Positions 1-64,000 of a DNA stretch of 64,000 bases are shown piece by piece. The number at the start of each line of letters is the position of its first letter. Position 1 is the first letter of the stretch. Under the pieces are notes generated by a model. The model did no database searches. It was not told the DNA's origin and saw only the letters and a program-made list of their open reading frames with translations. The position numbers were made by a program, and so were the translations under genes. The DNA lies in assembly GCF_024529975.1 (NCBI RefSeq), contig NZ_AP024897.1, positions 2,356,001-2,420,000 on the forward strand. Direction: 5' to 3'. This DNA comes from Vibrio quintilis. Lineage in GTDB: Bacteria > Pseudomonadota > Gammaproteobacteria > Enterobacterales > Vibrionaceae.

Positions 1-53
1 TCTTCAGCATACAGATAATTCCGAAGCTTCTGGGACTTTTCCTCATAATTCAT
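1..53 (-). CDS. Start of a probable immunity gene for the Rhs toxin (cut by window edge)
   Basis: An ATG on the minus strand at 53-51 opens a frame that stays open to the window edge and begins MNYEEKSQKLRNYLYAE. It starts 5 nt after the stop of the Rhs toxin gene, and a GGGAG ribosome site lies inside the last toxin codons, so the two are translationally close. In polymorphic toxin loci the small gene immediately downstream of the toxin usually encodes the cognate immunity protein. That position is the only evidence for the role; the 17 visible codons show no recognisable family. Confidence 0.5.
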   Translation of the reverse strand, partial: MNYEEKSQKLRNYLYAE

Positions 54-58
54 TTTTA

Positions 59-3000
59 TCAATCACTCCCTGCTTTTTTTTTATCAAACACTCCCGGCCA
101 TTTTTTCTTGTTTTTTGCAATAACTAATTTCAATGAATTTCTAACTTTTTCACCATATAACTTATCCTCTAGATAAATAGAACGAACATCAAAGATATCA
201 CGAGCAAGAGCATTGCGTGGAGTTTCTTTCATTAGTTCTGATTTTCTACCCTTGCCGCCATATGTTCTTGTCTTTCTATGACGTCCACCTTTCCCGGGAG
301 AGATCTGCTCCATCATCATCGAGATACCTTCCTCTGTTTTACCACCAAGCTTCTCTCTTACATACTTATTTGATGGCATATGGTGAGGAGTTAAGTTATC
401 ACCTACAACACCAGGAGACAATTCACCATATTCATCAACCTCTAACTCCCCCGTGACTAATTGTTTTTTATTATCAGAACAATTACCTGTCCCCTGTACC
501 AACCCCAGCGGATCCACCCACCCGGTCGGGTTCACCACATACTGATAGTTATTCAGCCCGCCAGCCAGGCGAATCGGGTCCGGGGTAATAAAGCGCCCGG
601 TATCCGGGCTATAGTAGCGATGACGATTATAATGTAAACCCGTTTCTTCATCGTAATATTGCCCCTGAAAGCGTAGCGGGCTGCTGATTTGCGCAACCCG
701 CTGGCGGGCAACATTGCCATAAGCATGATAATCCACCGACCACACGACTTCTCCGCCACTATCGGTCATTTCCAGTGGCGTGCCGATTTGATCCAGATGA
801 TAGAAATACGCCTGTGCTGCCTGCGGACCTTCACCACACACAACGGCCAGCGGACGAAACGTTTCATACTCATACAGATACGTCCGGTAATCATTATCAC
901 TGATTTCACTCAGCAGTTTGTCGCCCTGCCATAAAAATTCGGTGACGCTGGTGTCGCCCTGTGGTGACGTCACCTGCTTTTTCACCCGGCGGCCGAAGGC
1001 ATCATAAGTGTAACTGGCTTGCGTGCCATCCGGCCGGGTGACCTGGGTTAAACGATGCTCACAGTCATATTGATACCCACTGACCAGGCGGCCTTCTTTC
1101 CCTCTGGCTTCCTGCGTCAGGTTACCAAACTCATCGTAGCTGAAATGCCGGTCGCCCTGAAACAGCAGTTGATTACCTTCGACATTCGCCTGCCTGTCTG
1201 ACAACAGATTACCTGCCGGATCATGAGTAAAGGTTTCATCCAGCACACCCCGGACGGAGGTCAGGCGCTCCAGCGGGTCATACTGATATTCCTGAATCCC
1301 GCGTTGCGCATCTTCCACCCGGCTCAGGCTGCCGGACTGACTGTACTGATAACGGCGGAACAGGCGTTGTTGTGAGGCCTGATGCGCCCGGTGTTCCAGC
1401 AAGCGACCCGATTCATCGTAAAGATAACGGCTGGTCAGTGCGCCCTGCCGGCGGCTGACTTCCAGCCCATCCGGCTGGTATTGGTGCTGTGTCAGACATT
1501 CACCATTGAGGCTCACCTGTTGCACCTGCCCATGTTGGAACTGATGTTCAACGATCTGCCCGTCAGGCAGAATCATTTTGCTCAGCTGTCCGGCTGCATC
1601 ATAGCGATATCCAAAGCTGGCCCAGCCCTGATGCTCTTCAGTGATCTGCCCCATCAGGTCGTAATCAAAAGCCAGCGGCCACCGGCCGTCATCAACCAGC
1701 TTCAGCCGGCCAGCCAGATCGTACTGATAGCTGACTTCCCGGCCATCGGGTAATATTTTATGTGTCAGGTTGCCCAGCGAATCATAGGCATACTGAGTGG
1801 CGAGCTCAGTGCCGTCGGCACCGGTTTCCGTTTTCGCGGTTAATTGTGTGTGCGCATCATATTCATAACTGAAAGTCCGGCCATCAAACGTGACTTCCCG
1901 CTGCACATGGCCTGTTGGCGCATACTCAATCTGATAACGCTCTCCCCGCTCGTTAATAATGTCACTGACAAAATTGAACCGGTTATTGTATTGATACTGA
2001 ACACTACTCCCATCGGGATTGATTTTGCGGGTGACCAGATGTAATGGCCACTGATATTCATATTCTGTGACCCGCCCCAGTGGATCTGTCTGGCGGGTCA
2101 CTTTACCGTAGGCGTTATATTCATACTGGCTGACCTTGCCACCCGGCATCACCAGCCGCACCAGGCGACCGACCGAATCATAATTCATCTCAGTCACACC
2201 ACGGCTGTCCTGCCGGTAACGCAGTCGCCCCAGAACATCATAACGATAACGGATCTCTTCGCCCTGCGGTGTCACCTCACTGACCAGATGACCATTCATA
2301 TTCCACATCAGCCGGTGTTCACTGCCATCCGGGCCATTGATCTGCTCAATCAGGCCATGCTCGTTATACCGGTAACGGGTCACATGCCCCAGCGGATCCG
2401 TTTGTTCAGTCACATGACCCCACTTGTCATGTTTGTAATGCCATTCAGCTTCTGCCTGAACAATATGCACCACATCACTCTGGCTGTTATAAGTAAACTG
2501 AGTAACAAGCCCATTGGGGGCTATTTGAGCTTCCATTTCCCCCTGAGCGTTATATTCGTAACGGGTCACATTGCCGACAGCATCCGTTTCTTCCACCAGA
2601 TTGCCATCATCATCATAAGCTTTCAGGTACTCACCACCACTGGCATCGACTTCTTTAATCAGCAGGGCGTTGTCATCGTGCTGATACACCTGCTGCGTGC
2701 CGTTACTATTGGTCAGCGTTACGGTATGGCTTTCATCATCCCACTCATAGCGGGTGTCAATGGATTCGATATTGCTGTACTGGCGAATCGCACGAACATG
2801 TTTTCCTTCCCTTTCCCACTCCCAGCTGAAAGTTGCGCCCCCCGCCAGTTGGCGGGATAAAATCACATGTTGATCGTCATAGGTGTAACGCTCCGTTTCT
2901 CCGTTGGCATTGGTCGCGGAAATCAGCTGAGCCTGGTCGTTATAATCATATGTCACCTGCGTCTGAACAAACTGCCACTCATCTTTCTCACGCAAATACA

Positions 3001-4762
3001 CATATAAATCGACCTGTTTGATCAAGCCCAGCTCATACACCAGCTCAAATTTCAGATTGGTATCGGTATAAACCCGCACCGGCCGCGAATCGAGATAACC
3101 AATATGCAGTTGATGACCGTATTGGTCTTCAATCCGGTTCAGCTGACCCGAATCACCACTCAGACGGAAATAATAGAACCGGGAGTCCGAGATAATCACA
3201 ATCTCACCATTATCGGCGAGAAACGCACCGGCCTCAGCCAGCCGGTTGACAATCGCTGGCTTTTGTCTGGTCGGACGGGGAAAACGGGTCAGCTTACTTT
3301 CATCGTCATTCCAGATGATCTCATCGCCTTCAACCGTCAGAGCATGTGCCAGCGAATGCGTCCAGCCAAAGCCAAGGCCATGATTATCTTCACAGGCACT
3401 GGTGCGGTATAAGCGGGTCCATTCAAAAGGGAGTAACCCCGGCAGATGGCCGTCGGTGATGGTTAATAACTCTTCTCCGGTGGCCATCGAAACCGGGTCT
3501 TTATCGCAGACAGTTTTTTCCTTTGAAGCTGCTTTCTTTTGATTTTTAATTTCTGAAGGTTTGTTTTTTACATCGTAATCCGGTGAAGTTTCAACGTTGG
3601 AATGTTTTGTTTTTCTTGCCTTGTATTCAATTTTACCGTTTACAATTGATTTTTTTGTACTATTGCTGACACCCCCGACGAATTTTTTCATTCTGGCACA
3701 TAGCTTTTTCAGTAACTTTTTAATCATTTTGAAGAAATCTTTCACGACATCGATAATTGCATCCACGATACGCTTGATTTTCTTTCCGGCACTTCTGGCT
3801 GCACGATAGGCTGTATAGGCCACGCCTGCTGCCGGCGTGGCAACAAATGACAGTGCGATACCGCCCAAAATTCCCATCACAATATCACCGATCACACTCC
3901 CGGCAAGTTCTCCCAGATCATCGATTAAGTCAGGCACCGAAAACTTCAGCGGCAACATCGCGAGATACACACCAACGGCATTCAGAATCAGATATAACGC
4001 GGCTTCATCCGAGGCAAACAGTAATCCCTGTTCCAGCATTTCCGGCGTTTTTTTGATGGCATTTAATATCGCAGCACCGCCATCAGCCATCCCCTTCAAT
4101 GCTTTTTTCGGATCAGAAATCAGATCATAGATTTCCGTGATATTACTCCAGATACTTTTAATCGAGCCCCATAGCCCTTTCAGTACCTGTTTGAAAAAAG
4201 AAATCACTTTATCCAGGGTACTTTTCTCTGAATCGGATAACCGTTTTGCTTTGCAGGCTTCCCACTGATCACGCAGCCAGGTCAGTAAATCTGTATCCAG
4301 TTGATCATAATTGGCAAGCATCGCATTCACATCGGCTTCAGTCGGGTTTTGATCGATATAAACTGTATAAACTTCGCCTGCTTTTAAGCCTTTAAAGGTC
4401 GCTTTACCCTCTTTGTCCAGGGTTTCAGTTTTCACTTCCCCCAGCCAGCCCGCTTTCGCTTTGACATCCAGACCACCCAGCGGCACGTGATAAATTGATT
4501 GATAGACACTTTCAATTTCAATTTCACCACTTTGCGGGCATGTGACTTTTACCTGATAGTCATCATCATCTTTCTCAACGGTTTCTTTGTTCTCTTTCTT
4601 ACCCTTAGCGATCAATTGCTTATCCATCGAAAACAGATGTTTTCCAATCAATGTATCCGATGTCTTCCGGTACTCATTTAATAGCCCGGGAAAGGCTTTG
4701 AGTTGTGCTTCGATATGCTGATACAGCTCCTGCTCCATGTCGCTCTGTGTTATTTCTGCCAT
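59..4762 (-). CDS. Rhs/YD-repeat polymorphic toxin, probable type VI secretion effector
   Basis: A 1567-residue protein. The N-terminal part has a beta-rich segment (about 65-130) and hydrophobic stretches about 240-340, followed by a very basic linker. A DUF6531-type start of the Rhs core (DPVSMATGEE) follows, then a long series of YD repeats (xxYxYDxxGxL). The core closes with RYYSPDTGRFITPDP and DPLGL (D1417). The roughly 145 residues after DPLGL differ in character and contain NLTPHHMPS and GGRHRKTRTYG, suggesting a histidine-containing nuclease-type toxin, though the family is not certain. The Rhs core normally encapsulates such a toxin until delivery. The gene overlaps the upstream DUF4123 adaptor by 13 bp, which points to type VI export. 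No VgrG or PAAR gene is in the window. Confidence 0.9.
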   Translation of the reverse strand: MAEITQSDMEQELYQHIEAQLKAFPGLLNEYRKTSDTLIGKHLFSMDKQLIAKGKKENKETVEKDDDDYQVKVTCPQSGEIEIESVYQSIYHVPLGGLDVKAKAGWLGEVKTETLDKEGKATFKGLKAGEVYTVYIDQNPTEADVNAMLANYDQLDTDLLTWLRDQWEACKAKRLSDSEKSTLDKVISFFKQVLKGLWGSIKSIWSNITEIYDLISDPKKALKGMADGGAAILNAIKKTPEMLEQGLLFASDEAALYLILNAVGVYLAMLPLKFSVPDLIDDLGELAGSVIGDIVMGILGGIALSFVATPAAGVAYTAYRAARSAGKKIKRIVDAIIDVVKDFFKMIKKLLKKLCARMKKFVGGVSNSTKKSIVNGKIEYKARKTKHSNVETSPDYDVKNKPSEIKNQKKAASKEKTVCDKDPVSMATGEELLTITDGHLPGLLPFEWTRLYRTSACEDNHGLGFGWTHSLAHALTVEGDEIIWNDDESKLTRFPRPTRQKPAIVNRLAEAGAFLADNGEIVIISDSRFYYFRLSGDSGQLNRIEDQYGHQLHIGYLDSRPVRVYTDTNLKFELVYELGLIKQVDLYVYLREKDEWQFVQTQVTYDYNDQAQLISATNANGETERYTYDDQHVILSRQLAGGATFSWEWEREGKHVRAIRQYSNIESIDTRYEWDDESHTVTLTNSNGTQQVYQHDDNALLIKEVDASGGEYLKAYDDDGNLVEETDAVGNVTRYEYNAQGEMEAQIAPNGLVTQFTYNSQSDVVHIVQAEAEWHYKHDKWGHVTEQTDPLGHVTRYRYNEHGLIEQINGPDGSEHRLMWNMNGHLVSEVTPQGEEIRYRYDVLGRLRYRQDSRGVTEMNYDSVGRLVRLVMPGGKVSQYEYNAYGKVTRQTDPLGRVTEYEYQWPLHLVTRKINPDGSSVQYQYNNRFNFVSDIINERGERYQIEYAPTGHVQREVTFDGRTFSYEYDAHTQLTAKTETGADGTELATQYAYDSLGNLTHKILPDGREVSYQYDLAGRLKLVDDGRWPLAFDYDLMGQITEEHQGWASFGYRYDAAGQLSKMILPDGQIVEHQFQHGQVQQVSLNGECLTQHQYQPDGLEVSRRQGALTSRYLYDESGRLLEHRAHQASQQRLFRRYQYSQSGSLSRVEDAQRGIQEYQYDPLERLTSVRGVLDETFTHDPAGNLLSDRQANVEGNQLLFQGDRHFSYDEFGNLTQEARGKEGRLVSGYQYDCEHRLTQVTRPDGTQASYTYDAFGRRVKKQVTSPQGDTSVTEFLWQGDKLLSEISDNDYRTYLYEYETFRPLAVVCGEGPQAAQAYFYHLDQIGTPLEMTDSGGEVVWSVDYHAYGNVARQRVAQISSPLRFQGQYYDEETGLHYNRHRYYSPDTGRFITPDPIRLAGGLNNYQYVVNPTGWVDPLGLVQGTGNCSDNKKQLVTGELEVDEYGELSPGVVGDNLTPHHMPSNKYVREKLGGKTEEGISMMMEQISPGKGGRHRKTRTYGGKGRKSELMKETPRNALARDIFDVRSIYLEDKLYGEKVRNSLKLVIAKNKKKWPGVFDKKKAGSD

Positions 4763-5496
4763 AATACGTGCCCCAGCCTTGTTTGTTCTTGTGTCATATA
4801 ATCAATCCAGCCTGCCAGCCAGTGATCATCTTCTCCCTGATAGGTATTCACGAAGCGACGAACCTTCTGCTGCAGCACAGGCTCCGGACAGGCGTCATAA
4901 AGCGCCTGACTGTAATCTTTCAGCCCCTGCAACAGGTTAATGATGAGCATCGACTTATCTTCACTGAGGATTTCTGTCACCTGTTGTGGTACTTTCCACC
5001 ACGGGAAGGCCTGTTCCTGTACGTCCGCCTGTGGTTCAGGGTTTTCAACCCGGCCTGAATTGCTCAGCCAGCACTGCACTGGTCCCATCAGCGCTGCCCG
5101 CTGATCATCACGACAAAAACGGGCAACGTTCAGGCTGAATCGTGGATCGTAAAAACGAAAAAAGGCGTGGTTGCCCGATGGCATCCACACCTGAATCAAA
5201 CTGCGGAAATGGCGGTAAACTGCCTCAGGTGACACGTCCGGATCCGTACCGGCAAACATGCCCCAGTCTTCATTGTCCTGTGACTGAACCCAGGATAAAA
5301 ACGGATGCTGTGCGTCAAACGACGCCATCAGCGGCATCACTTCATCCCAGTTTTCATAGGGTGTACCCAACCACAAGCCGCGGGCATCTTCTCCGCCATG
5401 GGCATAAAATGCCTGGTGGGGTTGTGAATCACTGGTGCGGTTTAAAATGACATACCAGCATAAATCAGCAGAAAGCTGTTCGTGCAGATCATCCAT
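4750..5496 (-). CDS. DUF4123 domain protein, type VI secretion effector adaptor
   Basis: A 248-residue protein with the DUF4123 pattern: an N-terminal LCWYVILN strand, central WLGTPYENWDEVMPL, a SWVQSQ segment, and HFRSLIQVWMPSGNHAFFRFYDPR. DUF4123 proteins (Tap/TEC adaptors) load specific effectors onto VgrG spikes. The stop codon lies inside the start region of the Rhs gene (13-bp overlap), so the two are co-translated and the partner is clear. I chose the ATG at 5496 because GAGGG lies about 12 nt upstream; a GTG at 5550 in the same frame is possible but has no ribosome site. Confidence 0.85.
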   Translation of the reverse strand: MDDLHEQLSADLCWYVILNRTSDSQPHQAFYAHGGEDARGLWLGTPYENWDEVMPLMASFDAQHPFLSWVQSQDNEDWGMFAGTDPDVSPEAVYRHFRSLIQVWMPSGNHAFFRFYDPRFSLNVARFCRDDQRAALMGPVQCWLSNSGRVENPEPQADVQEQAFPWWKVPQQVTEILSEDKSMLIINLLQGLKDYSQALYDACPEPVLQQKVRRFVNTYQGEDDHWLAGWIDYMTQEQTRLGHVLWQK

Positions 5497-5711
5497 AAGT
5501 TTCTGTCCCTCACTTACATCGCGAACCTTACCGGTTTCAGCCCGGCCCACCGTTTGTGGGGAACAAATCGGGCGGCAGGCTGGTAAGATTTGATGAGCTC
5601 ATCGTGTGAAAGAACCAGAATAATAAACAACCTGACACATATAAAATTAAGAGCATAATTTTGTGATCAATGAGACTAATTTTACACAAATCAGCCTTTT
5701 GTGTTCACTTT

Positions 5712-5758
5712 TATACCCAAACACCCTGAAGATGCATGATTCAGGTTGACTGGGTATA
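5712..5758. repeat. Dispersed palindromic intergenic repeat, copy 1
   Basis: Ends tatacccaa and ttgactgggtata are inverted repeats around caccctgaagatgcatgattcag. The same sequence family recurs at 12291-12557, 12703-12749, 13802, 19382-19419, 42714-42843 and 59647-59686. It sits between the DUF4123 gene (leftward) and the DUF2202 gene (rightward), the only recognisable feature of this 385-bp gap. Confidence 0.8.
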
Positions 5759-5881
5759 TGTAAAATCATGTCATCGAAAAGCAAAGGAAGGTAAACCACC
5801 TGGAATCAAGCCATATTCATGCTTCAATTAAAGTGAAATCAACGACATTTTCCAATATGACAGAATCACAGGGGCATCAAC

Positions 5882-6394
5882 ATGAAACGATTGACTTACA
5901 CCTTACTGACAGGCGTTTTATTCCTCGGTCCGATCATAAGCTTCACCGTACCTGCGGCTGAAGCATCTTACGGAATGAGTGCTACGACTCAATTGAAAGA
6001 CAGTGAACTCACCATTGAAAATATGCTCAGATATGCGATTGAAGATGAGTATCTGGCCAGAGGTGAATACCAGAAAATTATCGAAAAATTTGGCGAAAAA
6101 CGCCCATTCACCAACATCATCAAAGCAGAAAACCGACACATCAGCTGGCTTAAACCTCTGTTTAAAAAATATGGTGTTCCCCTGCCGGCAGATCGTGGAT
6201 TAGAATTTGCAATCGTCCCGGATGATTATGCAGAGACATTCCGGATTGGCGTGAATGCAGAAATCTTAAATATCCGGATGTACAGCCGCTTTCTGGCACA
6301 ACCTGGCCTGCCGGATGATATCCGGGACGTCTTCAGCCGGTTAATGAAAGGTTCCGAAAACCATCTGGCAGCTTTCAAACGGGGAATCAGGTAA
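5882..6394 (+). CDS. Secreted DUF2202 ferritin-like protein
   Basis: A 170-residue protein with a signal peptide (MKRLTYTLLTGVLFLGPIISF, probable cleavage near residue 28). The mature part is all-helical with EDEYLARGEY, ENRH and SENHL segments, the spaced Glu and ExxH residues of a ferritin-like di-iron four-helix bundle. This matches the DUF2202 family. The physiological role of DUF2202 proteins is not established. It is monocistronic, with no obvious partner; the neighbours are transcribed on the opposite strand. Confidence 0.8.
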   Translation: MKRLTYTLLTGVLFLGPIISFTVPAAEASYGMSATTQLKDSELTIENMLRYAIEDEYLARGEYQKIIEKFGEKRPFTNIIKAENRHISWLKPLFKKYGVPLPADRGLEFAIVPDDYAETFRIGVNAEILNIRMYSRFLAQPGLPDDIRDVFSRLMKGSENHLAAFKRGIR

Positions 6395-6439
6395 CGGCAC
6401 CAACTGACAGCAGGCAATCAGCCGAAGCCGGAACAACAC

Positions 6440-7240
6440 CTACCACTGCAACTGTGAATAAGGATTATTCTCAGCGAAGCAGTGGTTTTCAGCCTGCTGC
6501 AGATAAATCTGCTGACAAATCTCCAGCAAACGGCCTTCTTTTTTCATTTCATTCAGGCCTTGTTCAATTATGGGGATAAGAGACGTATGACTTTCATGGA
6601 CATGCATATACAGAGGGACAACCTCCACAACAGAAGCCTCAACCAGCAATTCATTCATTTCTTCATCCTGCAGAAAGTTACCCCGGCTATGGATAAACAG
6701 ATCAATTCTTCCATAAACCAGCTTCAGAAACCCCTGTCTTATAGATTTAGCATAACTCAGAAGTAAAGGATCGATTCTCTCGTAAAGATACCGTTCAGAA
6801 AACATGATTCCCCGCAGATATCCGATCCGGTAGCCGGAGTGAATTAAATCTTCCCAGCCATCATTCAGTTTGATCTGATCCTGCTTGCGGGCATAAGTAA
6901 CAAATACGACCTGAGCCACCGGAAAATTAACCCGGCGCATATTAGTGTGAATCTCACTATAAGCTGAAATCCTTATCGCTTCGCCATCAATTTTACCGGT
7001 ATTTGCCTGGACGGATGCCCGTGTCATCGAAAGTTCCCTGATATCTACTTTTACCCCTAACCGCTGAAATAAATCCTGATAGAGCAATGTCATCATCTTC
7101 GTCTGACGGTTATCCGGGCCAATGAACATCGAGAGCCGGAATGTGTCACGCGCTACCGGTGATACCTGCTCTGTTGCTCTGGCCGGGCTCAACAGGTAAA
7201 AAGTCAGGCAAAAGATCGACAACCAATGGATAATATGCAT
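6440..7240 (-). CDS. Periplasmic solute-binding protein (SBP_bac_3-like), paralogue A
   Basis: The mature protein follows a signal peptide (IIHWLSIFCLTFYLLSPARA). It has the overall pattern of small family-3 solute-binding proteins: RLSMFIGPDN, a YQDLFQRLGVKVDIRELSMTRASV segment, KIDGEA, and WEDLIHSGYRIGYLRG. It is clearly paralogous to the gene at 7364-8170 (shared RASVQA-x-x-GKIDGEAIRI and PVAQVVFV-x-YAR). No permease or ATPase is adjacent, so it may be a sensor-type or orphan binding protein. The start is uncertain: ATG 7240 gives a clean signal peptide but has no clear ribosome site; GTG 7261 is the alternative. Confidence 0.75.
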   Translation of the reverse strand: MHIIHWLSIFCLTFYLLSPARATEQVSPVARDTFRLSMFIGPDNRQTKMMTLLYQDLFQRLGVKVDIRELSMTRASVQANTGKIDGEAIRISAYSEIHTNMRRVNFPVAQVVFVTYARKQDQIKLNDGWEDLIHSGYRIGYLRGIMFSERYLYERIDPLLLSYAKSIRQGFLKLVYGRIDLFIHSRGNFLQDEEMNELLVEASVVEVVPLYMHVHESHTSLIPIIEQGLNEMKKEGRLLEICQQIYLQQAENHCFAENNPYSQLQW

Positions 7241-7363
7241 ATTAAAACAAAATACATTCACGTTACGTATTTATTTTAATATAGTCTATACCGGCTCCCA
7301 TAGTCTATTCAGACTCTCACACAGACCATCCCGATCTGCCACATTGACCACAATAAAAAAGAT

Positions 7364-8170
7364 TTACCACAGTAAAGAAGAATAAATGCCGTCGTTGATA
7401 CAGTGTTTATCCGCCTCTTGTTGATAAACCTGTGTACATAATTCCATCATCCGGCCTTCAGCCCGCATATCGATCAGAGACTGCTCGATATCGGGAATCA
7501 ACGCCTCGTGTCTTTTATGTACATATAAATACAAAGGAACCGTCTCCAATACAGAGACGACTTCGGTACTTTCCTGTAAGTCCTGATGAGAGACAAAATG
7601 GCCGAGCGGATATACAAATAAATCTATTCTGCCGTGAATCAGTTTTAATAATCCCTGCTCTGCGGATTTGGATTCATTTAAACGCTCCGGATTGATATGT
7701 TTTTTGAGTATTTGTTCTGAATAAACAATGCCCCGCCGGTAGCCCACCATATAATCAGAGTCAATCAGACTGTCCCAGCCGTCTTCAAGTCTGATTTGAT
7801 GGCTTCTGCGGGCATAAGCGACAAACACAACCTGCACGACCGGAAAATCAATCAGGCGTAAGTTCGGGTGCATCTGGCTATAGTTTCTGATCCGGATGGC
7901 TTCCCCGTCAATCTTTCCATCATCCGCCTGCACAGAAGCGCGCTTCATCGGGAAAGGCTGCACGTTGACAGTAATGCCTAACCGTGTAAACAGCTCATGA
8001 TAGATCCGCGTAATCAGCTGACTTTGCAATTCATTCGCACCGGGATACATGGCAATTAAAAACGGTTTGTTGCTGACTGTACCTGCTGTTTCGGCTGCAT
8101 GTGCCTTGAGTGCAGGCGATATCAACAAAAAGATCAGCCAAAGCCCGGACAAAAGACCTGTATAACCCAT
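7364..8170 (-). CDS. Periplasmic solute-binding protein (SBP_bac_3-like), paralogue B
   Basis: A 268-residue protein with a signal peptide (MGYTGLLSGLWLIFLLISPALKAHA) and the same layout as paralogue A: KPFLIAMYPGANE, YHELFTRLGITVNVQPFPMKRASVQA, GKIDGEAIRI, PVVQVVFVAYAR, a RGIVYSEQ segment and an ending on QQEADKHC. AGGGGAAA sits about 9 nt before the ATG at 8170. The two genes are tandem on the same strand, 123 bp apart, so they arose by duplication. Ligand unknown; no transport partners nearby. Confidence 0.78.
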   Translation of the reverse strand: MGYTGLLSGLWLIFLLISPALKAHAAETAGTVSNKPFLIAMYPGANELQSQLITRIYHELFTRLGITVNVQPFPMKRASVQADDGKIDGEAIRIRNYSQMHPNLRLIDFPVVQVVFVAYARRSHQIRLEDGWDSLIDSDYMVGYRRGIVYSEQILKKHINPERLNESKSAEQGLLKLIHGRIDLFVYPLGHFVSHQDLQESTEVVSVLETVPLYLYVHKRHEALIPDIEQSLIDMRAEGRMMELCTQVYQQEADKHCINDGIYSSLLW

Positions 8171-8512
8171 AGTTTTTATTTCCCCTGGTCAAGTAAGATA
8201 TTTATAGAACTATAGTCCATTGCAGCTATTCCGGCCCCGGATATCAATCAGGCACATACAGTCAAACTGCCGGAAGATGTAATCTGCCCGGGTGCTCACA
8301 TGAACCAAATGACACAAAACTGTAACTCTGCTTATTTATTCTGAAAAAACAGTTGACACCTAAATAAGATATTATTATTTTGAACGGTGTTTTATTTATA
8401 AAAACCTATCTGTTAATAATGGCATTCATCAATGAGTGCAATATCATGTTTAATAACAAAAAGTAATTATAAGTAATTATTTTTGTTTGTTTTATTATTT
8501 CATGAGGTCGAT
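8171..8512. other. Divergent intergenic region, no gene seen
   Basis: This 342-bp gap separates the leftward solute-binding gene from the rightward VirK/YbjX gene. The right half (8341-8512) is very AT-rich and presumably carries the promoter of the rightward gene. I see no repeat-family copy, hairpin or open frame. Confidence 0.4.
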
Positions 8513-9457
8513 ATGTATAGTGAAAATTATATATTGCGGATGAAAACATTATCTTCGCTTATATATAGTGGCGATAAAGGCATTAAAAAATTCAAAAAAA
8601 ACATCCGCTTTCTTCTGTTTAGTCTGATCAGAAGAAAATATACCAAAACATTAGAGAACACTTTTTTTAATGATCCGGAACTGCTGAAAGCGATCCCAAA
8701 TATTCCTTCCGTATTTGAGATGACCTTTATGCCATATGGATGCGTCACATGGCCGGTAAAACAGCGGACAGAAAGACGCATTGCCCACTATCGCTTTATC
8801 AGTCAGATATTCGGCAGTCAAACATCTCAGGTACTCTCAGCAAAAGGGATTGACCTGCTGACACTCACTGATCGCGATGGCGGACAATATTTCCTGAATC
8901 TGTATCGGGGTGCGAAAAAAGAAGGCTCACTCGGTATCCGGCTCCGCAGCGAATCCGGCGATGTCTACAGCTTATCTTTCACGGTTTACCAGACACAGGC
9001 AAAAACATTTATCATGCACATCGGTGCAGTTCAGGGGCCACGCGGAGACAGGGAACAACGCCAGGCCAGTATTAAAACTCTCACCCGCTCCTTTCACGGG
9101 CTGAGAACCAAATCTTTCATTTTGGAAGCAGCGTTGATGCTGGCGAGAATATGGCGCATTCAGCATGTCCAGGCGGTGTCCTCTAAAGGGCATATCTATC
9201 AGGCGATACGCTATAAATCGTCGAAAGCCAAACAAGTGAAGTTTGACTATGACACCTTCTGGCTCGAACATCATGGGACACCGCTGAATTCTTATCTGTA
9301 TGCCATTCCCTTGCACCCGGAGAGAAAAGACCCGGACACGCTGAGCCGGAACAAGCGCAGGCTGTATACCAAACGTTATCAGTTCCTGAATGAGCTTGAA
9401 CAAGACATACAACACTCACTCAACACCCTTTGCCCGGGGACTTCCGGAGCAACCTGA
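8513..9457 (+). CDS. VirK/YbjX family (DUF535) protein
   Basis: A 314-residue protein matching the DUF535/VirK/YbjX family: an N-terminal basic helix region, RRIAHYRFISQIF, LNLYRGAKKEGSLGIRLRSESGDVYSLSFTVY, the family signature IGAVQGPRG, LTRSFHGLRTKSFILEAALMLA, and the C-terminal FDYDTFWLEHHG. In enterobacteria VirK and YbjX are linked to envelope or antimicrobial-peptide phenotypes; the biochemistry is unknown. ATG 8513 is preceded by GAGGT at 7-nt spacing and is preferred over the upstream in-frame start at 8483. Confidence 0.88.
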   Translation: MYSENYILRMKTLSSLIYSGDKGIKKFKKNIRFLLFSLIRRKYTKTLENTFFNDPELLKAIPNIPSVFEMTFMPYGCVTWPVKQRTERRIAHYRFISQIFGSQTSQVLSAKGIDLLTLTDRDGGQYFLNLYRGAKKEGSLGIRLRSESGDVYSLSFTVYQTQAKTFIMHIGAVQGPRGDREQRQASIKTLTRSFHGLRTKSFILEAALMLARIWRIQHVQAVSSKGHIYQAIRYKSSKAKQVKFDYDTFWLEHHGTPLNSYLYAIPLHPERKDPDTLSRNKRRLYTKRYQFLNELEQDIQHSLNTLCPGTSGAT

Positions 9458-10198
9458 ATCAGCCGCGCTTCACTGACCGGCGGCACCGGCAACCCTGCTT
9501 ATCCGCTCACAAACTGCTGCGCCCACAGTGCAACCGGTGTTCCGAGAACAATTGTAAGCGCCGTTCTCTGATACCAGATGATTAAAATATGCCTCAGCGT
9601 CAGGGGAATTTGTGTCGATAAAATGCATGGAATCGAGGCAGAAAAAAACAGAATAGATGAAATCGCAACCTGACCGGCCACAAACCGGGTCACAAAGGCA
9701 CCTTTTGCAGCAATCAGCGCCGGCAGAAACATTTCCGCCAGCCCGGTCGCGGATGCTTTCGCCACCAGCATGGGCTGCGTGTGTCCGGTCAGCCAGGTCA
9801 ACGGATAAAACAGTACACCCAGCCAGTCAAAACAGGGCGTATATTTAGCCAGCAATAACCCAAGCAACCCAACAGACATAATCGATGGCAGAATACTCAT
9901 CGCCATAAAGATCCCCTCTTTCAGATTCGTCAGCATGCTGCTCAGTAATGGTTTGGCGTGTGCCGCAACACGAATCCCTTCCAGCCAGGCCGTTTTAAAA
10001 CGGGACTGATGGCGGGGAGACACCTCTTCCACCCGCCTGGTATCATCCATTCCTCTCAACGGGGGTAAACGGACACTGATGGCTGTCACAACAAACGTCA
10101 GTACCAGTGTGCTCCAGAAAAACAGGTTCCAGAGATCCATCAGGCCCAGCGTTTTGGCAACAATCACCATAAATGTCGCCGAGACGGTCGAAAAGCCG

Positions 10199-10211
10199 GT
10201 CGCAATGATTG
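10199..10211. repeat. Target-site duplication of the IS4 element, left copy
   Basis: gtcgcaatgattg is repeated exactly at 11644-11656, directly outside both ends of the element. Thirteen bp fits the 11-13 bp duplication known for IS4. Confidence 0.85.
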
Positions 10212-10221
10212 CTAACTCCTA

Positions 10222-11553
10222 TCACTTAAGGTGCTTGGAGCGAACTGGATAGCGGGTCTTACTTATACGAACGGTCCTTGATTTGGGCCGTTTTTTTCGC
10301 TCAGGCAAGATGTAGCGTTTTACACGTTCACGCATCGCCCTCAGTTTTTTGGGGATCGAGCCTGGTGAAGCTATTGCACACCACATGAGCTCGTCCTGGA
10401 TATCTCGAAGCGCCATCATAAAACTGATCCGCAAAGGTGATACCCCTGCCTCTTTAGCAATACGGCTTATCTCCAAACGAACAAGGTTGTAGGCGATAAG
10501 TATTCCCCATATTTCTTGTTCCACTCCCTCAACTGACTGGCTTCGCAGTAACACTTCATCCTCAAGCATATCGTGCTTTATTTCGCCGTAGCTGTTCTCA
10601 ACTTCCCACCGCTCAAAATAGACATCAAGCAGAGATTGGAGACTATACTGGCTGTCGGTTAGAGAGGTAAGGAGCCCTTTGATATGGTTGGGTTGCTCTT
10701 GCTCCGGGTAAAGAACGAGCCTTGCTTGCCATTTTTCAGGTAGGCTCGGGTCTTGCCTTAATGCATGTTGAGAGACGCTCATCTCCACTATTAAATCTCG
10801 ACCCTCCTCATCCAGCTGTTCGATAACTTCATACTGAGTATTAGATTTTATCGGGGTCATCCAATGGCTTGAACCGTGTTGTCGTGACCAGTTAATCATC
10901 AGCTCTGCACTTAGGTAGCATCGGTCAAAAATAGTAAGGGAGTTGGCAGGAACTGAGGGAATGAGCTGCTTTGCATAGTTCACTTCGCCTGTAGAACTTG
11001 GGCCAAAAGCAACATTATAGAGTAGACGGCTGCGTAGGGAGCAAAGTGCACATAATCTGACAATAGGGTATTCGGTATGGCGAGTTTTGCTGTGTTTAAC
11101 GTAATGAAAATGTTCGGCCAGAGGACTGGTATCATGCGTTCTAAACTGGGTGCCATCGACCGAGAAAAGTCTCAGCCCATACCATGTATCTTTATTGTCT
11201 TCCGCACCTGTCCAATGCTCGGCTGTTAAAGAGAATAGGGCTTCGAGAGGTTTGGCTGTTAATCGCTTTCTTGCTTGGGGTATAGCGCTTGGAGCAATGG
11301 ACTCTCCCAGAGAATTAGAAAGCTTCAGATCTAATTTATCAAGTACATCAGTAATAGGCCGGTCACGGTACAAACCAATTCCAACAACGAGCCAGACTAC
11401 GAGCTCAGCAGGTAGCTTTCGCCGCCTCATGCTCGCTTTATTTGTTTCATCAAGTGCTTGATTTATCCACTCTAGTGGAAGCTCTTTTTGAAAGAGTGCA
11501 AGAGATTCCGGAGAAGCAAAGTCATCAACATCAATAAGCCAGTGAGCCAACAT
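10222..11553 (-). CDS. tnp: IS4-family transposase
   Basis: A 443-residue DDE transposase close in length and sequence pattern to that of E. coli IS4 (442 residues). It has an N-terminal region with RRRKLPAELVVWLVVGIGL and SAIPQARKRL, then the catalytic residues D133 (FSVDGTQFR), D210 (IFDRCYLSAE) and E319 within YFERWEVENSYGEIK, the IS4 Y-(2)-R-(3)-E-(6)-K signature. I chose ATG 11553: an in-frame ATG at 11571 exists, but the GAGGG ribosome site fits 11553. That ribosome site lies in the 3' arm of a 13-bp hairpin (11555-11590). Confidence 0.92.
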   Translation of the reverse strand: MLAHWLIDVDDFASPESLALFQKELPLEWINQALDETNKASMRRRKLPAELVVWLVVGIGLYRDRPITDVLDKLDLKLSNSLGESIAPSAIPQARKRLTAKPLEALFSLTAEHWTGAEDNKDTWYGLRLFSVDGTQFRTHDTSPLAEHFHYVKHSKTRHTEYPIVRLCALCSLRSRLLYNVAFGPSSTGEVNYAKQLIPSVPANSLTIFDRCYLSAELMINWSRQHGSSHWMTPIKSNTQYEVIEQLDEEGRDLIVEMSVSQHALRQDPSLPEKWQARLVLYPEQEQPNHIKGLLTSLTDSQYSLQSLLDVYFERWEVENSYGEIKHDMLEDEVLLRSQSVEGVEQEIWGILIAYNLVRLEISRIAKEAGVSPLRISFMMALRDIQDELMWCAIASPGSIPKKLRAMRERVKRYILPERKKRPKSRTVRISKTRYPVRSKHLK

Positions 11554-11554
11554 A

Positions 11555-11590
11555 AAAATACCCTCAAACATAAATGCTTGAGGGTATTTT
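11555..11590 (-). promoter_or_regulatory. Hairpin covering the transposase ribosome-binding site
   Basis: Two perfect 13-bp arms (11555-11567 and 11578-11590) enclose a 10-nt loop. On the transposase strand the 3' arm contains GAGGG and ends next to the ATG at 11553. Transcripts entering from the flanking gene would contain the whole hairpin and mask the ribosome site, a known way for IS elements to limit transposase made by read-through. Confidence 0.6.
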
Positions 11591-11643
11591 CAACCAACCA
11601 CAGGATCGTTCAACTGATCATTTACTTAACTGATCGGAGTTAG

Positions 11644-11656
11644 GTCGCAATGATTG
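11644..11656. repeat. Target-site duplication of the IS4 element, right copy
   Basis: gtcgcaatgattg is identical to 10199-10211 and lies directly outside the right end of the element. Confidence 0.85.
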
Positions 11657-12290
11657 CGGCTTCTTTTGCCGAATACTGACCGGCCAGATACACCTTATTG
11701 GTGATTAACAAGCCGATCGAATAACTACCAACAAAGGAAGCAACCGCATCAATCGCCGATTTCCCCGGCGTTTTAAAGACCGGCTTCATCACCGGCTGAA
11801 GTAACACCCCGGCCAGTTCAAGCAGACCGTAACCTATCAGAAAAGCCAGAAAGATCGCGCCAAAGGGAACAATCAGCCCCACCGGCACCACCAGCTTATC
11901 AAACAAAAACGGCAACATATCTTTCTCAAAGAGGGCCGCAGGCCCAACGGAGAGATACGCCATCAATGCGGTCACGATTCCCAACATCTTCAGGAAAGAT
12001 AACACCATCTGAGTTTTACTGCTGCGCCAGTTGCCGGTCACAAACGGATAAAAACCGCCGGCGATAATCAGCACCAAAGCATACAGCCTGACGGAGTCCG
12101 ACAACATAGTCCGGCACCAGGATACAAGATGATCCAGTAAAATCGTGTTCTTACCGTATATTTCCACCGGAATAAAAAAGAACAGGATACCAATACCGCT
12201 GAACAAAATTAATTGAAGTGCGGCCTGAAATGAGGACTTTCCGGTCGTCGGTTGTGTTATTTCCATAGATTCACCTTCCCTGTTGATAAC

Positions 12291-12557
12291 TATCCCCAAA
12301 TGACCTCAAGATGCAGGATTCAGCGCTTTGTCAACAGGTTCAGTTCAAGGAAAATAACCGAAGAAATGATGACGCCTTTCGAGGTTGTTTGACGCAGAAA
12401 TGAACCTGTTGATGCGCTCCCGAAGGGCGGGATTGATTGGCACCTGTCCTGCGTGACTGATTTTCAACGCAGAATGACTCTGTTTACAAATCAGTGCCTT
12501 GCTCAGAAACCAATTCATTCTCGCTGAACATGAATATTGAGGTCACCTGGGGGATAT
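12291..12557. repeat. Long member of the dispersed palindromic repeat family
   Basis: The left end (tatccccaaatgacctcaag then atgcaggattca) and right end (tgaatattgaggtcacctgg then gggata) are inverted copies of the repeat seen at 12703-12749, here separated by about 200 bp of internal sequence with no open frame. The internal part contains tcaacaggttca and its inverse aacctgttga (about 12331 and 12405). It looks like a small non-coding element with terminal inverted repeats. Confidence 0.6.
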
Positions 12558-12702
12558 AAACAAGGATGAAGCAATCATTGTGCCGACATGTATATACAGG
12601 TGTAGCAATCTGATAATATCAGGAAAAAGTCCCGTTGGAGATGAACGGACCAAGGCAATAAAAGGTATCATTTGCACAATAACCGGGCACCAGAATGAAG
12701 CA

Positions 12703-12749
12703 TATACCCAAACAGCCTGAATCCTGCATCTTCAGGTTGCCTGGGTATA
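12703..12749. repeat. Dispersed palindromic intergenic repeat
   Basis: tatacccaaacagcctga and tcaggttgcctgggtata form inverted arms around atcctgcatct. It is a compact family member upstream of the secreted protein gene at 12871. Confidence 0.8.
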
Positions 12750-12870
12750 AAATACACGGCTTCTGTTCATGTCAGATATATTTCGTATGAAATACATTCA
12801 TCTGTCACTGAAATGTCAATCACACTCAGTAAGATCTCACATCATATATTTCCCGGTAAAAGGATGCATG

Positions 12871-13770
12871 ATGAAATATCTTTATTCTTCCGTCACGGTA
12901 CTGATATTAATGACAGCCAGCAGCGCAGTCCGGGCTGATTTTGATGTCACTTCCCGTGAATATAAACTATTACTGAACCCCGCACGCTTCACTTACCAAA
13001 ATGAAGACGCTGATATTGAAAATTATACAGAACAGGTTGCAGAAGTTATTTCCGGCGCCATCTCCCGCAAAGTTTCAGGCACCGCCGTTTTAAATAAAGA
13101 ACGTTACGTCACTTACCGGGATACGCCCGGAACCTGTATGTTAAAAAACAAAGGCTATGTATTCCGGGATCGCGTCAATGTCAATGACACCGGAGATCGT
13201 GATGCCACATTAAAATTCCGCTCAGCGGATCGCTTTATCAGCGGTTATGAAGACTTATCTTCAAACCAAAGCCATACCAAAACCAAGTTTGAGGAAGATA
13301 TTCTGTTCAACAGTGAGCAGGGATTGAAAATAAAAGTGTCTCACTCAACCAAAATTTCACATTACACAAAAACAATTCATCAGATCGGTGATATTTATGA
13401 CCATTTTCCGGGGTTTGCAGATCAGTACAGCGATATCGGTGCAGAGACACAACTGGTAAAAGTCAGCAATATCACTCTGTATGAGCGCCGTTATAAAGGT
13501 CAGGAAATCGATCTGGGGCGGTTTGATGCAGATCTGGTGATTAGCCTGTGGTACACAAGTGCCACGCCAGCTCCGGCAGATGCTCCGGTTATCGCTGAGG
13601 CCTCATTTGATTATGCAGATGACGACGGGGAATATACACCCAAAGTGGTTAAACGGGCCAAAAAAGCATTTCTGGCGATGGCAACAATGTCAGACTGGGT
13701 CAAAACAGACAGCATGACCAAAACCAGTTTTGTTTATCAATATCAGGCTGACTTCTGCGAGAATAATTAA
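12871..13770 (+). CDS. Secreted protein of unknown family
   Basis: A 299-residue protein starting MKYLYSSVTVLILMTASSAVRA, a clear signal peptide. The mature part is beta-rich and polar, with GTCMLKNKGYVFRDRVNV, DRDATLKFRSADRF, NITLYERRYKGQEIDLGRFDADLVISLWY, and a C-terminal QYQADFCENN. Only two Cys remain in the mature part, so one disulfide is possible. I do not recognise a family. ATG 12871 is chosen because AAAGGA lies 7 nt upstream and the signal peptide begins there; the in-frame extension upstream (12769) lacks these. Confidence 0.7.
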   Translation: MKYLYSSVTVLILMTASSAVRADFDVTSREYKLLLNPARFTYQNEDADIENYTEQVAEVISGAISRKVSGTAVLNKERYVTYRDTPGTCMLKNKGYVFRDRVNVNDTGDRDATLKFRSADRFISGYEDLSSNQSHTKTKFEEDILFNSEQGLKIKVSHSTKISHYTKTIHQIGDIYDHFPGFADQYSDIGAETQLVKVSNITLYERRYKGQEIDLGRFDADLVISLWYTSATPAPADAPVIAEASFDYADDDGEYTPKVVKRAKKAFLAMATMSDWVKTDSMTKTSFVYQYQADFCENN

Positions 13771-13801
13771 AAACCGATTATCTAACCTGATTATTTACGT
13801 C

Positions 13802-13841
13802 TATACCCAAACAACCTGAAGATGCAGGGTTCAGTGAGCTG
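13802..13841. repeat. Dispersed repeat, one-armed copy
   Basis: tatacccaaacaacctgaag followed by atgcagggttcagtgag matches the left arm of the family. A degenerate right end may lie near 13877-13883 (gggtaca). Confidence 0.6.
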
Positions 13842-13929
13842 AAAGGCATATTTCTGCGTCAAGAGAATTTGAAAGGTGGGTACATTTTAAGAACGTCTGT
13901 CATCTATTGATCCGGCCCTCATGAATTTG

Positions 13930-13950
13930 AAATTGTTATTATCATTTTAT
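13930..13950 (+). promoter_or_regulatory. Possible Fur site upstream of the iron-type ABC operon
   Basis: aattgttattatcatttta has the AT-rich alternating pattern of a Fur box but matches the 19-bp consensus only in part. It lies about 75 bp upstream of the binding-protein gene. Confidence 0.3.
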
Positions 13951-14025
13951 TAGTTGTCATGTCTTCGTCATAAATCAGGCAGAGGATAAGAAACGGTTAA
14001 ACGGAATAACATGACAGAGGACAGA

Positions 14026-14985
14026 ATGAAACTGAAATATTTCTTACCTGTATTAGCCGTGCTGAGTATTTCTCTGACCGTCAGTGCCGAAACGCTCACG
14101 GTTTACTCCGCTGGCCCGAAAGGACTCTCCCGCTCGCTGGTGAAAGGTTTTGAAAAAGAGACCGGCACCAAAGTGAATCTGTATCAGGCCACCGGCGGAA
14201 AAATCATGTCCCGCTATCAGGCCGAAAAATCCAATCCTCATGTGGATGTAATGATTTCATCATCTCTGGGCCATGCAATCACACTAACCAAAGCCGGTGA
14301 ACTGCTGCCTTATCAGTCTGCGAATGCAGCTCATGTTCCGGATTCTCTTAAAACAGACACTTATGTGGCTCAGGGAGCTGCGGTGCTGGCAATTGCTTAC
14401 AACACCCGCAGTCATGTTCCGGCGCCCAAACGCTGGTCTGACTTAGCCCGTCCCGAATATAAAAACCAGCTGACAATGCCGGACCCGGCCAAATCAGGTT
14501 CAGCACTGACACTGGTTGAAGGACTGACAGAAAAAATGGGCAATGATGCCTGGCAATTGTTCTCTGATCTGAAAACCAATCAGATATTAATTCCCGGTGC
14601 CAATAAAGCGGCCCTGAATCCGGTACTGCAAGGCGCAAAATCTGTTGTCTTCGGTGCTGTGGATTACATTGCGCTCGGACTCAAAGCCAAAGGCGAATCC
14701 CTCAATGTGGTTTATCCTGAAGACGGCACCGTGCTGGCCCCCCGTCCGATCATGATTCTCAAATCCACCCGGCATGAAAAACTGGCAAAACGTTTTGTCG
14801 ATTATATTTTGTCAGACAAAGGACAGAATAAAGTTGCCGGAACCCTGATTCTTCCGGCCCGGACAGACATTCCGGCACAGCGCCCCGGTTTTGCGGATTT
14901 AAATCTGATTCAGTTTGATTCCGTTGCGGCGGCAGCTCATGCCAAAACCACCAAAGCCAGATTTGCCGACATCATGGGCCGGTAA
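14026..14985 (+). CDS. Iron(III)-type ABC transporter, periplasmic binding protein
   Basis: A 319-residue protein with a signal peptide (MKLKYFLPVLAVLSISLTVSA, then ETLTVYSAGPKG). It has the family pattern of the FbpA/FutA and related group-1 binding proteins: FEKETGTKVNLYQATGGKIMSRYQAE, HVDVMISSS, WSDLARPEYKNQLTMPDP, AAVLAIAYNTR, and RPIMILKSTRHEKLAKRFVDYILSDKGQ. It is the first gene of a three-gene operon with a fused permease (3 bp downstream) and an ATPase. Iron(III) is the likeliest substrate from the fused-permease layout; 2-aminoethylphosphonate or other ligands of the same superfamily cannot be excluded. ATG 14026 follows GAGGACAG. Confidence 0.85.
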   Translation: MKLKYFLPVLAVLSISLTVSAETLTVYSAGPKGLSRSLVKGFEKETGTKVNLYQATGGKIMSRYQAEKSNPHVDVMISSSLGHAITLTKAGELLPYQSANAAHVPDSLKTDTYVAQGAAVLAIAYNTRSHVPAPKRWSDLARPEYKNQLTMPDPAKSGSALTLVEGLTEKMGNDAWQLFSDLKTNQILIPGANKAALNPVLQGAKSVVFGAVDYIALGLKAKGESLNVVYPEDGTVLAPRPIMILKSTRHEKLAKRFVDYILSDKGQNKVAGTLILPARTDIPAQRPGFADLNLIQFDSVAAAAHAKTTKARFADIMGR

Positions 14986-14987
14986 TC

Positions 14988-16667
14988 ATGTCCATGTATT
15001 CATCAGCCAGAGGTGCCCGCCTGCCTCTGGCACTTAACAGTTTTTCCATCCTGTTGCTGACACTGGTTATCGGACTGCCGGTCCTGGCGGTAATCCTGTT
15101 TGCCATCTTTCCCCGCTTCAATGAATTGTCATTTACCGGCCCGTTCAGCAATTTTATCCCTCAGTTTCAGGACAGACACCTGCTGTCTGCGGCGGTTAAC
15201 TCTCTTCGTCTGGCTCTGTCGGTCACGCTGATGTCTGTTCTGTTTTCTGTCATTCTTGGCTGGATGCGCAGCCAGATGACCATGCTCAGCGGCCGGTTCT
15301 GGGATGTGCTGTTTCTGGTGCCGTTCCTGATTCCGCCATACATCGGCTCGATGGCATGGATTCAGATGTTCCAGTTCAACGGATTTTTTTATCAATGGTT
15401 TGGCATTGATCTGTCCGGATTCCTGTTTTCGTTCAGCGGCGTGGTCTTTGTGATGACGATGCACCTCTTCCCGCTGGTGTACTTCCCGGCGGCTAATGCA
15501 TTCCGGGTGATCGGTCAGCGATACACTGATGTGGCAAAAATATATGGCGCCGGTCCGCTGCAAACGGCGGTCTCCATTCTGTTACCACTGATCATCCCGA
15601 CACTGCTGGCCAGTGGACTGATCGTGTTTGTTCTTTCTGTTGAAGAGTTCGGCACTCCGGATATTCTGGGCAGCCGCTTTGGCTTTGAGGTCATGGTGAC
15701 CGCCATTGAGGAAAAACTCACCGACTGGCCGATAGACCTGCCGGGCGCTTCTGTGCTGTCGCTGATTTTAATTGCCATCGCGACAGGCATTTATCTGTTA
15801 CAGGTTGCCATCAGCCGGAAATACACCAGTAGTGTTGAAGACCAGACGATGGAAGCCCGTCCAGCCTCGCAGCCGGGGGTTCTGCTGTGCAGTCACCTGT
15901 TTTTTGCCGTGATTGCCTTATTTGCTGTGATTTTGCCACTGTTTGCCATTCTGTCATCCTCACTGATGCAGACCGTCTCGGGCGGACTTCACTGGGGCAA
16001 CCTGGCATTTGATGCCTACCGGGATCTCTTTTCCCCCGACAATGACGCACTGGATGCGATATACACCAGCCTGACCCTGGCCGTCATGACGGCGCTGATT
16101 ACCGCGCTGGCCGGAATGCTGATCGCCTTCACCCTGATTCGGCTGAAACCAAAAGGAAAAATGCTGCTCGACCTGTTATCACTGCTGCCTAACGCTGTTC
16201 CGGCGATGGCACTGTCTGTCGGCCTGATCCTGACCTGGAACCAGAAATTTCTGCCTGTGACGCCTTACAACACAATCCTGATTTTACTGGTTGCTTACGT
16301 CTGCCTGATGCTGCCCTACCCAATCCGGATGCTCACCAGCGCCATGAAACAACAACCGGATTCACTGGATGAGTCAGCCGCGATTTACGGCGCCGATCTG
16401 ATCCGGATTGTCCGGACGGTTCTGTTCCCGCTGATGGTGCCGGTTTCCGTTGCCGCAGGCTGCATTGTGTTTGCCATTTCCACCCGGGAGCTGGTCGCCT
16501 CACTGATTCTGGCACCGGCCGGTACAGAAACAGTTGCAACTTACGTCTTCAATCAGTTTGATCAGGGTTCAGTCAGCTCAGGCATGGCAATGAGTCTGGT
16601 GGTCATTCTGGTTTCCGGGGTTTTTATTTCCCTTGGTCAGCTGCTTGCCAAAAAATATACGGGATAA
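14988..16667 (+). CDS. Iron(III)-type ABC transporter, fused two-domain permease
   Basis: A 559-residue membrane protein with two tandem binding-protein-dependent permease domains (about 55-280 and 345-550), each with its EAA coupling loop: DVAKIYGAGPLQTAVSILLP and DESAAIYGADLIRIVRTVLFP. Fusion of both halves with about 12 helices is typical of FbpB/SfuB ferric-iron permeases. It begins 3 bp after the binding-protein stop and is followed after 12 bp by the ATPase. Confidence 0.9.
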   Translation: MSMYSSARGARLPLALNSFSILLLTLVIGLPVLAVILFAIFPRFNELSFTGPFSNFIPQFQDRHLLSAAVNSLRLALSVTLMSVLFSVILGWMRSQMTMLSGRFWDVLFLVPFLIPPYIGSMAWIQMFQFNGFFYQWFGIDLSGFLFSFSGVVFVMTMHLFPLVYFPAANAFRVIGQRYTDVAKIYGAGPLQTAVSILLPLIIPTLLASGLIVFVLSVEEFGTPDILGSRFGFEVMVTAIEEKLTDWPIDLPGASVLSLILIAIATGIYLLQVAISRKYTSSVEDQTMEARPASQPGVLLCSHLFFAVIALFAVILPLFAILSSSLMQTVSGGLHWGNLAFDAYRDLFSPDNDALDAIYTSLTLAVMTALITALAGMLIAFTLIRLKPKGKMLLDLLSLLPNAVPAMALSVGLILTWNQKFLPVTPYNTILILLVAYVCLMLPYPIRMLTSAMKQQPDSLDESAAIYGADLIRIVRTVLFPLMVPVSVAAGCIVFAISTRELVASLILAPAGTETVATYVFNQFDQGSVSSGMAMSLVVILVSGVFISLGQLLAKKYTG

Positions 16668-16679
16668 AAGAGATACCAA

Positions 16680-17669
16680 ATGAATGCTATCGAAATCAGC
16701 CATATCTCAAAATCGTTTGAAAACAAAACCATTCTCAGCGACATCAGTCTGACGATTCGTCCGGGTGAGTTTCTCACCCTGCTCGGACCATCCGGCTGCG
16801 GCAAAACGACGTTGTTGCGGATTATTGCCGGGCTGGAAACACCGGATACCGGCCGGATAAACACCCTGTCCGGGCCTTTTGTCGATATCGGACAAAACCT
16901 GCACCGTCCGGTGGCCAAACGTGGTTTGGGTTATGTTTTTCAGGATTACGGCCTGTGGCCGCATATGACGGCTGATGAAAATATTGCATTCCCGCTGCGG
17001 CTCAAAAAAATGCCGAAGCAGGAAATAGAACACCGGGTGCATGAAGTCACAGAGCTGGTCAAACTCAACGGACACGGGCGAAAGCTGCCTGAAAAACTAT
17101 CCGGCGGTCAAAAGCAGCGGGTTTCGATTGCCAGAGCACTGGCTGCTTCCCCGGAGATTATTTTACTCGATGAGCCGTTATCCAACCTCGATGCGAACCT
17201 GCGGGAAGAACTGGGACTGGAAATCCGCCAGTTAACCAGTGATCGGGGAATTACCTGTGTCAACGTCACTCATGATCGCCGTGAGGCACAGCTGTTGTCT
17301 GATCGCATTGCATTGATGAAAGATGGCTGTATTCATCAGCTCTCGGATCCAACCACGCTGTTTCAGCGCCCGCAAAGCCGCTGGGCCTGTGAGTTTCTCA
17401 ATGCCGGCAATCTGCTTGAAGGCCGCCATCTCAACCGCCGGCAGGGACTCTGGCTGGTTCCCAGAACCGCATTTCATGCCTCTGCCACACCGTTTCACGG
17501 CCACCTGGAAATCGAAGTGGAAGACTGTCTCTTTCTGGATGACCGGTTTGAAATCGTCGGCACACTGTCCGGGCAACCGGTCTGCTTTTACAGTGATCAA
17601 CCCTGCCGCCCGGCACAACGGATTTATGCATCACTGGCAGAAGAAGCACTGGTGGCGGTTTCTGCCTGA
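16680..17669 (+). CDS. Iron(III)-type ABC transporter, ATP-binding protein
   Basis: A 329-residue ATPase with Walker A GPSGCGKT (36-43), Q-loop [12 protein letters not shown], signature [10 protein letters not shown] (from 140), Walker [13 protein letters not shown] (about 160-171) and switch VTHDRREA. The C-terminal 90 residues form a TOBE-like domain, as in FbpC/SfuC-type subunits. It is the last gene of the 14026-17669 operon and powers the fused permease. Confidence 0.9.
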
Positions 17670-17674
17670 GCCAC

Positions 17675-17706
17675 AAAAAAAACCTCCGCCAGTGGCAGAG
17701 GTTTAC
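17675..17706 (-). terminator. Rho-independent terminator of the pectate lyase gene
   Basis: On the minus strand the GC-rich stem aacctctgcc/ggcggaggtt with loop act is followed by a run of eight T (plus-strand aaaaaaaa at 17676-17683). The T-run is on the minus strand, so it ends the leftward gene at 17745; on the plus strand the same stem follows the ABC operon without a T-run. Confidence 0.75.
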
Positions 17707-17744
17707 CTGAACAGACGCACTTTCACCCGCCTGATATCCTGCCG

Positions 17745-19289
17745 CTATTGCGGTCCTGTTCCTGATTTCAGTCTGTCTGGCAGATCAGAAGCCCGGTCAA
17801 GATGATAGGAATACATTGAGATGTCACGGAATACGCTGTCACCACTGTCCGCACCTTTGGATGTACTGGTTCCGGAGTAAACATTAGTCGATTTACGGGC
17901 ATCAATCGCTCCGCCGTTATTCCAGTGCGGGCGTTGGACATCTTTATAATAATTCCCTTCAACCAGCGCTTCCGCACCGCTGTTTACATTGGTTGCGAAA
18001 TAGGTAATGCCTTTCCAGTAATTATTATACAGGTGTGCACGGGTTCCCTGCTTATCCAGTTTCGGATTACGGCCGCCGCCCTGATCAAAGAAGTTATGGT
18101 GGTAAGTGACCTGCGAATCATCCGCAAACATCACATAGCTATGATGATTATCACAGGAAGCCGTGTTATAGCCGTTAAAGTGGTTCCAGCTGAAGGTGAC
18201 ATTTTTCGAACTATTCATATCAACATAGCCATCACTGATCTGGCTAAAGCCCATATGATCAATCCAGAGATGCTTCACATTCTTCACCGAAATACCATCG
18301 GAAGCCTCAACAAGTCCCGGGTTAATATCCGTGATGGTGAAATTGCGGAAAATCACATTCGACTGCCCGTCAACATTAAAAGAGCCGCCCCGGACTGTTG
18401 ATTTTGGCCCCAGTCCGATAATGCTTTTGTTTGAAGCGACATTCAAACGCGTTTCGTTGCGATATTTCGTCACCGTATTATTATTTGACGAACCAAGCTC
18501 ACGACAGGACTGATTGCCGACAGGAACCCGGTAGGTATATTTACTCTTTCCGGAACATTTCACCTGACAGGCCTGCAGCGGACGGCTGGCGGTGCGGCAA
18601 TCCAGTGTTTTATCTGGAATCTGAATGATCAGCGGTTCAGATTTCTTCAGTGCCGATTTCAGATCACTACAGCTGTTGACTGTGACCGTCTGACCGCCTT
18701 TTCCTCCTGTTGTTCCCCCATCCTGACCCGCAAAACCATCCGCTTTATTGCTGCCCTGATTTCCGTTGCCGGAACCACCGGATGATCCGCCATCAACTGA
18801 CTCAAAACGGAACAGCTGATTGTCTTTATTAGTCAGTGTCGCCTGACGAATCTTAGCACCCGATTTGGTGCTCTGGTCCCACACATCCATCACCTTACCG
18901 CTGTGCTTTGAAATGATGGTGTAATAGCCATTTCCCCGATCATTCAGTTTCCATAGCTGATTGTCATTTCCCCTGAAATCATACTGAATGATATCAGCCC
19001 CGGAAGCCGTGCTGTGCGCTCTTACATCCAGTGCTTTCCCGCTGTGGGCCGCCCGGAGTGAATAATAGCCGTCACCTTCATACATCAGATCAAACTGCTG
19101 CCATTTGCCGCCGCCATAGCCCCATTGCTGAAGCCTGGCACCGTTATCTTTACTGCCTGCGGTCACATCAAATGCCCGCCCACTATGCTTTGAGTAGATG
19201 ACATACCGGCCTTCCGGCAAATCTGCTGCCCAGACCTGCCCGACAACAGCCAGCAATAAAATACCGGGAATTATTTTCTTTATAATCAT
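17745..19289 (-). CDS. Secreted pectate lyase (PL1-type) with N-terminal ricin B-type lectin domain
   Basis: A 514-residue protein: signal peptide (1-21, ends GQVWA), ricin-type carbohydrate-binding domain (about 24-165) with three repeats of the YxIxSKHSGKxxDV...NQLW type, a Gly/Ser/Asn linker (about 168-200), then a right-handed beta-helix pectate lyase domain. The lyase part shows VRGGSFNVDGQSNVIFRN, LWIDHMGFS with DGYVDMNSSKNVTFSWNHF, VTYHHNFFDQGGGRNPKL and AHLYNNYWKG, the standard PL1 landmarks. The enzyme should cleave polygalacturonate by beta-elimination outside the cell, and the lectin domain would hold it on plant or algal polysaccharide. It has its own terminator at 17675. Confidence 0.9.
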   Translation of the reverse strand: MIIKKIIPGILLLAVVGQVWAADLPEGRYVIYSKHSGRAFDVTAGSKDNGARLQQWGYGGGKWQQFDLMYEGDGYYSLRAAHSGKALDVRAHSTASGADIIQYDFRGNDNQLWKLNDRGNGYYTIISKHSGKVMDVWDQSTKSGAKIRQATLTNKDNQLFRFESVDGGSSGGSGNGNQGSNKADGFAGQDGGTTGGKGGQTVTVNSCSDLKSALKKSEPLIIQIPDKTLDCRTASRPLQACQVKCSGKSKYTYRVPVGNQSCRELGSSNNNTVTKYRNETRLNVASNKSIIGLGPKSTVRGGSFNVDGQSNVIFRNFTITDINPGLVEASDGISVKNVKHLWIDHMGFSQISDGYVDMNSSKNVTFSWNHFNGYNTASCDNHHSYVMFADDSQVTYHHNFFDQGGGRNPKLDKQGTRAHLYNNYWKGITYFATNVNSGAEALVEGNYYKDVQRPHWNNGGAIDARKSTNVYSGTSTSKGADSGDSVFRDISMYSYHLDRASDLPDRLKSGTGPQ

Positions 19290-19381
19290 CTCGTACCTCT
19301 TTTTATTGATTCACTCACCAACTGAGCAGACATCACGCTCATCCCCCTCACACAAGGACAAGGGCAATCACTCTTGTTATT

Positions 19382-19419
19382 TATACCCAACAACCTGAAG
19401 ATGCAGATTGTTGGGTATA
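19382..19419. repeat. Dispersed palindromic intergenic repeat, short copy
   Basis: tatacccaacaacctgaaga and gattgttgggtata form a compact inverted repeat of the family, upstream of the pectate lyase gene. The rest of the 475-bp gap to 19765 holds the regulatory sites listed separately. Confidence 0.8.
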
Positions 19420-19649
19420 CCTATAACTCAAAACGATCAAATTTATATTTAAGGTGTTTCACATCAGAATCGCTCTCTCAATTTGACTTTTCTGTATTGA
19501 ACAAACCTCTCAGAATGACATGATTTGACAATTGACAGATGAGTATCTGAGCCAGGCAGGCTCTGACATCAGAGGAAGCAGCCAAAACCTGTCACCACCG
19601 CGCTCCGCCTTCACCCCGACAGATGCTGTTGCATCACCTGCTGGTTTTG

Positions 19650-19664
19650 TTGCACAAACTGCAA
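19650..19664. promoter_or_regulatory. LysR-type regulator box (TTGCA-N5-TGCAA) upstream of the siderophore uptake operon
   Basis: ttgcacaaactgcaa is a T-N11-A type inverted repeat. An almost identical copy (ttgcagaaactgcaa, both followed by cg) lies at 24668-24682 directly upstream of the LysR gene and the metallo-hydrolase gene. Two matching sites in front of the only genes expected to be co-regulated support a regulator site. Confidence 0.6.
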
Positions 19665-19705
19665 CGCAACGTTCGGCAAAAAGAAATTTGAAAAACAAAT
19701 AGGAA

Positions 19706-19735
19706 GCATTATCATTTGCAATAATTTTGATTCAA
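19706..19735 (+). promoter_or_regulatory. Probable Fur box of the siderophore uptake operon
   Basis: gcattatcatttgcaataat contains TTATCATTTGCAAT, the right half of the usual vibrio Fur-box pattern. The same 14-mer is at 24729-24742 upstream of the metallo-hydrolase/TonB-receptor genes. Confidence 0.5.
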
Positions 19736-19764
19736 TCTCGTATTGACCCGGAGACTATCTGGCT

Positions 19765-20703
19765 ATGCTTTCTTTACGCTCGACTATCACCACCGGCATG
19801 ATTGCCCTGTGCTTTTCTTTCCCATCGCTGGCTTTGGCGGATGTGACACTGAAAACTAAATTTGGCCCGGTCAACGTCCCGGATCATCCTCAGCAAATTG
19901 TCACCCTGTACGAAGGTGCGCTGGATACCCTGACCGCGATTGATGTCAAAGTCGCCGGCAGTATTACAACCCGTGGCGGCGACGGCGTGGCTGACTATAT
20001 TGCTGCCAGAGCGGGCAATGTTGCCATCGTTGCGACCGGGCGTGAAACCAACATAGAAGCTGTCCTTGCCCGCAGACCGGATGTGATCATGGCACCTTAT
20101 TATCTGCCTGAAGCGCAATATAAAATTCTGTCAAAAATTGCCCCGACTATCGTTCCGGACTTTGACCGGACCCAGCCTGATTTGTGGGAAAAAGAAGCCC
20201 GGTTTTATGCCTCAGCTGTGGGTAAAACCACGCAGATTGAACAGGTGCTGAGTCAGATTCATCAGCAGGAAATACAGCTCAGAACCGTGATTGAAGCGGC
20301 CATCCCGGCTGATCAGCGCGACACAGTAATCGCCCGGTGGATGCCTCAGGGGCCAATTATCATGGCAGATTACCTGTTTGCCGGCAGCCTGCTCAAAGCA
20401 GTGGGTTTAAACCCGACAGATGCCGGATTGTTGAAAAACGGCCGCCCTCATTCCAGTCCGCTCAGTCTTGAAAACCTGTCTGCAATTGATGCCGATCACC
20501 TGTTTCTGGTGACCTTGAACAAAGATGGCAAAGACGCGCTGGAAGCCGCAAAGTCTTCTGCGGCATTCTCACGTTTAAATGTAGTCAAAAACAATCAGGT
20601 GACGCTGGCTGACGGTCAGGTCTGGAGCAGTGCCACCGGCCCGGTGGCTGCGCAGGTCATCCTTGGTGATATCAAAGCCGCTGTTGCCGGTGAAGCGGAC
20701 TGA
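19765..20703 (+). CDS. Ferric-siderophore ABC transporter, periplasmic binding protein (FecB-like)
   Basis: A 312-residue protein with a signal peptide (MLSLRSTITTGMIALCFSFPSLALA). It has the class III (FecB/FhuD/BtuF) binding-protein pattern: QQIVTLYEGALDTLTAIDVKVAG, RRPDVIMAPYY, KIAPTIVPDF, a long central helix (about 140-180) and DADHLFLVTLNKDG. No lipobox cysteine is present, so it is likely free in the periplasm. Its stop overlaps the start of the next gene (TGATG), giving an operon of binding protein, two permeases and ATPase. A Fur-like site and a LysR-type box lie upstream. Confidence 0.88.
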   Translation: MLSLRSTITTGMIALCFSFPSLALADVTLKTKFGPVNVPDHPQQIVTLYEGALDTLTAIDVKVAGSITTRGGDGVADYIAARAGNVAIVATGRETNIEAVLARRPDVIMAPYYLPEAQYKILSKIAPTIVPDFDRTQPDLWEKEARFYASAVGKTTQIEQVLSQIHQQEIQLRTVIEAAIPADQRDTVIARWMPQGPIIMADYLFAGSLLKAVGLNPTDAGLLKNGRPHSSPLSLENLSAIDADHLFLVTLNKDGKDALEAAKSSAAFSRLNVVKNNQVTLADGQVWSSATGPVAAQVILGDIKAAVAGEAD

Positions 20704-21773
20704 TGCCTGAATGTCCCGTCAATCACGTCGTCAGTGAGCAGCAAAGTTGCAGACAAAGCCTGTGGCAACAGGCACCGGCACAACGGCCGGTCAGCATCTG
20801 TTTTTTACTGGCCGCACTGGTCTGCGGCCTGTTTGTCTGTCTGTCACTGCTGATTGGTGCCGGTGACGTCACGATGCAACACGCCTGGCAGGCAATGCTC
20901 GGCCACGGTAGTGACGAAGCTCAGTTTGTTTTGATGCAGCTGCGGCTGCCCAGAACACTGACGGGCATCTATGTGGGGATCGCACTGGGAATTTCCGGCG
21001 CACTGATGCAGGCGCTGGCAAGAAACCCGCTGGCAGAACCCGGCCTGCTCGGTGTCAGTGCCGGTGCCTCTTTTGCAATCGCAATCGCACTGATCTGCGG
21101 AGCCAGCGTTGCAACACTCACCGCCGGTGTCGCTCAGTTGGGTGCGCTGGCCGGGTGCTTTTTTGTCATGGCAGCCGCCCGCATGCAGGGGCAATTTAAA
21201 GATCCGGTGCGTTTGGTGCTTGCCGGGGCCGCGCTCTCAGGTCTGCTGACCGCGCTGACATCCATTCTACTGCTGTTTGATCAGCGTGCCGCTGATGAAA
21301 TCCGCTTCTGGGTGACCGGCAGCATTGCAGGACGCTCTTCAGAGAATCTGATGCTGGTGCTTCCTTATGGCCTGATTGCACTGGCAATCACGGTTTATGT
21401 TTCACGGCCACTGGCTGCCATGGCTTTGGGAGAAAAAGTCGCACAGGGTCTCGGCCACCGGCCGAAAGTCATCCGTTTCTGGATTGTGCTCGCTGTTGCT
21501 TTGCTGGTTGGCTCGGCCACCGCGGTGGCAGGCCCGCTGGTGTTTATCGGGCTGGTGGTGCCTTTTCTGGCCCGGGCAATTGTCGGAGCGGATATCCGGC
21601 GGACATTACTGCTTTGCCTGCCCACAGGACCAGCCCTGCTGTTGTGTGCCGACATTTTTACCCGACTGATCGCCCGTCCGGCAGAAATGCCGCTCGGTGT
21701 CCTGACAGCCATTGTCGGTGCGCCGGTATTGCTGCTTATCGTCCGGGCCAAACGTTTACCCACCTTGTCTTAA
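20703..21773 (+). CDS. Ferric-siderophore ABC transporter permease (FecC-like)
   Basis: A 356-residue FecCD-family permease with about ten membrane helices. Characteristic segments are LRLPRTLTGIYVGIALGISGALMQALARNPLAEPGLLGVSAGA, the WVTGSIAGRS loop, and GPLVFIGLVVPFLARAIVGADIRRTLLLC with PAEMPLGVLTAIVGAPVLLLIV at the end. It pairs with the following permease to form the inner-membrane channel. The start codon overlaps the stop of the binding protein. Confidence 0.9.
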   Translation: MPECPVNHVVSEQQSCRQSLWQQAPAQRPVSICFLLAALVCGLFVCLSLLIGAGDVTMQHAWQAMLGHGSDEAQFVLMQLRLPRTLTGIYVGIALGISGALMQALARNPLAEPGLLGVSAGASFAIAIALICGASVATLTAGVAQLGALAGCFFVMAAARMQGQFKDPVRLVLAGAALSGLLTALTSILLLFDQRAADEIRFWVTGSIAGRSSENLMLVLPYGLIALAITVYVSRPLAAMALGEKVAQGLGHRPKVIRFWIVLAVALLVGSATAVAGPLVFIGLVVPFLARAIVGADIRRTLLLCLPTGPALLLCADIFTRLIARPAEMPLGVLTAIVGAPVLLLIVRAKRLPTLS

Positions 21774-21791
21774 TCAGAAGCGAATTTCATC

Positions 21792-22847
21792 ATGGCATCT
21801 TCCCCGACAGCGACTGAACCCACCCTCTTACGTATTGGTACACGCGATGTTAATGTCGTCACCGAACGGGCTGCGGTCAGCCGGAATCTGCTGCTGTGCC
21901 TGCTGCTGGCAGCCTGTTGTATTTTATCGCTTTCCACCGGCACCATGTATGTTTCCCCCGCGGTTGTCGTGGAAACCCTGATGGGCGGAGGGGATGCGAT
22001 GACCCGGCTGCTGATTTTTGACCTGCGCCTGCACCGGATTCTTGCCGGGCTATACACTGGCGCCGCCTTCTCTCTTGCCGGGTGTTTAATGCAGAGTGTG
22101 GCAAGAAACCGCCTGGCGACACCGGGAATCATTGGCCTGGATAATGCAGCAATGGCTTTTGCCGTTGCCTCCGTCACGGGTGTGGGATTCGGTCTGGCAC
22201 CGTCAACGATGGCGCTGACCGGTGCAGCAACCGCCACTGCACTGGCATTTGCTGTCGGCGGAGGCAGCGGCACCCATGGTTACCGGTTTATTGTCGCCGG
22301 AATGGCGATTGGTGCCGTCTCAGGTGCCGTGTCACAGCTTCTGCTGTCTCAGGTTCATATTGATACAGCCAATGCGGCCTACCCCTGGACCGTCGGCAGC
22401 CTGTCCGGCAGACCGGCGGAACAGGTGCCACTGACCGGCATCATCACAGCCGCAGGCCTGCTGTTGAGTATCGTGCTGACCCGCTATTTCCGGCTGATGA
22501 CCTTTTCGGATGCCGTCATCACCACGCTGGGCCATACGCCAGGCCGGATACGGCTGATGGCGGTGCTCATTGCGGTCACACTGACCGGATTTGCCGTAGC
22601 GCTTGCCGGTCCTGTTGGCATGGTTGCACTGGCCGGGCCGGAAATAGCCCGTTCACTGGCCAGACACAAAGGTCTGCCGGTTGTCTCTGCCGCACTTTGC
22701 GGCGCAATTCTGATGGTCCTGGCCGATCTGGCCGGAAGAACCCTGCTTTCCCCGATTGAACTTCCCGTCGGTATCGTGACGGCAGTCACCGGCGGCCCTT
22801 ACCTGATTTGGATCCTGATTCGTCAACCTCAGCGGAGCACTTTATGA
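21792..22847 (+). CDS. Ferric-siderophore ABC transporter permease (FecD-like)
   Basis: A 351-residue second FecCD-family permease: LRLHRILAGLYTGAAFSLAGCLMQSVARNRLATPGIIGLDN, WTVGSLSGRP, GPVGMVALAGPEIARSLARHKGLP, and SPIELPVGIVTAVTGGPYLIWIL. It is heterodimeric with the FecC-like subunit. The stop codon overlaps the ATPase start (ATGA). Confidence 0.9.
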   Translation: MASSPTATEPTLLRIGTRDVNVVTERAAVSRNLLLCLLLAACCILSLSTGTMYVSPAVVVETLMGGGDAMTRLLIFDLRLHRILAGLYTGAAFSLAGCLMQSVARNRLATPGIIGLDNAAMAFAVASVTGVGFGLAPSTMALTGAATATALAFAVGGGSGTHGYRFIVAGMAIGAVSGAVSQLLLSQVHIDTANAAYPWTVGSLSGRPAEQVPLTGIITAAGLLLSIVLTRYFRLMTFSDAVITTLGHTPGRIRLMAVLIAVTLTGFAVALAGPVGMVALAGPEIARSLARHKGLPVVSAALCGAILMVLADLAGRTLLSPIELPVGIVTAVTGGPYLIWILIRQPQRSTL

Positions 22848-23680
22848 ATATGCTGCACTCCTCAGAACTTTCCACCCGGCATCTGCAACTGACTCACGGC
22901 ACCCGTGCGATCGTGCATGACCTGAGCGTCAGTTTTCCGCAGGGAAAAGTCACCGCGATTGTCGGCCCGAACGGTTGTGGAAAATCGACCCTGCTGAACG
23001 GACTGGCCAGAGTACATCCTCCGGCAAGTGGGTCTGTGTATATCGACGGAAAAGATATTTATTCGATCCCCTCCGGTAAAGTGGCACTGAAGCTGGCCCT
23101 GTTGCCGCAGGAAACACTGGCACCGGATGGCATTACCGTACGGGAACTGGTTCGTTTTGGCCGCCATCCGCATCAGGGATTACTGCGGCAGTGGCACAGT
23201 GATGACAATACAGTCATCAGCCAGGCGCTTGCAGCAGCAAATCTGCAGGACTTATCCGATCGCCTGCTCGATACTCTGTCCGGCGGACAACGTCAGCGCG
23301 CCTGGATCGCTATGTGTATCGCCCAGGAAACGCCGTTACTGTTACTTGATGAACCGACCTCCGCACTGGACTTAGGACATCAGATTGAGGTGTTTGAGCT
23401 AATCCGTACACTGGCGGCACAGGGAAAAAGTATCGTGATGGTGGTACATGATATTGCTATGGCGGCCCGCTATGCCGACCATTTAATTGCGATGAAAGAC
23501 GGGCGGATTATCGCCACGGGTAGTCCGGAGCAGGTCATTACCGGCCCGCTGCTGAAATCCCTTTACGGGATTGACTGTGAACTGCTCACCGATCCGGGCA
23601 CCGGCACCCCGGTGCTGGTGAATATCCAGCGCAATCATTCCGCAGCCGGGCACGGGCTGTCTGATCAACCTGCAGCTTAA
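22844..23680 (+). CDS. Ferric-siderophore ABC transporter ATP-binding protein (FecE/FepC-like)
   Basis: A 278-residue ATPase with Walker A GPNGCGKST, Q-loop LLPQETLAPDGITV, RFGRHPHQG (typical of the FepC/FecE group), signature LSGGQRQRAW, Walker B LLLLDEPTSALDL and switch VVHDIAMAAR. ATG 22844 overlaps the preceding stop and is preceded by GGAG, so I prefer it over an in-frame upstream start at 22808. It ends 15 bp before the convergent LysR gene. Confidence 0.9.
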   Translation: MNMLHSSELSTRHLQLTHGTRAIVHDLSVSFPQGKVTAIVGPNGCGKSTLLNGLARVHPPASGSVYIDGKDIYSIPSGKVALKLALLPQETLAPDGITVRELVRFGRHPHQGLLRQWHSDDNTVISQALAAANLQDLSDRLLDTLSGGQRQRAWIAMCIAQETPLLLLDEPTSALDLGHQIEVFELIRTLAAQGKSIVMVVHDIAMAARYADHLIAMKDGRIIATGSPEQVITGPLLKSLYGIDCELLTDPGTGTPVLVNIQRNHSAAGHGLSDQPAA

Positions 23681-23694
23681 TCTGTCGCTTCTGT

Positions 23695-24639
23695 TTAGTC
23701 TGTCGCTTCTGCAATGGTAAGCGGCTCCCTGCCGGGTTTTGCAAGCACAATCGCAGCAGAAGCCTGACGCATGTGCTGTAAAAATGCCTGAATCCGTCTT
23801 GGCAGCTGGCCGTAAGGATAAATCAGATACAACGGCAGACGCGGCAATGTCCAGCGCGGCAACACCCGGATTAAATCTCCGGGATGATGACGCTCTCTGC
23901 GGTGCACCATATAATCCGGCAGAATACCGATGCCATGCCCGGAAACAATCGCTTCCATCTGCATGCCGATCTGATCCGATAAAATCCGCGAACCGGGTAA
24001 TTTGACGATTTGCGAGCCCTTCTGCGGATGAGACAGCTTGAGTTCGCCATCCGTGTGATACAGGCGGTGCAGATTCACCCACGGCTGATGTTCCAGGGCG
24101 GCAACATTGTCCGGTATCCCCAGCCGCCGCTGAAACCGCTCTGAAGCATACAGGCCACAGGACAGATAACCGGCCAGTTCCGCTTTCATCCCAAAATCGC
24201 TGACGGCTCCCAGCCAGATCATCACATCCGACTGACAATTTTGATCAAGCACCGATGCCGTATGCAGCTGAAAACTCACCTCCGGATGCTGCTCTGCAAA
24301 AGTCAGCATTTCTCCGGGAAACCATGAGCGGGCAAAGCTGGAATAAACGGTGACATCAATTTCACCACTGACCGAATCCTGCAAATGTTCCAGCACCTTG
24401 CGGCTCTGTCTGGCGGTTTCCAACAGCTTACGGGCAAAGGGATAAAAGGCTTTTCCGGCATCATTGGCCTGCATCTTATTTGAATGGCGTAACAGCAAAG
24501 GCTGCCCGAGCACACTCTCCAGATGAGACACCCGGCGGCTCAGTGTTGATTTCGACACACTCAGCCGTCTGGCGCTTTCCGTCAGGTTTTCTGTCTCCAT
24601 CACCATGACAAAGCTTTGAATATCATTTAAATCATACAT
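23695..24639 (-). CDS. LysR-family transcriptional regulator of the siderophore locus
   Basis: A 314-residue LysR-type regulator: N-terminal winged helix-turn-helix (about 4-62, NLTESARRLSVSKSTLSRRVSHLE) and an effector-binding domain. It is convergent with the uptake operon and divergent from the metallo-hydrolase/TonB-receptor genes. The shared TTGCA-N5-TGCAA boxes at 19650 and 24668 make it the likely regulator of both arms, probably in addition to Fur. The inducer could be a ferric siderophore or its breakdown product; this is inference. Confidence 0.88.
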   Translation of the reverse strand: MYDLNDIQSFVMVMETENLTESARRLSVSKSTLSRRVSHLESVLGQPLLLRHSNKMQANDAGKAFYPFARKLLETARQSRKVLEHLQDSVSGEIDVTVYSSFARSWFPGEMLTFAEQHPEVSFQLHTASVLDQNCQSDVMIWLGAVSDFGMKAELAGYLSCGLYASERFQRRLGIPDNVAALEHQPWVNLHRLYHTDGELKLSHPQKGSQIVKLPGSRILSDQIGMQMEAIVSGHGIGILPDYMVHRRERHHPGDLIRVLPRWTLPRLPLYLIYPYGQLPRRIQAFLQHMRQASAAIVLAKPGREPLTIAEATD

Positions 24640-24667
24640 GCTTGTTTTTACTCACTCCGCACAGGTA

Positions 24668-24682
24668 TTGCAGAAACTGCAA
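24668..24682. promoter_or_regulatory. LysR-type regulator box in the lysR/metallo-hydrolase divergent promoter
   Basis: ttgcagaaactgcaa matches the T-N11-A pattern and differs from the 19650 copy only in one spacer base. It starts 28 bp upstream of the LysR start codon, as expected for an autoregulating LysR protein. Confidence 0.6.
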
Positions 24683-24710
24683 CGGCATGTTGCAGGTAAT
24701 TCACCGGAAA

Positions 24711-24747
24711 ATGATGATAATAATAAACGTTATCATTTGCAATTATT
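24711..24747 (+). promoter_or_regulatory. Probable Fur box of the metallo-hydrolase/TonB-receptor unit
   Basis: atgatgataataataaacgt followed by tatcatttgcaattatt has GATAAT and TTATCATTTGCAAT halves facing each other. It resembles the 19706 site and is 13 bp upstream of the ATG at 24760, so binding would block the promoter or translation start region. Confidence 0.55.
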
Positions 24748-24759
24748 TAGGCTGTGAAT

Positions 24760-25845
24760 ATGTTGAACCCTCGCTTTATGTCTGCACGCCACAAAACGGC
24801 GCTGCTGTTAACCTCACTGCTGGCCCTGACTGCCTGTGCTCCGGCAACCAGCTCATCACCGGCTTCAGCACCATTTTCAAAGCCATCTTCATCACCGGCA
24901 GCACTGGTGAAACAGGGGCTGGAAGCCGGAAAAAAATATCCGGGACTGGGTAATATCTGTGATCTGAAAAAGCCGCTGATCTTTGCCGGCCGGCACAAAA
25001 ACAAGAAAAAACGTACCCTGACGGCCGCAGAGCGTCAGCGCCGCTCGGCGGCATCAGTCGCAGAACCGACACAGGTGTTTGACAACCTGTATTTTGTCGG
25101 CAACAAACGGGTTGCCAGCTGGGCGGTGAAAACCTCTGAAGGGTTGATTCTGATTGATGCGATGAACAATAACAGACAGGCCGAAAACATCATTGTCGCC
25201 GGGCTGAAAAAACTGGGGCTTGATCCCGCAGACGTCAAATATCTGATCGTGACGCATGCACATGGTGATCACTACGGCGGGCAGGACTATCTGGTGAAAC
25301 ACTTTCACACCCGCGTGGTGATGAGTGAAAGAGACTGGCTGATGCTGGAAAGGGCTGAAGAACTGATTGCCAACCCTCGCTGGGGGAAAGCACCTGCCCG
25401 CGATATTGCAGTCAGTGATGGCGATGTCCTGACACTGGGTGACACTCGTATCGGCCTGTATGTCACCCCCGGACACACCATGGGCACCCTCTCCCTGTTG
25501 ATTCCGCTGAAAGACGGTAGCGACACTCACATGGCGGCATTATGGGGTGGCACCGGGCTGAACTTTGGCCCGGATGAAACCCGCATCCGCCTGTATGCGG
25601 ATTCTGCCCGGCGCTTTCGTGACATCGCCAAAGAAAATTCTGTCGATGTATTTCTGTCAAATCATCCGCGACGAGACAACGCCCTGGAACGGATTGCCCG
25701 GCTGAAAACCCGTCAGGCCGGTGAACCCCATCCGTTTACCGACCCCGGCGCGCTGAAGGCATTTGACCTGCTGCATGACTGTAGTCTGGCGCAGGCTGAA
25801 CAGCTTCATCTGCGACAAACCGCCGCAAAGAAAGCAACAAACTGA
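24760..25845 (+). CDS. Lipoprotein metallo-hydrolase, metallo-beta-lactamase fold (B3-like metal site)
   Basis: A 361-residue protein with a lipobox (LTAC, C26), so it is membrane-anchored. The MBL fold shows H166-A-H168-G-D170-H171, a downstream TPGHTMGT histidine and a LSNHPRRD histidine, the ligand layout of subclass B3 metallo-beta-lactamases. It is the first gene before the TonB receptor (98 bp) and has a Fur-like box. Its substrate is unknown: a beta-lactam is possible, but the location suggests hydrolysis of an imported or bound siderophore. ATG 24760 lies 10 nt after TTAGG. Confidence 0.85.
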   Translation: MLNPRFMSARHKTALLLTSLLALTACAPATSSSPASAPFSKPSSSPAALVKQGLEAGKKYPGLGNICDLKKPLIFAGRHKNKKKRTLTAAERQRRSAASVAEPTQVFDNLYFVGNKRVASWAVKTSEGLILIDAMNNNRQAENIIVAGLKKLGLDPADVKYLIVTHAHGDHYGGQDYLVKHFHTRVVMSERDWLMLERAEELIANPRWGKAPARDIAVSDGDVLTLGDTRIGLYVTPGHTMGTLSLLIPLKDGSDTHMAALWGGTGLNFGPDETRIRLYADSARRFRDIAKENSVDVFLSNHPRRDNALERIARLKTRQAGEPHPFTDPGALKAFDLLHDCSLAQAEQLHLRQTAAKKATN

Positions 25846-25942
25846 TTTCCCGCCATCCCGGAGCCGGATGTTCCGGGATGCCGGTTATTTCACAAACGAT
25901 TGATTTAAAACCTATCTGTTCCAAACGGGAGATGATTCAACT

Positions 25943-27862
25943 ATGAACAAACCAAACGGGTTCCTGCTGTCTGCATCCGCTGCATTGATTACACACCCGG
26001 CCTTTGCTGAGGACCAAACGTTTGATACCGTTGTTGTCACCGCATCCGGTTATCAACAGGAAAGCATTGATGCTCCGGCCTCTGTCAGCGTTATTTCACG
26101 GGAAGACATTGAAAAAAGTGCTTTTCGCAATATCGGCGAGATCCTTCAGTCGGTTCCCGGCCTGACACTGACCGGCAGTGCAACCGGCAAGAATATCAGC
26201 GTCCGCGGCATGCCTTCAGATTACACCCTGATTCTGGTCGATGGCCGCCCGCAGGCTTCCCGTGAATCTCAACCCAGCGGGAGTGCCGGATTTGATCAGG
26301 AATGGCTGCCACCACTGGCAAATATTGAACGGATTGAAGTGATCCGTGGCCCGATGTCAACCCTGTATGGCTCCGAGGCCATGGGTGGCGTTATTAATAT
26401 CATTACCCGCAAACATGGCGCTGCATGGCGGGCAAACCTGCGTCTGGAAGCCATCGTACCGCAGGCGGGTGAATCCGGACCAGGAACCAAAAGCACGCTG
26501 ACTTTTTCCGGCCCGGTGATTGAAAACCGGCTGAGTCTGCAGTTGAGCGCCAGTTATTACCACCATCAGGAAGATGAGATTTCCCGCGGCTCACCGGAGA
26601 AAGACATTGACAGCTATCTCGGAAGAATCAGCTATACACCAACGGAGAATCATCAGTTTGATCTGGATTTCAGCCAGGTGACTCAGGTCCGGGAAACCAC
26701 TCTGGGGCAATCCGCTGCCGGCAGTGCCAGAAGTAATACCAGAACCAACAACAATAAACAATCTATCGCGCTGACGCATCAGGGCCACTATGATTCAGTG
26801 AATGAAACCACGTATCTGCAATACGAAAAAACCACCAACAAAGGCCGGGATATCCGGATCAAAAATACGGTTCTCAACACCAGTTGGGTCATCCCGACAG
26901 ATGCGCACATCACAACGGTTGGTGGCAATCTGACCACGGCCAGACTGACGGACAACACGACCAATGCCCTGTCTGATCTGAATCATATCTCAGATAACCG
27001 TTATGCACTGTTCGCTGAAGATGAGTGGTTCCTGAGCGATACGTTGTCTCTGGTCACCGGCCTGCGGGGTGACAAAAGTGATCAGTTTGATGAACATTTC
27101 AGCCCGCGGATCTATGGTATCTGGTCTGCGGCAGAAAACTGGACTCTGAAAGGTGGTGTGTCAACAGGTTACCGGGCACCTGAGCTGCGACAGATGACGC
27201 CGGAATGGGCTCAGGAAAGTGGCGGCGGACGCAACACTTATTATGTCTACGGTAATGCTGATTTAACGCCGGAAACCTCAGTAACCTCTGAAATCAGTGC
27301 GATTTATCATCCGGATAATCTGCAGGTGACGGTGACGGCATTTGACAACCAGTTCAAGGATAAAATTACCCGCGCCAGTTGTCCTGAAACCCTTTGTTCA
27401 GAAGCTGACTCTTACTATTACGTCAATATCGATAAAGCGCAGACGCGTGGTGCTGAAGTGTCGGCACGCTACACATTCAGTGACGCATTATCAGCTTCCC
27501 TGAGTTACAGCTATACGCGCTCAGAACAGAAATCCGGTGAAAACAGCGGCCAGCCACTGAGTCAGATTCCGCTACATCTGGCAGTACTTTCGACCCGCTG
27601 GTCGGTCAGTGATAACACACAGCTGTGGACCCGCTATGCTTATCATGGAAAGGAAAGTGAAGCGACCGGGCTGTCTTCCAACCGGGAAACTCAGGCACCA
27701 TCCTATCAGCTGTTCGACATTGGTGTTGGTCATCACTTCGGAGAGGCCGTAAGTGTCAGCGTCGGTGTGAATAATTTGTTTAACCAGACCTTCACTTTTT
27801 CTGAATACGGATTTGTTGATTCCGGACGGGAGTTTTGGGCGGCACTTGATCTGACATTCTGA
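25943..27862 (+). CDS. TonB-dependent outer-membrane receptor (ferric siderophore)
   Basis: A 639-residue receptor with signal peptide (ends HPAFA), TonB box FDTVVVTASG, plug domain (about 35-150: SVSVISREDIEKSAFRNIGEILQSVPGLTL, VRGMPSDYTLILVDGRPQ, IERIEVIRGPMSTLYGSEAMGGVINIITRK), and a 22-strand barrel ending VGVNNLFNQTF and the terminal aromatic of FWAALDLTF. The size and plug are FepA/CirA/IrgA-like, which suggests a catecholate siderophore. It supplies the outer-membrane step for the adjacent FecBCDE-type importer. Confidence 0.92.
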   Translation: MNKPNGFLLSASAALITHPAFAEDQTFDTVVVTASGYQQESIDAPASVSVISREDIEKSAFRNIGEILQSVPGLTLTGSATGKNISVRGMPSDYTLILVDGRPQASRESQPSGSAGFDQEWLPPLANIERIEVIRGPMSTLYGSEAMGGVINIITRKHGAAWRANLRLEAIVPQAGESGPGTKSTLTFSGPVIENRLSLQLSASYYHHQEDEISRGSPEKDIDSYLGRISYTPTENHQFDLDFSQVTQVRETTLGQSAAGSARSNTRTNNNKQSIALTHQGHYDSVNETTYLQYEKTTNKGRDIRIKNTVLNTSWVIPTDAHITTVGGNLTTARLTDNTTNALSDLNHISDNRYALFAEDEWFLSDTLSLVTGLRGDKSDQFDEHFSPRIYGIWSAAENWTLKGGVSTGYRAPELRQMTPEWAQESGGGRNTYYVYGNADLTPETSVTSEISAIYHPDNLQVTVTAFDNQFKDKITRASCPETLCSEADSYYYVNIDKAQTRGAEVSARYTFSDALSASLSYSYTRSEQKSGENSGQPLSQIPLHLAVLSTRWSVSDNTQLWTRYAYHGKESEATGLSSNRETQAPSYQLFDIGVGHHFGEAVSVSVGVNNLFNQTFTFSEYGFVDSGREFWAALDLTF

Positions 27863-28228
27863 GACCTGCCAGCTATCAGCCACATAAAAAAACCCCCGCC
27901 CTCCGGCGGGGAACAACACCAAGAACAAAAAAACAGAACTTCCTCAGGGTCAGTCACGTAACCACACGATCAACAGGTTCAGCATGAACATCATTGAACA
28001 GCCTGACTCAGCAACGAAATCCGGCTTAATGTGCGGAACCCAACGGTCAGTCATGAACCCTGTACCAACGTCTAATCCGGTAAAGCAAGTTCATTTCATT
28101 GTGGGATATAAATGTCACAATCCGTGTGACATGTGTAGCATATTTGGGGTTTGTTTAAAAAACCGCCAGGCCTGAACCGGAACCGGCAGGTGGGTCATAT
28201 GAGGCAGATAACTTAAGGCAGATACAGA
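27863..28228. other. Intergenic region after the TonB receptor with a GC-rich hairpin
   Basis: A 7-bp GC stem (ccccgcc/ggcgggg, about 27894-27911) is preceded by seven A on the plus strand, so its T-run faces leftward; on the plus strand no T-run follows. It may end transcripts from either side. An open frame of 63 codons at 27984-28175 has no family match and is not called. Confidence 0.5.
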
Positions 28229-28624
28229 TCACTGAATGTTCTCGTCCAGAGTTCTCAGTTCCAGTGCTCTGGAAATATTCATTCTCATCGGACAATAAGA
28301 ATACATCGGAGAACCAATATAAGCGCCTTTTAATTTACAATAGTTATTTCTGTTTTTCAGCCAGCCCTGCTGGGCAACTTCCAGCTTGTGTGCTTCCTCT
28401 TTGTCATACTTTTTCAGCTTGGTATAAGCAGACACATATCTGCGGTTAATTTCTTCTTTCGCTTTCTGCGATGCCCGTTCGGCGCACGTATAAACGACAG
28501 AATTATTAATCGGGCCTGAGTCTTTGATACATTGATCATACATCACATCATATTCTGATTTCGCCCACAGGCTTGCAGGGTAAGCCATGGCAAAAACAAG
28601 CCAAAGCATGCACAATCTTCGCAT
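28229..28624 (-). CDS. Secreted LprI-like (DUF1311) protein
   Basis: A 131-residue protein with signal peptide (MRRLCMLWLVFAMAYPASLWA). The mature part has the DUF1311/LprI spacing: YDQCI, TCAERASQKAKEEINRRYVSAYTKL, EVAQQGWLKNRNNYC and a late Cys pair, all consistent with a small disulfide-bonded helical domain. LprI of mycobacteria inhibits lysozyme; many other DUF1311 proteins have no known role. Monocistronic. Confidence 0.8.
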   Translation of the reverse strand: MRRLCMLWLVFAMAYPASLWAKSEYDVMYDQCIKDSGPINNSVVYTCAERASQKAKEEINRRYVSAYTKLKKYDKEEAHKLEVAQQGWLKNRNNYCKLKGAYIGSPMYSYCPMRMNISRALELRTLDENIQ

Positions 28625-28740
28625 TTCTTCTTCTCCTTACCGGGACAGCTTCACACCGATAATACATTGTACGATATTTAATCAGAATTGTATATTTTTC
28701 GCACAGATCTCAGTTTTTATGATCAGTCATGCAAACTTTT

Positions 28741-29376
28741 TCATCCTGTTCTTTTCACGTAAAGCAAAGTGGTGCCCATCCCGATGAACAAACCGCCACT
28801 AATCCGGTTAAACCAGCGCAGATTCTGCGCATGCGATAATAGTCCGCCTGCCCTGCTGGCAAGAAAACCGTAAACGGATAACGATGTGAATGAAATCAGC
28901 ATAAACATCAGAGTCATGATCAGAAACTGAGGCGTGACCGGCTGCTGTGTATCGATAAACTGCGGAAACAGCGCAACAAAAAACAGAATCGGTTTCGGGT
29001 TGGTTGCCGCCACCAGAAATCCTTCCCGGTAAAATGACAATAAACGCCGGTCAGTTTTGGAGACAGTCTCCGGTGCAGGCGGACTTTTCTTCCCCGGTGA
29101 CCTCAACTGCTTCACCCCCAGATAGATTAAATATGCTGCACCCACCAGCTTAACCGTGGTAAACAGCAGGGATGACGCCAGCAGAATCGCACTCAGCCCG
29201 CTGATGGACAGCGTGGAAAGAAATAATAACCCGGTAATATTCCCCAGAGCCGAAGCCACAACCGTTTTCGTGCCGCTCATCGCCCCGTTATAAACCGCCA
29301 GAAACACGGCAGGCCCCGGACTGATGACATAAAAAAATGACACAAAAAAATAAATCCCTAATGTATGTAAATCCAT
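28741..29376 (-). CDS. LysE/RhtB-family amino acid exporter
   Basis: A 211-residue membrane protein with about six helices. It has the family N-terminus FFVSFFYVISPGPAVFLAVYNGAMSG, GAAYLIYLGVKQLR and the NPKPILFFVALFPQF motif. Members export amino acids or homoserine-like metabolites. ATG 29376 is preceded by GGGAGGAA; the in-frame start at 29412 lacks a ribosome site. Confidence 0.9.
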   Translation of the reverse strand: MDLHTLGIYFFVSFFYVISPGPAVFLAVYNGAMSGTKTVVASALGNITGLLFLSTLSISGLSAILLASSLLFTTVKLVGAAYLIYLGVKQLRSPGKKSPPAPETVSKTDRRLLSFYREGFLVAATNPKPILFFVALFPQFIDTQQPVTPQFLIMTLMFMLISFTSLSVYGFLASRAGGLLSHAQNLRWFNRISGGLFIGMGTTLLYVKRTG

Positions 29377-29441
29377 GGCTTCCTCCCTGAAAACCCAATG
29401 TGCTGAAATCACTAACTACCGGGAAATGACTCCATTTACAA

Positions 29442-30278
29442 TCAGCCTGTTATCCCGGCCAGGCGCTGATAATCAATCTCATTTTGCGGATGATAAACAT
29501 TCATCCGCCCGGTTGCTTCACCGTAACCGTTGATCCAGATCTGTTTTTTGAACACCATCTCTCCCAGCCGGGCATGATGAAAGGTATAAAGCATCGATTC
29601 AGGACACTGCTGCACCGTATTTTTACCCCATGCCGCCGCAAAAACCGGCTGGGCGACAAAGCGGCTGACCAGCGTCTGCAACCGGTGATCATTAGGTCGC
29701 GATGCCATCGTATTGCGCATAAATCCCGCCTGACGGGTCACATGAGTCACTAAGTCCGCTTCACTGTCAATCTGTAAATACTGCTGCCACTGCAGGTTTG
29801 TCATCGTCAGCCAGATATAATTCCGCTCTTCCTGCGGCAGTGAATTTACATCCAGCCCGCACAAGTGGCTGAAACTCTCATTGGTATTGATAATGTCAAA
29901 ATAATCATTAATCAGCATCGCCGGTAATGGGTTGATCAGCTTCAGCAAACGCTCAGTTTCTTCCGATGTCCGGGAACAGGGTGCTTTGATATTGATCTGC
30001 TTGCGGGAAGCCAGGGTATGAAGATAATTTTGCTCAGACGGATTCAGCTGCAGAGCTTCCCCCAGTGCAGATAACACACCGGGCGAAATCCCTTCCGCTT
30101 TGCCCCGTTCAATCTTGCTGTACCAGACTGAACTGATACCCGCCAGAGACGCAACATCTTCCCGCCGTAATCCGGGCGTCCGGCTGCGGGCCGGTTTCGG
30201 CAGCCCCATCATTTCCGGCGACAGGCTTTCACGCTTGCGCCGGAGAAAATCACCAATTAACTGCAAATTGTCATCCAT
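29442..30278 (-). CDS. MmyB-type helix-turn-helix transcriptional regulator
   Basis: A 278-residue protein: N-terminal XRE helix-turn-helix (LIGDFLRRKRESLSP, RRTPGLRREDVASLAGISSVWYSKIERG) and a C-terminal PAS-like MmyB ligand-binding domain (NPLPAMLINDYFDIINTNESF, then the NLQWQQYLQ segment). The RTPGLRREDVA-x-LAG-x-S-x-x-WY signature is diagnostic of this family. It is divergent from an MFS exporter gene at 30415, its likely target. ATG 30278 has GAGGAAAAG upstream. Confidence 0.9.
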   Translation of the reverse strand: MDDNLQLIGDFLRRKRESLSPEMMGLPKPARSRTPGLRREDVASLAGISSVWYSKIERGKAEGISPGVLSALGEALQLNPSEQNYLHTLASRKQINIKAPCSRTSEETERLLKLINPLPAMLINDYFDIINTNESFSHLCGLDVNSLPQEERNYIWLTMTNLQWQQYLQIDSEADLVTHVTRQAGFMRNTMASRPNDHRLQTLVSRFVAQPVFAAAWGKNTVQQCPESMLYTFHHARLGEMVFKKQIWINGYGEATGRMNVYHPQNEIDYQRLAGITG

Positions 30279-30326
30279 CACTTTTCCTCTCAAACTGTGA
30301 TCGACATCATAGCCTGATACAAATTA

Positions 30327-30361
30327 TACGAGTCTGAGTGCTTTCTTGTACGACTCTGATT
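30327..30361. promoter_or_regulatory. Direct repeats between the MmyB-type regulator and the MFS exporter
   Basis: tacgagtctgagt (30327) and tacgactctgatt (30349) are direct repeats 22 bp apart, two helical turns, in the divergent promoter region. They are candidate operator half-sites for the adjacent regulator. Confidence 0.5.
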
Positions 30362-30414
30362 AAACCGCATAATACCAGACATTGATTGCTTTGAAATCAC
30401 ATCTGAGGTTATTT

Positions 30415-31839
30415 ATGACGGCTCAAAATCAATCACTGTCATCCTTTGCGCTTTTACTTCTGGTCGCAGGACAGTTATTACCGCAAATCGATTTTTCGAT
30501 TGTCAATGTCGCACTGGATGTTATGGGGAATTCACTCCACACCCACGAATCCGGCCTGGTGCTGATCGTCGCACTGTATGCCCTGAGCTTTGCCACATTC
30601 ATTGCCACCGGCGCCCGGCTGGGTGACCGCTACGGAAGAAAGAAGATATTCATGCTCGGGATTATCGGCTTCGGAATAACGTCTGCCATTTGCGGATTCG
30701 CCACCTCCATCACCACCATGCTGGCCGGACGGCTGTTACAGGGTGTGTTCGGCGCACTGATGATGCCGCAGATTCTCGCGACCATTCATGCCACCCTCAC
30801 CGGTGAACGCCATAGCCGTGCCGTGGGTATTTATACTGCGGTAGCCGGGCTATCGGTCGCATTCGGGCAGATGCTCGGCGGCTGGCTCGTCACCGCGGAT
30901 ATCGCCGGATTAGGCTGGCGGCTGGCATTCTTTATTAATATTCCTGTTTGCCTGCTGATTCTCGGGTTCGGTTCGCGGATGATTCCGGAAACCAAAGCCG
31001 GACACATGCCGAAAATGGATGTATCCGGCAGCGCGCTGTTTGCTTTAACTTTACTTTGTCTGCTGGTTCCGGTGGCAATGGGGCAACACTGGCCATATTT
31101 ATGGCTGTTATCAGCCGGCCTGATTCCGGCAGGTTATGCGCTGTGGAAAACGGAAGCCCGCAAAGAAGCGGCGAACGCGCAGCCTTTACTGCCACCCTCT
31201 CTGTTTAAAACGCCTCTGCTGCTGACCGGGTTAACCGGGGAGATTGCGGTGACTTTCACCTACTCCGGTTTTATCTTTATTACTGCGTTCTGCCTGCAAA
31301 GCCAGATCCATTTCAGCCCGCTGCAATCCGGTAATACGTTTCTTTCTCTGGGTCTGAGCTTTTTCGCTGGTTCTCTGCTCAGTAAACCGCTGAGTCAGCG
31401 GGTCGGCCACTATGCCAATTTTACGGCAGGTTGCATCATGACTTTCAGCGGTTTTATCCTGACCATCGGCCTGTTCCGGACGATTGGCCTGCACCTTCAG
31501 GAATACGATTTTCTGCTGGCGACGGCGCTGGTTGGTTTCGGTAATGCCCTGATGATTACGGCCGCATTCCGCATCGCCCTGACCCATGTGAAACAGCAGC
31601 ATGCCGGAGAGACCAGCAGTATTATCGTCACCCTTCAGCAAGGTTGTTTCGCCCTGGGCACTGCCGCTGTCGGCGCACTATATTCCGCCACACTCAGTCA
31701 CGGCTATCAGGTGGCCATCACAACAGCAATCGGGGGGTTATGTTTGTTATTACTCTTCATCGGGGGGGTCATTTTTGCCCGACGGCCACGGAAAGCACAA
31801 CCGCTCACCAGTACCGTCACGGAGATTGTGACTGACTGA
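30415..31839 (+). CDS. MFS multidrug-type exporter (DHA2/EmrB-like, 14 helices)
   Basis: A 474-residue transporter. Helix 1-2 region LLLLVAGQLLPQIDFSIVNVALDVM carries the acidic residue motif of the DHA2 group; motif A is GARLGDRYGRKKIFM; motif C-like GLSVAFGQMLGGWLV is also present. It probably exports small toxic molecules by proton antiport. Divergent from an MmyB regulator that may control it. ATG 30415 follows GAGGT; the start at 30382 lacks a ribosome site. Confidence 0.9.
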   Translation: MTAQNQSLSSFALLLLVAGQLLPQIDFSIVNVALDVMGNSLHTHESGLVLIVALYALSFATFIATGARLGDRYGRKKIFMLGIIGFGITSAICGFATSITTMLAGRLLQGVFGALMMPQILATIHATLTGERHSRAVGIYTAVAGLSVAFGQMLGGWLVTADIAGLGWRLAFFINIPVCLLILGFGSRMIPETKAGHMPKMDVSGSALFALTLLCLLVPVAMGQHWPYLWLLSAGLIPAGYALWKTEARKEAANAQPLLPPSLFKTPLLLTGLTGEIAVTFTYSGFIFITAFCLQSQIHFSPLQSGNTFLSLGLSFFAGSLLSKPLSQRVGHYANFTAGCIMTFSGFILTIGLFRTIGLHLQEYDFLLATALVGFGNALMITAAFRIALTHVKQQHAGETSSIIVTLQQGCFALGTAAVGALYSATLSHGYQVAITTAIGGLCLLLLFIGGVIFARRPRKAQPLTSTVTEIVTD

Positions 31840-32164
31840 AACCAGCAGCAAATCCACTGATACCCAGACAACCTGTTCATTACAACCCATGAATATCCGG
31901 CTCTTCAGAGGATGCGCCGGATATTCACCTGTTCTGAGCAACGCCCGCTCAATAGTGACTGACCATGTTCTCACCCGGCATATTCAGATTCAGAAATATA
32001 CCCCAATAATATGTAGTAAAACACATAGTGATGATTTAAAGTACATCGTTCATTAACAGTTTTATTGATGACCTGTCATTTGCTTCATCACAAAGTCAGG
32101 AGAGATTTCTCCCCAAATGGCCCATCTCTGCCTGTAAAAATTATCTATCGGTTCAAAACAAGGA
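31840..32164. other. Intergenic region, no gene seen
   Basis: A 325-bp gap between two rightward MFS genes. A very degenerate arm of the dispersed repeat (tacccagacaacctg) is at about 31861. The right part is AT-rich and presumably holds the promoter of the next gene. Confidence 0.35.
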
Positions 32165-33430
32165 ATGTTTGTGTTCAATCAATTATATCGTGCTGTTTCA
32201 ATTTACCGGGGCTTACCCAAAGATATTTATTTCCTTGCCTTTGCCAGATTCATTGTCGGTATGGGCAGCTTCATTTTCCTGTTTCTGATGCTGTTACTGA
32301 CTGAAAAACTCGGCTACTCCACCACAGCCGCAGGCTCTCTGGCCACGGGGCTGACAGGCATCATCCTGGCCGGTAACTTTGTGGGCGGTAAGCTCTCAGA
32401 TAACTTTGGTCATAAACGGGTTCTGGTCGCAGGCGAGCTGGCAGGTTCGGTGATTTTAATCGCCTGTGGTTTTTGCAGCGACGCACCGGTTCTGGTGCCG
32501 GTCTTATTGTTTATCACGTTCTTTTTATTCGGGATTGCTTTCCCCGCCAGCAATGCACTGGTCGCCGATTTATCAACGCCCAAAAACCGGGACGCCATGT
32601 TGTCACTCAGCTATCTGGCTTTCAACCTGGGCTCTGCCATCGGGCCCTTAATTGCCGGATATCTGTTCTGGAATTATACCCGCTGGATCTTCTTCGCAAA
32701 CGGATTTGCTGTGTTGACCGGAATTTTGGTGATCATGTTTTTTATCCGTGCCACCCCGGTTGCCGACGATAAAACCGGGGATGAACAGGATGAAATCAAT
32801 ACGCTTGAGAAGCCGGTCTCCGGCTCTGTCTGGTCTGTACTGAAAGACAGACCCCGCCTGGTTGTATTTGCGCTGCTGAGCGGTTTGCTGTGGTTCGCTC
32901 AAAACCAGATGACCGTCGCCAACCCGCTTTATCTGAACCACCTGTTCGGCAAAGACGGGCCAGTCATTCTGGGCCATCTGATGGCTTATGCCTGTGTGAT
33001 CGTCGTGGTCGGCACACCACTTCTGATTAAGCTGACCCGGTTTTATACAGAATCACTGAACCTTGCCGGAGCCGGGTTATTATTCGCACTGGGCTATGGT
33101 CTGATTGTGTGGCAACCCACTGTCCCGGCACACTATCTGTCATGGCTTTTATTAGCGGCCGGTGAAATTTTACTGGTGACCAAAGAAGCGGTTTACCTCG
33201 CTAATCAGTCTCCGGCCAGCCACAGGGGACGTATTCAGGGAACGCTCGTCACTTTGCAGGGCATATTACGCATGCCGGGATTTATATTGATCGGCTGGAT
33301 GATTGATCACTACAGCTACCAGCTGATGTGGCAAATGCTGATATCTGTCTGCCTGGTCAGCGCTGCCGGACTATGGATACTGGATCGCCAGCAAAGTAAA
33401 AAACAGCTGGCGGCAGAGCTGGCTTGTTAG
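32165..33430 (+). CDS. MFS transporter (DHA1/MdtH-like, 12 helices)
   Basis: A 421-residue transporter with RFIVGMGSFIFLFLMLLL at helix 1, motif A-like GGKLSDNFGHKRVLVAGE, and SYLAFNLGSAIGPLIAGYL at helix 5. A charged cytoplasmic loop near 205-225 separates the halves. The pattern resembles the MdtH/drug-exporter branch. Substrate unknown. AAGGA directly abuts the ATG at 32165, so the GTG at 32171 may be the real start. Confidence 0.85.
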   Translation: MFVFNQLYRAVSIYRGLPKDIYFLAFARFIVGMGSFIFLFLMLLLTEKLGYSTTAAGSLATGLTGIILAGNFVGGKLSDNFGHKRVLVAGELAGSVILIACGFCSDAPVLVPVLLFITFFLFGIAFPASNALVADLSTPKNRDAMLSLSYLAFNLGSAIGPLIAGYLFWNYTRWIFFANGFAVLTGILVIMFFIRATPVADDKTGDEQDEINTLEKPVSGSVWSVLKDRPRLVVFALLSGLLWFAQNQMTVANPLYLNHLFGKDGPVILGHLMAYACVIVVVGTPLLIKLTRFYTESLNLAGAGLLFALGYGLIVWQPTVPAHYLSWLLLAAGEILLVTKEAVYLANQSPASHRGRIQGTLVTLQGILRMPGFILIGWMIDHYSYQLMWQMLISVCLVSAAGLWILDRQQSKKQLAAELAC

Positions 33431-33479
33431 AGCACGTTTGTTAGAGCATGTATGTTAAAGCATATTTGTTAAAAAAGTG
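33424..33479. repeat. Degenerate 14-bp tandem repeats at the end of the MFS gene
   Basis: ttgttagagcacgt, ttgttagagcatgt, atgttaaagcatat and ttgttaaaaaag follow one another in a 14-bp period, the first containing the MFS stop codon. Confidence 0.7.
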
Positions 33480-33533
33480 TCTGCAAACCATGGTTCCTGT
33501 CACCAAAGTGAAAACACTGCCAGAGATAAAATA

Positions 33534-34088
33534 ATGAAAACATTCACATTTAAAAACGATGTCGATTTAGCACTCGAACATATTTCAATTTCATGCGACC
33601 GGATCAATCTGGTATCCCTCTCTGAAGCATATTTGAATGATATATACCGTGAATTTACATCGGAAATCACAACATATATGACACCTGAACCGGCCAGTCA
33701 TATAGACGAAACGAAAACATTCATCACGGCTTCAATCGCCAATATGCAGCAAAAACAGGAGCTCGTGGTTGCCATTACCACGCCAGATGGTAAATTTTTA
33801 GGGTGTGCTGGTTTCCACGGTCGCGGGAATTGCCGGACGCCAGAGCTGGGGATATGGCTAAAGAAAAGTGCGCACGGGAAAAAATACGGACAGGAAGCTA
33901 TCCGCCATTTGATGAACTGGGCCAAAGACAATATTGATTTTGACTATGCGATTTATCCGGTGGACAGAGCAAACATCGCCAGCCGTAAAATTCCTGAGTC
34001 TCTGGGCGGCGTTTTATGGAAAGAAAACGAATTGAAAACCGCTTCAGGCAAAATACTCGACGAAGTGATTTACAAAGTCCCGGTGTAA
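33534..34088 (+). CDS. GNAT-family N-acetyltransferase (RimJ/RimL-like)
   Basis: A 184-residue acetyltransferase of the RimJ-type (Acetyltransf_3): RINLVSLSEAYLNDIYREF, GKFLGCAGFHGR strand pair, ELGIWLKKSAHGKKYGQEAIRHLMNWA (the acetyl-CoA-binding loop HGKKYGQEA), and a final YPVDRANIASRKIPESLGG. Substrate unknown. ATG 33534 gives the family length and has AGAGAT upstream. Confidence 0.82.
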   Translation: MKTFTFKNDVDLALEHISISCDRINLVSLSEAYLNDIYREFTSEITTYMTPEPASHIDETKTFITASIANMQQKQELVVAITTPDGKFLGCAGFHGRGNCRTPELGIWLKKSAHGKKYGQEAIRHLMNWAKDNIDFDYAIYPVDRANIASRKIPESLGGVLWKENELKTASGKILDEVIYKVPV

Positions 34089-34169
34089 CCCCTGGTTAAG
34101 GTTTTATTATTCCCCATTGCGTTAAATCACTCTCTGATCCGGAGGGAATACGTCACACCGGCCAATAAA

Positions 34170-34202
34170 CAGCAGCCCGGCAATCATCATGATGGGCTGC
34201 TG
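34170..34202 (-). terminator. Terminator-like hairpin between convergent genes
   Basis: cagcagccc and gggctgctg are perfect 9-bp arms with a 15-nt loop. On the minus strand it is followed by gtttatt, so it probably ends the YciC-like gene, and it also lies after the GNAT gene. Confidence 0.55.
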
Positions 34203-34207
34203 ATTTG

Positions 34208-34885
34208 TCAGACTTTCGTTTCCTCAACCGGGCTGGTATTCGCTTCAATATTCAGCACATACAATCGAAAACAGATAATGGGCACAAATACCGCCACACA
34301 TAATCCAATCAGTTTGGACACCATCACCGCACCGAATTCCAGTGCCAATGACATATTACCGATATAACCTAACGGAAGATCAATTAAAATCTGACACCCA
34401 CCCGCCAGAGCAGTAATCAGCATCAGTTTTGATGTCACAGAGCGGGTTTGCGCCCAGCTAAGGCTTAAAGATTTCACCGGCTTTACCCCACACAGCACAG
34501 ATTCAAATTGTGCAAAACTATAGCGTGCAGCAAAAAACAATCCGGGAATAATCAGAGCAATAATCCCAATCAAAACAGCAATTCCATAGATTAAATAGAC
34601 AATGGACAATCGATACCATTCAGACAAAGAGACAGAGAGATCGAACGCCTGACCTGCAACAACCGAAGCCATCAGTTTAATCAGACGCACCATCACATAA
34701 GTGTACATCCCACCGGATATAAACAGATACAAAACGTGGATCCACTGATATTCGGGCCACTGCCCTAACGCCCCCATAAAAGGCTCAATAACAGAGACAA
34801 TCAAAATATAAGGGCCGGCAATATTGAAAATTGCACCGAAGTTAGACCGGGCAAAATAGAGACCTTCTGAGATTAATTTGTTCAT
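34208..34885 (-). CDS. Polytopic membrane protein, YciC-like
   Basis: A 225-residue inner-membrane protein with about six helices, including IYGIAVLIGIIALIIPGLFFAARYSFAQFESVLCGVKPVKSLSLSWAQT. The IPGLFFAARY...ALSLSW arrangement is typical of the YciC/DUF975-like glycerophosphodiesterase-membrane-domain group. Function unknown. It lies 138 bp downstream of the Roc-COR-TIR gene on the same strand and may be expressed with it. Confidence 0.7.
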   Translation of the reverse strand: MNKLISEGLYFARSNFGAIFNIAGPYILIVSVIEPFMGALGQWPEYQWIHVLYLFISGGMYTYVMVRLIKLMASVVAGQAFDLSVSLSEWYRLSIVYLIYGIAVLIGIIALIIPGLFFAARYSFAQFESVLCGVKPVKSLSLSWAQTRSVTSKLMLITALAGGCQILIDLPLGYIGNMSLALEFGAVMVSKLIGLCVAVFVPIICFRLYVLNIEANTSPVEETKV

Positions 34886-35023
34886 TACAACTAACTGGTA
34901 AATATTAAAGTGATAATGATACCAGTTTTAAGATGTTTGGCGATCAGCCAGTCTCTGAAATCCTGCGGAAGTCCGTCAATGGGGTGACCAACAGGCGATA
35001 ACCGGCCAGAATAACGAATACCT

Positions 35024-37558
35024 TCACTGATCATTTTCCCTGTCTTTTCTGGTTTCCTGCCACTGATTAATTTTCTGCAAGACAAACTCCACCGTGGCAT
35101 CCGCCTGTAATTCCGGATTTCGTTCAGTAATTAAATCGTTTAACCATGTCAGGGCATCGACACAGCAACCGGTAATGTCCGTCAGTTTAGCCAGCGCTTT
35201 CACCGTTTCTGTACCAGCCAGCTCGGTTCCAACTTCATCAACCAGGGCCTGGAGTTCTTCTTTCTGATTCTTCCAGTACAGGGTCACTTTCAGCCGTTTG
35301 GGTAAAGCCCCAATACCGGCATCAGCAAGGATCACCGGAATCACCCGCTGGACAAAATCATCCCGCTGTCGCTGACTAAAGCCGTAAATCATCGCCAGTT
35401 CATGCATACAGTCAACGGACCGGAGTGATTTCTCACTCACCAGCAACACGATAAAATCCCCCCGCCCGATTTGCCGCTCAAAGGCTTCAATACTATCCCC
35501 GGTGTTCATCACATTCCGATCCCGGCACAGATTCAGCCGGTGCGCTTGCAGCTTCTGATAGATTTGATCGCAAACCACCTGCCGTTGATCCGTTTCATCG
35601 CCCCATGCGTAGGAGAAATACACATTGGGCAAGGCGTCGGGCGCCGCCTGCGCTCTTCCGATAACACTGAATGGAGGTTGATTGTTCTGCTCACACATGC
35701 TGCTTTCCTCTTGTTTTTCGCCACCTTTCACCCAGCGAACTTCCGGTTGCTGGCCTAAGTAACTGTTCTGTGTCACTGATGTAACTAAATGCTGTGCTAA
35801 ATCCAGCCCAGACGCACCGGCAATCCGGATATCAATATGGCCCGGCTGGGTAAAAGGGTCTTGCTCTTGTGCCGCCGGAGACGCTTCATCCAGAGTACAC
35901 TCAAACTGCACTTTCACCCGGTGCTGACTATCATAAAAACAGCAGCCATAACGCCAGTAATTTGCTTTCGCCCCGGCTTTTTCACCAATCTGACTCAGCA
36001 GGTAGCGCATCGTTGCATCGTGTAAAAACCGGTATTCCAGCCGGACATGAATCGCCATTTCTGCCTGCTGCCAGATTTGTTCCACCAGCGGCAATGATTT
36101 GTCCGGCAGCGCATCCGGAGCGATATAGTGCGTGTCATCGATTTTAAAACAGGCCCCGCACTGGACCATCATCTCCACAAACAGCTGTTGATCGTGTTCA
36201 GCGACTTCCTGCTGCCAGAGTAAATGGGTCAAAGTATCCCGGTGAAAACAGCCGCCCTGATCTTTCAGCACCGGCAGCACATTCCGACGCTCCAGCAGCA
36301 GGTACACCCCTTGCAGCGCCCACGCCTGATCGAGAATCAACTGATCATCAAAATGACCTTTGCGGTAAAACACCCTGCCCGACTGGTGCAGATATGCCGC
36401 CAGAGTGTCCGGTGCCGTGACCTGATGAGTTTGGCATAAAGTGACAAACTCCGGATAACTGAGCTGCCTGATCTGCTGCTGTTGCCGGGTCATTATCTCC
36501 GCTTCCACTTCAAACCACGGGTTGGGCAGCCACACGTCCCCGTTCCGTTCCAGCTGTAAGCGGATGGCCCGTTTCAGGTGCGGTGTCAAAACATCGAATC
36601 CATCGGACGTTTTAGCGCTGAAAGCCAGCTGCTTTAAGGTCTGAAATGGTTGCGGATGGGGAACCGGAGCCGGTTGTTCACTCTCAAGGCTATCACACTG
36701 GCTCTGGCACACCAGAATATTGGCGGTTGCTCCGGCCAGTGATTTTAAATACGCCAGCCAGTAGCTGAGGGGGCGGTTACGCATTTCCAGCTGTTCACAC
36801 CTGACCCGATCATGATTTTCAAAATCCGGATGCCACAGCAGCAGATACACCGCCCGCTGATCAATAAACAAGCTGTGCGTGCCCAGATAGACATCCTGCC
36901 CGCCGAAATCCCAGCAGTGAATCTGCACCTTTGCATCACTCCAGTGAAAATCATGAATATGAATGCCATGGGTACTGGGAACCGTTTCATCATAACCTTC
37001 GCCGCGTAACCGCCTTGCCAGTTGAGTCTTGCCGATTCTGCCATTACCCAGCAACATCAGTTTGACCGTATTCGGTGTGCGGTAGCCATGTTGTTTTATG
37101 TCGTGATACCAGTCTTCAACCGCTTTCTGATTAAAAGGAGAAGTTAATTCGGCTGGAACATGTTCGACAGGTAAACTGCCAGTGATATTAAGCCGGGGTC
37201 GTTCGAGAAGAAGCACCTGCGCCGCAGACCAGGAAAGTTTTTCACCATTGCGCTGAGAAACTCTCAATTGATTTAACTGAGTGAGTGATATCAGATCAGA
37301 TACATTGCTCAGACCATCCCACCCGCTGAAATCCAGCGACTGTAACTGCGAACAACCTGCCAAACCCGACAAACTTTCTAAAACCCGGCAATGGCTTAAG
37401 TTCAGGTGGGTTAACTGTGATGCCAGTTCACTGATTTCCTCCGGTAACTGCCTCAGCCTTAACCGGCTTAAGTCCAGTTCGGTCTGGCCGGTGTCCAGTG
37501 CATGACGGATTAAACGGCGGGCTTCCTGATGGGCGGCGGGGTGCTGAAATCCTGACAT
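35024..37558 (-). CDS. LRR-Roc-COR-TIR protein (bacterial Roco with TIR effector)
   Basis: An 844-residue protein. Residues about 20-135 hold short leucine-rich repeats (QTELDLSRLRLRQLPEEI, THLNLSHC, LQSLDFSG). A Roc GTPase follows with P-loop GNGRIGKT (171-178), switch II DFGGQ (217-221) and a QSQCD guanine-specificity segment. A COR dimerisation region occupies about 340-620. The C-terminal TIR domain begins at NVYFSYAWGDE (645) and has SLRSVDCMHEL with E720 at the position of the catalytic glutamate in NAD-cleaving TIR domains. Bacterial TIR proteins often deplete NAD or make signalling nucleotides in phage defence; that role is inference. Start ATG 37558. Confidence 0.9.
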   Translation of the reverse strand: MSGFQHPAAHQEARRLIRHALDTGQTELDLSRLRLRQLPEEISELASQLTHLNLSHCRVLESLSGLAGCSQLQSLDFSGWDGLSNVSDLISLTQLNQLRVSQRNGEKLSWSAAQVLLLERPRLNITGSLPVEHVPAELTSPFNQKAVEDWYHDIKQHGYRTPNTVKLMLLGNGRIGKTQLARRLRGEGYDETVPSTHGIHIHDFHWSDAKVQIHCWDFGGQDVYLGTHSLFIDQRAVYLLLWHPDFENHDRVRCEQLEMRNRPLSYWLAYLKSLAGATANILVCQSQCDSLESEQPAPVPHPQPFQTLKQLAFSAKTSDGFDVLTPHLKRAIRLQLERNGDVWLPNPWFEVEAEIMTRQQQQIRQLSYPEFVTLCQTHQVTAPDTLAAYLHQSGRVFYRKGHFDDQLILDQAWALQGVYLLLERRNVLPVLKDQGGCFHRDTLTHLLWQQEVAEHDQQLFVEMMVQCGACFKIDDTHYIAPDALPDKSLPLVEQIWQQAEMAIHVRLEYRFLHDATMRYLLSQIGEKAGAKANYWRYGCCFYDSQHRVKVQFECTLDEASPAAQEQDPFTQPGHIDIRIAGASGLDLAQHLVTSVTQNSYLGQQPEVRWVKGGEKQEESSMCEQNNQPPFSVIGRAQAAPDALPNVYFSYAWGDETDQRQVVCDQIYQKLQAHRLNLCRDRNVMNTGDSIEAFERQIGRGDFIVLLVSEKSLRSVDCMHELAMIYGFSQRQRDDFVQRVIPVILADAGIGALPKRLKVTLYWKNQKEELQALVDEVGTELAGTETVKALAKLTDITGCCVDALTWLNDLITERNPELQADATVEFVLQKINQWQETRKDRENDQ

Positions 37559-37714
37559 AACGGTCCTTCTGATCAGTGCTAAGGGCTTAGGGGTTGATAC
37601 TATTCTGATTGCTTTGCGCTTTTCTGTATATCGGAGGATTCACAGAATGTAAAGGCGGGCGGCGCAAAAGAGACTATGCCATAGGAAAACGGTCTGCCCG
37701 TTATCTCTGCCACT

Positions 37715-37744
37715 AAACAGCCCGACCAGATTGACGGGCTGTTT
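37715..37744 (-). terminator. Hairpin between the secreted unknown gene and the Roco gene
   Basis: aaacagcccg and cgggctgttt form a perfect 10-bp stem with a 10-nt loop. It follows the leftward gene ending at 37772 and precedes the Roco promoter region. Only three T follow the stem, so termination may be weak. Confidence 0.55.
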
Positions 37745-37771
37745 CTATTCAGCTGTTTTTATCCGGCAGAT

Positions 37772-38359
37772 CTATTTCACCAGAGAAGCATTCACTTTAG
37801 AACACAGTACAGCACTGATGTGGGCATCCCCGGCATTGTCAAATTCAAAACCGGTGATGTCATAGCCGGTTTCACAACCCATTCTTTTTTCAGCCAGCGG
37901 AACCCACTGGAAATCGTTATCATCAACACGGTATTGATAGGTATATGTCGCACCACTGCCAAGGGAGATAACCGTTTTTTTCAACGCACTGCATCTGAAT
38001 TTCTGCACCCTTTGATCTGTTTTGTCGACATAATAAAGACCCGAGACCAGCTGATGAGCACCACACTGATAAGAAGCCGTTCCCTGTTTGTTCATCACAA
38101 CCGTCTTGCCGGTGGACTGAAACCGGACAGGACTGTCCGAAACGTAAGCAAATTCTCTGAGGCTGAGATCTGTCACACCTTTCAGACTGACTTTGGTCAG
38201 CGGCCCGGCAGCTTTATGCCATCGCGTTGTTTTCCCGTACATTTGTACCCATTTTTCAGTGAAAGTGGATTGGGATGTGTCGCTGTCCGCAGCGCAGGAG
38301 AAAGCAGAAAGCGTGAATAAGGCAGTCACAAACGTAAGCATTGAGGTTTTAGTCATCAC
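37772..38359 (-). CDS. Secreted protein of unknown family
   Basis: A 195-residue protein with a signal peptide (MMTKTSMLTFVTALFTLSAFSCAA). The mature part is polar with four Cys (YQCGAHQL, KFRCSAL, RMGCETGYD, AVLCSK), enough for two disulfides, and beta-strand-like segments such as SGATYTYQYRVDDNDFQWVPL. I do not recognise a family. Monocistronic and followed by a hairpin. Confidence 0.65.
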   Translation of the reverse strand: MMTKTSMLTFVTALFTLSAFSCAADSDTSQSTFTEKWVQMYGKTTRWHKAAGPLTKVSLKGVTDLSLREFAYVSDSPVRFQSTGKTVVMNKQGTASYQCGAHQLVSGLYYVDKTDQRVQKFRCSALKKTVISLGSGATYTYQYRVDDNDFQWVPLAEKRMGCETGYDITGFEFDNAGDAHISAVLCSKVNASLVK

Positions 38360-38411
38360 AATTTTCCTGTATTAAACAATAAAAAATCAATATGACTATA
38401 TGCGCATAGTA

Positions 38412-38978
38412 TTATTTTGTGAATGATGCTTCATCACATAACTCATCCCGCACCACCATCAGCGCATACCCAAGCAGGTTCAATCCTTTCCATTTGGCCG
38501 GAATCGGTGCCAGTTCGTGGTCAGCAGCCAGGCCAATCCCCCAGATTTTATCCACCGGACTGGCTTCAACCAGAATCCGCTTCCCGGTTCCGAGCAGAAA
38601 TGCCTTCAGTTCCGGGTTTTGACTGAACTTCAGCCGGTTGGCACTGACCACAATCTCAAACCGTTTTTCATTCCAGATCGCCTCATCAAAACCGGTCACT
38701 TTGCGGCCCAGTTGTTTGGCTTCATTCGGGTGAGCGCTGGCAAGAATCTGCTGACCAATTTCCGGACAACCGAACAGCATCGCTTTGTGGTACATCATAT
38801 AATGTTCAGCCGTTTTAAACTGCATACCATCGTCTTCAAACGGCGCACCATACCACTGACTGAAGCAGGAGTGAGAAATTCCGGATTTCGCTTTCTGATG
38901 TCCCCAGAAAAACACAAATTTGGGGTGGCCGCCTTTGGCGATCCATGCTTTTAATGCGTCATTACTTTGAATTGTCAT
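38412..38978 (-). CDS. NADAR-family N-glycosidase (YbiA-like)
   Basis: A 188-residue protein with the NADAR pattern: FVFFWGHQ, SHSCFSQWYGAPFEDDGMQFKTAEHYMMYHKAMLF, AHPNEAKQLGRKVTGFDEAIWNEKRFEIVVSANRLKFSQNPELKAFLLGTGKRILVEASPVDKIWGIGLAAD. These are the conserved FWGH, FxTAEHYMMYxKA, LGRxVxGFD and ExSPxDxIWGIG motifs. NADAR proteins cleave N-glycosidic bonds, for example in riboflavin intermediates, and some remove ADP-ribose from nucleic acid. ATG 38978 has AAAGGTAA upstream. Confidence 0.88.
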   Translation of the reverse strand: MTIQSNDALKAWIAKGGHPKFVFFWGHQKAKSGISHSCFSQWYGAPFEDDGMQFKTAEHYMMYHKAMLFGCPEIGQQILASAHPNEAKQLGRKVTGFDEAIWNEKRFEIVVSANRLKFSQNPELKAFLLGTGKRILVEASPVDKIWGIGLAADHELAPIPAKWKGLNLLGYALMVVRDELCDEASFTK

Positions 38979-39096
38979 ACATTTACCTTTCATACTGCCT
39001 GGCTGGAATTGGCGGGCCGTGGCCCTTTGCTTTCCATCCCTGATAACTTGCGGTAAAGTAAAGCGTTTCATCCATGAGCACAAGTGACAAATCTCA

Positions 39097-39738
39097 GTGA
39101 CTACGGACAATGCACCGAAACGCCGTCGCGGGCGGCCACCGAAAACCGGCCGTGAATTTACCGATACCAGAGCACAGCTGATCCGCAGCGGACTGGAACT
39201 CATCACCGAGTATGGTTTTATTGCGGCCGGCGTCGAGCCGATTGTCAAAAACGTGCAGGTGCCGAAAGGCTCTTTCTATCACTATTTCAAAAGCAAAGAA
39301 GATTTTGGGCAGCAGGTTTTAGCCGCCTACGGCAGTTATTTTGCCCACAAGCTGGACAAACATCTGCTCGATGAACGTCTGTCGCCATTAAAGCGGATTG
39401 ACAGCTTTGTGGAAAATGCCAAACAGGGAATCACGCAGTATCAGTTTAAGCGCGGCTGTCTGGTGGGAAATATGATGCAGGAAGTCCCGCAATTATCCGA
39501 AGCCCTCTCCGCTCAGCTGCGGGAAATTATCACCGACTGGCAGCAACGTATCAGTGATTGCCTTGAGCTGGCAAAAACCTGCGGGGAAATTCCGCCGGGC
39601 GCAGATACCGACAGTTTAGCGTCTGTGTTCTGGTCCGGCTGGGAAGGTGCCGTGATGCGGGCGAAGCTGTTTCAGTCCGTCGAACCACTGGATGAATTCT
39701 GGCGTTATTACCGCCACCATCTGGATCAACTTGCCTGA
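39097..39738 (+). CDS. TetR-family regulator, AcuR-like
   Basis: A 213-residue protein: N-terminal KRRRGRPPKTG arm, TetR helix-turn-helix (LIRSGLELITEYGFIAAGVEPIVKNVQVPKGSFYHYFKSKEDFGQQVLAAYGSYFAHKLD), and a ligand-binding domain with RGCLVGNMMQE and FWSGWEGAVMRAKL. These segments are close to AcuR, the acrylate-responsive repressor of DMSP catabolism genes. An acuI gene lies 2 kb downstream on the other strand with a TetR-type operator (42602). The GTG at 39097 is the only usable start after an in-frame stop. It is 19 bp upstream of the aminotransferase gene. Confidence 0.85.
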   Translation: MTTDNAPKRRRGRPPKTGREFTDTRAQLIRSGLELITEYGFIAAGVEPIVKNVQVPKGSFYHYFKSKEDFGQQVLAAYGSYFAHKLDKHLLDERLSPLKRIDSFVENAKQGITQYQFKRGCLVGNMMQEVPQLSEALSAQLREIITDWQQRISDCLELAKTCGEIPPGADTDSLASVFWSGWEGAVMRAKLFQSVEPLDEFWRYYRHHLDQLA

Positions 39739-39757
39739 CTGAGGAACACCATTCACC

Positions 39758-40927
39758 ATGACATCATGTGATCACGATTTCGATACCCCGATAGACCGCC
39801 AATTCACCGACAGTATCAAATGGGCAAAATATCAGGGCCGGGATATCATTCCGCTCTGGGTTGCAGATATGGATTTTCCGTCGCCACCGGCAGTCAAAGA
39901 AGCCATCCGGCAGCGGGCACAACATCCGGTATACGGTTATTGTCAGCCATCCGCAAAGCTGAAGCCCTTATGTTGTGAATGGCTGGCAAACAAATATGAC
40001 TGGCAGGTCACTGAGGAGGCGCTGATTTTCACGCCGGGCCTGGTTCCGGCCATCAATATCGGCTGTGAAGCCTTCACCCGCCCGGATGAGAAGGTTATCC
40101 TGCAAACGCCTGTTTATCCGAAAATTACCGCCGCACCACAACGTTTTGGCCGGGATGCCATCACCCTGCCGGTCAAAAGAATCCGGGGCCGCTGGCAGAT
40201 GGATTTTGCAGCGCTGGATGAACAGCTGGATCAAAAAGCAAAGTTACTGATTCTGTGCAGCCCGCATAATCCGACCGGTACGGTGTTTACCCGTCAGGAG
40301 TTAACCACACTCGCGCAGAGGGTTGAAGGTCATGACCTGATCGTCATTTCCGATGAAATTCACAGTGATTTAATTCTGGAACCGAATGTCAGCCACACAC
40401 CTTTCGCCACCATTTCCGAAGCGATGAAACAAAGGATAGTAACCTTAACCGGACCGGGAAAAGCCTTCAATCTGGCCGGGCTCAGCTGCGGCGTTGCCGT
40501 CATTGAAAACCCGGTGCTGCGGCAACAATTTCAGGCAGCTCAGCAAGGTGTGATGTCGGGCGTCAACATTTTCGGTTTCGCGGCGGTTGAAGCTGCGTAT
40601 CAACATGGTCAACCCTGGCTCACCGCACTGCTGGATTACCTGCGGGGCAACCGGGATTATCTGATGCAGCAATGTCGTGAACTGCCGGGCGTGGTGATGC
40701 ATGCCCCTGAAGCAACCTACCTTGCATGGATTGACATTTCCGCCCTTGGGCTGACAGATGCGGTACAATATTTTGAGTCTTACGGCATAGGCGTCAGCGG
40801 CGGTGAACCATTTGGCAACCCCGGTTTTATCCGGCTGAATTTTGGTTGCAGCCGTTCACTGCTGGAAACCGCAGCCGCCAGACTGACGGAGGCAGTGCAT
40901 GCGGCTTATGCCGCTGCGCGGGGGTGA
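39758..40927 (+). CDS. PatB/MalY-type PLP-dependent aminotransferase (C-S lyase)
   Basis: A 389-residue fold-type I PLP enzyme. Diagnostic PatB/MalY segments are IPLWVADMDFPSPPAVKEAI, HPVYGY, FTPGLVPAI, SPHNPTGTVF, VISDEIHSDL, and TGPGKAFNLAGL with the PLP lysine. Members cleave cystathionine-type C-S bonds and some are transaminases. It forms an operon with the preceding TetR gene, so the regulator may also control sulfur or thioether metabolism here. Confidence 0.88.
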   Translation: MTSCDHDFDTPIDRQFTDSIKWAKYQGRDIIPLWVADMDFPSPPAVKEAIRQRAQHPVYGYCQPSAKLKPLCCEWLANKYDWQVTEEALIFTPGLVPAINIGCEAFTRPDEKVILQTPVYPKITAAPQRFGRDAITLPVKRIRGRWQMDFAALDEQLDQKAKLLILCSPHNPTGTVFTRQELTTLAQRVEGHDLIVISDEIHSDLILEPNVSHTPFATISEAMKQRIVTLTGPGKAFNLAGLSCGVAVIENPVLRQQFQAAQQGVMSGVNIFGFAAVEAAYQHGQPWLTALLDYLRGNRDYLMQQCRELPGVVMHAPEATYLAWIDISALGLTDAVQYFESYGIGVSGGEPFGNPGFIRLNFGCSRSLLETAAARLTEAVHAAYAAARG

Positions 40928-40944
40928 GTTTCAGGTCTCATTTG

Positions 40945-41146
40945 CTTCTGATTTCAGAAGTATTTGGCTTTTGTGGGTTGTTTGGTGCGCTGGTGAATAT
41001 TGCGGATTCAAGCGGCTTGTGGTGCCCGCTCTCCCTTCACTCTTTCTTCTGATTTCAGAAGTATTTGGCTTTTGTGAGTTGTTTGGTGCGCTGGTGAGTT
41101 TTGTGGATTCAAGTGGCTTCTGGTGCCCGCGCCCCGGTCACTCTTT
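40945..41146. repeat. Two tandem 101-bp direct repeats
   Basis: Units 40945-41045 and 41046-41146 align end to end with about ten differences. Each begins with the palindrome cttctgatttcagaag and ends with cactcttt. They form the left part of a structured non-coding element. Confidence 0.85.
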
Positions 41147-41516
41147 TTGCGCGGACAAAAAAGAGTGACGAGAAAAAGGCCGCCCCGATATCGCTTTGAT
41201 TCTGATGCAGGTTAAGTTCATCATCTGTGAACCGGGGTACGGTTCGATTCGCATCCTGCTCAACGAACCTTGAAATTCATGCATGAATTTCAACGCCCTC
41301 TGATTTGAAGAATGCATCAGAAAGCGATAAGGGGAAATAAAAACACAAAATCGATCACCCACCCAAACTGAGGCTATCCAATATCCTGCGGATAAAAACC
41401 CCGGATGGGTTTTTAAGGAATTTTGAGCAGGACGCGAATAAATCCGTGCCGCATTGCATGTACCAGAGCCGGATAAAAAAGGATTTTTGGATACTTTTCA
41501 TCCATTGAAAAGTATC
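41139..41516. other. Structured non-coding element with several perfect inverted repeats
   Basis: The stretch between the PatB gene and acuI holds these perfect inverted repeats: 10-bp arms at 41139-41148/41158-41167; a 20-bp palindrome at 41272-41291; 8-bp arms at 41394-41401/41407-41414; and 11-bp arms at 41490-41500/41506-41516. Open frames on the minus strand here have no protein character. The pattern suggests a dispersed, folded RNA or DNA element rather than a gene; similar sequence is, as I recall, found in intergenic regions of other gammaproteobacteria. Confidence 0.55.
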
Positions 41517-41555
41517 TGGGGCGCACCAAACCAAAAGCTTCAAATCAAACAACAA

Positions 41556-42545
41556 TTAAAACCGATTTACATCCACCACAACCCGGCCTTTTACTTTCCC
41601 GTCCAATAATTGCTGTGCGGTTTCAATGACATCATTCATGCCAATCAGCATACTGATATTATCCAGCATGATACGATCTGTCAGCCGGGCGATATTTTCC
41701 CATGCAGTCTGACGAAGCGGCATCGGACACATGACACTATCAATACCAGTCAGTGTGACACCACGTAAAATAAACGGCGCCACCGAGGCTGGCAGATCCA
41801 TCCCCTGTGCCAGCCCGCAAGCGGCAACAACACCACCATAAATGGTGGACGCACAGACATTGGCCAGAGTGTGACTTCCCACGGTATCAATCGCAGCAGC
41901 CCACAATTCCTTCCCCAAAGGACGTCCCGGTTCAGATAATGTCTGACGATCAACAATTTCCTGTGCTCCCAGTTTTTGCAGGCGCTCCGCTTCCTCTGTC
42001 CGACCGGTGGAAGCCACGACGTGATAGCCCAGCTTCGCCAGAAATGCGATGGCAAAGCTGCCGACACCACCGTTTGCTCCGGTCACCAGTACCGGGCCGG
42101 AACCGGGGGTAATTCCGTATTTTTCCAGAGCCATCACACACAGCATCGCCGTATAGCCAGCGGTTCCGACCGCCATCACATCATATGCGCTCATATTTTC
42201 AGGTACCGGCAGCAACCACTTACCGGGAACAGTGGCTTTTTGCGCCAGCCCGCCCCAGTATTTTTCACCCAGTCCCCAGCCGTTAATCAAAACCCGTTGT
42301 CCCGGCTGAAAATCAGGGTGCTGCCCTGACTCAACCACACCTGAAAAATCAATCCCCGGCACCATAGGAAAACGACGCACCACCGGAGATGCACCGGTAA
42401 TTGCCAGACCATCTTTATAGTTTAAGGTAGAATATTCCACGTCGATGGTCACTTCACCTGCCGGCAAATCGCTGTCCTGCAATTCTGTCAGCCGGCACTG
42501 ATATTGATCTTCTGCTTTATCGATATAAATCGCTTTAAACGTCAT
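41556..42545 (-). CDS. acuI: Acrylyl-CoA reductase (AcuI/YhdH family)
   Basis: A 329-residue medium-chain dehydrogenase/reductase of the YhdH/AcuI type: VEYSTLNYKDGLAITG, PMVPGIDFSGVVE, LINGWGLGEKYWGGLAQKA, VGTAGYTAMLCVMALE, the NADPH site VLVTGANGGVGSFAIAFLAKLGY, and SVMCPMPLRQTAWENIARL. AcuI reduces acryloyl-CoA to propionyl-CoA with NADPH, detoxifying acrylate from DMSP or 3-hydroxypropionate. There is no catalytic zinc site. A TetR-type palindrome lies 57 bp upstream. Confidence 0.92.
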   Translation of the reverse strand: MTFKAIYIDKAEDQYQCRLTELQDSDLPAGEVTIDVEYSTLNYKDGLAITGASPVVRRFPMVPGIDFSGVVESGQHPDFQPGQRVLINGWGLGEKYWGGLAQKATVPGKWLLPVPENMSAYDVMAVGTAGYTAMLCVMALEKYGITPGSGPVLVTGANGGVGSFAIAFLAKLGYHVVASTGRTEEAERLQKLGAQEIVDRQTLSEPGRPLGKELWAAAIDTVGSHTLANVCASTIYGGVVAACGLAQGMDLPASVAPFILRGVTLTGIDSVMCPMPLRQTAWENIARLTDRIMLDNISMLIGMNDVIETAQQLLDGKVKGRVVVDVNRF

Positions 42546-42601
42546 GTTCCTGTCTCCGGATCAACTTGTTGATCTGTTCATTATTTCATCTGGGAAACGA
42601 T

Positions 42602-42620
42602 TATAGACCGATCGTCTATA
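42602..42620. promoter_or_regulatory. TetR-type operator upstream of acuI
   Basis: tatagac-cgatc-gtctata is a perfect 7-bp inverted repeat with a 5-bp centre, of the AGACCG..CGGTCT style bound by TetR regulators such as NemR and AcuR. It lies between acuI and its upstream region. Confidence 0.65.
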
Positions 42621-42713
42621 AAAGAATACAAAAACCTGAATGTGACATACCATGCCACTCCGGATGGAACCTGTTCATCCCCGATTAAACACGGATGCTT
42701 CTGATGAGGAATC

Positions 42714-42843
42714 TACCCCGGCAACCTGAAGATGCAGCTTTCAGTGAGATTTGAAAAGCAGAGACATTCCTGCATTCCCTTTCCTTGAACTGTACCTTTC
42801 GGCTACACGCTGAATCATGCATCTTCAGGTTGCCTGGGTATAT
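42714..42843. repeat. Long dispersed repeat with inverted ends (130 bp)
   Basis: The left end (taccccggcaacctgaagat then gcag) and right end (gaatcatgcatcttcaggtt then gcctgggta) are inverted copies of the repeat family, around about 75 bp of internal sequence without an open frame. Confidence 0.75.
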
Positions 42844-43461
42844 ATTCATTCATCGTAATAATAATTAATTAAAACCTAATATTTATATTTTTTCGTTTTA
42901 TTTTCATAAAAATTCAAATTGATTTATTGCATAACAAACCAATCGATTAAAATATATCTTATAACCTGCGAAATTTATCAGGAAAAATTGAAATCATTAC
43001 AATAATATGTAATTTTTCCTGTTCAAATTCATATTTAAACGAACTATACATATTGAATAAATATATATAAAAAATAGAAGTATCTTTAAATAAACCAGTC
43101 AATTAGCGTTTAAAAAAACTGTCATATTCATGTTGAATTTTCAAATAAAAGGACTAGTATGCATTCCTACTATTCATCTAACACATCAATAGCTTAGACA
43201 ACAATCACACAAAACATCAGATGTATCAGTATAAATTAAAACTAATAAAACCATGAATATAATAAAAACAACAATATCATTTACATATTTTTCTGAAAAA
43301 AACATTACCTTTAAAATGTCAGTCTCAGTCTGTTAAAAAGAACTGAATAAATAAAACCCTTTCAATGAAACTATTAAGCTCAGGAAAAGTTGGAATAAAG
43401 ATCAATATTTTTAACTATAAAGGCAATTTATTTCATCCCAACTTGAAAATTAAAACGCACA
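42844..43461. promoter_or_regulatory. Very AT-rich control region of the aminolipid gene cluster
   Basis: About 620 bp of roughly 75-80% A+T, unlike the coding DNA on both sides. Such DNA is a typical target of H-NS-type silencing and marks transferred clusters. No divergent gene is present. It contains a 12-codon mini-frame (43159-43197) and precedes a terminator-like hairpin. Confidence 0.5.
43159..43197 (+). CDS. Possible 12-residue leader peptide (MHSYYSSNTSIA)
   Basis: An ATG with AAAGGA 5 nt upstream opens a short frame ending at TAG 43195-43197. Four of the twelve residues are serine and two are tyrosine. It lies in the untranslated region about 265 bp before a terminator-like hairpin. 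It could be a leader peptide, but the distance to the hairpin is large for classical attenuation, so it may be chance. Confidence 0.25.
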   Translation: MHSYYSSNTSIA

Positions 43462-43491
43462 CATTCTGCTATTGATAAGCAGGATGTTTTT
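43462..43491 (+). terminator. Terminator-like hairpin (attenuator) just upstream of the cluster
   Basis: cattctgct and agcaggatg form a 9-bp stem with one G-U pair and a 7-nt loop, followed by TTTTT at 43487-43491. It ends 18 bp before the first start codon. Since no gene lies directly upstream, it more likely attenuates transcription into the cluster than ends a preceding gene. Confidence 0.5.
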
Positions 43492-43509
43492 AATTATGAG
43501 ATTATCAGC

Positions 43510-46185
43510 ATGGCTAGTTACTTAAATATAGAAAGACAAAAATTACTGGAGCTTATCAGCTTCGATAAAAAGATTACCAGGGCGAAAGGGCTTTACCTGT
43601 TTACAGACACCGGGGATAAATATCTGGATTTTATATCTCAGTTCGGTGCCGTACCTTTTGGACATAATCCGGACTTTCTCTGGCAGGTACTGACTGCACA
43701 GCAGGCTGCCGATCCCGGAGTCATGATCCAGCCTTTCTTTTCAGAAGGTGCGCAACAACTCTCACGGGCACTGGTTGAGGCAGCCCCCGGTGACATGAAG
43801 TATGTGACTTTTAGCTGCACCGGCGCAGAAGCTGTTGAAAGTGCGATAAAAATGGCGAAAGCCAAAACCGGCCGGGACATCATTGTTTCAGCCACAAACA
43901 GTTTTCACGGCAAAACGATGGGCGCAGTTCTGGCGACCGGAAATGAGCATTATCGTCTGCCTTTTTATCCGCCATCAGAAAGCTTTCTGCATGTCCCGTT
44001 TAATGATGCTCAGGCATTAGAAGATATACTCAGCACCAGACCGGCTGCTGCATTTATTGTTGAGCCGGTACAGGGAGAAGGCGGCATGGTGACACCAGCG
44101 CCCGGTTACCTGAAAACCTGCGAACAATTGTGTAAAAAATACGGTACATTGCTGATTGTTGACGAAGTGCAGACCGGCCTTGGCCGGACCGGCAAACTTT
44201 TTGCCTGCGAACACGATGACGTAGAACCGGATATACTGCTGATCGCCAAAACCCTGAGTGGCGGCCTGATTCCCATCAGTGCCTGTATTGCCGGTAAAAA
44301 AGCCTGGACTACTGAATTCGGTCAGCTTCACACCTCCACATTTGCCAATAATCACCTGGCCACCACAATTGGCTGTGCAGTGATGAAAAAGCTGACGGAA
44401 GAGCCGGAAATCATCGCCGGTGTTGCCCGTGTGGGTGCTTATCTTCAGGCCCGCCTCCGGGAGCTGGTGGACAGATTTCCGGTCGCTTTCAAAACCTGTG
44501 ATGGCATGGGACTGATGCAGGGCCTGACACTGCAACCCTGGCATGATGAAGAATCTTATCTGTGCCCGACGGTTTCCGGTCAGGGTATCATCGTGCCGCT
44601 GGTCTGTGCATACCTGCTCAACCGCCACAATATTTGTACCCTGCCGACGATGAACTCGCACAATGTGTTGCGTCTTCAGCCCTGCTATCTGGCTACAGAG
44701 GCAGAAATCGATCAGTTGATTCATGCGCTGGAAAAGGCCGGTGAACTGATCACTCAGGGGAAATTCTCAGCGTTGATCCGGGCAGCAGCCGGCATCGGCG
44801 AAGAACGTCCGGGGGTTCCGGACCGTCCGTATAAAAATCCGCCAATTGTACCTCAGGGAGAAAAACTGGGAACTTTCTGTTTCTTTGTTCATCCGGTTAC
44901 CGACATGCATACCATTGACTGTATGCCCGGTGGTCAGCAGGCCTACACAGCAGATGAAATTGAAAAAATTCAGTACTGGCTGGGAAAAGCAAAAGCTTTC
45001 TACGGCGGAGCCTCCCCGGCCTATTACATGCCATGTATCCCCTCAAAGAATGGTGGCTATGTTGACGGCTGGCTGATCAGCAGCCTGCTCACACCCAAAG
45101 ACATGATGCGTTTGCCGAAAGAGAAAAAAGAGCAACTCATCCACTCCTATGTGGGGATCGCACAGGAAAACGGTGCCGATATGATTGGTCTGGGCGCATT
45201 TACTTCTGTGATTACCCGCAGCGGAACAACCGTGGCAGACTGCGGCACACCCGTTACAACCGGTAATGCCTTTACCGCGTTAACCAGCACTGACAGTATC
45301 CGCACAATCTGTCGGGCCCGATCAGAAAAGATGTCACTGAAAACCCTGGGTATCGTCGGTGTATCCGGCTCCGTCGGCCGGTTGTGTTTACTCGATATCG
45401 GTGCGGAGTTCCGGCAACTGTACCTGATTGGCAACCCGCGCAATAAAGACAATGTGGACAAACAGGAAGTTGTGGCCGGTGAATTCCTGTACAAACTCTT
45501 CTCCGGTGTGCTGAGTGAATCCATGACACCATTGTGGAAAACACTGACAGATGCCGGTGCCGAAGCTGTGATTCAGGCGCATGTGAACCAGCTGCCGGAT
45601 GAAGACTACCCGGCGGAAACCTACCGGGCAATGTTCCGGGCAGTCAAACAACAATATCTTGAGACCTATGGGCGAACCGAAGGCTTCCCGCTGTTGCTCA
45701 GTAACGATATTGAACATGCCCTGCCAGTCTGTGATGTCATCGTTACTGCCACCAGCAACGGCGAATCCTTTATCCGCCCGGATGTACTTTCACCCGGAGC
45801 CATAGTTTGTGATGTGGCACGCCCTTCCGACCTGCTGCAGGAAGTGAAGCAAAACCGGGATGATATTACTGCCTACGACGGCGGACTGGTCCGTCTGCCG
45901 GCGAATTTACGCTTTGGCGGCCCGAATATCGCTGAACTGGATACTGGTGTCACCCTCGCCTGTCTGGCAGAAACCGTCATTCTGACCATGTCTCAGGCCA
46001 GAAAAAATTACAGCATCGGTGGTATTTCTTCGATTGAAGAAGCCAGAGAAGTGTTTCAGCTGGCATTAAAACACGGATTCTGCACCCACCTGAGTGAACG
46101 GGATATTCATGGCCCGGCGGCAGATAAGTCTCAGACATCCACGACACCAAAACACACCGCTGCACAAGTGGCATACACCGGCTAA
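43510..46185 (+). CDS. Fused class III aminotransferase and acyl-ACP reductase (TamH-like)
   Basis: An 891-residue fusion. Residues about 1-430 are a class III PLP aminotransferase: CTGAEAVESAIKMAKAKTGR, FHGKTMGAV, VDEVQTGLGRTG (217-228) and PLP lysine K247 in AKTLSGGLIP. Residues about 455-870 match the cyanobacterial acyl-ACP reductase (AAR): GLGAFTSV (560-567), VTTGNAFTA, NADPH loop GVSGSVG (617-623) and C818 in ACLAETV, at the place of the catalytic cysteine in AAR's ACFAEA. It should reduce an acyl thioester to an aldehyde and transaminate it to a long-chain amine, as TamH does in tambjamine synthesis. First gene of a seven-gene operon. Confidence 0.88.
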   Translation: MASYLNIERQKLLELISFDKKITRAKGLYLFTDTGDKYLDFISQFGAVPFGHNPDFLWQVLTAQQAADPGVMIQPFFSEGAQQLSRALVEAAPGDMKYVTFSCTGAEAVESAIKMAKAKTGRDIIVSATNSFHGKTMGAVLATGNEHYRLPFYPPSESFLHVPFNDAQALEDILSTRPAAAFIVEPVQGEGGMVTPAPGYLKTCEQLCKKYGTLLIVDEVQTGLGRTGKLFACEHDDVEPDILLIAKTLSGGLIPISACIAGKKAWTTEFGQLHTSTFANNHLATTIGCAVMKKLTEEPEIIAGVARVGAYLQARLRELVDRFPVAFKTCDGMGLMQGLTLQPWHDEESYLCPTVSGQGIIVPLVCAYLLNRHNICTLPTMNSHNVLRLQPCYLATEAEIDQLIHALEKAGELITQGKFSALIRAAAGIGEERPGVPDRPYKNPPIVPQGEKLGTFCFFVHPVTDMHTIDCMPGGQQAYTADEIEKIQYWLGKAKAFYGGASPAYYMPCIPSKNGGYVDGWLISSLLTPKDMMRLPKEKKEQLIHSYVGIAQENGADMIGLGAFTSVITRSGTTVADCGTPVTTGNAFTALTSTDSIRTICRARSEKMSLKTLGIVGVSGSVGRLCLLDIGAEFRQLYLIGNPRNKDNVDKQEVVAGEFLYKLFSGVLSESMTPLWKTLTDAGAEAVIQAHVNQLPDEDYPAETYRAMFRAVKQQYLETYGRTEGFPLLLSNDIEHALPVCDVIVTATSNGESFIRPDVLSPGAIVCDVARPSDLLQEVKQNRDDITAYDGGLVRLPANLRFGGPNIAELDTGVTLACLAETVILTMSQARKNYSIGGISSIEEAREVFQLALKHGFCTHLSERDIHGPAADKSQTSTTPKHTAAQVAYTG

Positions 46186-46200
46186 ACGAGGAAACCAGCT

Positions 46201-48981
46201 ATGTCTCATGCAATTACTGATTTTACGATGGTCGTCGGCCAAACCAGTGAAATCCCCGGAGAAACCGAAAACTACGCCGGACTGCTACGCCGGATCCTTG
46301 GCGGTAAAGGCGCTTCCCTGTGGGAATTGTCTAACAAAATGAAGATGCCGGTCCCGGCTTTTTGCTGTATCACCGCCTGCGCATTTACCGAAACACTACG
46401 CTATAACCAGCTTGATTCACTGGTTCAGTGGCTGATGCACCCAGACCAGCCACTGCCTGCCAGCGAAGCCCGGATCCGTGACCTGATTATGGCCTGTCGC
46501 ATCCCGAAAGGTATCGCGGCGGACCTGACTACCTTTACCGGACGATATCCGGAAGAAAGATTTGCCGTCCGAAGCAGCGGAACGGTTGAAGATGGTGCCG
46601 AAACCTCGTTTGCCGGATTGTTTGAATCCGTGCTCAACGTCCAGAAAACCGAAGATATTCTTCAGGCTGTAAAAACCTGCTGGTGCTCTCTGTTCAATGA
46701 ACGGGTTCAAACTTATATGACCCGGCAACATACCGCCGTGCCACTGGGCATGGCCGTGGTGATTCAGCAATTAATCCCGGCAGAAAAAAGTGGTGTGATG
46801 TTTACAGTTGATCCGGTGCATGGCGCAGATACAGAAATGCTGATCGAAGCCACCTTTGGTCTGGGGGAAGCGCTGGTTTCCGGTGCCGTCACACCGGACC
46901 AGTATCGCTATGACTGGTATCAGGAACAGGAGTCTGACCGGACCATTGCAGAAAAAGAACATCAGTGTGTCCGGATCAACGAGGCGCCCTTTGTAAGAAT
47001 GGAGCCGCTTCCGGCCGCTATTGCCAGTCATGCAGTTTTAACCACGACGGAAGTCCGTGAGCTCGCTGACCTGGGTCTGCAGATTCAGATGCAAAGTGGC
47101 TTCCCGGTTGATATTGAGTGGGCCTGTACCGGTAATCAGTTTTATATACTGCAAAGCCGCCCCATCACCCAGTTCGGCTATACCTCGATCAACGGAGAAT
47201 GGACCTCGGCCGACTACCGGGACGGCGGTGTCTCTTCCACCGTCTGCACGCCTTATATGGCTTCGCTGTATAAGTATGCCCTTGACGGCACAATGGGTGC
47301 CTACCTCGAACGTCTGAAACTCTCACCAGCCCGCGGCAGTGTCTGGCAAAAGAGCTTCTTCGGCCGTCCGTACTGGAATCTGAGTGAAGTCAAAAAATGT
47401 CTGGCCAAGATTCCGGGATTTAACGAACGTGTGTTTGATCAGGGACTGGGGATTTCTCCCCGTTATCAGGGTGATGGCATTGTCAGCAAAACCAATCTGA
47501 AAACCTTACTGACCGGTATCCGGGCGCTGCTCATCATCCGGGCCAACGTGAAACGGAAGTTAAAAACCACGCCGTCATTTTCTCTGGGTCAGCACCGGCG
47601 GCTTCAGGAGCTGGCAGCGATGAACTTTTCAACCCTGCCGGATGACGAACTGTTTCAGTTTTATCAGTCCTTTATCTGCAAAGAGTTCTTTGTCAATGAG
47701 TCGACCTACTTCGACCTGATCTATGACAACACCAACCTCAACGGCCTGTTTAAAGATGAGGTTGAGAAAACCCGCTTTGACATGAGTCAGTTTCCGCTGC
47801 TGATCAGTGGTCTGTCCGGTGTGTCTCACATGGCGCCGATGGAGAGACTGTGGAAAATGCGGGATCTCATCCATGCCGATCAGGATTGCAGCTATTACTG
47901 GCTGAACAGCAGCAGTGAACAGATTGCGACCGATCTGCAGCACGGAGAAACCCATTATCATCTCAATTCATTACGGGTTTATCTGCGGGAATACGGCCAT
48001 CATTCCCAGCGGGAGCTGGATATGCTGGTGCCAAGATATGCAGAAGTGCCGGAGATGGTAATTGAACAGTTACAGGATGTACTGCGTCAGGGCAGTGAAA
48101 AAGATCCGCGCGTTCGAAATAACGAGCAACAAATCAGAATGAACACCGTGAAAAGAGAATTGCTGCACGCCACGCCACTGCTGAAACGGCGCAAAATGAG
48201 TCAAAGGCTCGAACAGGTGCGGGAGTTCCTCTGGTGGCGGGAAGAGTTGCGTGATTTGTCGATTCGCTATTATCTCTATGTCCGGAAAATCACGCTCGCA
48301 GTGGAAGCGCGGCTGTTAAAAAACGGCATTCTGGCGCAGAAAGATGATGCATTCTTCCTTGATATGCCTGATTTGGTGGCGGTGGTCCGCGGTGATATTC
48401 CACCTGATGAAGCCCGCCATCTGGTACGTAAAAACCGGGCTTATTACCTGAGCTTTGCGCACTACCAGATCGCAGATGAAGTCGGAGAACGCTACGGCAT
48501 GTTCGGTGGCAGTCAGCTGAGTACCCCACAGTCAGAAGTTCAGCCCGCTGACGGCCAGACCGTGACCGGCGTTTCCGGCAGCCCCGGTATGATTACCGGC
48601 GTCGCACGGGTCATCTCAGATATTCATGATGCAGACCGGCTGCAACCGGATGACATTCTGGTCACCCGCTGTACCGATCCCGGCTGGACACCGAAATTCT
48701 CGATGCTGAAAGGCGTCGTGACGGAAACCGGCGGAATTTTGTCTCACGCTGCTGTGATTTGCCGGGAATACGGCATTCCGGCAGTGCTGGCGGTCAAACA
48801 TGCAACCCGCATCATTCAGGATGGCGACATCATCACGATTGACGGCAGCCGCGGGCATGTTATTCCGCCGGTCCGGGAAGCACAGCTGCATCCTGAAGAT
48901 CTGGCTGACTCTTCAGGGCATGGTTTGTCTGCTGATCAGGCACCGGTTACAGCCAGTGCCACAAAAGAAGCCACCGTATAG
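46201..48981 (+). CDS. PEP-synthase/PigC-like ATP-dependent enzyme 1
   Basis: A 926-residue protein with the two-part layout of PEP synthase relatives: an N-terminal ATP-grasp (PPDK_N) domain (about 25-330: LGGKGASLWELSN, FAVRSSGTVEDGAETSFAG, GVMFTVDPV, FGLGEALVSGAVTPD, DIEWA, LQSRPI), a long central region (about 340-780) unlike PEP synthase, and a C-terminal swivelling phosphohistidine domain (VTRCTDPGWTP, TETGGILSHAAVICREYGIP, H849). The C-terminal PEP/pyruvate barrel is missing, so it belongs with rifampicin phosphotransferase and PigC/TamQ. It may activate a substrate by phosphorylation for condensation with the amine; substrate unknown. Starts 15 bp after the fusion gene. Confidence 0.82.
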   Translation: MSHAITDFTMVVGQTSEIPGETENYAGLLRRILGGKGASLWELSNKMKMPVPAFCCITACAFTETLRYNQLDSLVQWLMHPDQPLPASEARIRDLIMACRIPKGIAADLTTFTGRYPEERFAVRSSGTVEDGAETSFAGLFESVLNVQKTEDILQAVKTCWCSLFNERVQTYMTRQHTAVPLGMAVVIQQLIPAEKSGVMFTVDPVHGADTEMLIEATFGLGEALVSGAVTPDQYRYDWYQEQESDRTIAEKEHQCVRINEAPFVRMEPLPAAIASHAVLTTTEVRELADLGLQIQMQSGFPVDIEWACTGNQFYILQSRPITQFGYTSINGEWTSADYRDGGVSSTVCTPYMASLYKYALDGTMGAYLERLKLSPARGSVWQKSFFGRPYWNLSEVKKCLAKIPGFNERVFDQGLGISPRYQGDGIVSKTNLKTLLTGIRALLIIRANVKRKLKTTPSFSLGQHRRLQELAAMNFSTLPDDELFQFYQSFICKEFFVNESTYFDLIYDNTNLNGLFKDEVEKTRFDMSQFPLLISGLSGVSHMAPMERLWKMRDLIHADQDCSYYWLNSSSEQIATDLQHGETHYHLNSLRVYLREYGHHSQRELDMLVPRYAEVPEMVIEQLQDVLRQGSEKDPRVRNNEQQIRMNTVKRELLHATPLLKRRKMSQRLEQVREFLWWREELRDLSIRYYLYVRKITLAVEARLLKNGILAQKDDAFFLDMPDLVAVVRGDIPPDEARHLVRKNRAYYLSFAHYQIADEVGERYGMFGGSQLSTPQSEVQPADGQTVTGVSGSPGMITGVARVISDIHDADRLQPDDILVTRCTDPGWTPKFSMLKGVVTETGGILSHAAVICREYGIPAVLAVKHATRIIQDGDIITIDGSRGHVIPPVREAQLHPEDLADSSGHGLSADQAPVTASATKEATV

Positions 48982-48993
48982 GAACCTTATTTT

Positions 48994-49635
48994 ATGAATA
49001 TTATCGGAATTTATAACGCCCCCGCCTGCGTGACGATGCTGGGTCTGATTGCTTCCGTATTCGCCTGTACGCTGGCGATTAACGGCAACCATGAGTTTGC
49101 ACTCACTGCGTTAATCTGGGCAGGCATTTTTGACCTGTTTGACGGTATGGTTGCCCGTCGCACGACAAGAACCGAAACTGAATCCCGCTTCGGGGTTCAG
49201 ATCGATTCGATTGTCGACGTGATCAGCTTCGGCATCACACCCGCGATCATTCTCACCACCATGCACCACAATATCTGGAGCCTGATTATCGCAGTGTTCT
49301 ACGTGTGTGCGGCGGCTCAGCGACTGGCATATTTTAACGTACTTCAGGAATCGGTGGTGAAGGAAAACAGTACAACCAAATCCTATCTTGGGCTGCCCGT
49401 CACCTTTGCAGCGCTGATATTTGGTGTCGGTCTGTTCCCGGTGGTGACGCTGTCGCAAACCGCCGCCACCCACTACGCCAATGGTTTAATGTTGCTGACC
49501 GGCATTCTGTTCATTACACCGTTCACAATGAAAAAGCCGGGTGGCATTGTGTATCTGATGATGCCGGTGCTGGCGCTTGCTGCAACGGTATTCTGGCTCT
49601 GGCAGGGCCTGACCGGAGGTTTCCATGTGGTCTGA
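48994..49635 (+). CDS. CDP-alcohol phosphatidyltransferase, PssA-type
   Basis: A 213-residue membrane enzyme. The CDP-alcohol motif is complete: D47-LF-D50-G, AR, then G-VQI-D71-SIV-D75-VISFG. The DSxxDxxSFG continuation is that of phosphatidylserine synthase (PssA, subclass II). It should exchange CMP of a CDP-activated lipid for serine. The lipid need not be diacylglycerol, because the cluster has its own CDP-lipid synthase. ATG 48994 has AGGAA upstream. Its 3' end overlaps the next gene by 11 bp. Confidence 0.85.
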   Translation: MNIIGIYNAPACVTMLGLIASVFACTLAINGNHEFALTALIWAGIFDLFDGMVARRTTRTETESRFGVQIDSIVDVISFGITPAIILTTMHHNIWSLIIAVFYVCAAAQRLAYFNVLQESVVKENSTTKSYLGLPVTFAALIFGVGLFPVVTLSQTAATHYANGLMLLTGILFITPFTMKKPGGIVYLMMPVLALAATVFWLWQGLTGGFHVV

Positions 49636-50173
49636 GATTATTTTATCGGCACTGATTTTAATGCTGCCGCTGATCATTTCCGGTTCGTTTCACATGATGG
49701 TGGTCAAAAGAAACTGGTTTGCTGCCTGGGCAATTCCGCTCAATGAGCAAGCCTTCGGTCAGAACAAAACCTGGCGTGGCATTCTGATTATGCCGCTGGC
49801 GACGATTCCCGGTACGGTGTTGATCACCCTGCTTCACAGCTGGTTTCAGCCGGTGATGCTGGTTGATCTGACGTCAACCGATCCGGTGCTGCTGGGCATT
49901 CTGCTCGGCATTGGCTATGTCATTCCGGAGCTGCCGAACTCGTGGGTAAAACGCCGGCTGAGGATTCCTCCGGGCCAGCAGGCAGCGAAAAATGCTTTCT
50001 GGTTCACCTTGATCGATCAAACAGATTCAGCCATTGGCTGTGCCATCGTGTACGCCCTGATGCTTGATGTGCCGGTGATTGTTTTCCTCTGGATTATATT
50101 GCTCGGGCCACTGGTCCATCTGGTTGTCAACCTCACCCTGTACAGCGTGGGGCTGAGAAAACAACCTTTTTAA
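49625..50173 (+). CDS. CarS-like CTP:lipid cytidylyltransferase
   Basis: A 182-residue membrane protein with the CDP-archaeol synthase (CarS, DUF46) motifs: an N-terminal helix pair, FGQNKTWRG, the ELPNSWVKRRLRIPPG loop, and DQTDSAIG, in the family order. CarS activates an archaeal ether-lipid phosphate with CTP. In bacteria most cells use CdsA instead, so a CarS homologue next to a PssA-type enzyme suggests an unusual lipid phosphate as substrate. It begins within the preceding gene with GGAGG 4 nt upstream of the ATG. Confidence 0.82.
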   Translation: MWSEIILSALILMLPLIISGSFHMMVVKRNWFAAWAIPLNEQAFGQNKTWRGILIMPLATIPGTVLITLLHSWFQPVMLVDLTSTDPVLLGILLGIGYVIPELPNSWVKRRLRIPPGQQAAKNAFWFTLIDQTDSAIGCAIVYALMLDVPVIVFLWIILLGPLVHLVVNLTLYSVGLRKQPF

Positions 50174-50189
50174 TGAGAGACGATGATCT

Positions 50190-51125
50190 ATGCCAGTCGC
50201 AGAAGAACACAAAACACCATTTCAGCAGGATGCGGTTCCTGCGATACAGTACATTAACCGGGAAACCGGCCTGCAAGAAACAGAACGGGTTTATGGTGAA
50301 CAGGCACTGATGTTTCTGTATCACAGCAAACCGGGGGGCTTGCTGCGTCGACATCTGTTCCGCAAACCCTGGTTCAGTCAACTTAATGCGGTGAAAAAGC
50401 GCCTGTGGCTCAGCCGCAGGCATATCACCGGATTTGCTGACACTTTCGGTGTCGCGGTTGATGAAGCGGAAAAACCCATCGGGCAGTATCGCTCTCTGGA
50501 TGAGTTTTTCTGCCGGCGGCTGACGCCACAGGCCCGGCCGTTGAATCCGGATCCGCAGGCACTGCTTTCACCGGCGGATGGCCGGGTTCTGAGTTACCCG
50601 ATCATGCCCGGTGCCATCATGCAACTGAAGGGGCAACAGGTCAGCATTGAAGAACTGCTGCAATCCCCGGAAACCGCAGCAAACCTCAATGGCGGTACTG
50701 CGCTGGTGATCCGGCTGGCACCCAAAGATTATCATCGCTTTCACTTTCCGTGCGATGGCACGCTGCTCAGCCAGAAAACAGTTTCAGGTCCGCTGGAATC
50801 GGTCCATCCGATTGCGTTGCGTGGCGGTGCCCGCAGTTTCCTGAATAAACGTATGATCACCACACTGGAATCTCCCCGGTTCGGCGTGATCGTCATGGCT
50901 GAGATTGGCGCAATGACCATAGGCACTATCGAACAAACATTCAGCGGCGGGCGGTTTTCCCGTGGTCAGGAAAAAGGCTGTTTTCATTTCGGCGGTTCAA
51001 CCGTCGTGCTGCTGTGGGGCCCGGATGGCCCGGCAGTCGATGCAGATATCCTGACAAACTCCGCCAGTGATACGGAAACACTGGTGAAATACGGCACACA
51101 AATCGCTGCCCTGAATACCTTCTGA
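50190..51125 (+). CDS. psd: Phosphatidylserine decarboxylase (pyruvoyl enzyme)
   Basis: A 311-residue Psd-family protein. The catalytic residues are D130 in SPADGR and H182 in DYHRFH, with the self-cleavage motif GGST (268-271), cleaved between G269 and S270 to give the pyruvoyl group; LGST is the more usual form. The N-terminal extension includes HITGFADTFGV and the LDEFFCRRL segment of the family. In this operon it should convert the phosphoserine head group made by the PssA-type enzyme to phosphoethanolamine. Confidence 0.9.
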   Translation: MPVAEEHKTPFQQDAVPAIQYINRETGLQETERVYGEQALMFLYHSKPGGLLRRHLFRKPWFSQLNAVKKRLWLSRRHITGFADTFGVAVDEAEKPIGQYRSLDEFFCRRLTPQARPLNPDPQALLSPADGRVLSYPIMPGAIMQLKGQQVSIEELLQSPETAANLNGGTALVIRLAPKDYHRFHFPCDGTLLSQKTVSGPLESVHPIALRGGARSFLNKRMITTLESPRFGVIVMAEIGAMTIGTIEQTFSGGRFSRGQEKGCFHFGGSTVVLLWGPDGPAVDADILTNSASDTETLVKYGTQIAALNTF

Positions 51126-51137
51126 CAGATTCAAATT

Positions 51138-53837
51138 ATGATAAAACAAGACTTTATTATTCATACTCAAAATTATGCGGCTGAGCTGCAAACACAGCTT
51201 GGCGGTAAAGCAGGCAATCTGTTCCGCCTTCAGGCTGCCGGTCTGACGGTTCCTGACTTTATCTGTGTCTCCGCAGAAGCATACCGCCAGTCAACGGCGG
51301 CCATCCGCCCGCAGATCAGGCAATATCTGGATCAATGTCAGTTTGACTCGCTCGATTCGCTGACCGCAACATCCAAAGCGATTCAGGCACTGATTCTTTC
51401 CTGTGAGCTACCGGCTGAGCTGTGTGAAGCGCTGTCTGAAAATATGAAACGCTTTGACCTCACAGAACAGTTTTCTGTCCGCTCTTCTGCAATCAGTGAA
51501 GATGGCGCCCGTAACTCTTTTGCCGGTCAATTGGGCACCTGGCTGAATGTCAGTTTTCCGGATATTCAGGATAAAATCAAAACCTGCTGGGCCAGTGCAT
51601 TTGAACCCGGTGTGCTGACTTATGTGCACCAGCGCACCGATATCCGCCATGAAGACAATGCGGTCGCGGTGGTCATTCAACGGATGATCCACGCAGTCAG
51701 TTCCGGCGTTATGTTTCAGGCAGATCCGCAGAACGGACTGGAAAAACTGGCGATTGCAGCCGGTTACGGACTGGGAGAAGGCATTGTCGGCGACAAGGTT
51801 GAAACCGATTTATATCTGTTTGATAAACCAACCCGGGAATGGCAGCTGCATATCGAAGAGAAACAGCGCCAGTTGCGCAGCCATCCGAAAGGCGGTACAC
51901 AGGAAACTGCGGTCAAACCCGGTTTGCAGCAACAAGCCGTACTTTCTGAACAGCAGCGGGAGGCACTCCTGCAGGCGTCAGAGCGGATTGCAGCCCTCTA
52001 TACCACCTATCAGGATATCGAATGGTCTTTCGACCGGAACGGCCAGCTGTTTATCTTACAGTCCCGCCCGATTACCACCATTCCGGTTGGCTACGAGCGG
52101 GTATTTGACAACTGTAATATTGCCGAAAGCTATCCGGGCATCATTCTGCCGATGACTTTTTCAATCGTCCGTAATGATTATTATCACTGCATGAAAGGCA
52201 CGATGCAGATGTTCGGCATCCCAGCCAGCGTGATAGAAGACCGGGAAGAAGTGTTGCAGCATCTGGTTGGCTATATTCATGGCCGCACTTACTACAACAT
52301 CAGTAACTGGTATCGGATTTTTCTGACGATTCCTTATTTTAAACAAAGGTTTATTGATTTCTTTGAGCAGATGGTCGGCACCGATGGCTCTTTTACAGAC
52401 AGTTTGAATGATGTGCCTATGCGTCGTTCAGAACGACTGAAGTCAGCGGTGATGTTTCCAATAAAACTTGGTTACTATGCTCTGCGCCACCAACGGATGA
52501 TCAGGGAGTATTTTAAGATTACTGACGATATCCGCCGGGATTATGAAGCCATTGATACCGACAATGCCGGTTCTGATGAACTCATCGCCGCCTTACATGA
52601 CCTGGTGATCCGGTTTACCGAATCGATGGCTTTTCCGCTGCTCAACGATTTTTATGCGATGTCTTTTATGGCGCTGACCCGCGAGCAATTTGCCAAAGCC
52701 GGGATTGCCGATGCTGATAACCTGATTAATCAGTTACTCGGTAATCAGTCTGTTGAAAGCACCAAGCCGGTTGATTCCCTGAATACGATGATTGCACAGG
52801 TTCGCCGTGACGAACAATTGCGGGCCTGTTTACAGCGGCTGAAACAAATCCCGCATCTGAACCAGCCACAGGCACTGTCTCACGCCCTGACTCAGGAAGG
52901 ATACACCGCCTTTGCTGCTGCACTGAAAAATCATATTGATCTCTACGGCTACCGCTCGCCCAAAGAACTGATTATGGAAGCCAGCACCTTCCATGAGAAT
53001 CCATTCCATTTACTGCATATTTTGCTGGAATCAGCGGCGCAGGAAGCCACCGACACCGCACCGGCATCAGATGCCGGACTGCAACTGGAAGCGGCGCTCA
53101 GAAAGAGCAGGAAAAAACGCTGGCTGAAGTGGTTATTGAAAAAAACGCGTCAGGCAATCGCCAACCGCGAAGCAACCCGCCTCGATCGGGGGCTGCATTT
53201 CTCATTTTTCAGAACCTTACTGCATCATATCGGTCATCGTCTGGTGAATGAAAACATACTGACGCAGGCAGAAGATATTTTTTATCTGACCCTGTCGGAA
53301 CTGGATGATTTTCGTCAGGGATGCGGCATCACCTCTGATTTCAGACCACTGGTGGAACTGCGCAAAAAAGAGGTAAAAAACTGGGAGCGTAAGACGCAGG
53401 ATAACAAAATTTTCACCCGCGGCAGTGTTTATGCGAATACAATCCCTGACATCCGGCTGAATTTGCAGGACAATCCGGATATTCTGAAAGGCGTTGGCTG
53501 TGCCGGTGATTTGGTCAGTGCGCCGGCCCGGATTATCACCGATCCGTCTCAGGGTTCTGATATCAAAGGGAAAATCATGGTCTCAGAAACCACAGATCCG
53601 GGCTGGGTGTTTTTAATGACGATGTCATCAGGCCTGATTTCTGAACGGGGCAGCCTGCTTTCTCATACCGCGATTATCGGACGTGAGCTGGGCATTCCGA
53701 CGGTCGTTGGCGTCAAGAACGCAACCCGTTATATTCAGGACGGCAACCCGATCAGTCTGAACGGAAAAACCGGTGAAATTCATCTGAATGACACACCAAA
53801 AGAAGTCGCCACAGAGGCAGAAAGGCTGACCGCCTGA
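51138..53837 (+). CDS. PEP-synthase/PigC-like ATP-dependent enzyme 2
   Basis: An 899-residue protein of the same architecture as the 46201 gene but clearly diverged: LGGKAGNLFRLQAAG, FSVRSSAISEDGARNSFAGQ (near 113), GVMFQADP, YGLGEGIVGD, DIEWSF, LQSRPI, a distinct central region rich in Arg/Lys, and the phosphohistidine domain TTDPGWVFLM, ISERGSLLSHTAIIGRELGIP with H843. Two such enzymes in one cluster suggest two separate ATP-dependent activation or phosphorylation steps. One may make the lipid phosphate that the CarS-like enzyme needs. Substrate unknown. Confidence 0.82.
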   Translation: MIKQDFIIHTQNYAAELQTQLGGKAGNLFRLQAAGLTVPDFICVSAEAYRQSTAAIRPQIRQYLDQCQFDSLDSLTATSKAIQALILSCELPAELCEALSENMKRFDLTEQFSVRSSAISEDGARNSFAGQLGTWLNVSFPDIQDKIKTCWASAFEPGVLTYVHQRTDIRHEDNAVAVVIQRMIHAVSSGVMFQADPQNGLEKLAIAAGYGLGEGIVGDKVETDLYLFDKPTREWQLHIEEKQRQLRSHPKGGTQETAVKPGLQQQAVLSEQQREALLQASERIAALYTTYQDIEWSFDRNGQLFILQSRPITTIPVGYERVFDNCNIAESYPGIILPMTFSIVRNDYYHCMKGTMQMFGIPASVIEDREEVLQHLVGYIHGRTYYNISNWYRIFLTIPYFKQRFIDFFEQMVGTDGSFTDSLNDVPMRRSERLKSAVMFPIKLGYYALRHQRMIREYFKITDDIRRDYEAIDTDNAGSDELIAALHDLVIRFTESMAFPLLNDFYAMSFMALTREQFAKAGIADADNLINQLLGNQSVESTKPVDSLNTMIAQVRRDEQLRACLQRLKQIPHLNQPQALSHALTQEGYTAFAAALKNHIDLYGYRSPKELIMEASTFHENPFHLLHILLESAAQEATDTAPASDAGLQLEAALRKSRKKRWLKWLLKKTRQAIANREATRLDRGLHFSFFRTLLHHIGHRLVNENILTQAEDIFYLTLSELDDFRQGCGITSDFRPLVELRKKEVKNWERKTQDNKIFTRGSVYANTIPDIRLNLQDNPDILKGVGCAGDLVSAPARIITDPSQGSDIKGKIMVSETTDPGWVFLMTMSSGLISERGSLLSHTAIIGRELGIPTVVGVKNATRYIQDGNPISLNGKTGEIHLNDTPKEVATEAERLTA

Positions 53838-53849
53838 ATTTGTTCCTCA

Positions 53850-53872
53850 TCTCCCCCTGTAACAGGGGGAGA
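53850..53872. other. Perfect intra-operon hairpin
   Basis: tctccccctg and cagggggaga are 10-bp arms with a taa loop, between the second PEP-synthase-like gene and the UbiA gene. No T-run follows, so it is more likely an mRNA-stabilising or processing hairpin that separates expression of the last gene. Confidence 0.5.
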
Positions 53873-53901
53873 CAGAACGGCATAACACGGAGAACAATCT
53901 G

Positions 53902-54768
53902 TTGAATAAACAGTTAAAAATCATTGGCCTGTATAGCCGGGAGCGCAGTCCCGCCGGATTGACCCTGCTGATTGCAGCCCTGCTGCTGACGTCAGTGATG
54001 AAAGAACTGCCACACCCGGCCATCGCACTGATCGCCATACTGATTGCAGCTCTGATGCTGTTTCTCATCCGCCTGTCAGATGATCTCTGCGATGTGGACA
54101 TTGATCGGATCGCACACCCGGAGCGCCTGCTGTGCCGCGATCAATTCAGCGTCAAAATCCTGCAGCGGTTTCGCTGGCTGGCTTCAGGTCTGTTAATTCT
54201 CATCAGTGTTTTGATTGCTGTAAACCTTGTCGCTATGCTGATTTTTTTATCTGCTGTCCTGCTGATTTGCGGCTTATTTTTTTTCCTGAAACCCCGGTTG
54301 CCAATACTGATTCATACAGCACTGCTGAATGCGATGTTGGGTATTTTCCCCTGCTATGCCGGTGTGTTAATCAGCGGTGGCATCCAGCCGGAACACATGC
54401 TGATGGCATTGTTTTTCTGGTTGGGTAGTTTTGCCCATGACCTGTCTCATTCTCTGCTCGATACCAGGCAAACTCCGCCCGATCAGCTCAAACCCCTTAA
54501 CCGGTTCAATCAGAGAATACTGGCGGTGGGTTCGCTGGTTCTGTATCTGGCCTGTGCAGGTACCGGGGTTCTGCTGTTCCGGCAGCAGGCGGTGGGAGAT
54601 GCTTTTCTGCTGGTACTCGGCATCTGTTCACTGACCATTCTCTGGCTTGAACTGAAGCTGATCAGACACCCCTCCCGGACAACCGCCAGACCCTTTTATA
54701 TCTGGGGCTACCTGTTTTTTCTGCTACCGGTACTGGCTGAGGTGGTTTGCCGTGGCATTGCGCCCTGA
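53902..54768 (+). CDS. UbiA-family prenyltransferase
   Basis: A 288-residue membrane protein with about eight helices. The first Asp-rich site is LIRLSDDLCDVDIDRIAHPER with D60, D61, D64, D66 and D68, as in UbiA-family enzymes; the second site (FAHDLSHSLLDTR) is weaker but has spaced Asp. Such enzymes move a prenyl or related diphosphate onto an acceptor, including glycerophosphate lipids. It is the last gene of the cluster, after a hairpin. TTG 53902 (GGAG 11 nt upstream) is the best start. Confidence 0.8.
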   Translation: MNKQLKIIGLYSRERSPAGLTLLIAALLLTSVMKELPHPAIALIAILIAALMLFLIRLSDDLCDVDIDRIAHPERLLCRDQFSVKILQRFRWLASGLLILISVLIAVNLVAMLIFLSAVLLICGLFFFLKPRLPILIHTALLNAMLGIFPCYAGVLISGGIQPEHMLMALFFWLGSFAHDLSHSLLDTRQTPPDQLKPLNRFNQRILAVGSLVLYLACAGTGVLLFRQQAVGDAFLLVLGICSLTILWLELKLIRHPSRTTARPFYIWGYLFFLLPVLAEVVCRGIAP

Positions 54769-54781
54769 AGTTGTTTTACCA

Positions 54782-55252
54782 TCACAAAATTTTTTCCATG
54801 ACAAAATTTGTCATGGTTTGTCCCCGAATCTCAAATTCCTGTTCGCGGACGACTGAAAAACCCATATGTTCATAAAACGGTCTGGCCGTCAGGCTGACTT
54901 CGGAGTAAAGCCGGGTCATATCGGCCTGTGCTCCGGCAGCAAACACATGCTGCATCAGGGCTTTCCCCACACCCTGCCCCTGGTATTGATGATGACAGAA
55001 GAAGTGATCAACCAATCCATCGGGCTGCAAATCAGTATAGCCGACAATCGTTCCGTTTATTTCTGCCACAAACGGTTGGTTGTTATCCATTTTTTGCTGC
55101 CAGATCGCGATATCGAACCCATCCGGCGCCCACGCTTCAGTCTGAGCCTGTGAGTAATCCCGGATATTGACATGGCGTACCGTGTGGTAAAACAGCTGCC
55201 ATAAAACGGTCGCATCATCTGGCTGATAACGGCGGATTGTCATTGCTGTCAT
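54782..55252 (-). CDS. GNAT-family N-acetyltransferase
   Basis: A 156-residue acetyltransferase: MTIRRYQPDDATVLWQLFY, EINGTIVGYTDLQPDGLVDHFFCHHQYQGQGVGKALMQHV (acetyl-CoA loop QGQGVGKA), and RPFYEHMGFSVVREQEF, all typical of the YafP/PhnO-like group. Convergent with the UbiA gene (14 bp apart). ATG 55252 has AGGGGAAG upstream and gives the family length; an in-frame ATG at 55300 is possible. Confidence 0.85.
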   Translation of the reverse strand: MTAMTIRRYQPDDATVLWQLFYHTVRHVNIRDYSQAQTEAWAPDGFDIAIWQQKMDNNQPFVAEINGTIVGYTDLQPDGLVDHFFCHHQYQGQGVGKALMQHVFAAGAQADMTRLYSEVSLTARPFYEHMGFSVVREQEFEIRGQTMTNFVMEKIL

Positions 55253-55409
55253 GTGATTCTTCCCCTGACTGACTTCGTGCTCAGAAAGTAACGGATTCAC
55301 GACTGGCTGGCAACCGGTAAAAAAACAAAATAGGAATACGCAGCATCCTTGGTTATAGTTGGGTTAAACCACCTGTGATATTTTAACTTTGAATCAAACG
55401 GAGACGGTT

Positions 55410-56276
55410 ATGCAGGGAAAATACTGGTGGTATTGTGTCACTTCGGTGTTGCTGTGCCTTCTGTTAGCGGGATGTTCCGGTCAGTTTTTGTTCCGCCATG
55501 TCGACTGGGTCGTACGTGATTATGTCGATGACTATGTTTCCCTGACGGATGTGCAGGAAGACATGCTGGACGAAGAAGTCTACAAATTACAGCGATGGAT
55601 GATTGATCATGCGATGACACAATATATCCGCTTTCTCGATCAGCTGCTTGCGCTCGATCCGACAGCGCTCTCCCCCGCCCAATTCACCGCGCTCCGGCAA
55701 CAGATACTGGTGTTTACCCGGACACTCATGAAACAGGGCAGCCCGGCAATGACCCGGCTGTCAGAAACCTTCACCGAAACGCAGGTGCAACAATTCATCA
55801 CCGCTTTACACCAGCGTCATCACACGCTGAATGAAAAATACCTGCGCGGTACACCCGATACATTACAGACAAATGCTGAAACCCGTGTCCGTGAGCGTCT
55901 GGAAACATGGCTGGGCGACCTGACACCAGCTCAGATTCAAATCATCCGGGTCTGGATAAATCATAACAACATGGATTTATATGAATGGCGGTCATGGCAG
56001 AACCGGGTTGAAACCGAAGCACAACTGTTGATGACCCTGAGAAGAAAACCGGTGGCATTTCACACCCGGCTTGATGACTTATTACAAAACACAGAGAGCT
56101 ATTATCCACCCCGTTTCCGTGCACTGATTGAGCACAATGAACAGACCAGCCACACTTATCTGCTGCAAATCATTCATCAGATGACACCGGCCCAAACCGC
56201 TCACTTCAGAGAAGAAATACAGGACTGGAAAGAGATTGCGCTGGATATTCAGAATATGGTGATTGCCGAACGCTAA
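55410..56276 (+). CDS. DUF6279-type lipoprotein
   Basis: A 288-residue lipoprotein with lipobox LLAGC in MQGKYWWYCVTSVLLCLLLAGCSG. The mature part is helical with the DUF6279 opening HVDWVVRDYVDDYVSLTDVQEDMLDEEVYKLQRWM, several LTPAQ-type helix starts (ALSPAQFTALRQQI, DLTPAQIQIIRVW, QMTPAQTAHFREEI) and RLETWLGDL. Function unknown; the family is common in vibrios and relatives. ATG 55410 follows GGAG. Confidence 0.85.
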   Translation: MQGKYWWYCVTSVLLCLLLAGCSGQFLFRHVDWVVRDYVDDYVSLTDVQEDMLDEEVYKLQRWMIDHAMTQYIRFLDQLLALDPTALSPAQFTALRQQILVFTRTLMKQGSPAMTRLSETFTETQVQQFITALHQRHHTLNEKYLRGTPDTLQTNAETRVRERLETWLGDLTPAQIQIIRVWINHNNMDLYEWRSWQNRVETEAQLLMTLRRKPVAFHTRLDDLLQNTESYYPPRFRALIEHNEQTSHTYLLQIIHQMTPAQTAHFREEIQDWKEIALDIQNMVIAER

Positions 56277-56423
56277 TGGCAGCTCAATCTCTGCACATGA
56301 CCTGAAACCAGCCAATCAACCGAAACAAACCACTCGCCAGTCAGCACGCCACCCGTTATCATAAGTGCCTCATGTTTGAGCGCTTTTTTATTTCAATGAA
56401 ATGATCTGAATGAGGAATTATCA

Positions 56424-57113
56424 ATGTCAGTCCACGCTGTGATCTTCGATATGGATGGCCTGCTGCTTGATAGCGAGCGGCTGGCGCTGGAAAACTTTCA
56501 GACCACCTGCCGGAAATTTGGCCTGGATGATTTTACGGATGTCTATCTGACCTGTATCGGAACCAACCTTGCCCGGACCCATGAAATTTTACAGCAGGCC
56601 ATGGGAGACACGGTCGACTATCCTGCATTCAGTCAGGCGCGTGAAACCGCATATCAGGCATTAATCAACCGGGAGGCAATACCACTGAAACCCGGCGTTG
56701 CCGAACTGCTGGAATACCTCAAACAGCATCAGATCCCGGTCGCTGTCGCAACATCGACCCAGCGGGAACGGGCATTACTGAAACTCCGCCATGCCGGGCT
56801 GGCTGATTATTTCCCGGTTGTTATCGGAGGCGATCAGGTCACACGCAGCAAGCCCGATCCGGAAATCTATCTGAAAGCCGCCGCCGCGCTCGGTATTTCT
56901 CCGGCAGATTGTCTGGCGCTGGAAGATTCCGCCAATGGGGTGCGGGCTGCGGTCGCGGCCGGAATGAAAGTCATTCAGGTACCGGATCTCATTCAACCGG
57001 ATGCTCAGTTGCTGACACTGGGCCATACCATCTGTCAGAGCCTGACAGAAGTCTGCCGGCACTGTACTTTCAGCCAGAACGTCACTTCTGCTGTTGATTC
57101 ATATTGCGATTAA
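56424..57113 (+). CDS. HAD-superfamily phosphatase (subclass IA)
   Basis: A 229-residue HAD hydrolase with motif I VIFDMDGLLLDS (D9, D11), motif II VAVATST, motif III KPDPEIYLKAA and motif IV LALEDSANGVRAA. The helical cap between motifs I and II is of the beta-phosphoglucomutase/phosphatase (YcjU/YniC-like) type. The sugar-phosphate or other substrate cannot be named. The end overlaps the region upstream of the LysE gene. Confidence 0.88.
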   Translation: MSVHAVIFDMDGLLLDSERLALENFQTTCRKFGLDDFTDVYLTCIGTNLARTHEILQQAMGDTVDYPAFSQARETAYQALINREAIPLKPGVAELLEYLKQHQIPVAVATSTQRERALLKLRHAGLADYFPVVIGGDQVTRSKPDPEIYLKAAAALGISPADCLALEDSANGVRAAVAAGMKVIQVPDLIQPDAQLLTLGHTICQSLTEVCRHCTFSQNVTSAVDSYCD

Positions 57114-57123
57114 GGAGTCCCGG

Positions 57124-57738
57124 ATGACTTTTACCCACTGGCTGCCGTTTTTCACCATCTGTCTTTTGGGCGCTATGTCTCCCGGACCGAGCCTTGCCAT
57201 CGTCGCTAAACATGCTCTGGCAGGCAGCCGCGCCAATGGATTAGCTGCGGCCTGGGCGCACGCTTCCGGCATTGCTGTGTATGCTTTTATCACACTGTCC
57301 GGCCTGGCTTTGATTCTTCAGCAACATCCGGTGCTGTTCAAAGGCATTAGTTATGCGGGTGCTGTTTATCTGGCTTATCTGGGACTGACAGCCCTGCGTT
57401 CGAAAAACGGACTGGCTGAAAAACTGGAGTCAGGACAGCAGACTTCAGTGCTGCAATCGGCCCGGGAAGGCGCGCTGATTTCATTACTGAACCCGAAAAT
57501 AGCCCTGTTTTTTATTGCCCTGTTCAGTCAGTTTGTCGCGCTGGGTCACAGCACGGTGAGTCAGATGATCATTGTCGCCACGCCTGCGGCTGTGGATGGG
57601 TTATGGTACAGCCTGATTACCCTGATGCTTTCGAGTGCGCATGTAGTGGAACGGATCCGCGCCAAAGCCGTCATTGTGGATCGCCTGTCCGGCATTGTGC
57701 TGATTCTGCTGGCTATCCGGGTGATGTTCGTCATTTAA
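57124..57738 (+). CDS. LysE/RhtB-family amino acid exporter
   Basis: A 204-residue protein with FFTICLLGAMSPGPSLAIVAKHALAGSRANG, AGAVYLAYLGLTALR and LNPKIALFFIALFSQF, the conserved signatures of the LysE/RhtB family. It has about six helices. ATG 57124 is preceded by AAGGAG. It lies 10 bp after the HAD gene and is probably co-transcribed. Confidence 0.9.
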   Translation: MTFTHWLPFFTICLLGAMSPGPSLAIVAKHALAGSRANGLAAAWAHASGIAVYAFITLSGLALILQQHPVLFKGISYAGAVYLAYLGLTALRSKNGLAEKLESGQQTSVLQSAREGALISLLNPKIALFFIALFSQFVALGHSTVSQMIIVATPAAVDGLWYSLITLMLSSAHVVERIRAKAVIVDRLSGIVLILLAIRVMFVI

Positions 57739-57771
57739 TCCGGTACAGGCAAAGCACAAATATGCCCTGAG

Positions 57772-58296
57772 TTACCATTCAATCCGGATGGTTGTGCCGA
57801 CTTTGACCAACGCCATAAACTCATCCATTTCCCGGTTGGTCAAAGCGATGCATCCATCGGTCCAGTTAAAGCGCTGGGCCACATGGCCCAGACGGCCAAA
57901 CCCGTTTTTCTGTCCGTGCACCATGATGAGCCCGCCGGGAGACACCCCGGCTCTTCTGGCATTCGCAATGTCCTGTGCATTCGGATAGCTGATATGCATC
58001 GCCCGGTAAAAAGAGGAATCTTCTTTTTTGTAGTCCAGCGTGTAGGTGCCTTCCGGCGTTTTTTCATCTCCCCGCTGCCGTTTATGACCTTTCGGATTCG
58101 CACCCAGTGCAATACGAAACTGCTTCACCACCTGATTGCCCTTTATCAGATACATCATGCGTTCTGACTTATCGACTTTCACCAGATCGACAGCGGCGTA
58201 TCCGGGCAGCGACAATACCAGTAACGGGAACACCAGTAACAGGAATACCGGCATGCCTGGCAGAATGTCTTTCCTCAAGTACTGACTATATTTCAT
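57772..58296 (-). CDS. L,D-transpeptidase (YkuD family)
   Basis: A 174-residue protein with an N-terminal signal/anchor (PVFLLLVFPLLVLSLPGYAA) and the YkuD catalytic domain: VDKSERMMYLIKGN, RIALGANPKGHKRQRGDEKTPEGTY, HISYPN, IMVHGQKNG (histidine) and NWTDGCIALTN with catalytic C149. Such enzymes form L,D crosslinks in peptidoglycan or attach lipoproteins. The usual Ser-x-Gly-Cys is Thr-Asp-Gly-Cys here. Monocistronic, convergent with the LysE gene. Confidence 0.9.
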   Translation of the reverse strand: MKYSQYLRKDILPGMPVFLLLVFPLLVLSLPGYAAVDLVKVDKSERMMYLIKGNQVVKQFRIALGANPKGHKRQRGDEKTPEGTYTLDYKKEDSSFYRAMHISYPNAQDIANARRAGVSPGGLIMVHGQKNGFGRLGHVAQRFNWTDGCIALTNREMDEFMALVKVGTTIRIEW

Positions 58297-58439
58297 CTCT
58301 GACTCACGGCCCCCTCATTCTCTTAATCATCGTCATCCGGAAGAAATGCCGCCTCCGGTACACCCGGTCTGTCTGTTTCCGGACGCTGTCTGACTGATTC
58401 ACTTTCATGATCTTATTTTAGTCTAAGCCGGTAAAGTCG

Positions 58440-59339
58440 TCAGGCCTCAGTTTCTTCTCTCAGCCAGTCCTTAAATCGCTGAATCCGGGCTAAACGGGGT
58501 GATTCCGGATCATGCCAGATATCAAAACTCAGCCCCGGCGACAGTGTGATATCAAATGGCCTGACCAACACGCCCCGTGCAATAAAATCTTCCGCAAAAC
58601 TGAGTGGCGCAAGGCAGGCACCATGCCCGGCCGCAACCGCATTTAACGCCATATCAAAAGTTGCGACTTCCATCCACATCAGATTATCTTCCGGCAACGT
58701 CACACCTGCGATCTGAAACCAGTTTTTCCACGAAGTATTCTGCGCATCAATCCCTTCAATCAGCCAGCATTTCAGCAGTTGCTCCGGTGAGGAGAACCGG
58801 ATTGACTCTGCCAGTTCCGGCGAACACAGCGGGATCAGCCCTTCTTCAAACAATAATTCTTTCTGTAAACGCTGACCATTCAGCTTCGGGATCAGGTTCT
58901 GCCAGATGGCAACATCGACGCGGTTATAATCTTCATCCGGAATATCACAACCGGAATAAACCCGGACCTGGGTTTTCGGATAACGCATGGTAAATTTCCA
59001 CAACTTTGGCATCAGCCAGCGGGAGGCAAACGACGGTGTGGTATAAACCTCCAGCGGACCGTCCAGCGGCTCAGCCTGAATGGCATTCAGCCCGGAGATA
59101 ATCTGCCCGAAGCCATTGCGGACCTCACCGAATAACACCTCACCTTTATGTGTCAGCAGCATCTCCCGTTTATGACGGATAAATAGTTTACAGCCCAGTG
59201 CTTCTTCCAGCTGGCGGATTTTCTGACTGACAGCCGCCTGACTGACACATAATTCCCGTGCTGCTTTCGTGTAACTGCCCAACCGTGCGGACACTTCAAA
59301 ATATCTGAGTCCGGACAGCCATCTTAGTCGCTGGTCCAT
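58440..59339 (-). CDS. LysR-family transcriptional regulator (GcvA-like)
   Basis: A 299-residue LysR protein: winged helix-turn-helix (LSGLRYFEVSARLGSYTKAARELCVSQAAVSQKIRQLEEALGCKLF) and a type 2 periplasmic-binding effector domain (PLEVYTTPSFASRWLMPKLWKFTMRYP). The sequence style is of the GcvA/AmpR group. It is transcribed toward the L,D-transpeptidase gene, 143 bp apart; the target is unknown. Confidence 0.88.
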   Translation of the reverse strand: MDQRLRWLSGLRYFEVSARLGSYTKAARELCVSQAAVSQKIRQLEEALGCKLFIRHKREMLLTHKGEVLFGEVRNGFGQIISGLNAIQAEPLDGPLEVYTTPSFASRWLMPKLWKFTMRYPKTQVRVYSGCDIPDEDYNRVDVAIWQNLIPKLNGQRLQKELLFEEGLIPLCSPELAESIRFSSPEQLLKCWLIEGIDAQNTSWKNWFQIAGVTLPEDNLMWMEVATFDMALNAVAAGHGACLAPLSFAEDFIARGVLVRPFDITLSPGLSFDIWHDPESPRLARIQRFKDWLREETEA

Positions 59340-59866
59340 AAGCTGTACTTATTTTTTATATAACCATTCATCGTTCGTCTTTGCTGCTGATAATACGCAT
59401 ACTTGCGGCATAAAGTCACGAAGATGGAATAAAAATGATGATAAAAATGGCACTTCACTGGGATATTACCCTGCAATTTTCGCTGAAAAAGAGACAATTT
59501 TTATGGAGTACACGCTCAAAATCAGCAAAGCCGTCAACCCTGCCGGAATGCTTTTCAGTCCATCTCAGAAAGGATACCGGCTTACCCACAGACAAAGATG
59601 ATCAGGCTGATTACCGAAAGTATCTATAATTTTTCAAAATAAGTTATATACCCAAGCAACCTGCATCTTCAGGTTGTTTGGGTATAAGCTCAGCTTAAGT
59701 TATCCGGCAGAATATTGTCAGTCGTCCGGCAAACCCTGAGTAAACGAAGTACAACCGGTAACCGGCCACAACTGTTTTGTCAGACAAGGTTTTTTCTGAT
59801 TGCGAAACAGCACGAACTAATGCAGCATATCAATTAATTTTATATTTTACCTAAAGAGGCAAACAT
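59340..59866. other. Intergenic region with a palindromic repeat
   Basis: A 527-bp gap between the leftward LysR gene and the YbjQ operon. It includes a dispersed repeat at 59647-59686. Short open frames at 59435-59629 and 59503-59601 (starting MEYTLKISKAVNPAG, with a weak GAGAC upstream) have no recognised family and are not called. Confidence 0.4.
59647..59686. repeat. Dispersed palindromic intergenic repeat, compact copy
   Basis: tatacccaagcaacctg and caggttgtttgggtata are inverted arms around catctt, the most compact copy in the window. Confidence 0.85.
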
Positions 59867-60181
59867 ATGTTGATCAGCAATCTGGAAGTGGTTCCCGGAA
59901 AAACAATTACCCAACACCTGGGTCTTGTTCAGGGCAGTACAGTCCGGGCCAAAAATATTGGCCGTGATATGATGGCCGGCCTGAAAAACATTACGGGCGG
60001 CGAGCTTAAAGGATATACGGAGCTGCTGGAAGAATCGCGCGAGGAAGCGATGCAGCGGATGAAAGCACAGGCTGAATCCATTGGTGCGAACGCTATCATT
60101 AACGTGCGCTTTTCTACTTCTTCTGTCGCTCAGGGTGCTTCCGAAATCTTTATTTACGGAACGGCTGTGGTTGTGGAGTAA
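59867..60181 (+). CDS. YbjQ-family (DUF74) protein
   Basis: A 104-residue protein with the complete YbjQ pattern: NLEVVPGKTITQHLGLVQGSTVRAKNIGRDMMAGLKNITGGELKGYTELLEESREEAMQRMKAQAESIGANAIINVRFSTSSV. It is a small pentameric-barrel type of protein whose role is unknown. It begins a three-gene operon with a second, membrane-attached YbjQ-like protein and an M48 peptidase. ATG 59867 has AGAGG upstream. Confidence 0.9.
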   Translation: MLISNLEVVPGKTITQHLGLVQGSTVRAKNIGRDMMAGLKNITGGELKGYTELLEESREEAMQRMKAQAESIGANAIINVRFSTSSVAQGASEIFIYGTAVVVE

Positions 60182-60186
60182 ACGCC

Positions 60187-60636
60187 ATGGACGCACTCTT
60201 ATCCCTGATTACATTTATCGTCCTGATTAATCTTGGCTATTTTGCCGGACGCTATCTGGAAAAACGCCATTATCAACGCATTTTGCAGCGTGAAGACGAA
60301 TTTCGCGATCTGGTGGTCACACCGGGGCGTCAGATTCCTGATGAGGGCGTGAAAGAAACCATGCTCGTCTGTGGCAGTGTGGTGATTTCCGTTGACTACT
60401 TTAAGCGGATTCTCGCCGGGCTGCGCATGATCTTCGGCGGCCGGTTAAACAGTTATGAAAGCCTGCTGGACCGGGCCCGCCGTGAAGCGATCATCCGGGT
60501 ACAACAACAGGCCAGAACTCAAAATGCATTTGCCGTCTATAATTTGAAAATGGAAACTTCATCGATCTCGAAAGGCCGTGGCAATCACATCGGCAGCATT
60601 GAAGTGATTGCGTACGGCACAGCGTTAATTAAATGA
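60187..60636 (+). CDS. Membrane-anchored YbjQ-like protein
   Basis: A 149-residue protein with an N-terminal helix (LLSLITFIVLINLGYFAG), a short basic linker and a YbjQ-type domain (ETMLVCGSVVISVDYFKRILAGLRMIFGGRLNSYESLLDRARREAIIRVQQQARTQNAFAVYNLKMETSSI). It follows the soluble YbjQ gene after 5 bp and overlaps the M48 gene by 4 bp (ATGA). The membrane anchor suggests a complex with the peptidase. Confidence 0.85.
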   Translation: MDALLSLITFIVLINLGYFAGRYLEKRHYQRILQREDEFRDLVVTPGRQIPDEGVKETMLVCGSVVISVDYFKRILAGLRMIFGGRLNSYESLLDRARREAIIRVQQQARTQNAFAVYNLKMETSSISKGRGNHIGSIEVIAYGTALIK

Positions 60637-61415
60637 CATTCCCACGGCAAAATCCGCGCATTCCGGAAGGCATTAATAATCCCGCAGCACATCCGCTGCG
60701 GGAGCTGATTTTTCTCGGGCTGGGGTTATGTGCCCTGCTTCTGCTGGCCGGCGTTCTGATCTGGGCCGTGCTGACCCGCAGTGCACAGTGGATCCCCGTG
60801 AGCTGGGAAGCGCGGATTGCACCGGAGATATCAACCGCAGCAGATTATCAGGCATCCCGCCAGAAACTGCAAAAGCGCCTGGACCACTTACTCGCCGCGA
60901 TGTACATCCGTCCGGAGGTGGATTTTGATCCGGATGTGAAAGTCACCCTCAATATCGTTGAAAGTGATGAACCCAATGCTTTCGCCACACTTGGGCCTCA
61001 GATTTTTATCACCACCGCACTGCTCAGTGATCTCCGGTCAGAAACAGGACTGGATATGGTACTGGCGCATGAAGCGGCGCATATCGTTCACCGCGATCCC
61101 ATCCGTACAATGGCGGGTACACTCGGCATTCATCTGCTGATGTCGATGATCACGGGCAACACTCAGGTCTCCGCTCTGACCGGTTCAGGCAGCCAGCTGT
61201 TACTGCTCAGTTATAGCCGGGAACAGGAAATGGCAGCCGATGATCTGGCGCTGAAAACACTCTATCAGGTACATGGCACGCTGAGCGGGGCCGATGAATT
61301 TTTTCAGCAAATCCTGAGCAAAGATAACAACCTGCCTTCTTTTCTTTTAACACATCCGCACCCGCAGGAACGCATTGAACACATCCGCCAGATGATGCAG
61401 CAATACGATTTCTGA
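60633..61415 (+). CDS. M48-family zinc metallopeptidase
   Basis: A 260-residue protein: a membrane helix (LIFLGLGLCALLLLAGVLIWAVL), then an M48 domain with zinc site H146-E147-AA-H150 (VLAHEAAHIVHRDP) and the downstream glutamate in SREQEMAADDLAL. A final HPHPQERIEHIR motif is typical of M48 peptidases. Such enzymes act on membrane or envelope proteins. It is the third gene of the YbjQ operon. Confidence 0.9.
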   Translation: MTFPRQNPRIPEGINNPAAHPLRELIFLGLGLCALLLLAGVLIWAVLTRSAQWIPVSWEARIAPEISTAADYQASRQKLQKRLDHLLAAMYIRPEVDFDPDVKVTLNIVESDEPNAFATLGPQIFITTALLSDLRSETGLDMVLAHEAAHIVHRDPIRTMAGTLGIHLLMSMITGNTQVSALTGSGSQLLLLSYSREQEMAADDLALKTLYQVHGTLSGADEFFQQILSKDNNLPSFLLTHPHPQERIEHIRQMMQQYDF

Positions 61416-61574
61416 GTTACATATCCGTCTCCAACACATTCATAACCGGGTCTGATGACCAAATTCAGCGACCATACCGCTGAAGATTTTATAAATTTCC
61501 GTCGTATATCACTTTGGTCTGTTTTCATTTCTGATAATAATGAAACTGAGTTTATATAATTAGGGAAAATATCG

Positions 61575-62912
61575 ATGAATAAATTTATGATAAAATCACT
61601 CGCCCTCTGTACATTCAGTTGCTGCGTTGCTGCACAAACCCAAACAACGTCTGAAGATCCGGCATTTACGATTCTGCGGGACAACCCACAACCTGTCAGT
61701 ACGCATTTTTACGGGCAGGGCTACTGGAGCTGGGTCGATCAGTGGGGAGGGCATATTTATAACACTGAGCCGATAGTTGCCGAACTGAATCTGGACACAC
61801 TGAGAATGGGCGGTATCAACAACGATAACAGTGAACCGGAACCATTCACAAAAACCAAAATTGATGAATCGATCGCTTATGCTGATGCGATTGGTGCCGA
61901 ACCTCTCTTCCAGTTACCAACGCTCAAAGACTGGAATGGCAATGAAGCCTCAGTCAAAAGCGCGATGGAAATCGTCAAATACATGAATGGCGAAAAGAAC
62001 TTCCACGTTAAATACTTCTCTATTGGTAATGAGCCCGACTATTATGTCGCCGGTGGATATAAAGACAGCAGCTATACTCCTGAAGATACCTGCAATTTAT
62101 TCGCCAAAATCAGTGATGCCGTCAAAGCTTATGATCCGGATACCGTTATTCTCGGACCAGACTTTGCCTATAACAATACGGTCAACCCGTGGCTGAAACC
62201 ATTTGTTGAAAACTGCAAAGGTAAATTCGACGTATTTACCATGCACCGCTACCCATTTCATCCCTTGTTGACCACCAAATTCAATGTACTCAATGATGAA
62301 GACGCCTATCGGTATACCCTGCGCAAAATGAGGGATTATCTTGATGAGCATGGGCTACAGGATATCCCCCTGGCCATTACCGAAACGAATGTGACCTGGG
62401 ATGGCGATCCAGACAACGTTCATTTAGCCGGCAGTCCGGGGACATTTCTTGCGGCATTGTGGGCAGCGGATATTTTAGGTGTCTCTTTGGAAGAAAAACT
62501 ATGGAACCTCTCCTTCTGGAGTCTCAGTGAAGAATGGGATATCTCATTTTTAAATGTCGATGATTTGTCACCCAAACCCGTTTATTACGTTTTACAGCTG
62601 TTTTCTCAACATTTCGGCGATCAGGTGTTACAGGTTGAAAATAATGTCGATGCGCAAGGCATCTCTGTTTATGCCGGTGAAGACTCAGCTTCAAAAAATG
62701 TCACACTGGCAGTGATTAATAAAAGTGATGAAGCGAAAACCTACCGTTGGGCCATCAAAGATTCAAACTATTACACCCGGGTATTTGAGCGAACTTTCCC
62801 GGCTCTGTCTCTGACCTTTTTAATTCAGACCCCCACTTTTGATAAACCACAAGCCTGGCAATATACACAGGCAATGGCGGATAAAGCGCTGCCTCCTCAA
62901 CCGTTACAATAA
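61575..62912 (+). CDS. Secreted glycoside hydrolase, clan GH-A type
   Basis: A 445-residue protein with a signal peptide (MNKFMIKSLALCTFSCCVAA). The TIM-barrel domain has the acid/base motif SIGNEPDYY (E153) and the nucleophile motif AITETNVTWD (E270), about 117 residues apart, plus NLDTLRMGG at the barrel start and a C-terminal beta domain (NVTLAVINKSDEAKTYRW). That layout fits clan GH-A (GH5/GH30/GH39/GH44/GH51/GH79 relatives); I cannot fix the family or substrate. With the pectate lyase at 17745 it fits a polysaccharide-degrading lifestyle. Confidence 0.75.
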   Translation: MNKFMIKSLALCTFSCCVAAQTQTTSEDPAFTILRDNPQPVSTHFYGQGYWSWVDQWGGHIYNTEPIVAELNLDTLRMGGINNDNSEPEPFTKTKIDESIAYADAIGAEPLFQLPTLKDWNGNEASVKSAMEIVKYMNGEKNFHVKYFSIGNEPDYYVAGGYKDSSYTPEDTCNLFAKISDAVKAYDPDTVILGPDFAYNNTVNPWLKPFVENCKGKFDVFTMHRYPFHPLLTTKFNVLNDEDAYRYTLRKMRDYLDEHGLQDIPLAITETNVTWDGDPDNVHLAGSPGTFLAALWAADILGVSLEEKLWNLSFWSLSEEWDISFLNVDDLSPKPVYYVLQLFSQHFGDQVLQVENNVDAQGISVYAGEDSASKNVTLAVINKSDEAKTYRWAIKDSNYYTRVFERTFPALSLTFLIQTPTFDKPQAWQYTQAMADKALPPQPLQ

Positions 62913-62961
62913 CCCGGTTTCAGGACTGAAGTTCCGCAGACAGGATATCTATCCCACCGTG

Positions 62962-62988
62962 ATATGCCAGCCATCATTGCTGGCATAT
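62962..62988. terminator. Terminator-like hairpin between convergent genes
   Basis: atatgccagc and gctggcatat are perfect 10-bp arms with a 7-nt loop, between the glycosidase (rightward) and the glutathione transferase (leftward). No strong T-run is present on either strand. Confidence 0.45.
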
Positions 62989-62994
62989 TGTAGG

Positions 62995-63050
62995 CAGTGG
63001 TAACAAAGTACGACAGCAGTAACAAAGCACGACAACGATGACAAAATTAC
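62995..63050. repeat. Degenerate 19-bp tandem repeat
   Basis: cagtggtaacaaagtacga, cagcagtaacaaagcacga and a partial third copy caacgatgacaaaa follow one another just past the glycosidase and run into the end of the glutathione transferase gene. Confidence 0.6.
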
Positions 63051-63658
63051 TTCTGGAATGCAGGCCGGGCTGCAATCATTTGTTGCCAGCGCAACAGATA
63101 AGGATGATGTTCAACCGGAATTTCCATGGCATTATGAGCCATGCCGAAAAACACAAAAGCGGTAATATCTGCAACAGTAAACCGGTCACCGGCTATATAC
63201 TCACTTTCCGCCAGCCGGTCGTTTAACTGACTTAAGAAACTGACCGCCCGTTGTTTGGCTTCTTCTCCCCATGCCGCCACACAGTTTTCCCGATCCTGAT
63301 AGATAGCTTTGATATGACGAAATGCAAACGACACCATTTGCAGCCCCTGAAATTCCACGATCCGCTGCCACATCTCAACCTGTGCTTTTTCTTTGGCTCC
63401 GGTACCAAACAACGCTTTATCATTCTTCACGCTTTCATCAAAATAACTACAAATGGCAAGGCTTTCACTGATGGTGGTGCCGTCGTCCAGTTCAAGCATC
63501 GGCACTTTACCGTTGACACTCTTGCGCTGATAGTCTGAGTTCAGGTTGTCTCCCTGTCGTACATTGATTTCAACCCGCGCCACCTCAACACCAATTTCTT
63601 TGAGAAAAAGACTGACACGCTGGCAGTTCGGCAACACACTCATTTCATAAATTTTCAT
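63047..63658 (-). CDS. Glutathione S-transferase family protein
   Basis: A 203-residue protein: N-terminal thioredoxin-like domain (MKIYEMSVLPNCQRVSLFLKEIGVEVARVEINV, KSVNGKVPMLELDDGTTISESLAICSYFDE; the VPMLELDDG and ES residues bind glutathione) and an all-helical C-terminal domain with AGDRFTVADITAFVFFG. It probably detoxifies electrophiles by glutathione conjugation or reduction. It is divergent from a TetR gene at 63831, and two inverted operator-like copies lie in the shared promoter. ATG 63658 follows AAAGGA; a 25-residue upstream extension is less likely. Confidence 0.9.
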   Translation of the reverse strand: MKIYEMSVLPNCQRVSLFLKEIGVEVARVEINVRQGDNLNSDYQRKSVNGKVPMLELDDGTTISESLAICSYFDESVKNDKALFGTGAKEKAQVEMWQRIVEFQGLQMVSFAFRHIKAIYQDRENCVAAWGEEAKQRAVSFLSQLNDRLAESEYIAGDRFTVADITAFVFFGMAHNAMEIPVEHHPYLLRWQQMIAARPAFQK

Positions 63659-63681
63659 TCTTTTTTCCTTTTGATGATTTC

Positions 63682-63732
63682 TAACTGATCGTTCTGAATT
63701 CATATTTAACCCAATATCTGAACGATCAGTCA
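63682..63732. promoter_or_regulatory. Paired operator-like sites between gst and tetR
   Basis: aactgatcgttc (63682-63693) and gaacgatcagt (63719-63731) are inverted copies about 25 bp apart, each around a central GATC (TGAnnGATCnnTCA). They lie between the divergent glutathione transferase and TetR genes and are candidate TetR operators controlling both. Confidence 0.5.
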
Positions 63733-63830
63733 AGAATAATCTGGTAAACTATTTGCAATTTTGATCGAAAACCCGGCCAAACCCCTCCGGTAAATCAGGC
63801 TGCAACCAACAGGCAGAAGAACTCACAGAC

Positions 63831-64000
63831 ATGGCAAGAAAAGCAAATTTTGACAGGCAGGAAAAATTATTAGCGGCAATGGAATTATTCTGGAAAAAAG
63901 GATATGCCAACACTGCTATTTCAGATCTGGTTGAAACCCTGAACATCAATCGATTCAGTCTTTACAACACTTATGGTGACAAGCAGCAGCTGTATTATGA
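63831..64000 (+). CDS. TetR-family regulator (N-terminal part; cut by window edge)
   Basis: The frame starts at ATG 63831 (MARKANFDRQEKLLAAMELFWKKG) and continues without a stop to the window end. It shows a TetR helix-turn-helix (YANTAISDLVETLNINRFSLYNTYGDKQQLYY). It is divergent from the glutathione transferase gene, which it probably represses through the paired sites at 63682-63732. Only 56 residues are visible, so the ligand domain is unknown. Confidence 0.8.
   Translation, partial: MARKANFDRQEKLLAAMELFWKKGYANTAISDLVETLNINRFSLYNTYGDKQQLYY

Follow-up and report, generated by a model that had tools for sequence, protein, structure and literature searches.

A seven-gene operon of Vibrio quintilis as a candidate route to a phospholipid-like molecule with a non-glycerol backbone

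We lean towards reading a seven-gene operon of Vibrio quintilis, located in the 64,000-nucleotide stretch of DNA analysed here (the window), as a dedicated route to a phospholipid-like molecule whose backbone is not glycerol. The reading draws on a self-contained set of head-group enzymes, on an aminotransferase/acyl-ACP-reductase fusion (AT-AAR) and on the exchange of operon modules between related clusters. A dedicated amine phospholipid with a non-glycerol backbone had been proposed in a preliminary description, and this much of it is partly supported, whereas the TamQ-style condensation placed in the pathway does not fit well. If the reading is true, the operon would add a class of glycerol-free bacterial phospholipid made from a reduced acyl chain.

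Organisation and recurrence of the operon

The seven ORFs at 43510-54768 are all intact (Table 1), with intergenic distances from gene 1 to gene 7 of 15, 12, -11, 16, 12 and 64 bp; gene set, order, single strand and junction lengths are as described previously. All seven proteins have Pfam matches above gathering cut-offs, namely Aminotran_3 (gene 1), PPDK_N with PEP-utilizers (genes 2 and 6), CDP-OH_P_transf (gene 3), CarS-like (gene 4), PS_Dcarbxylase (gene 5) and UbiA (gene 7). We infer that the UbiA gene, with its TTG start and 64-bp gap, would share a transcript with the rest of the operon. Scans for promoters (14 vs a mean of 14.5) and terminators (10 vs 12.7) were no richer than those of shuffled sequences.

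Table 1. Genes of the V. quintilis operon (positions within the window)
Gene	Product	Coordinates	Strand	Length	Remarks
1	AT-AAR, aminotransferase/acyl-ACP-reductase fusion	43510..46185	+	891 aa	
2	PEPS1, PEP-synthase/rifampin-phosphotransferase-like dikinase	46201..48981	+	926 aa	candidate kinase acting on the product of gene 1
3	PssA-type CDP-alcohol phosphatidyltransferase	48994..49635	+	213 aa	
4	CarS-like CTP:lipid-phosphate cytidylyltransferase	49625..50173	+	182 aa	
5	Psd, phosphatidylserine-decarboxylase family	50190..51125	+	311 aa	
6	PEPS2, second PEP-synthase-like dikinase	51138..53837	+	899 aa	
7	UbiA-fold membrane enzyme	53902..54768	+	288 aa	begins with TTG; candidate enzyme for adding a second tail

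All seven genes occur in the same order in a V. aerogenes-like genome (L092, 71-92% protein identity) and, with the UbiA gene moved to the front, in a Gynuella-like genome (L111, 48-69% identity) from a different order than Vibrio. The suggested search for a fusion, CarS and two PEP-synthase-like genes together in other genomes was therefore borne out, and chance neighbourhood was rejected on this conservation. CarS is rare, being found in 3/329 genomes of the window's family, 4/369 of its class and 11/390 of the order of Parendozoicomonas. It was unmatched among 72,556 plasmid records, on which ground a plasmid origin was rejected. Literature searches found no description of the operon, in line with the earlier statement that no such system has been described.

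Enzymes encoded by the operon

AT-AAR consists of a class III aminotransferase (residues 21-410; PF00202, 272 bits) followed by an acyl-ACP/thioester reductase (about residues 496-860), which has no Pfam match and resembles two solved structures, 6jzq, an acyl-ACP reductase (E 6.5e-9), and 4ppm, PigE (E 9.5e-26). K247, which we take to be the PLP lysine, the GxxGxxG glycines G617, G620 and G623, and C818 are invariant in an alignment of 41 sequences, and C818 aligns with ACFAE of 6jzq and GCMAE of PigE 4ppm. AT-AAR thus has the domain fusion, PLP lysine, GxxGxxG motif and catalytic Cys of TamH/PigE-type fatty-amine fusions; it scores below the NCBIfam PigE equivalog cut-off (481.9 vs 850 bits). 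Domain order and catalytic residues match the kind of fusion represented by PtTamH, which passages of PMC9594044 describe as converting fatty aldehydes to amines, and the earlier designation as TamH-like is upheld.

A link to lipids as a general trait of AT-AAR fusions was rejected on a search of 80 fusion loci (L003-L082, some short), a set that represents the wider fusion family among the matches listed, with nearer relatives absent from it. With the seven window proteins as queries (tblastn, E 1e-4), these loci gave a single, weak PEPS match (L011) and no relative of CarS, PssA, Psd or UbiA. CarS was not found in seven genomes of the set by a search without its own positive control. The lipid link looks confined to the AT-AAR clade of the window.

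Both PEPS1 and PEPS2 match PF01326 and PF00391, and at E 0.001 these PPDK_N and PEP-utilizers domains are their only ones; the C-terminal PEP/pyruvate-binding domain of a PEP synthase is missing. They have the ATP-binding domain and C-terminal swivel domain of rifampin-phosphotransferase-like dikinases, with the catalytic His of the swivel in 18/18 aligned PEPS proteins. The solved chains nearest to PEPS1 are 5fbs/5hv2/5hv1, presumably rifampin phosphotransferases (named PEP synthase in the PDB). PEPS1 and PEPS2 score 386.3 and 313.8 bits with the rifampin phosphotransferase equivalog NF041857 (cut-off 999), and PEPS1 reaches 386.6 bits with the PigC model, both of its scores lying far under cut-off. 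PEPS1 of the Gynuella-like genome leans towards PigC (409.5 vs 396.4 bits) and that of L089 towards the phosphotransferase (350.7 vs 328.4 bits). By the NCBIfam PigE and PigC equivalogs, the operon does not belong to a prodiginine/tambjamine pathway. PEPS1 and PEPS2 separate in a tree with SH-aLRT 100, the PEPS and CarS trees being quick trees with long branches.

CarS is a member of its superfamily (PF01864, 44.7 bits vs a cut-off of 22), scoring below the archaeal CarS equivalog NF003114 (64.9 vs 148 bits); its NKT, ELPNSxxKR and DQxDS blocks are invariant in 25 sequences and invariant or nearly so in 22 more diverse ones. Psd (PF02666, 165.8 bits) also passes the TIGR00163 cut-off and belongs to the Psd family, the GGST processing motif being present in 5/5 cluster Psds. 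The PssA-type enzyme (PF01066, 62 bits) has serine-type best NCBIfam models, archaetidylserine synthase (97.5 bits, cut-off 240) and PssA (79.4 bits, cut-off 107), neither cut-off being reached. The spacer in the CDP-alcohol motif of such window-type transferases is 11 residues, counted by eye, and a fixed-spacing pattern misses them. Elsewhere the genome carries two CDP-diacylglycerol-synthase-type (CdsA-type) genes and three other Psd-family genes, which supports the earlier argument that the operon's own CarS, PssA and Psd are superfluous for the usual phospholipids; usual phosphatidylethanolamine synthesis was rejected as its role for this reason.

UbiA (PF01040, 50.1 bits) has no sequence match in the PDB at E up to 1. 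The best Foldseek matches of its predicted model (pLDDT 85.8) are DGGGP synthase structures 6m31 (E 9.7e-8) and 7bpu (E 7.2e-7), followed by one at 2.7e-3; on VIA-align, DGGGP synthase is tied with other matches. Acidic motif 1 (D60, D64, D68) is invariant in 8/8 aligned sequences and the third acidic motif is degenerate, so that the product's earlier description as prenylated is compatible with the Foldseek match and weakened by the degenerate motif.

Exchange of modules among CarS loci

Eighteen CarS loci were collected and compared side by side, in a table without self-matches. The front end is AT-AAR with PEPS1 in 4/18, a fusion of an HMG-CoA-reductase-like (HMGR-like) domain and an APH kinase in 12/18, and both in 0/18; two loci could not be judged, L091 being a 5.2-kb contig and the L121 contig ending inside CarS. 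The 16 judgeable loci include every one of the four pairings of front and back ends: AT-AAR occurs with Psd in 3/16 and with a GNAT-like protein in L089, and the HMGR-like fusion with Psd in L096, with GNAT and/or AMP ligase in 10/16 and with inositol-phosphate synthase in L093. PEPS2 occurs together with UbiA in 14/16, and L093 and L120 lack the two; UbiA thus accompanies PEPS2 in 14/14 PEPS2-bearing loci. With self-matches removed, in-frame references gave 121 bits for the L089 PssA and 323 bits for the L120 GNAT, which upholds these two assignments; the L093 transferase was assigned by Pfam and is unmatched in the comparison table.

The L120 contig also carries a single 399-aa aminotransferase, without a fusion, more than 10 kb away.

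We define the HMGR-like/APH-kinase clusters as L090, L093, L096 and L112-L120 (n=12). Like the window, they contain CarS and a CDP-alcohol transferase (12/12) and PEPS2 with UbiA (10/12), and they have a reductase plus kinase in the same slot. They differ in that HMGR-like reduction replaces AT-AAR, in having mostly GNAT and/or AMP ligase rather than Psd, and in that CarS is often fused to the transferase. No paper on such lipid clusters was found in literature searches. A search for the fusions gave 2190 matches among 7992 candidates scored; among the 120 matches listed all have the HMGR domain and, except P0218 and P0221, the kinase domain too.

When the fusions of all clusters but L120 were aligned (n=11), the HMGR-like domain proved to keep E189, D358-K359-K360, D433 and H523, which we take to be catalytic, and the kinase keeps HxDxxxxN, each in 11/11. 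Judged by eye, the presumed HMG-binding Ser position is E or D and the presumed HMG-binding Lys position is non-Lys in 11/11, L112 having a Lys three positions off. True mevalonate enzymes were rejected on this loss, and because these residues are absent the fusions probably reduce an acyl thioester other than HMG-CoA. Since AT-AAR with PEPS1 and the HMGR-like/APH fusion occur as alternatives, never together, in judgeable loci, and the latter keeps catalytic residues while losing two HMG-binding ones, the two probably do the same job, reduction of an acyl thioester followed by provision of a phosphate for CarS.

The swap of one half of the operon in relatives hints at which genes cooperate. 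The exchanged front ends (AT-AAR with PEPS1, or HMGR-like/kinase) and back ends (Psd, GNAT/AMP ligase, inositol) form a ready comparative set, so that the function of each gene could be tested by comparing strains. The preferred reading also yields a concrete lipid hypothesis for two orphan groups, the UbiA-linked PEP-synthase-like dikinases and the HMGR-like/APH fusions.

Proposed pathway and alternatives

In the proposed pathway AT-AAR would reduce an acyl-ACP or acyl-CoA, its presumed substrate, to the aldehyde and convert this to a long-chain amine, chemistry known from PtTamH. Using ATP and its phospho-histidine swivel, PEPS1 would phosphorylate the product on O or N, as the swap suggests. 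UbiA, with PEPS2 in some helper role, may add a second tail, probably prenyl, in the manner of the archaeal DGGGP synthase that its fold matches. Family membership and intact catalytic motifs suggest that CarS would then activate the lipid phosphate with CTP, the PssA-type enzyme exchange CMP for serine, and Psd decarboxylate the product to a phosphoethanolamine lipid. Because the HMGR fold takes a 3-hydroxyacyl substrate, our guess is that the acyl substrate could be a 3-hydroxyacyl chain whose hydroxyl bears the second tail.

Several other readings were weighed. The product might be not a membrane lipid but a small molecule or surfactant for secretion, a natural product of alkyl-phosphoethanolamine type made with borrowed head-group enzymes. 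The rare and scattered distribution of CarS would suit this, as would the MMPL exporter adjoining 3/12 sister loci (L116/L126, L118, L119). However, MMPL pumps also transport lipids, CarS, PssA and UbiA act in the membrane on lipids of the bilayer, and the ORF and Pfam listing revealed no exporter gene in the operon itself; we consider a secreted product unlikely.

TamQ is the ligase fed by PtTamH-type fusions in tambjamine synthesis. A PEPS enzyme of TamQ/PigC type might likewise condense the fatty amine with a carbonyl compound, the conjugate already bearing a phosphate or receiving one from PEPS2 before CarS, PssA and Psd act. This sequence of events, whose condensation step the preliminary description had favoured, is taken as a whole decidedly doubtful. 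The nearly equal PigC and phosphotransferase scores of PEPS1, the slight PigC lean of its Gynuella-like counterpart and the role of PtTamH-type fusions in feeding such a ligase speak for it. Against it, the reductase-kinase fusion replaces AT-AAR and PEPS1 in 12/16 judgeable loci, so the step needs no condensation; PEPS2 is unlikely to be the sole phosphate source, since it is kept in 10/12 kinase-bearing HMGR loci; and PEPS1 is far from the PigC and RedH cut-offs (1300 and 1350). Because of the same replacement PEPS1 would be the phosphate donor, and a kinase is probably a better reading of it than a condensing enzyme of the TamQ kind.

A variant of the kinase reading, improbable in our estimation, has PEPS1 phosphorylating the nitrogen of the fatty amine, CarS forming an N-linked CDP-lipid, and PssA and Psd completing a membrane lipid with a P-N (phosphoramidate) bond between tail and phosphate. 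Such a lipid would be the nitrogen counterpart to the lipid with an O-linked phosphate that the HMGR/kinase sister clusters would make.

Recruitment of a redundant, usual phosphatidylethanolamine set beside an unrelated amine pathway is very improbable: passages of PMC7852524 indicate that bacterial CDP-diacylglycerol synthase can replace CarS, and the reverse is conceivable, but the genes stay together in genomes from two orders and, as modules, are reshuffled with PEPS2 and UbiA, and ordinary-type copies (CdsA-type, Psd) are already in the genome. An archaeal-type ether-lipid route from glycerol-1-phosphate with two prenyl ethers is scarcely credible and was rejected, since despite the CarS-like and archaetidylserine-synthase-like enzymes and the UbiA fold nearest DGGGP synthase (Foldseek), geranylgeranylglyceryl-phosphate (GGGP) synthase (PcrB family, PF01884) was not found in the window's genome (0/1; control search positive in 7/14 known genomes), and neither AT-AAR nor the PEPS enzymes fit into such a route.

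Comparison with known systems

Our preferred reading, a dedicated pathway to a glycerol-free phospholipid, shares parts with several known systems. As in the tail enzymes of tambjamine and prodiginine synthesis, gene 1 has a transaminase followed by a thioester reductase, the order described for PtTamH in the passages cited above, and PEPS1 shares the PigC architecture; the window proteins lie under the PigE and PigC cut-offs, however, and the operon has no pyrrole genes. To our knowledge CarS, PssA, Psd and UbiA are foreign to those clusters.

The L-glutamine kinase of Campylobacter has a PEP-synthase-like fold. Passages of PMC6429109 describe ATP-dependent N-phosphorylation by this kinase as the start of capsule phosphoramidate synthesis, with cytidine diphosphoramidate formed later. 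The proposed N-phosphorylation would resemble this reaction in being ATP-dependent, but the capsule system modifies a soluble sugar and involves no lipid.

FCB-group bacteria with archaeal lipid genes, for which passages of PMC7852524 give GGGP and DGGGP synthase and no CarS, share with the V. quintilis operon a lipid context for bacterial UbiA/DGGGP-synthase-like genes; by contrast the window's genome combines CarS with UbiA, and GGGP synthase was not found in it. In the archaeal glycerophospholipid pathway DGGGP synthase, CarS, archaetidylserine synthase and archaetidylserine decarboxylase act in turn (passages of PMC9385802), and the operon brings together CarS-like, PssA-type, Psd and UbiA-fold enzymes in the same logical order. 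It departs from that pathway in its genome, where no GGGP synthase was found, in two extra dikinases, and in a backbone that apparently comes from acyl-thioester reduction.

The operon and its gene families

The seven forward-strand open reading frames of the preliminary description were found at their positions, with gaps of 15, 12, -11, 16, 12 and 64 bp, on a 4.1 Mb contig of a 5.85 Mb genome in three contigs.

Genes of the operon and other features (L numbers, loci in other genomes; C1 and C2, contigs of the own genome, G000)
Feature	Position	Strand	Family or description
Gene 1 (AT-AAR)		+	Aminotran_3, over Pfam gathering score
Gene 2 (PEPS1)		+	PPDK_N+PEP-utilizers, over Pfam gathering score
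Gene 3 (PssA-type)		+	CDP-OH_P_transf, over Pfam gathering score
Gene 4 (CarS-type)		+	CarS-like, over Pfam gathering score
Gene 5 (Psd)		+	PS_Dcarbxylase, over Pfam gathering score
Gene 6 (PEPS2)		+	PPDK_N+PEP-utilizers, over Pfam gathering score
Gene 7 (UbiA-fold)		+	UbiA, over Pfam gathering score
Hairpin	window 43461-43487		10 pairs plus T run
Inverted repeat	window 42711-42843		34 nt, GGCAACCTGAAGATGCA core
Partial repeat copies	window, near 5712-5744, 12303-12353, 12717-12749, 13802-13854, 19379-19409, 59658-59686
Psd-family genes, second contig	G000:C2:1186636-1187277; G000:C2:476790-477404		Open frames 415 and 463 aa
Psd-family gene	C1:378663-379319		Top-scoring outside operon
Hydrolase-ligase fusion	L090:10241-12778		OleBC-type
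Exporters	L126:2263-4623; L118:7316-9679; L119:10229-12589		MMPL/RND-type
Inositol-lipid-like cluster	L093:9411-18041		HMGR-like/APH fusion, CarS, inositol/DprE1/DegT/sulfotransferase set

The hairpin ends 22 nt 5' of the gene 1 ATG, and by eye a V. aerogenes-like relative has one of other sequence at about the same spot; leader control is possible. The GGCAACCTGAAGATGCA repeat, upstream of the operon and partially copied at six more window sites, is a REP/MITE-like element. The two Psd-family genes on the second contig may be part of other unusual pathways.

No Pfam model matched the C-terminal half of gene 1, the aminotransferase/acyl-ACP-reductase fusion (AT-AAR). This half matches 6jzq, a cyanobacterial acyl-ACP reductase, and the reductase portion of PigE (4ppm), and the invariant Cys818 aligns with ACFAE and GCMAE of these structures, respectively.

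Comparison of CarS loci

A search for the same neighbourhood elsewhere, proposed in the preliminary description, returned AT-AAR and PEPS1 (the first of two PEP-synthase/rifampin-phosphotransferase-like proteins) with CarS at three loci beyond the window. Our comparative set held 18 genomes with a CarS locus (window, L089, L090, L091, L092, L093, L096 and L111-L121). AT-AAR and PEPS1 form the front end in four (window, L092, L111, L089), and a fusion of an HMG-CoA reductase (HMGR)-like domain with an APH-type kinase does so in 12 (L090, L093, L096, L112-L120). Within the stretches read, none of the 18 has both. Two are too short to judge: L091, a 5.2-kb contig where CarS accompanies a protein that is radical-SAM-like from its opening residues (by eye), and L121, which ends inside CarS.

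Psd occurs in 5/18 loci (window, L092, L111, L096, L121), a GNAT-like protein in nine (L089, L112, L113, L115-L120) and an OleC-like AMP ligase in nine (L090, L112-L119); Psd accompanies GNAT/ligase in none of the 18. All four pairings occur (AT+Psd, AT+GNAT, HMGR+Psd, HMGR+GNAT). The L112 protein was modelled (pLDDT 78) and matched the tandem GNAT 7q3a best, which is the basis of the GNAT fold call; the L089 protein shares just 20-22% identity with the rest. L093, from the window's family, has in place of Psd or GNAT/ligase an inositol-phosphate synthase, an archaetidylinositol-phosphate-synthase-like transferase, a DprE1-like oxidase, a DegT aminotransferase and a sulfotransferase, and its cluster looks like a pathway to an aminated, sulfated inositol lipid. 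In the HMGR-type cluster of L090, an alpha/beta-hydrolase fused to the OleC-like ligase adjoins a formyltransferase-like gene. Exporters adjoin three HMGR-type clusters, which suggests lipid export.

CarS of the operon type was present in 4/369 genomes of the class, 3/379 in a second class draw overlapping the first and 3/329 of the family (own genome included each time), 1/299 of the phylum (the single hit being the own genome), 1/40 of the order of genome G239, and 11/390 of the order of Parendozoicomonas, presumably Pseudomonadales. A protein search confined to relatives with exact shared words and similar length, hence to unfused forms, gave 25 CarS relatives. The operon is common to a same-genus relative, V. 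aerogenes-like. The pathway is rare and patchy, as if transferred horizontally or frequently lost.

The front-end swap

Alignment of 11 of the 12 fusions (all but L120) shows the HMGR-like domain with its catalytic Glu, DKK, Asp and His intact in every one, and likewise the kinase HxDxxxxN. By eye against 6hr7, the serine position is E or D and the lysine position non-Lys in 11/11, with a Lys three positions off in L112; we take these positions to bind HMG, the serine its carboxylate. Since the catalytic residues are kept and the HMG-binding ones altered, the fusion most likely reduces an acyl thioester other than HMG-CoA to an alcohol that it then phosphorylates, giving a lipid phosphate for CarS. 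Judging from the gene swaps, AT-AAR and PEPS1 would fill the same slot by reduction and transamination, then phosphorylation. The dedicated CarS had been taken to imply a non-standard backbone. The swap reading, under which the substrate would not be phosphatidic acid, would likewise explain the retention of the operon's own CarS.

PEPS1, PEPS2 and UbiA

A TamQ-style condensation by PEPS1 is disfavoured by the front-end swap. We regard PEPS1 as a probable kinase mainly because AT-AAR and PEPS1 fill the slot of a reductase-kinase fusion; what speaks against it is that profile scores do not separate PigC-like from phosphotransferase-like types. The Pfam search found no pyruvate-binding domain in PEPS1 or PEPS2, and the catalytic His is present in 18/18 aligned PEPS relatives. 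The nearest solved structures to both are 5fbs/5hv1-type chains, which we take to be rifampin phosphotransferases; such enzymes phosphorylate a hydroxyl. Passages of PMC6429109 describe an L-glutamine kinase of Campylobacter capsule synthesis in which ATP phosphorylates nitrogen directly, and PEPS1 may target either oxygen or nitrogen.

PEPS2, which falls apart from PEPS1 in the tree, and UbiA occur together in 14 of the 16 loci that have a front end (UbiA of L116 seen in stretch L126); L093 and L120 have neither within the roughly 55 kb and 30 kb of contig covered, respectively. PEPS2 probably serves the tail step of UbiA. The first acidic motif of UbiA is invariant in 8/8 and the third degenerate. 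In Foldseek its predicted model (pLDDT 85.8) matches DGGGP synthase best, whereas VIA-align ties that enzyme with another UbiA homologue. In archaeal lipids DGGGP synthase attaches the second tail through an ether bond (passages of PMC9385802), so second-tail transfer by UbiA is plausible.

Proposed pathway and known systems

From domain-level evidence, AT-AAR would convert an acyl thioester (at a guess, 3-hydroxyacyl) via the aldehyde to an amine, which PEPS1, by the gene swaps, would phosphorylate. UbiA, by its fold, may transfer a tail. Their domains predict CTP activation by CarS, CDP-alcohol exchange by the PssA-type enzyme and decarboxylation by Psd. The operon is a real, conserved and modular lipid pathway of known enzyme kinds, whose product is so far a prediction. 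The preliminary observation is confirmed, and its interpretation, an amine-containing phospholipid, is borne out in part and sharpened. A dedicated, non-glycerol phospholipid-like pathway is the best explanation as a whole, and we lean towards it, fractionally less so given the PigC-leaning profile score of the Gynuella PEPS1.

The preliminary description knew of no system with this gene combination, and the open-access literature, with subscription journals mostly outside and hence as weak evidence of novelty, yielded no description of the operon or of HMGR-like/APH clusters; the pathway is apparently undescribed so far. Passages of PMC12419801 mention several of the families, but in other neighbourhoods, and FCB-group bacteria with archaeal-lipid genes are without CarS in the part of PMC7852524 concerned. 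In passages of PMC9594044, PtTamH takes glutamate as donor when it turns fatty aldehydes into amines, and its reductase part is acyl-ACP-reductase-like; as described there, its domain order is identical to that of gene 1.
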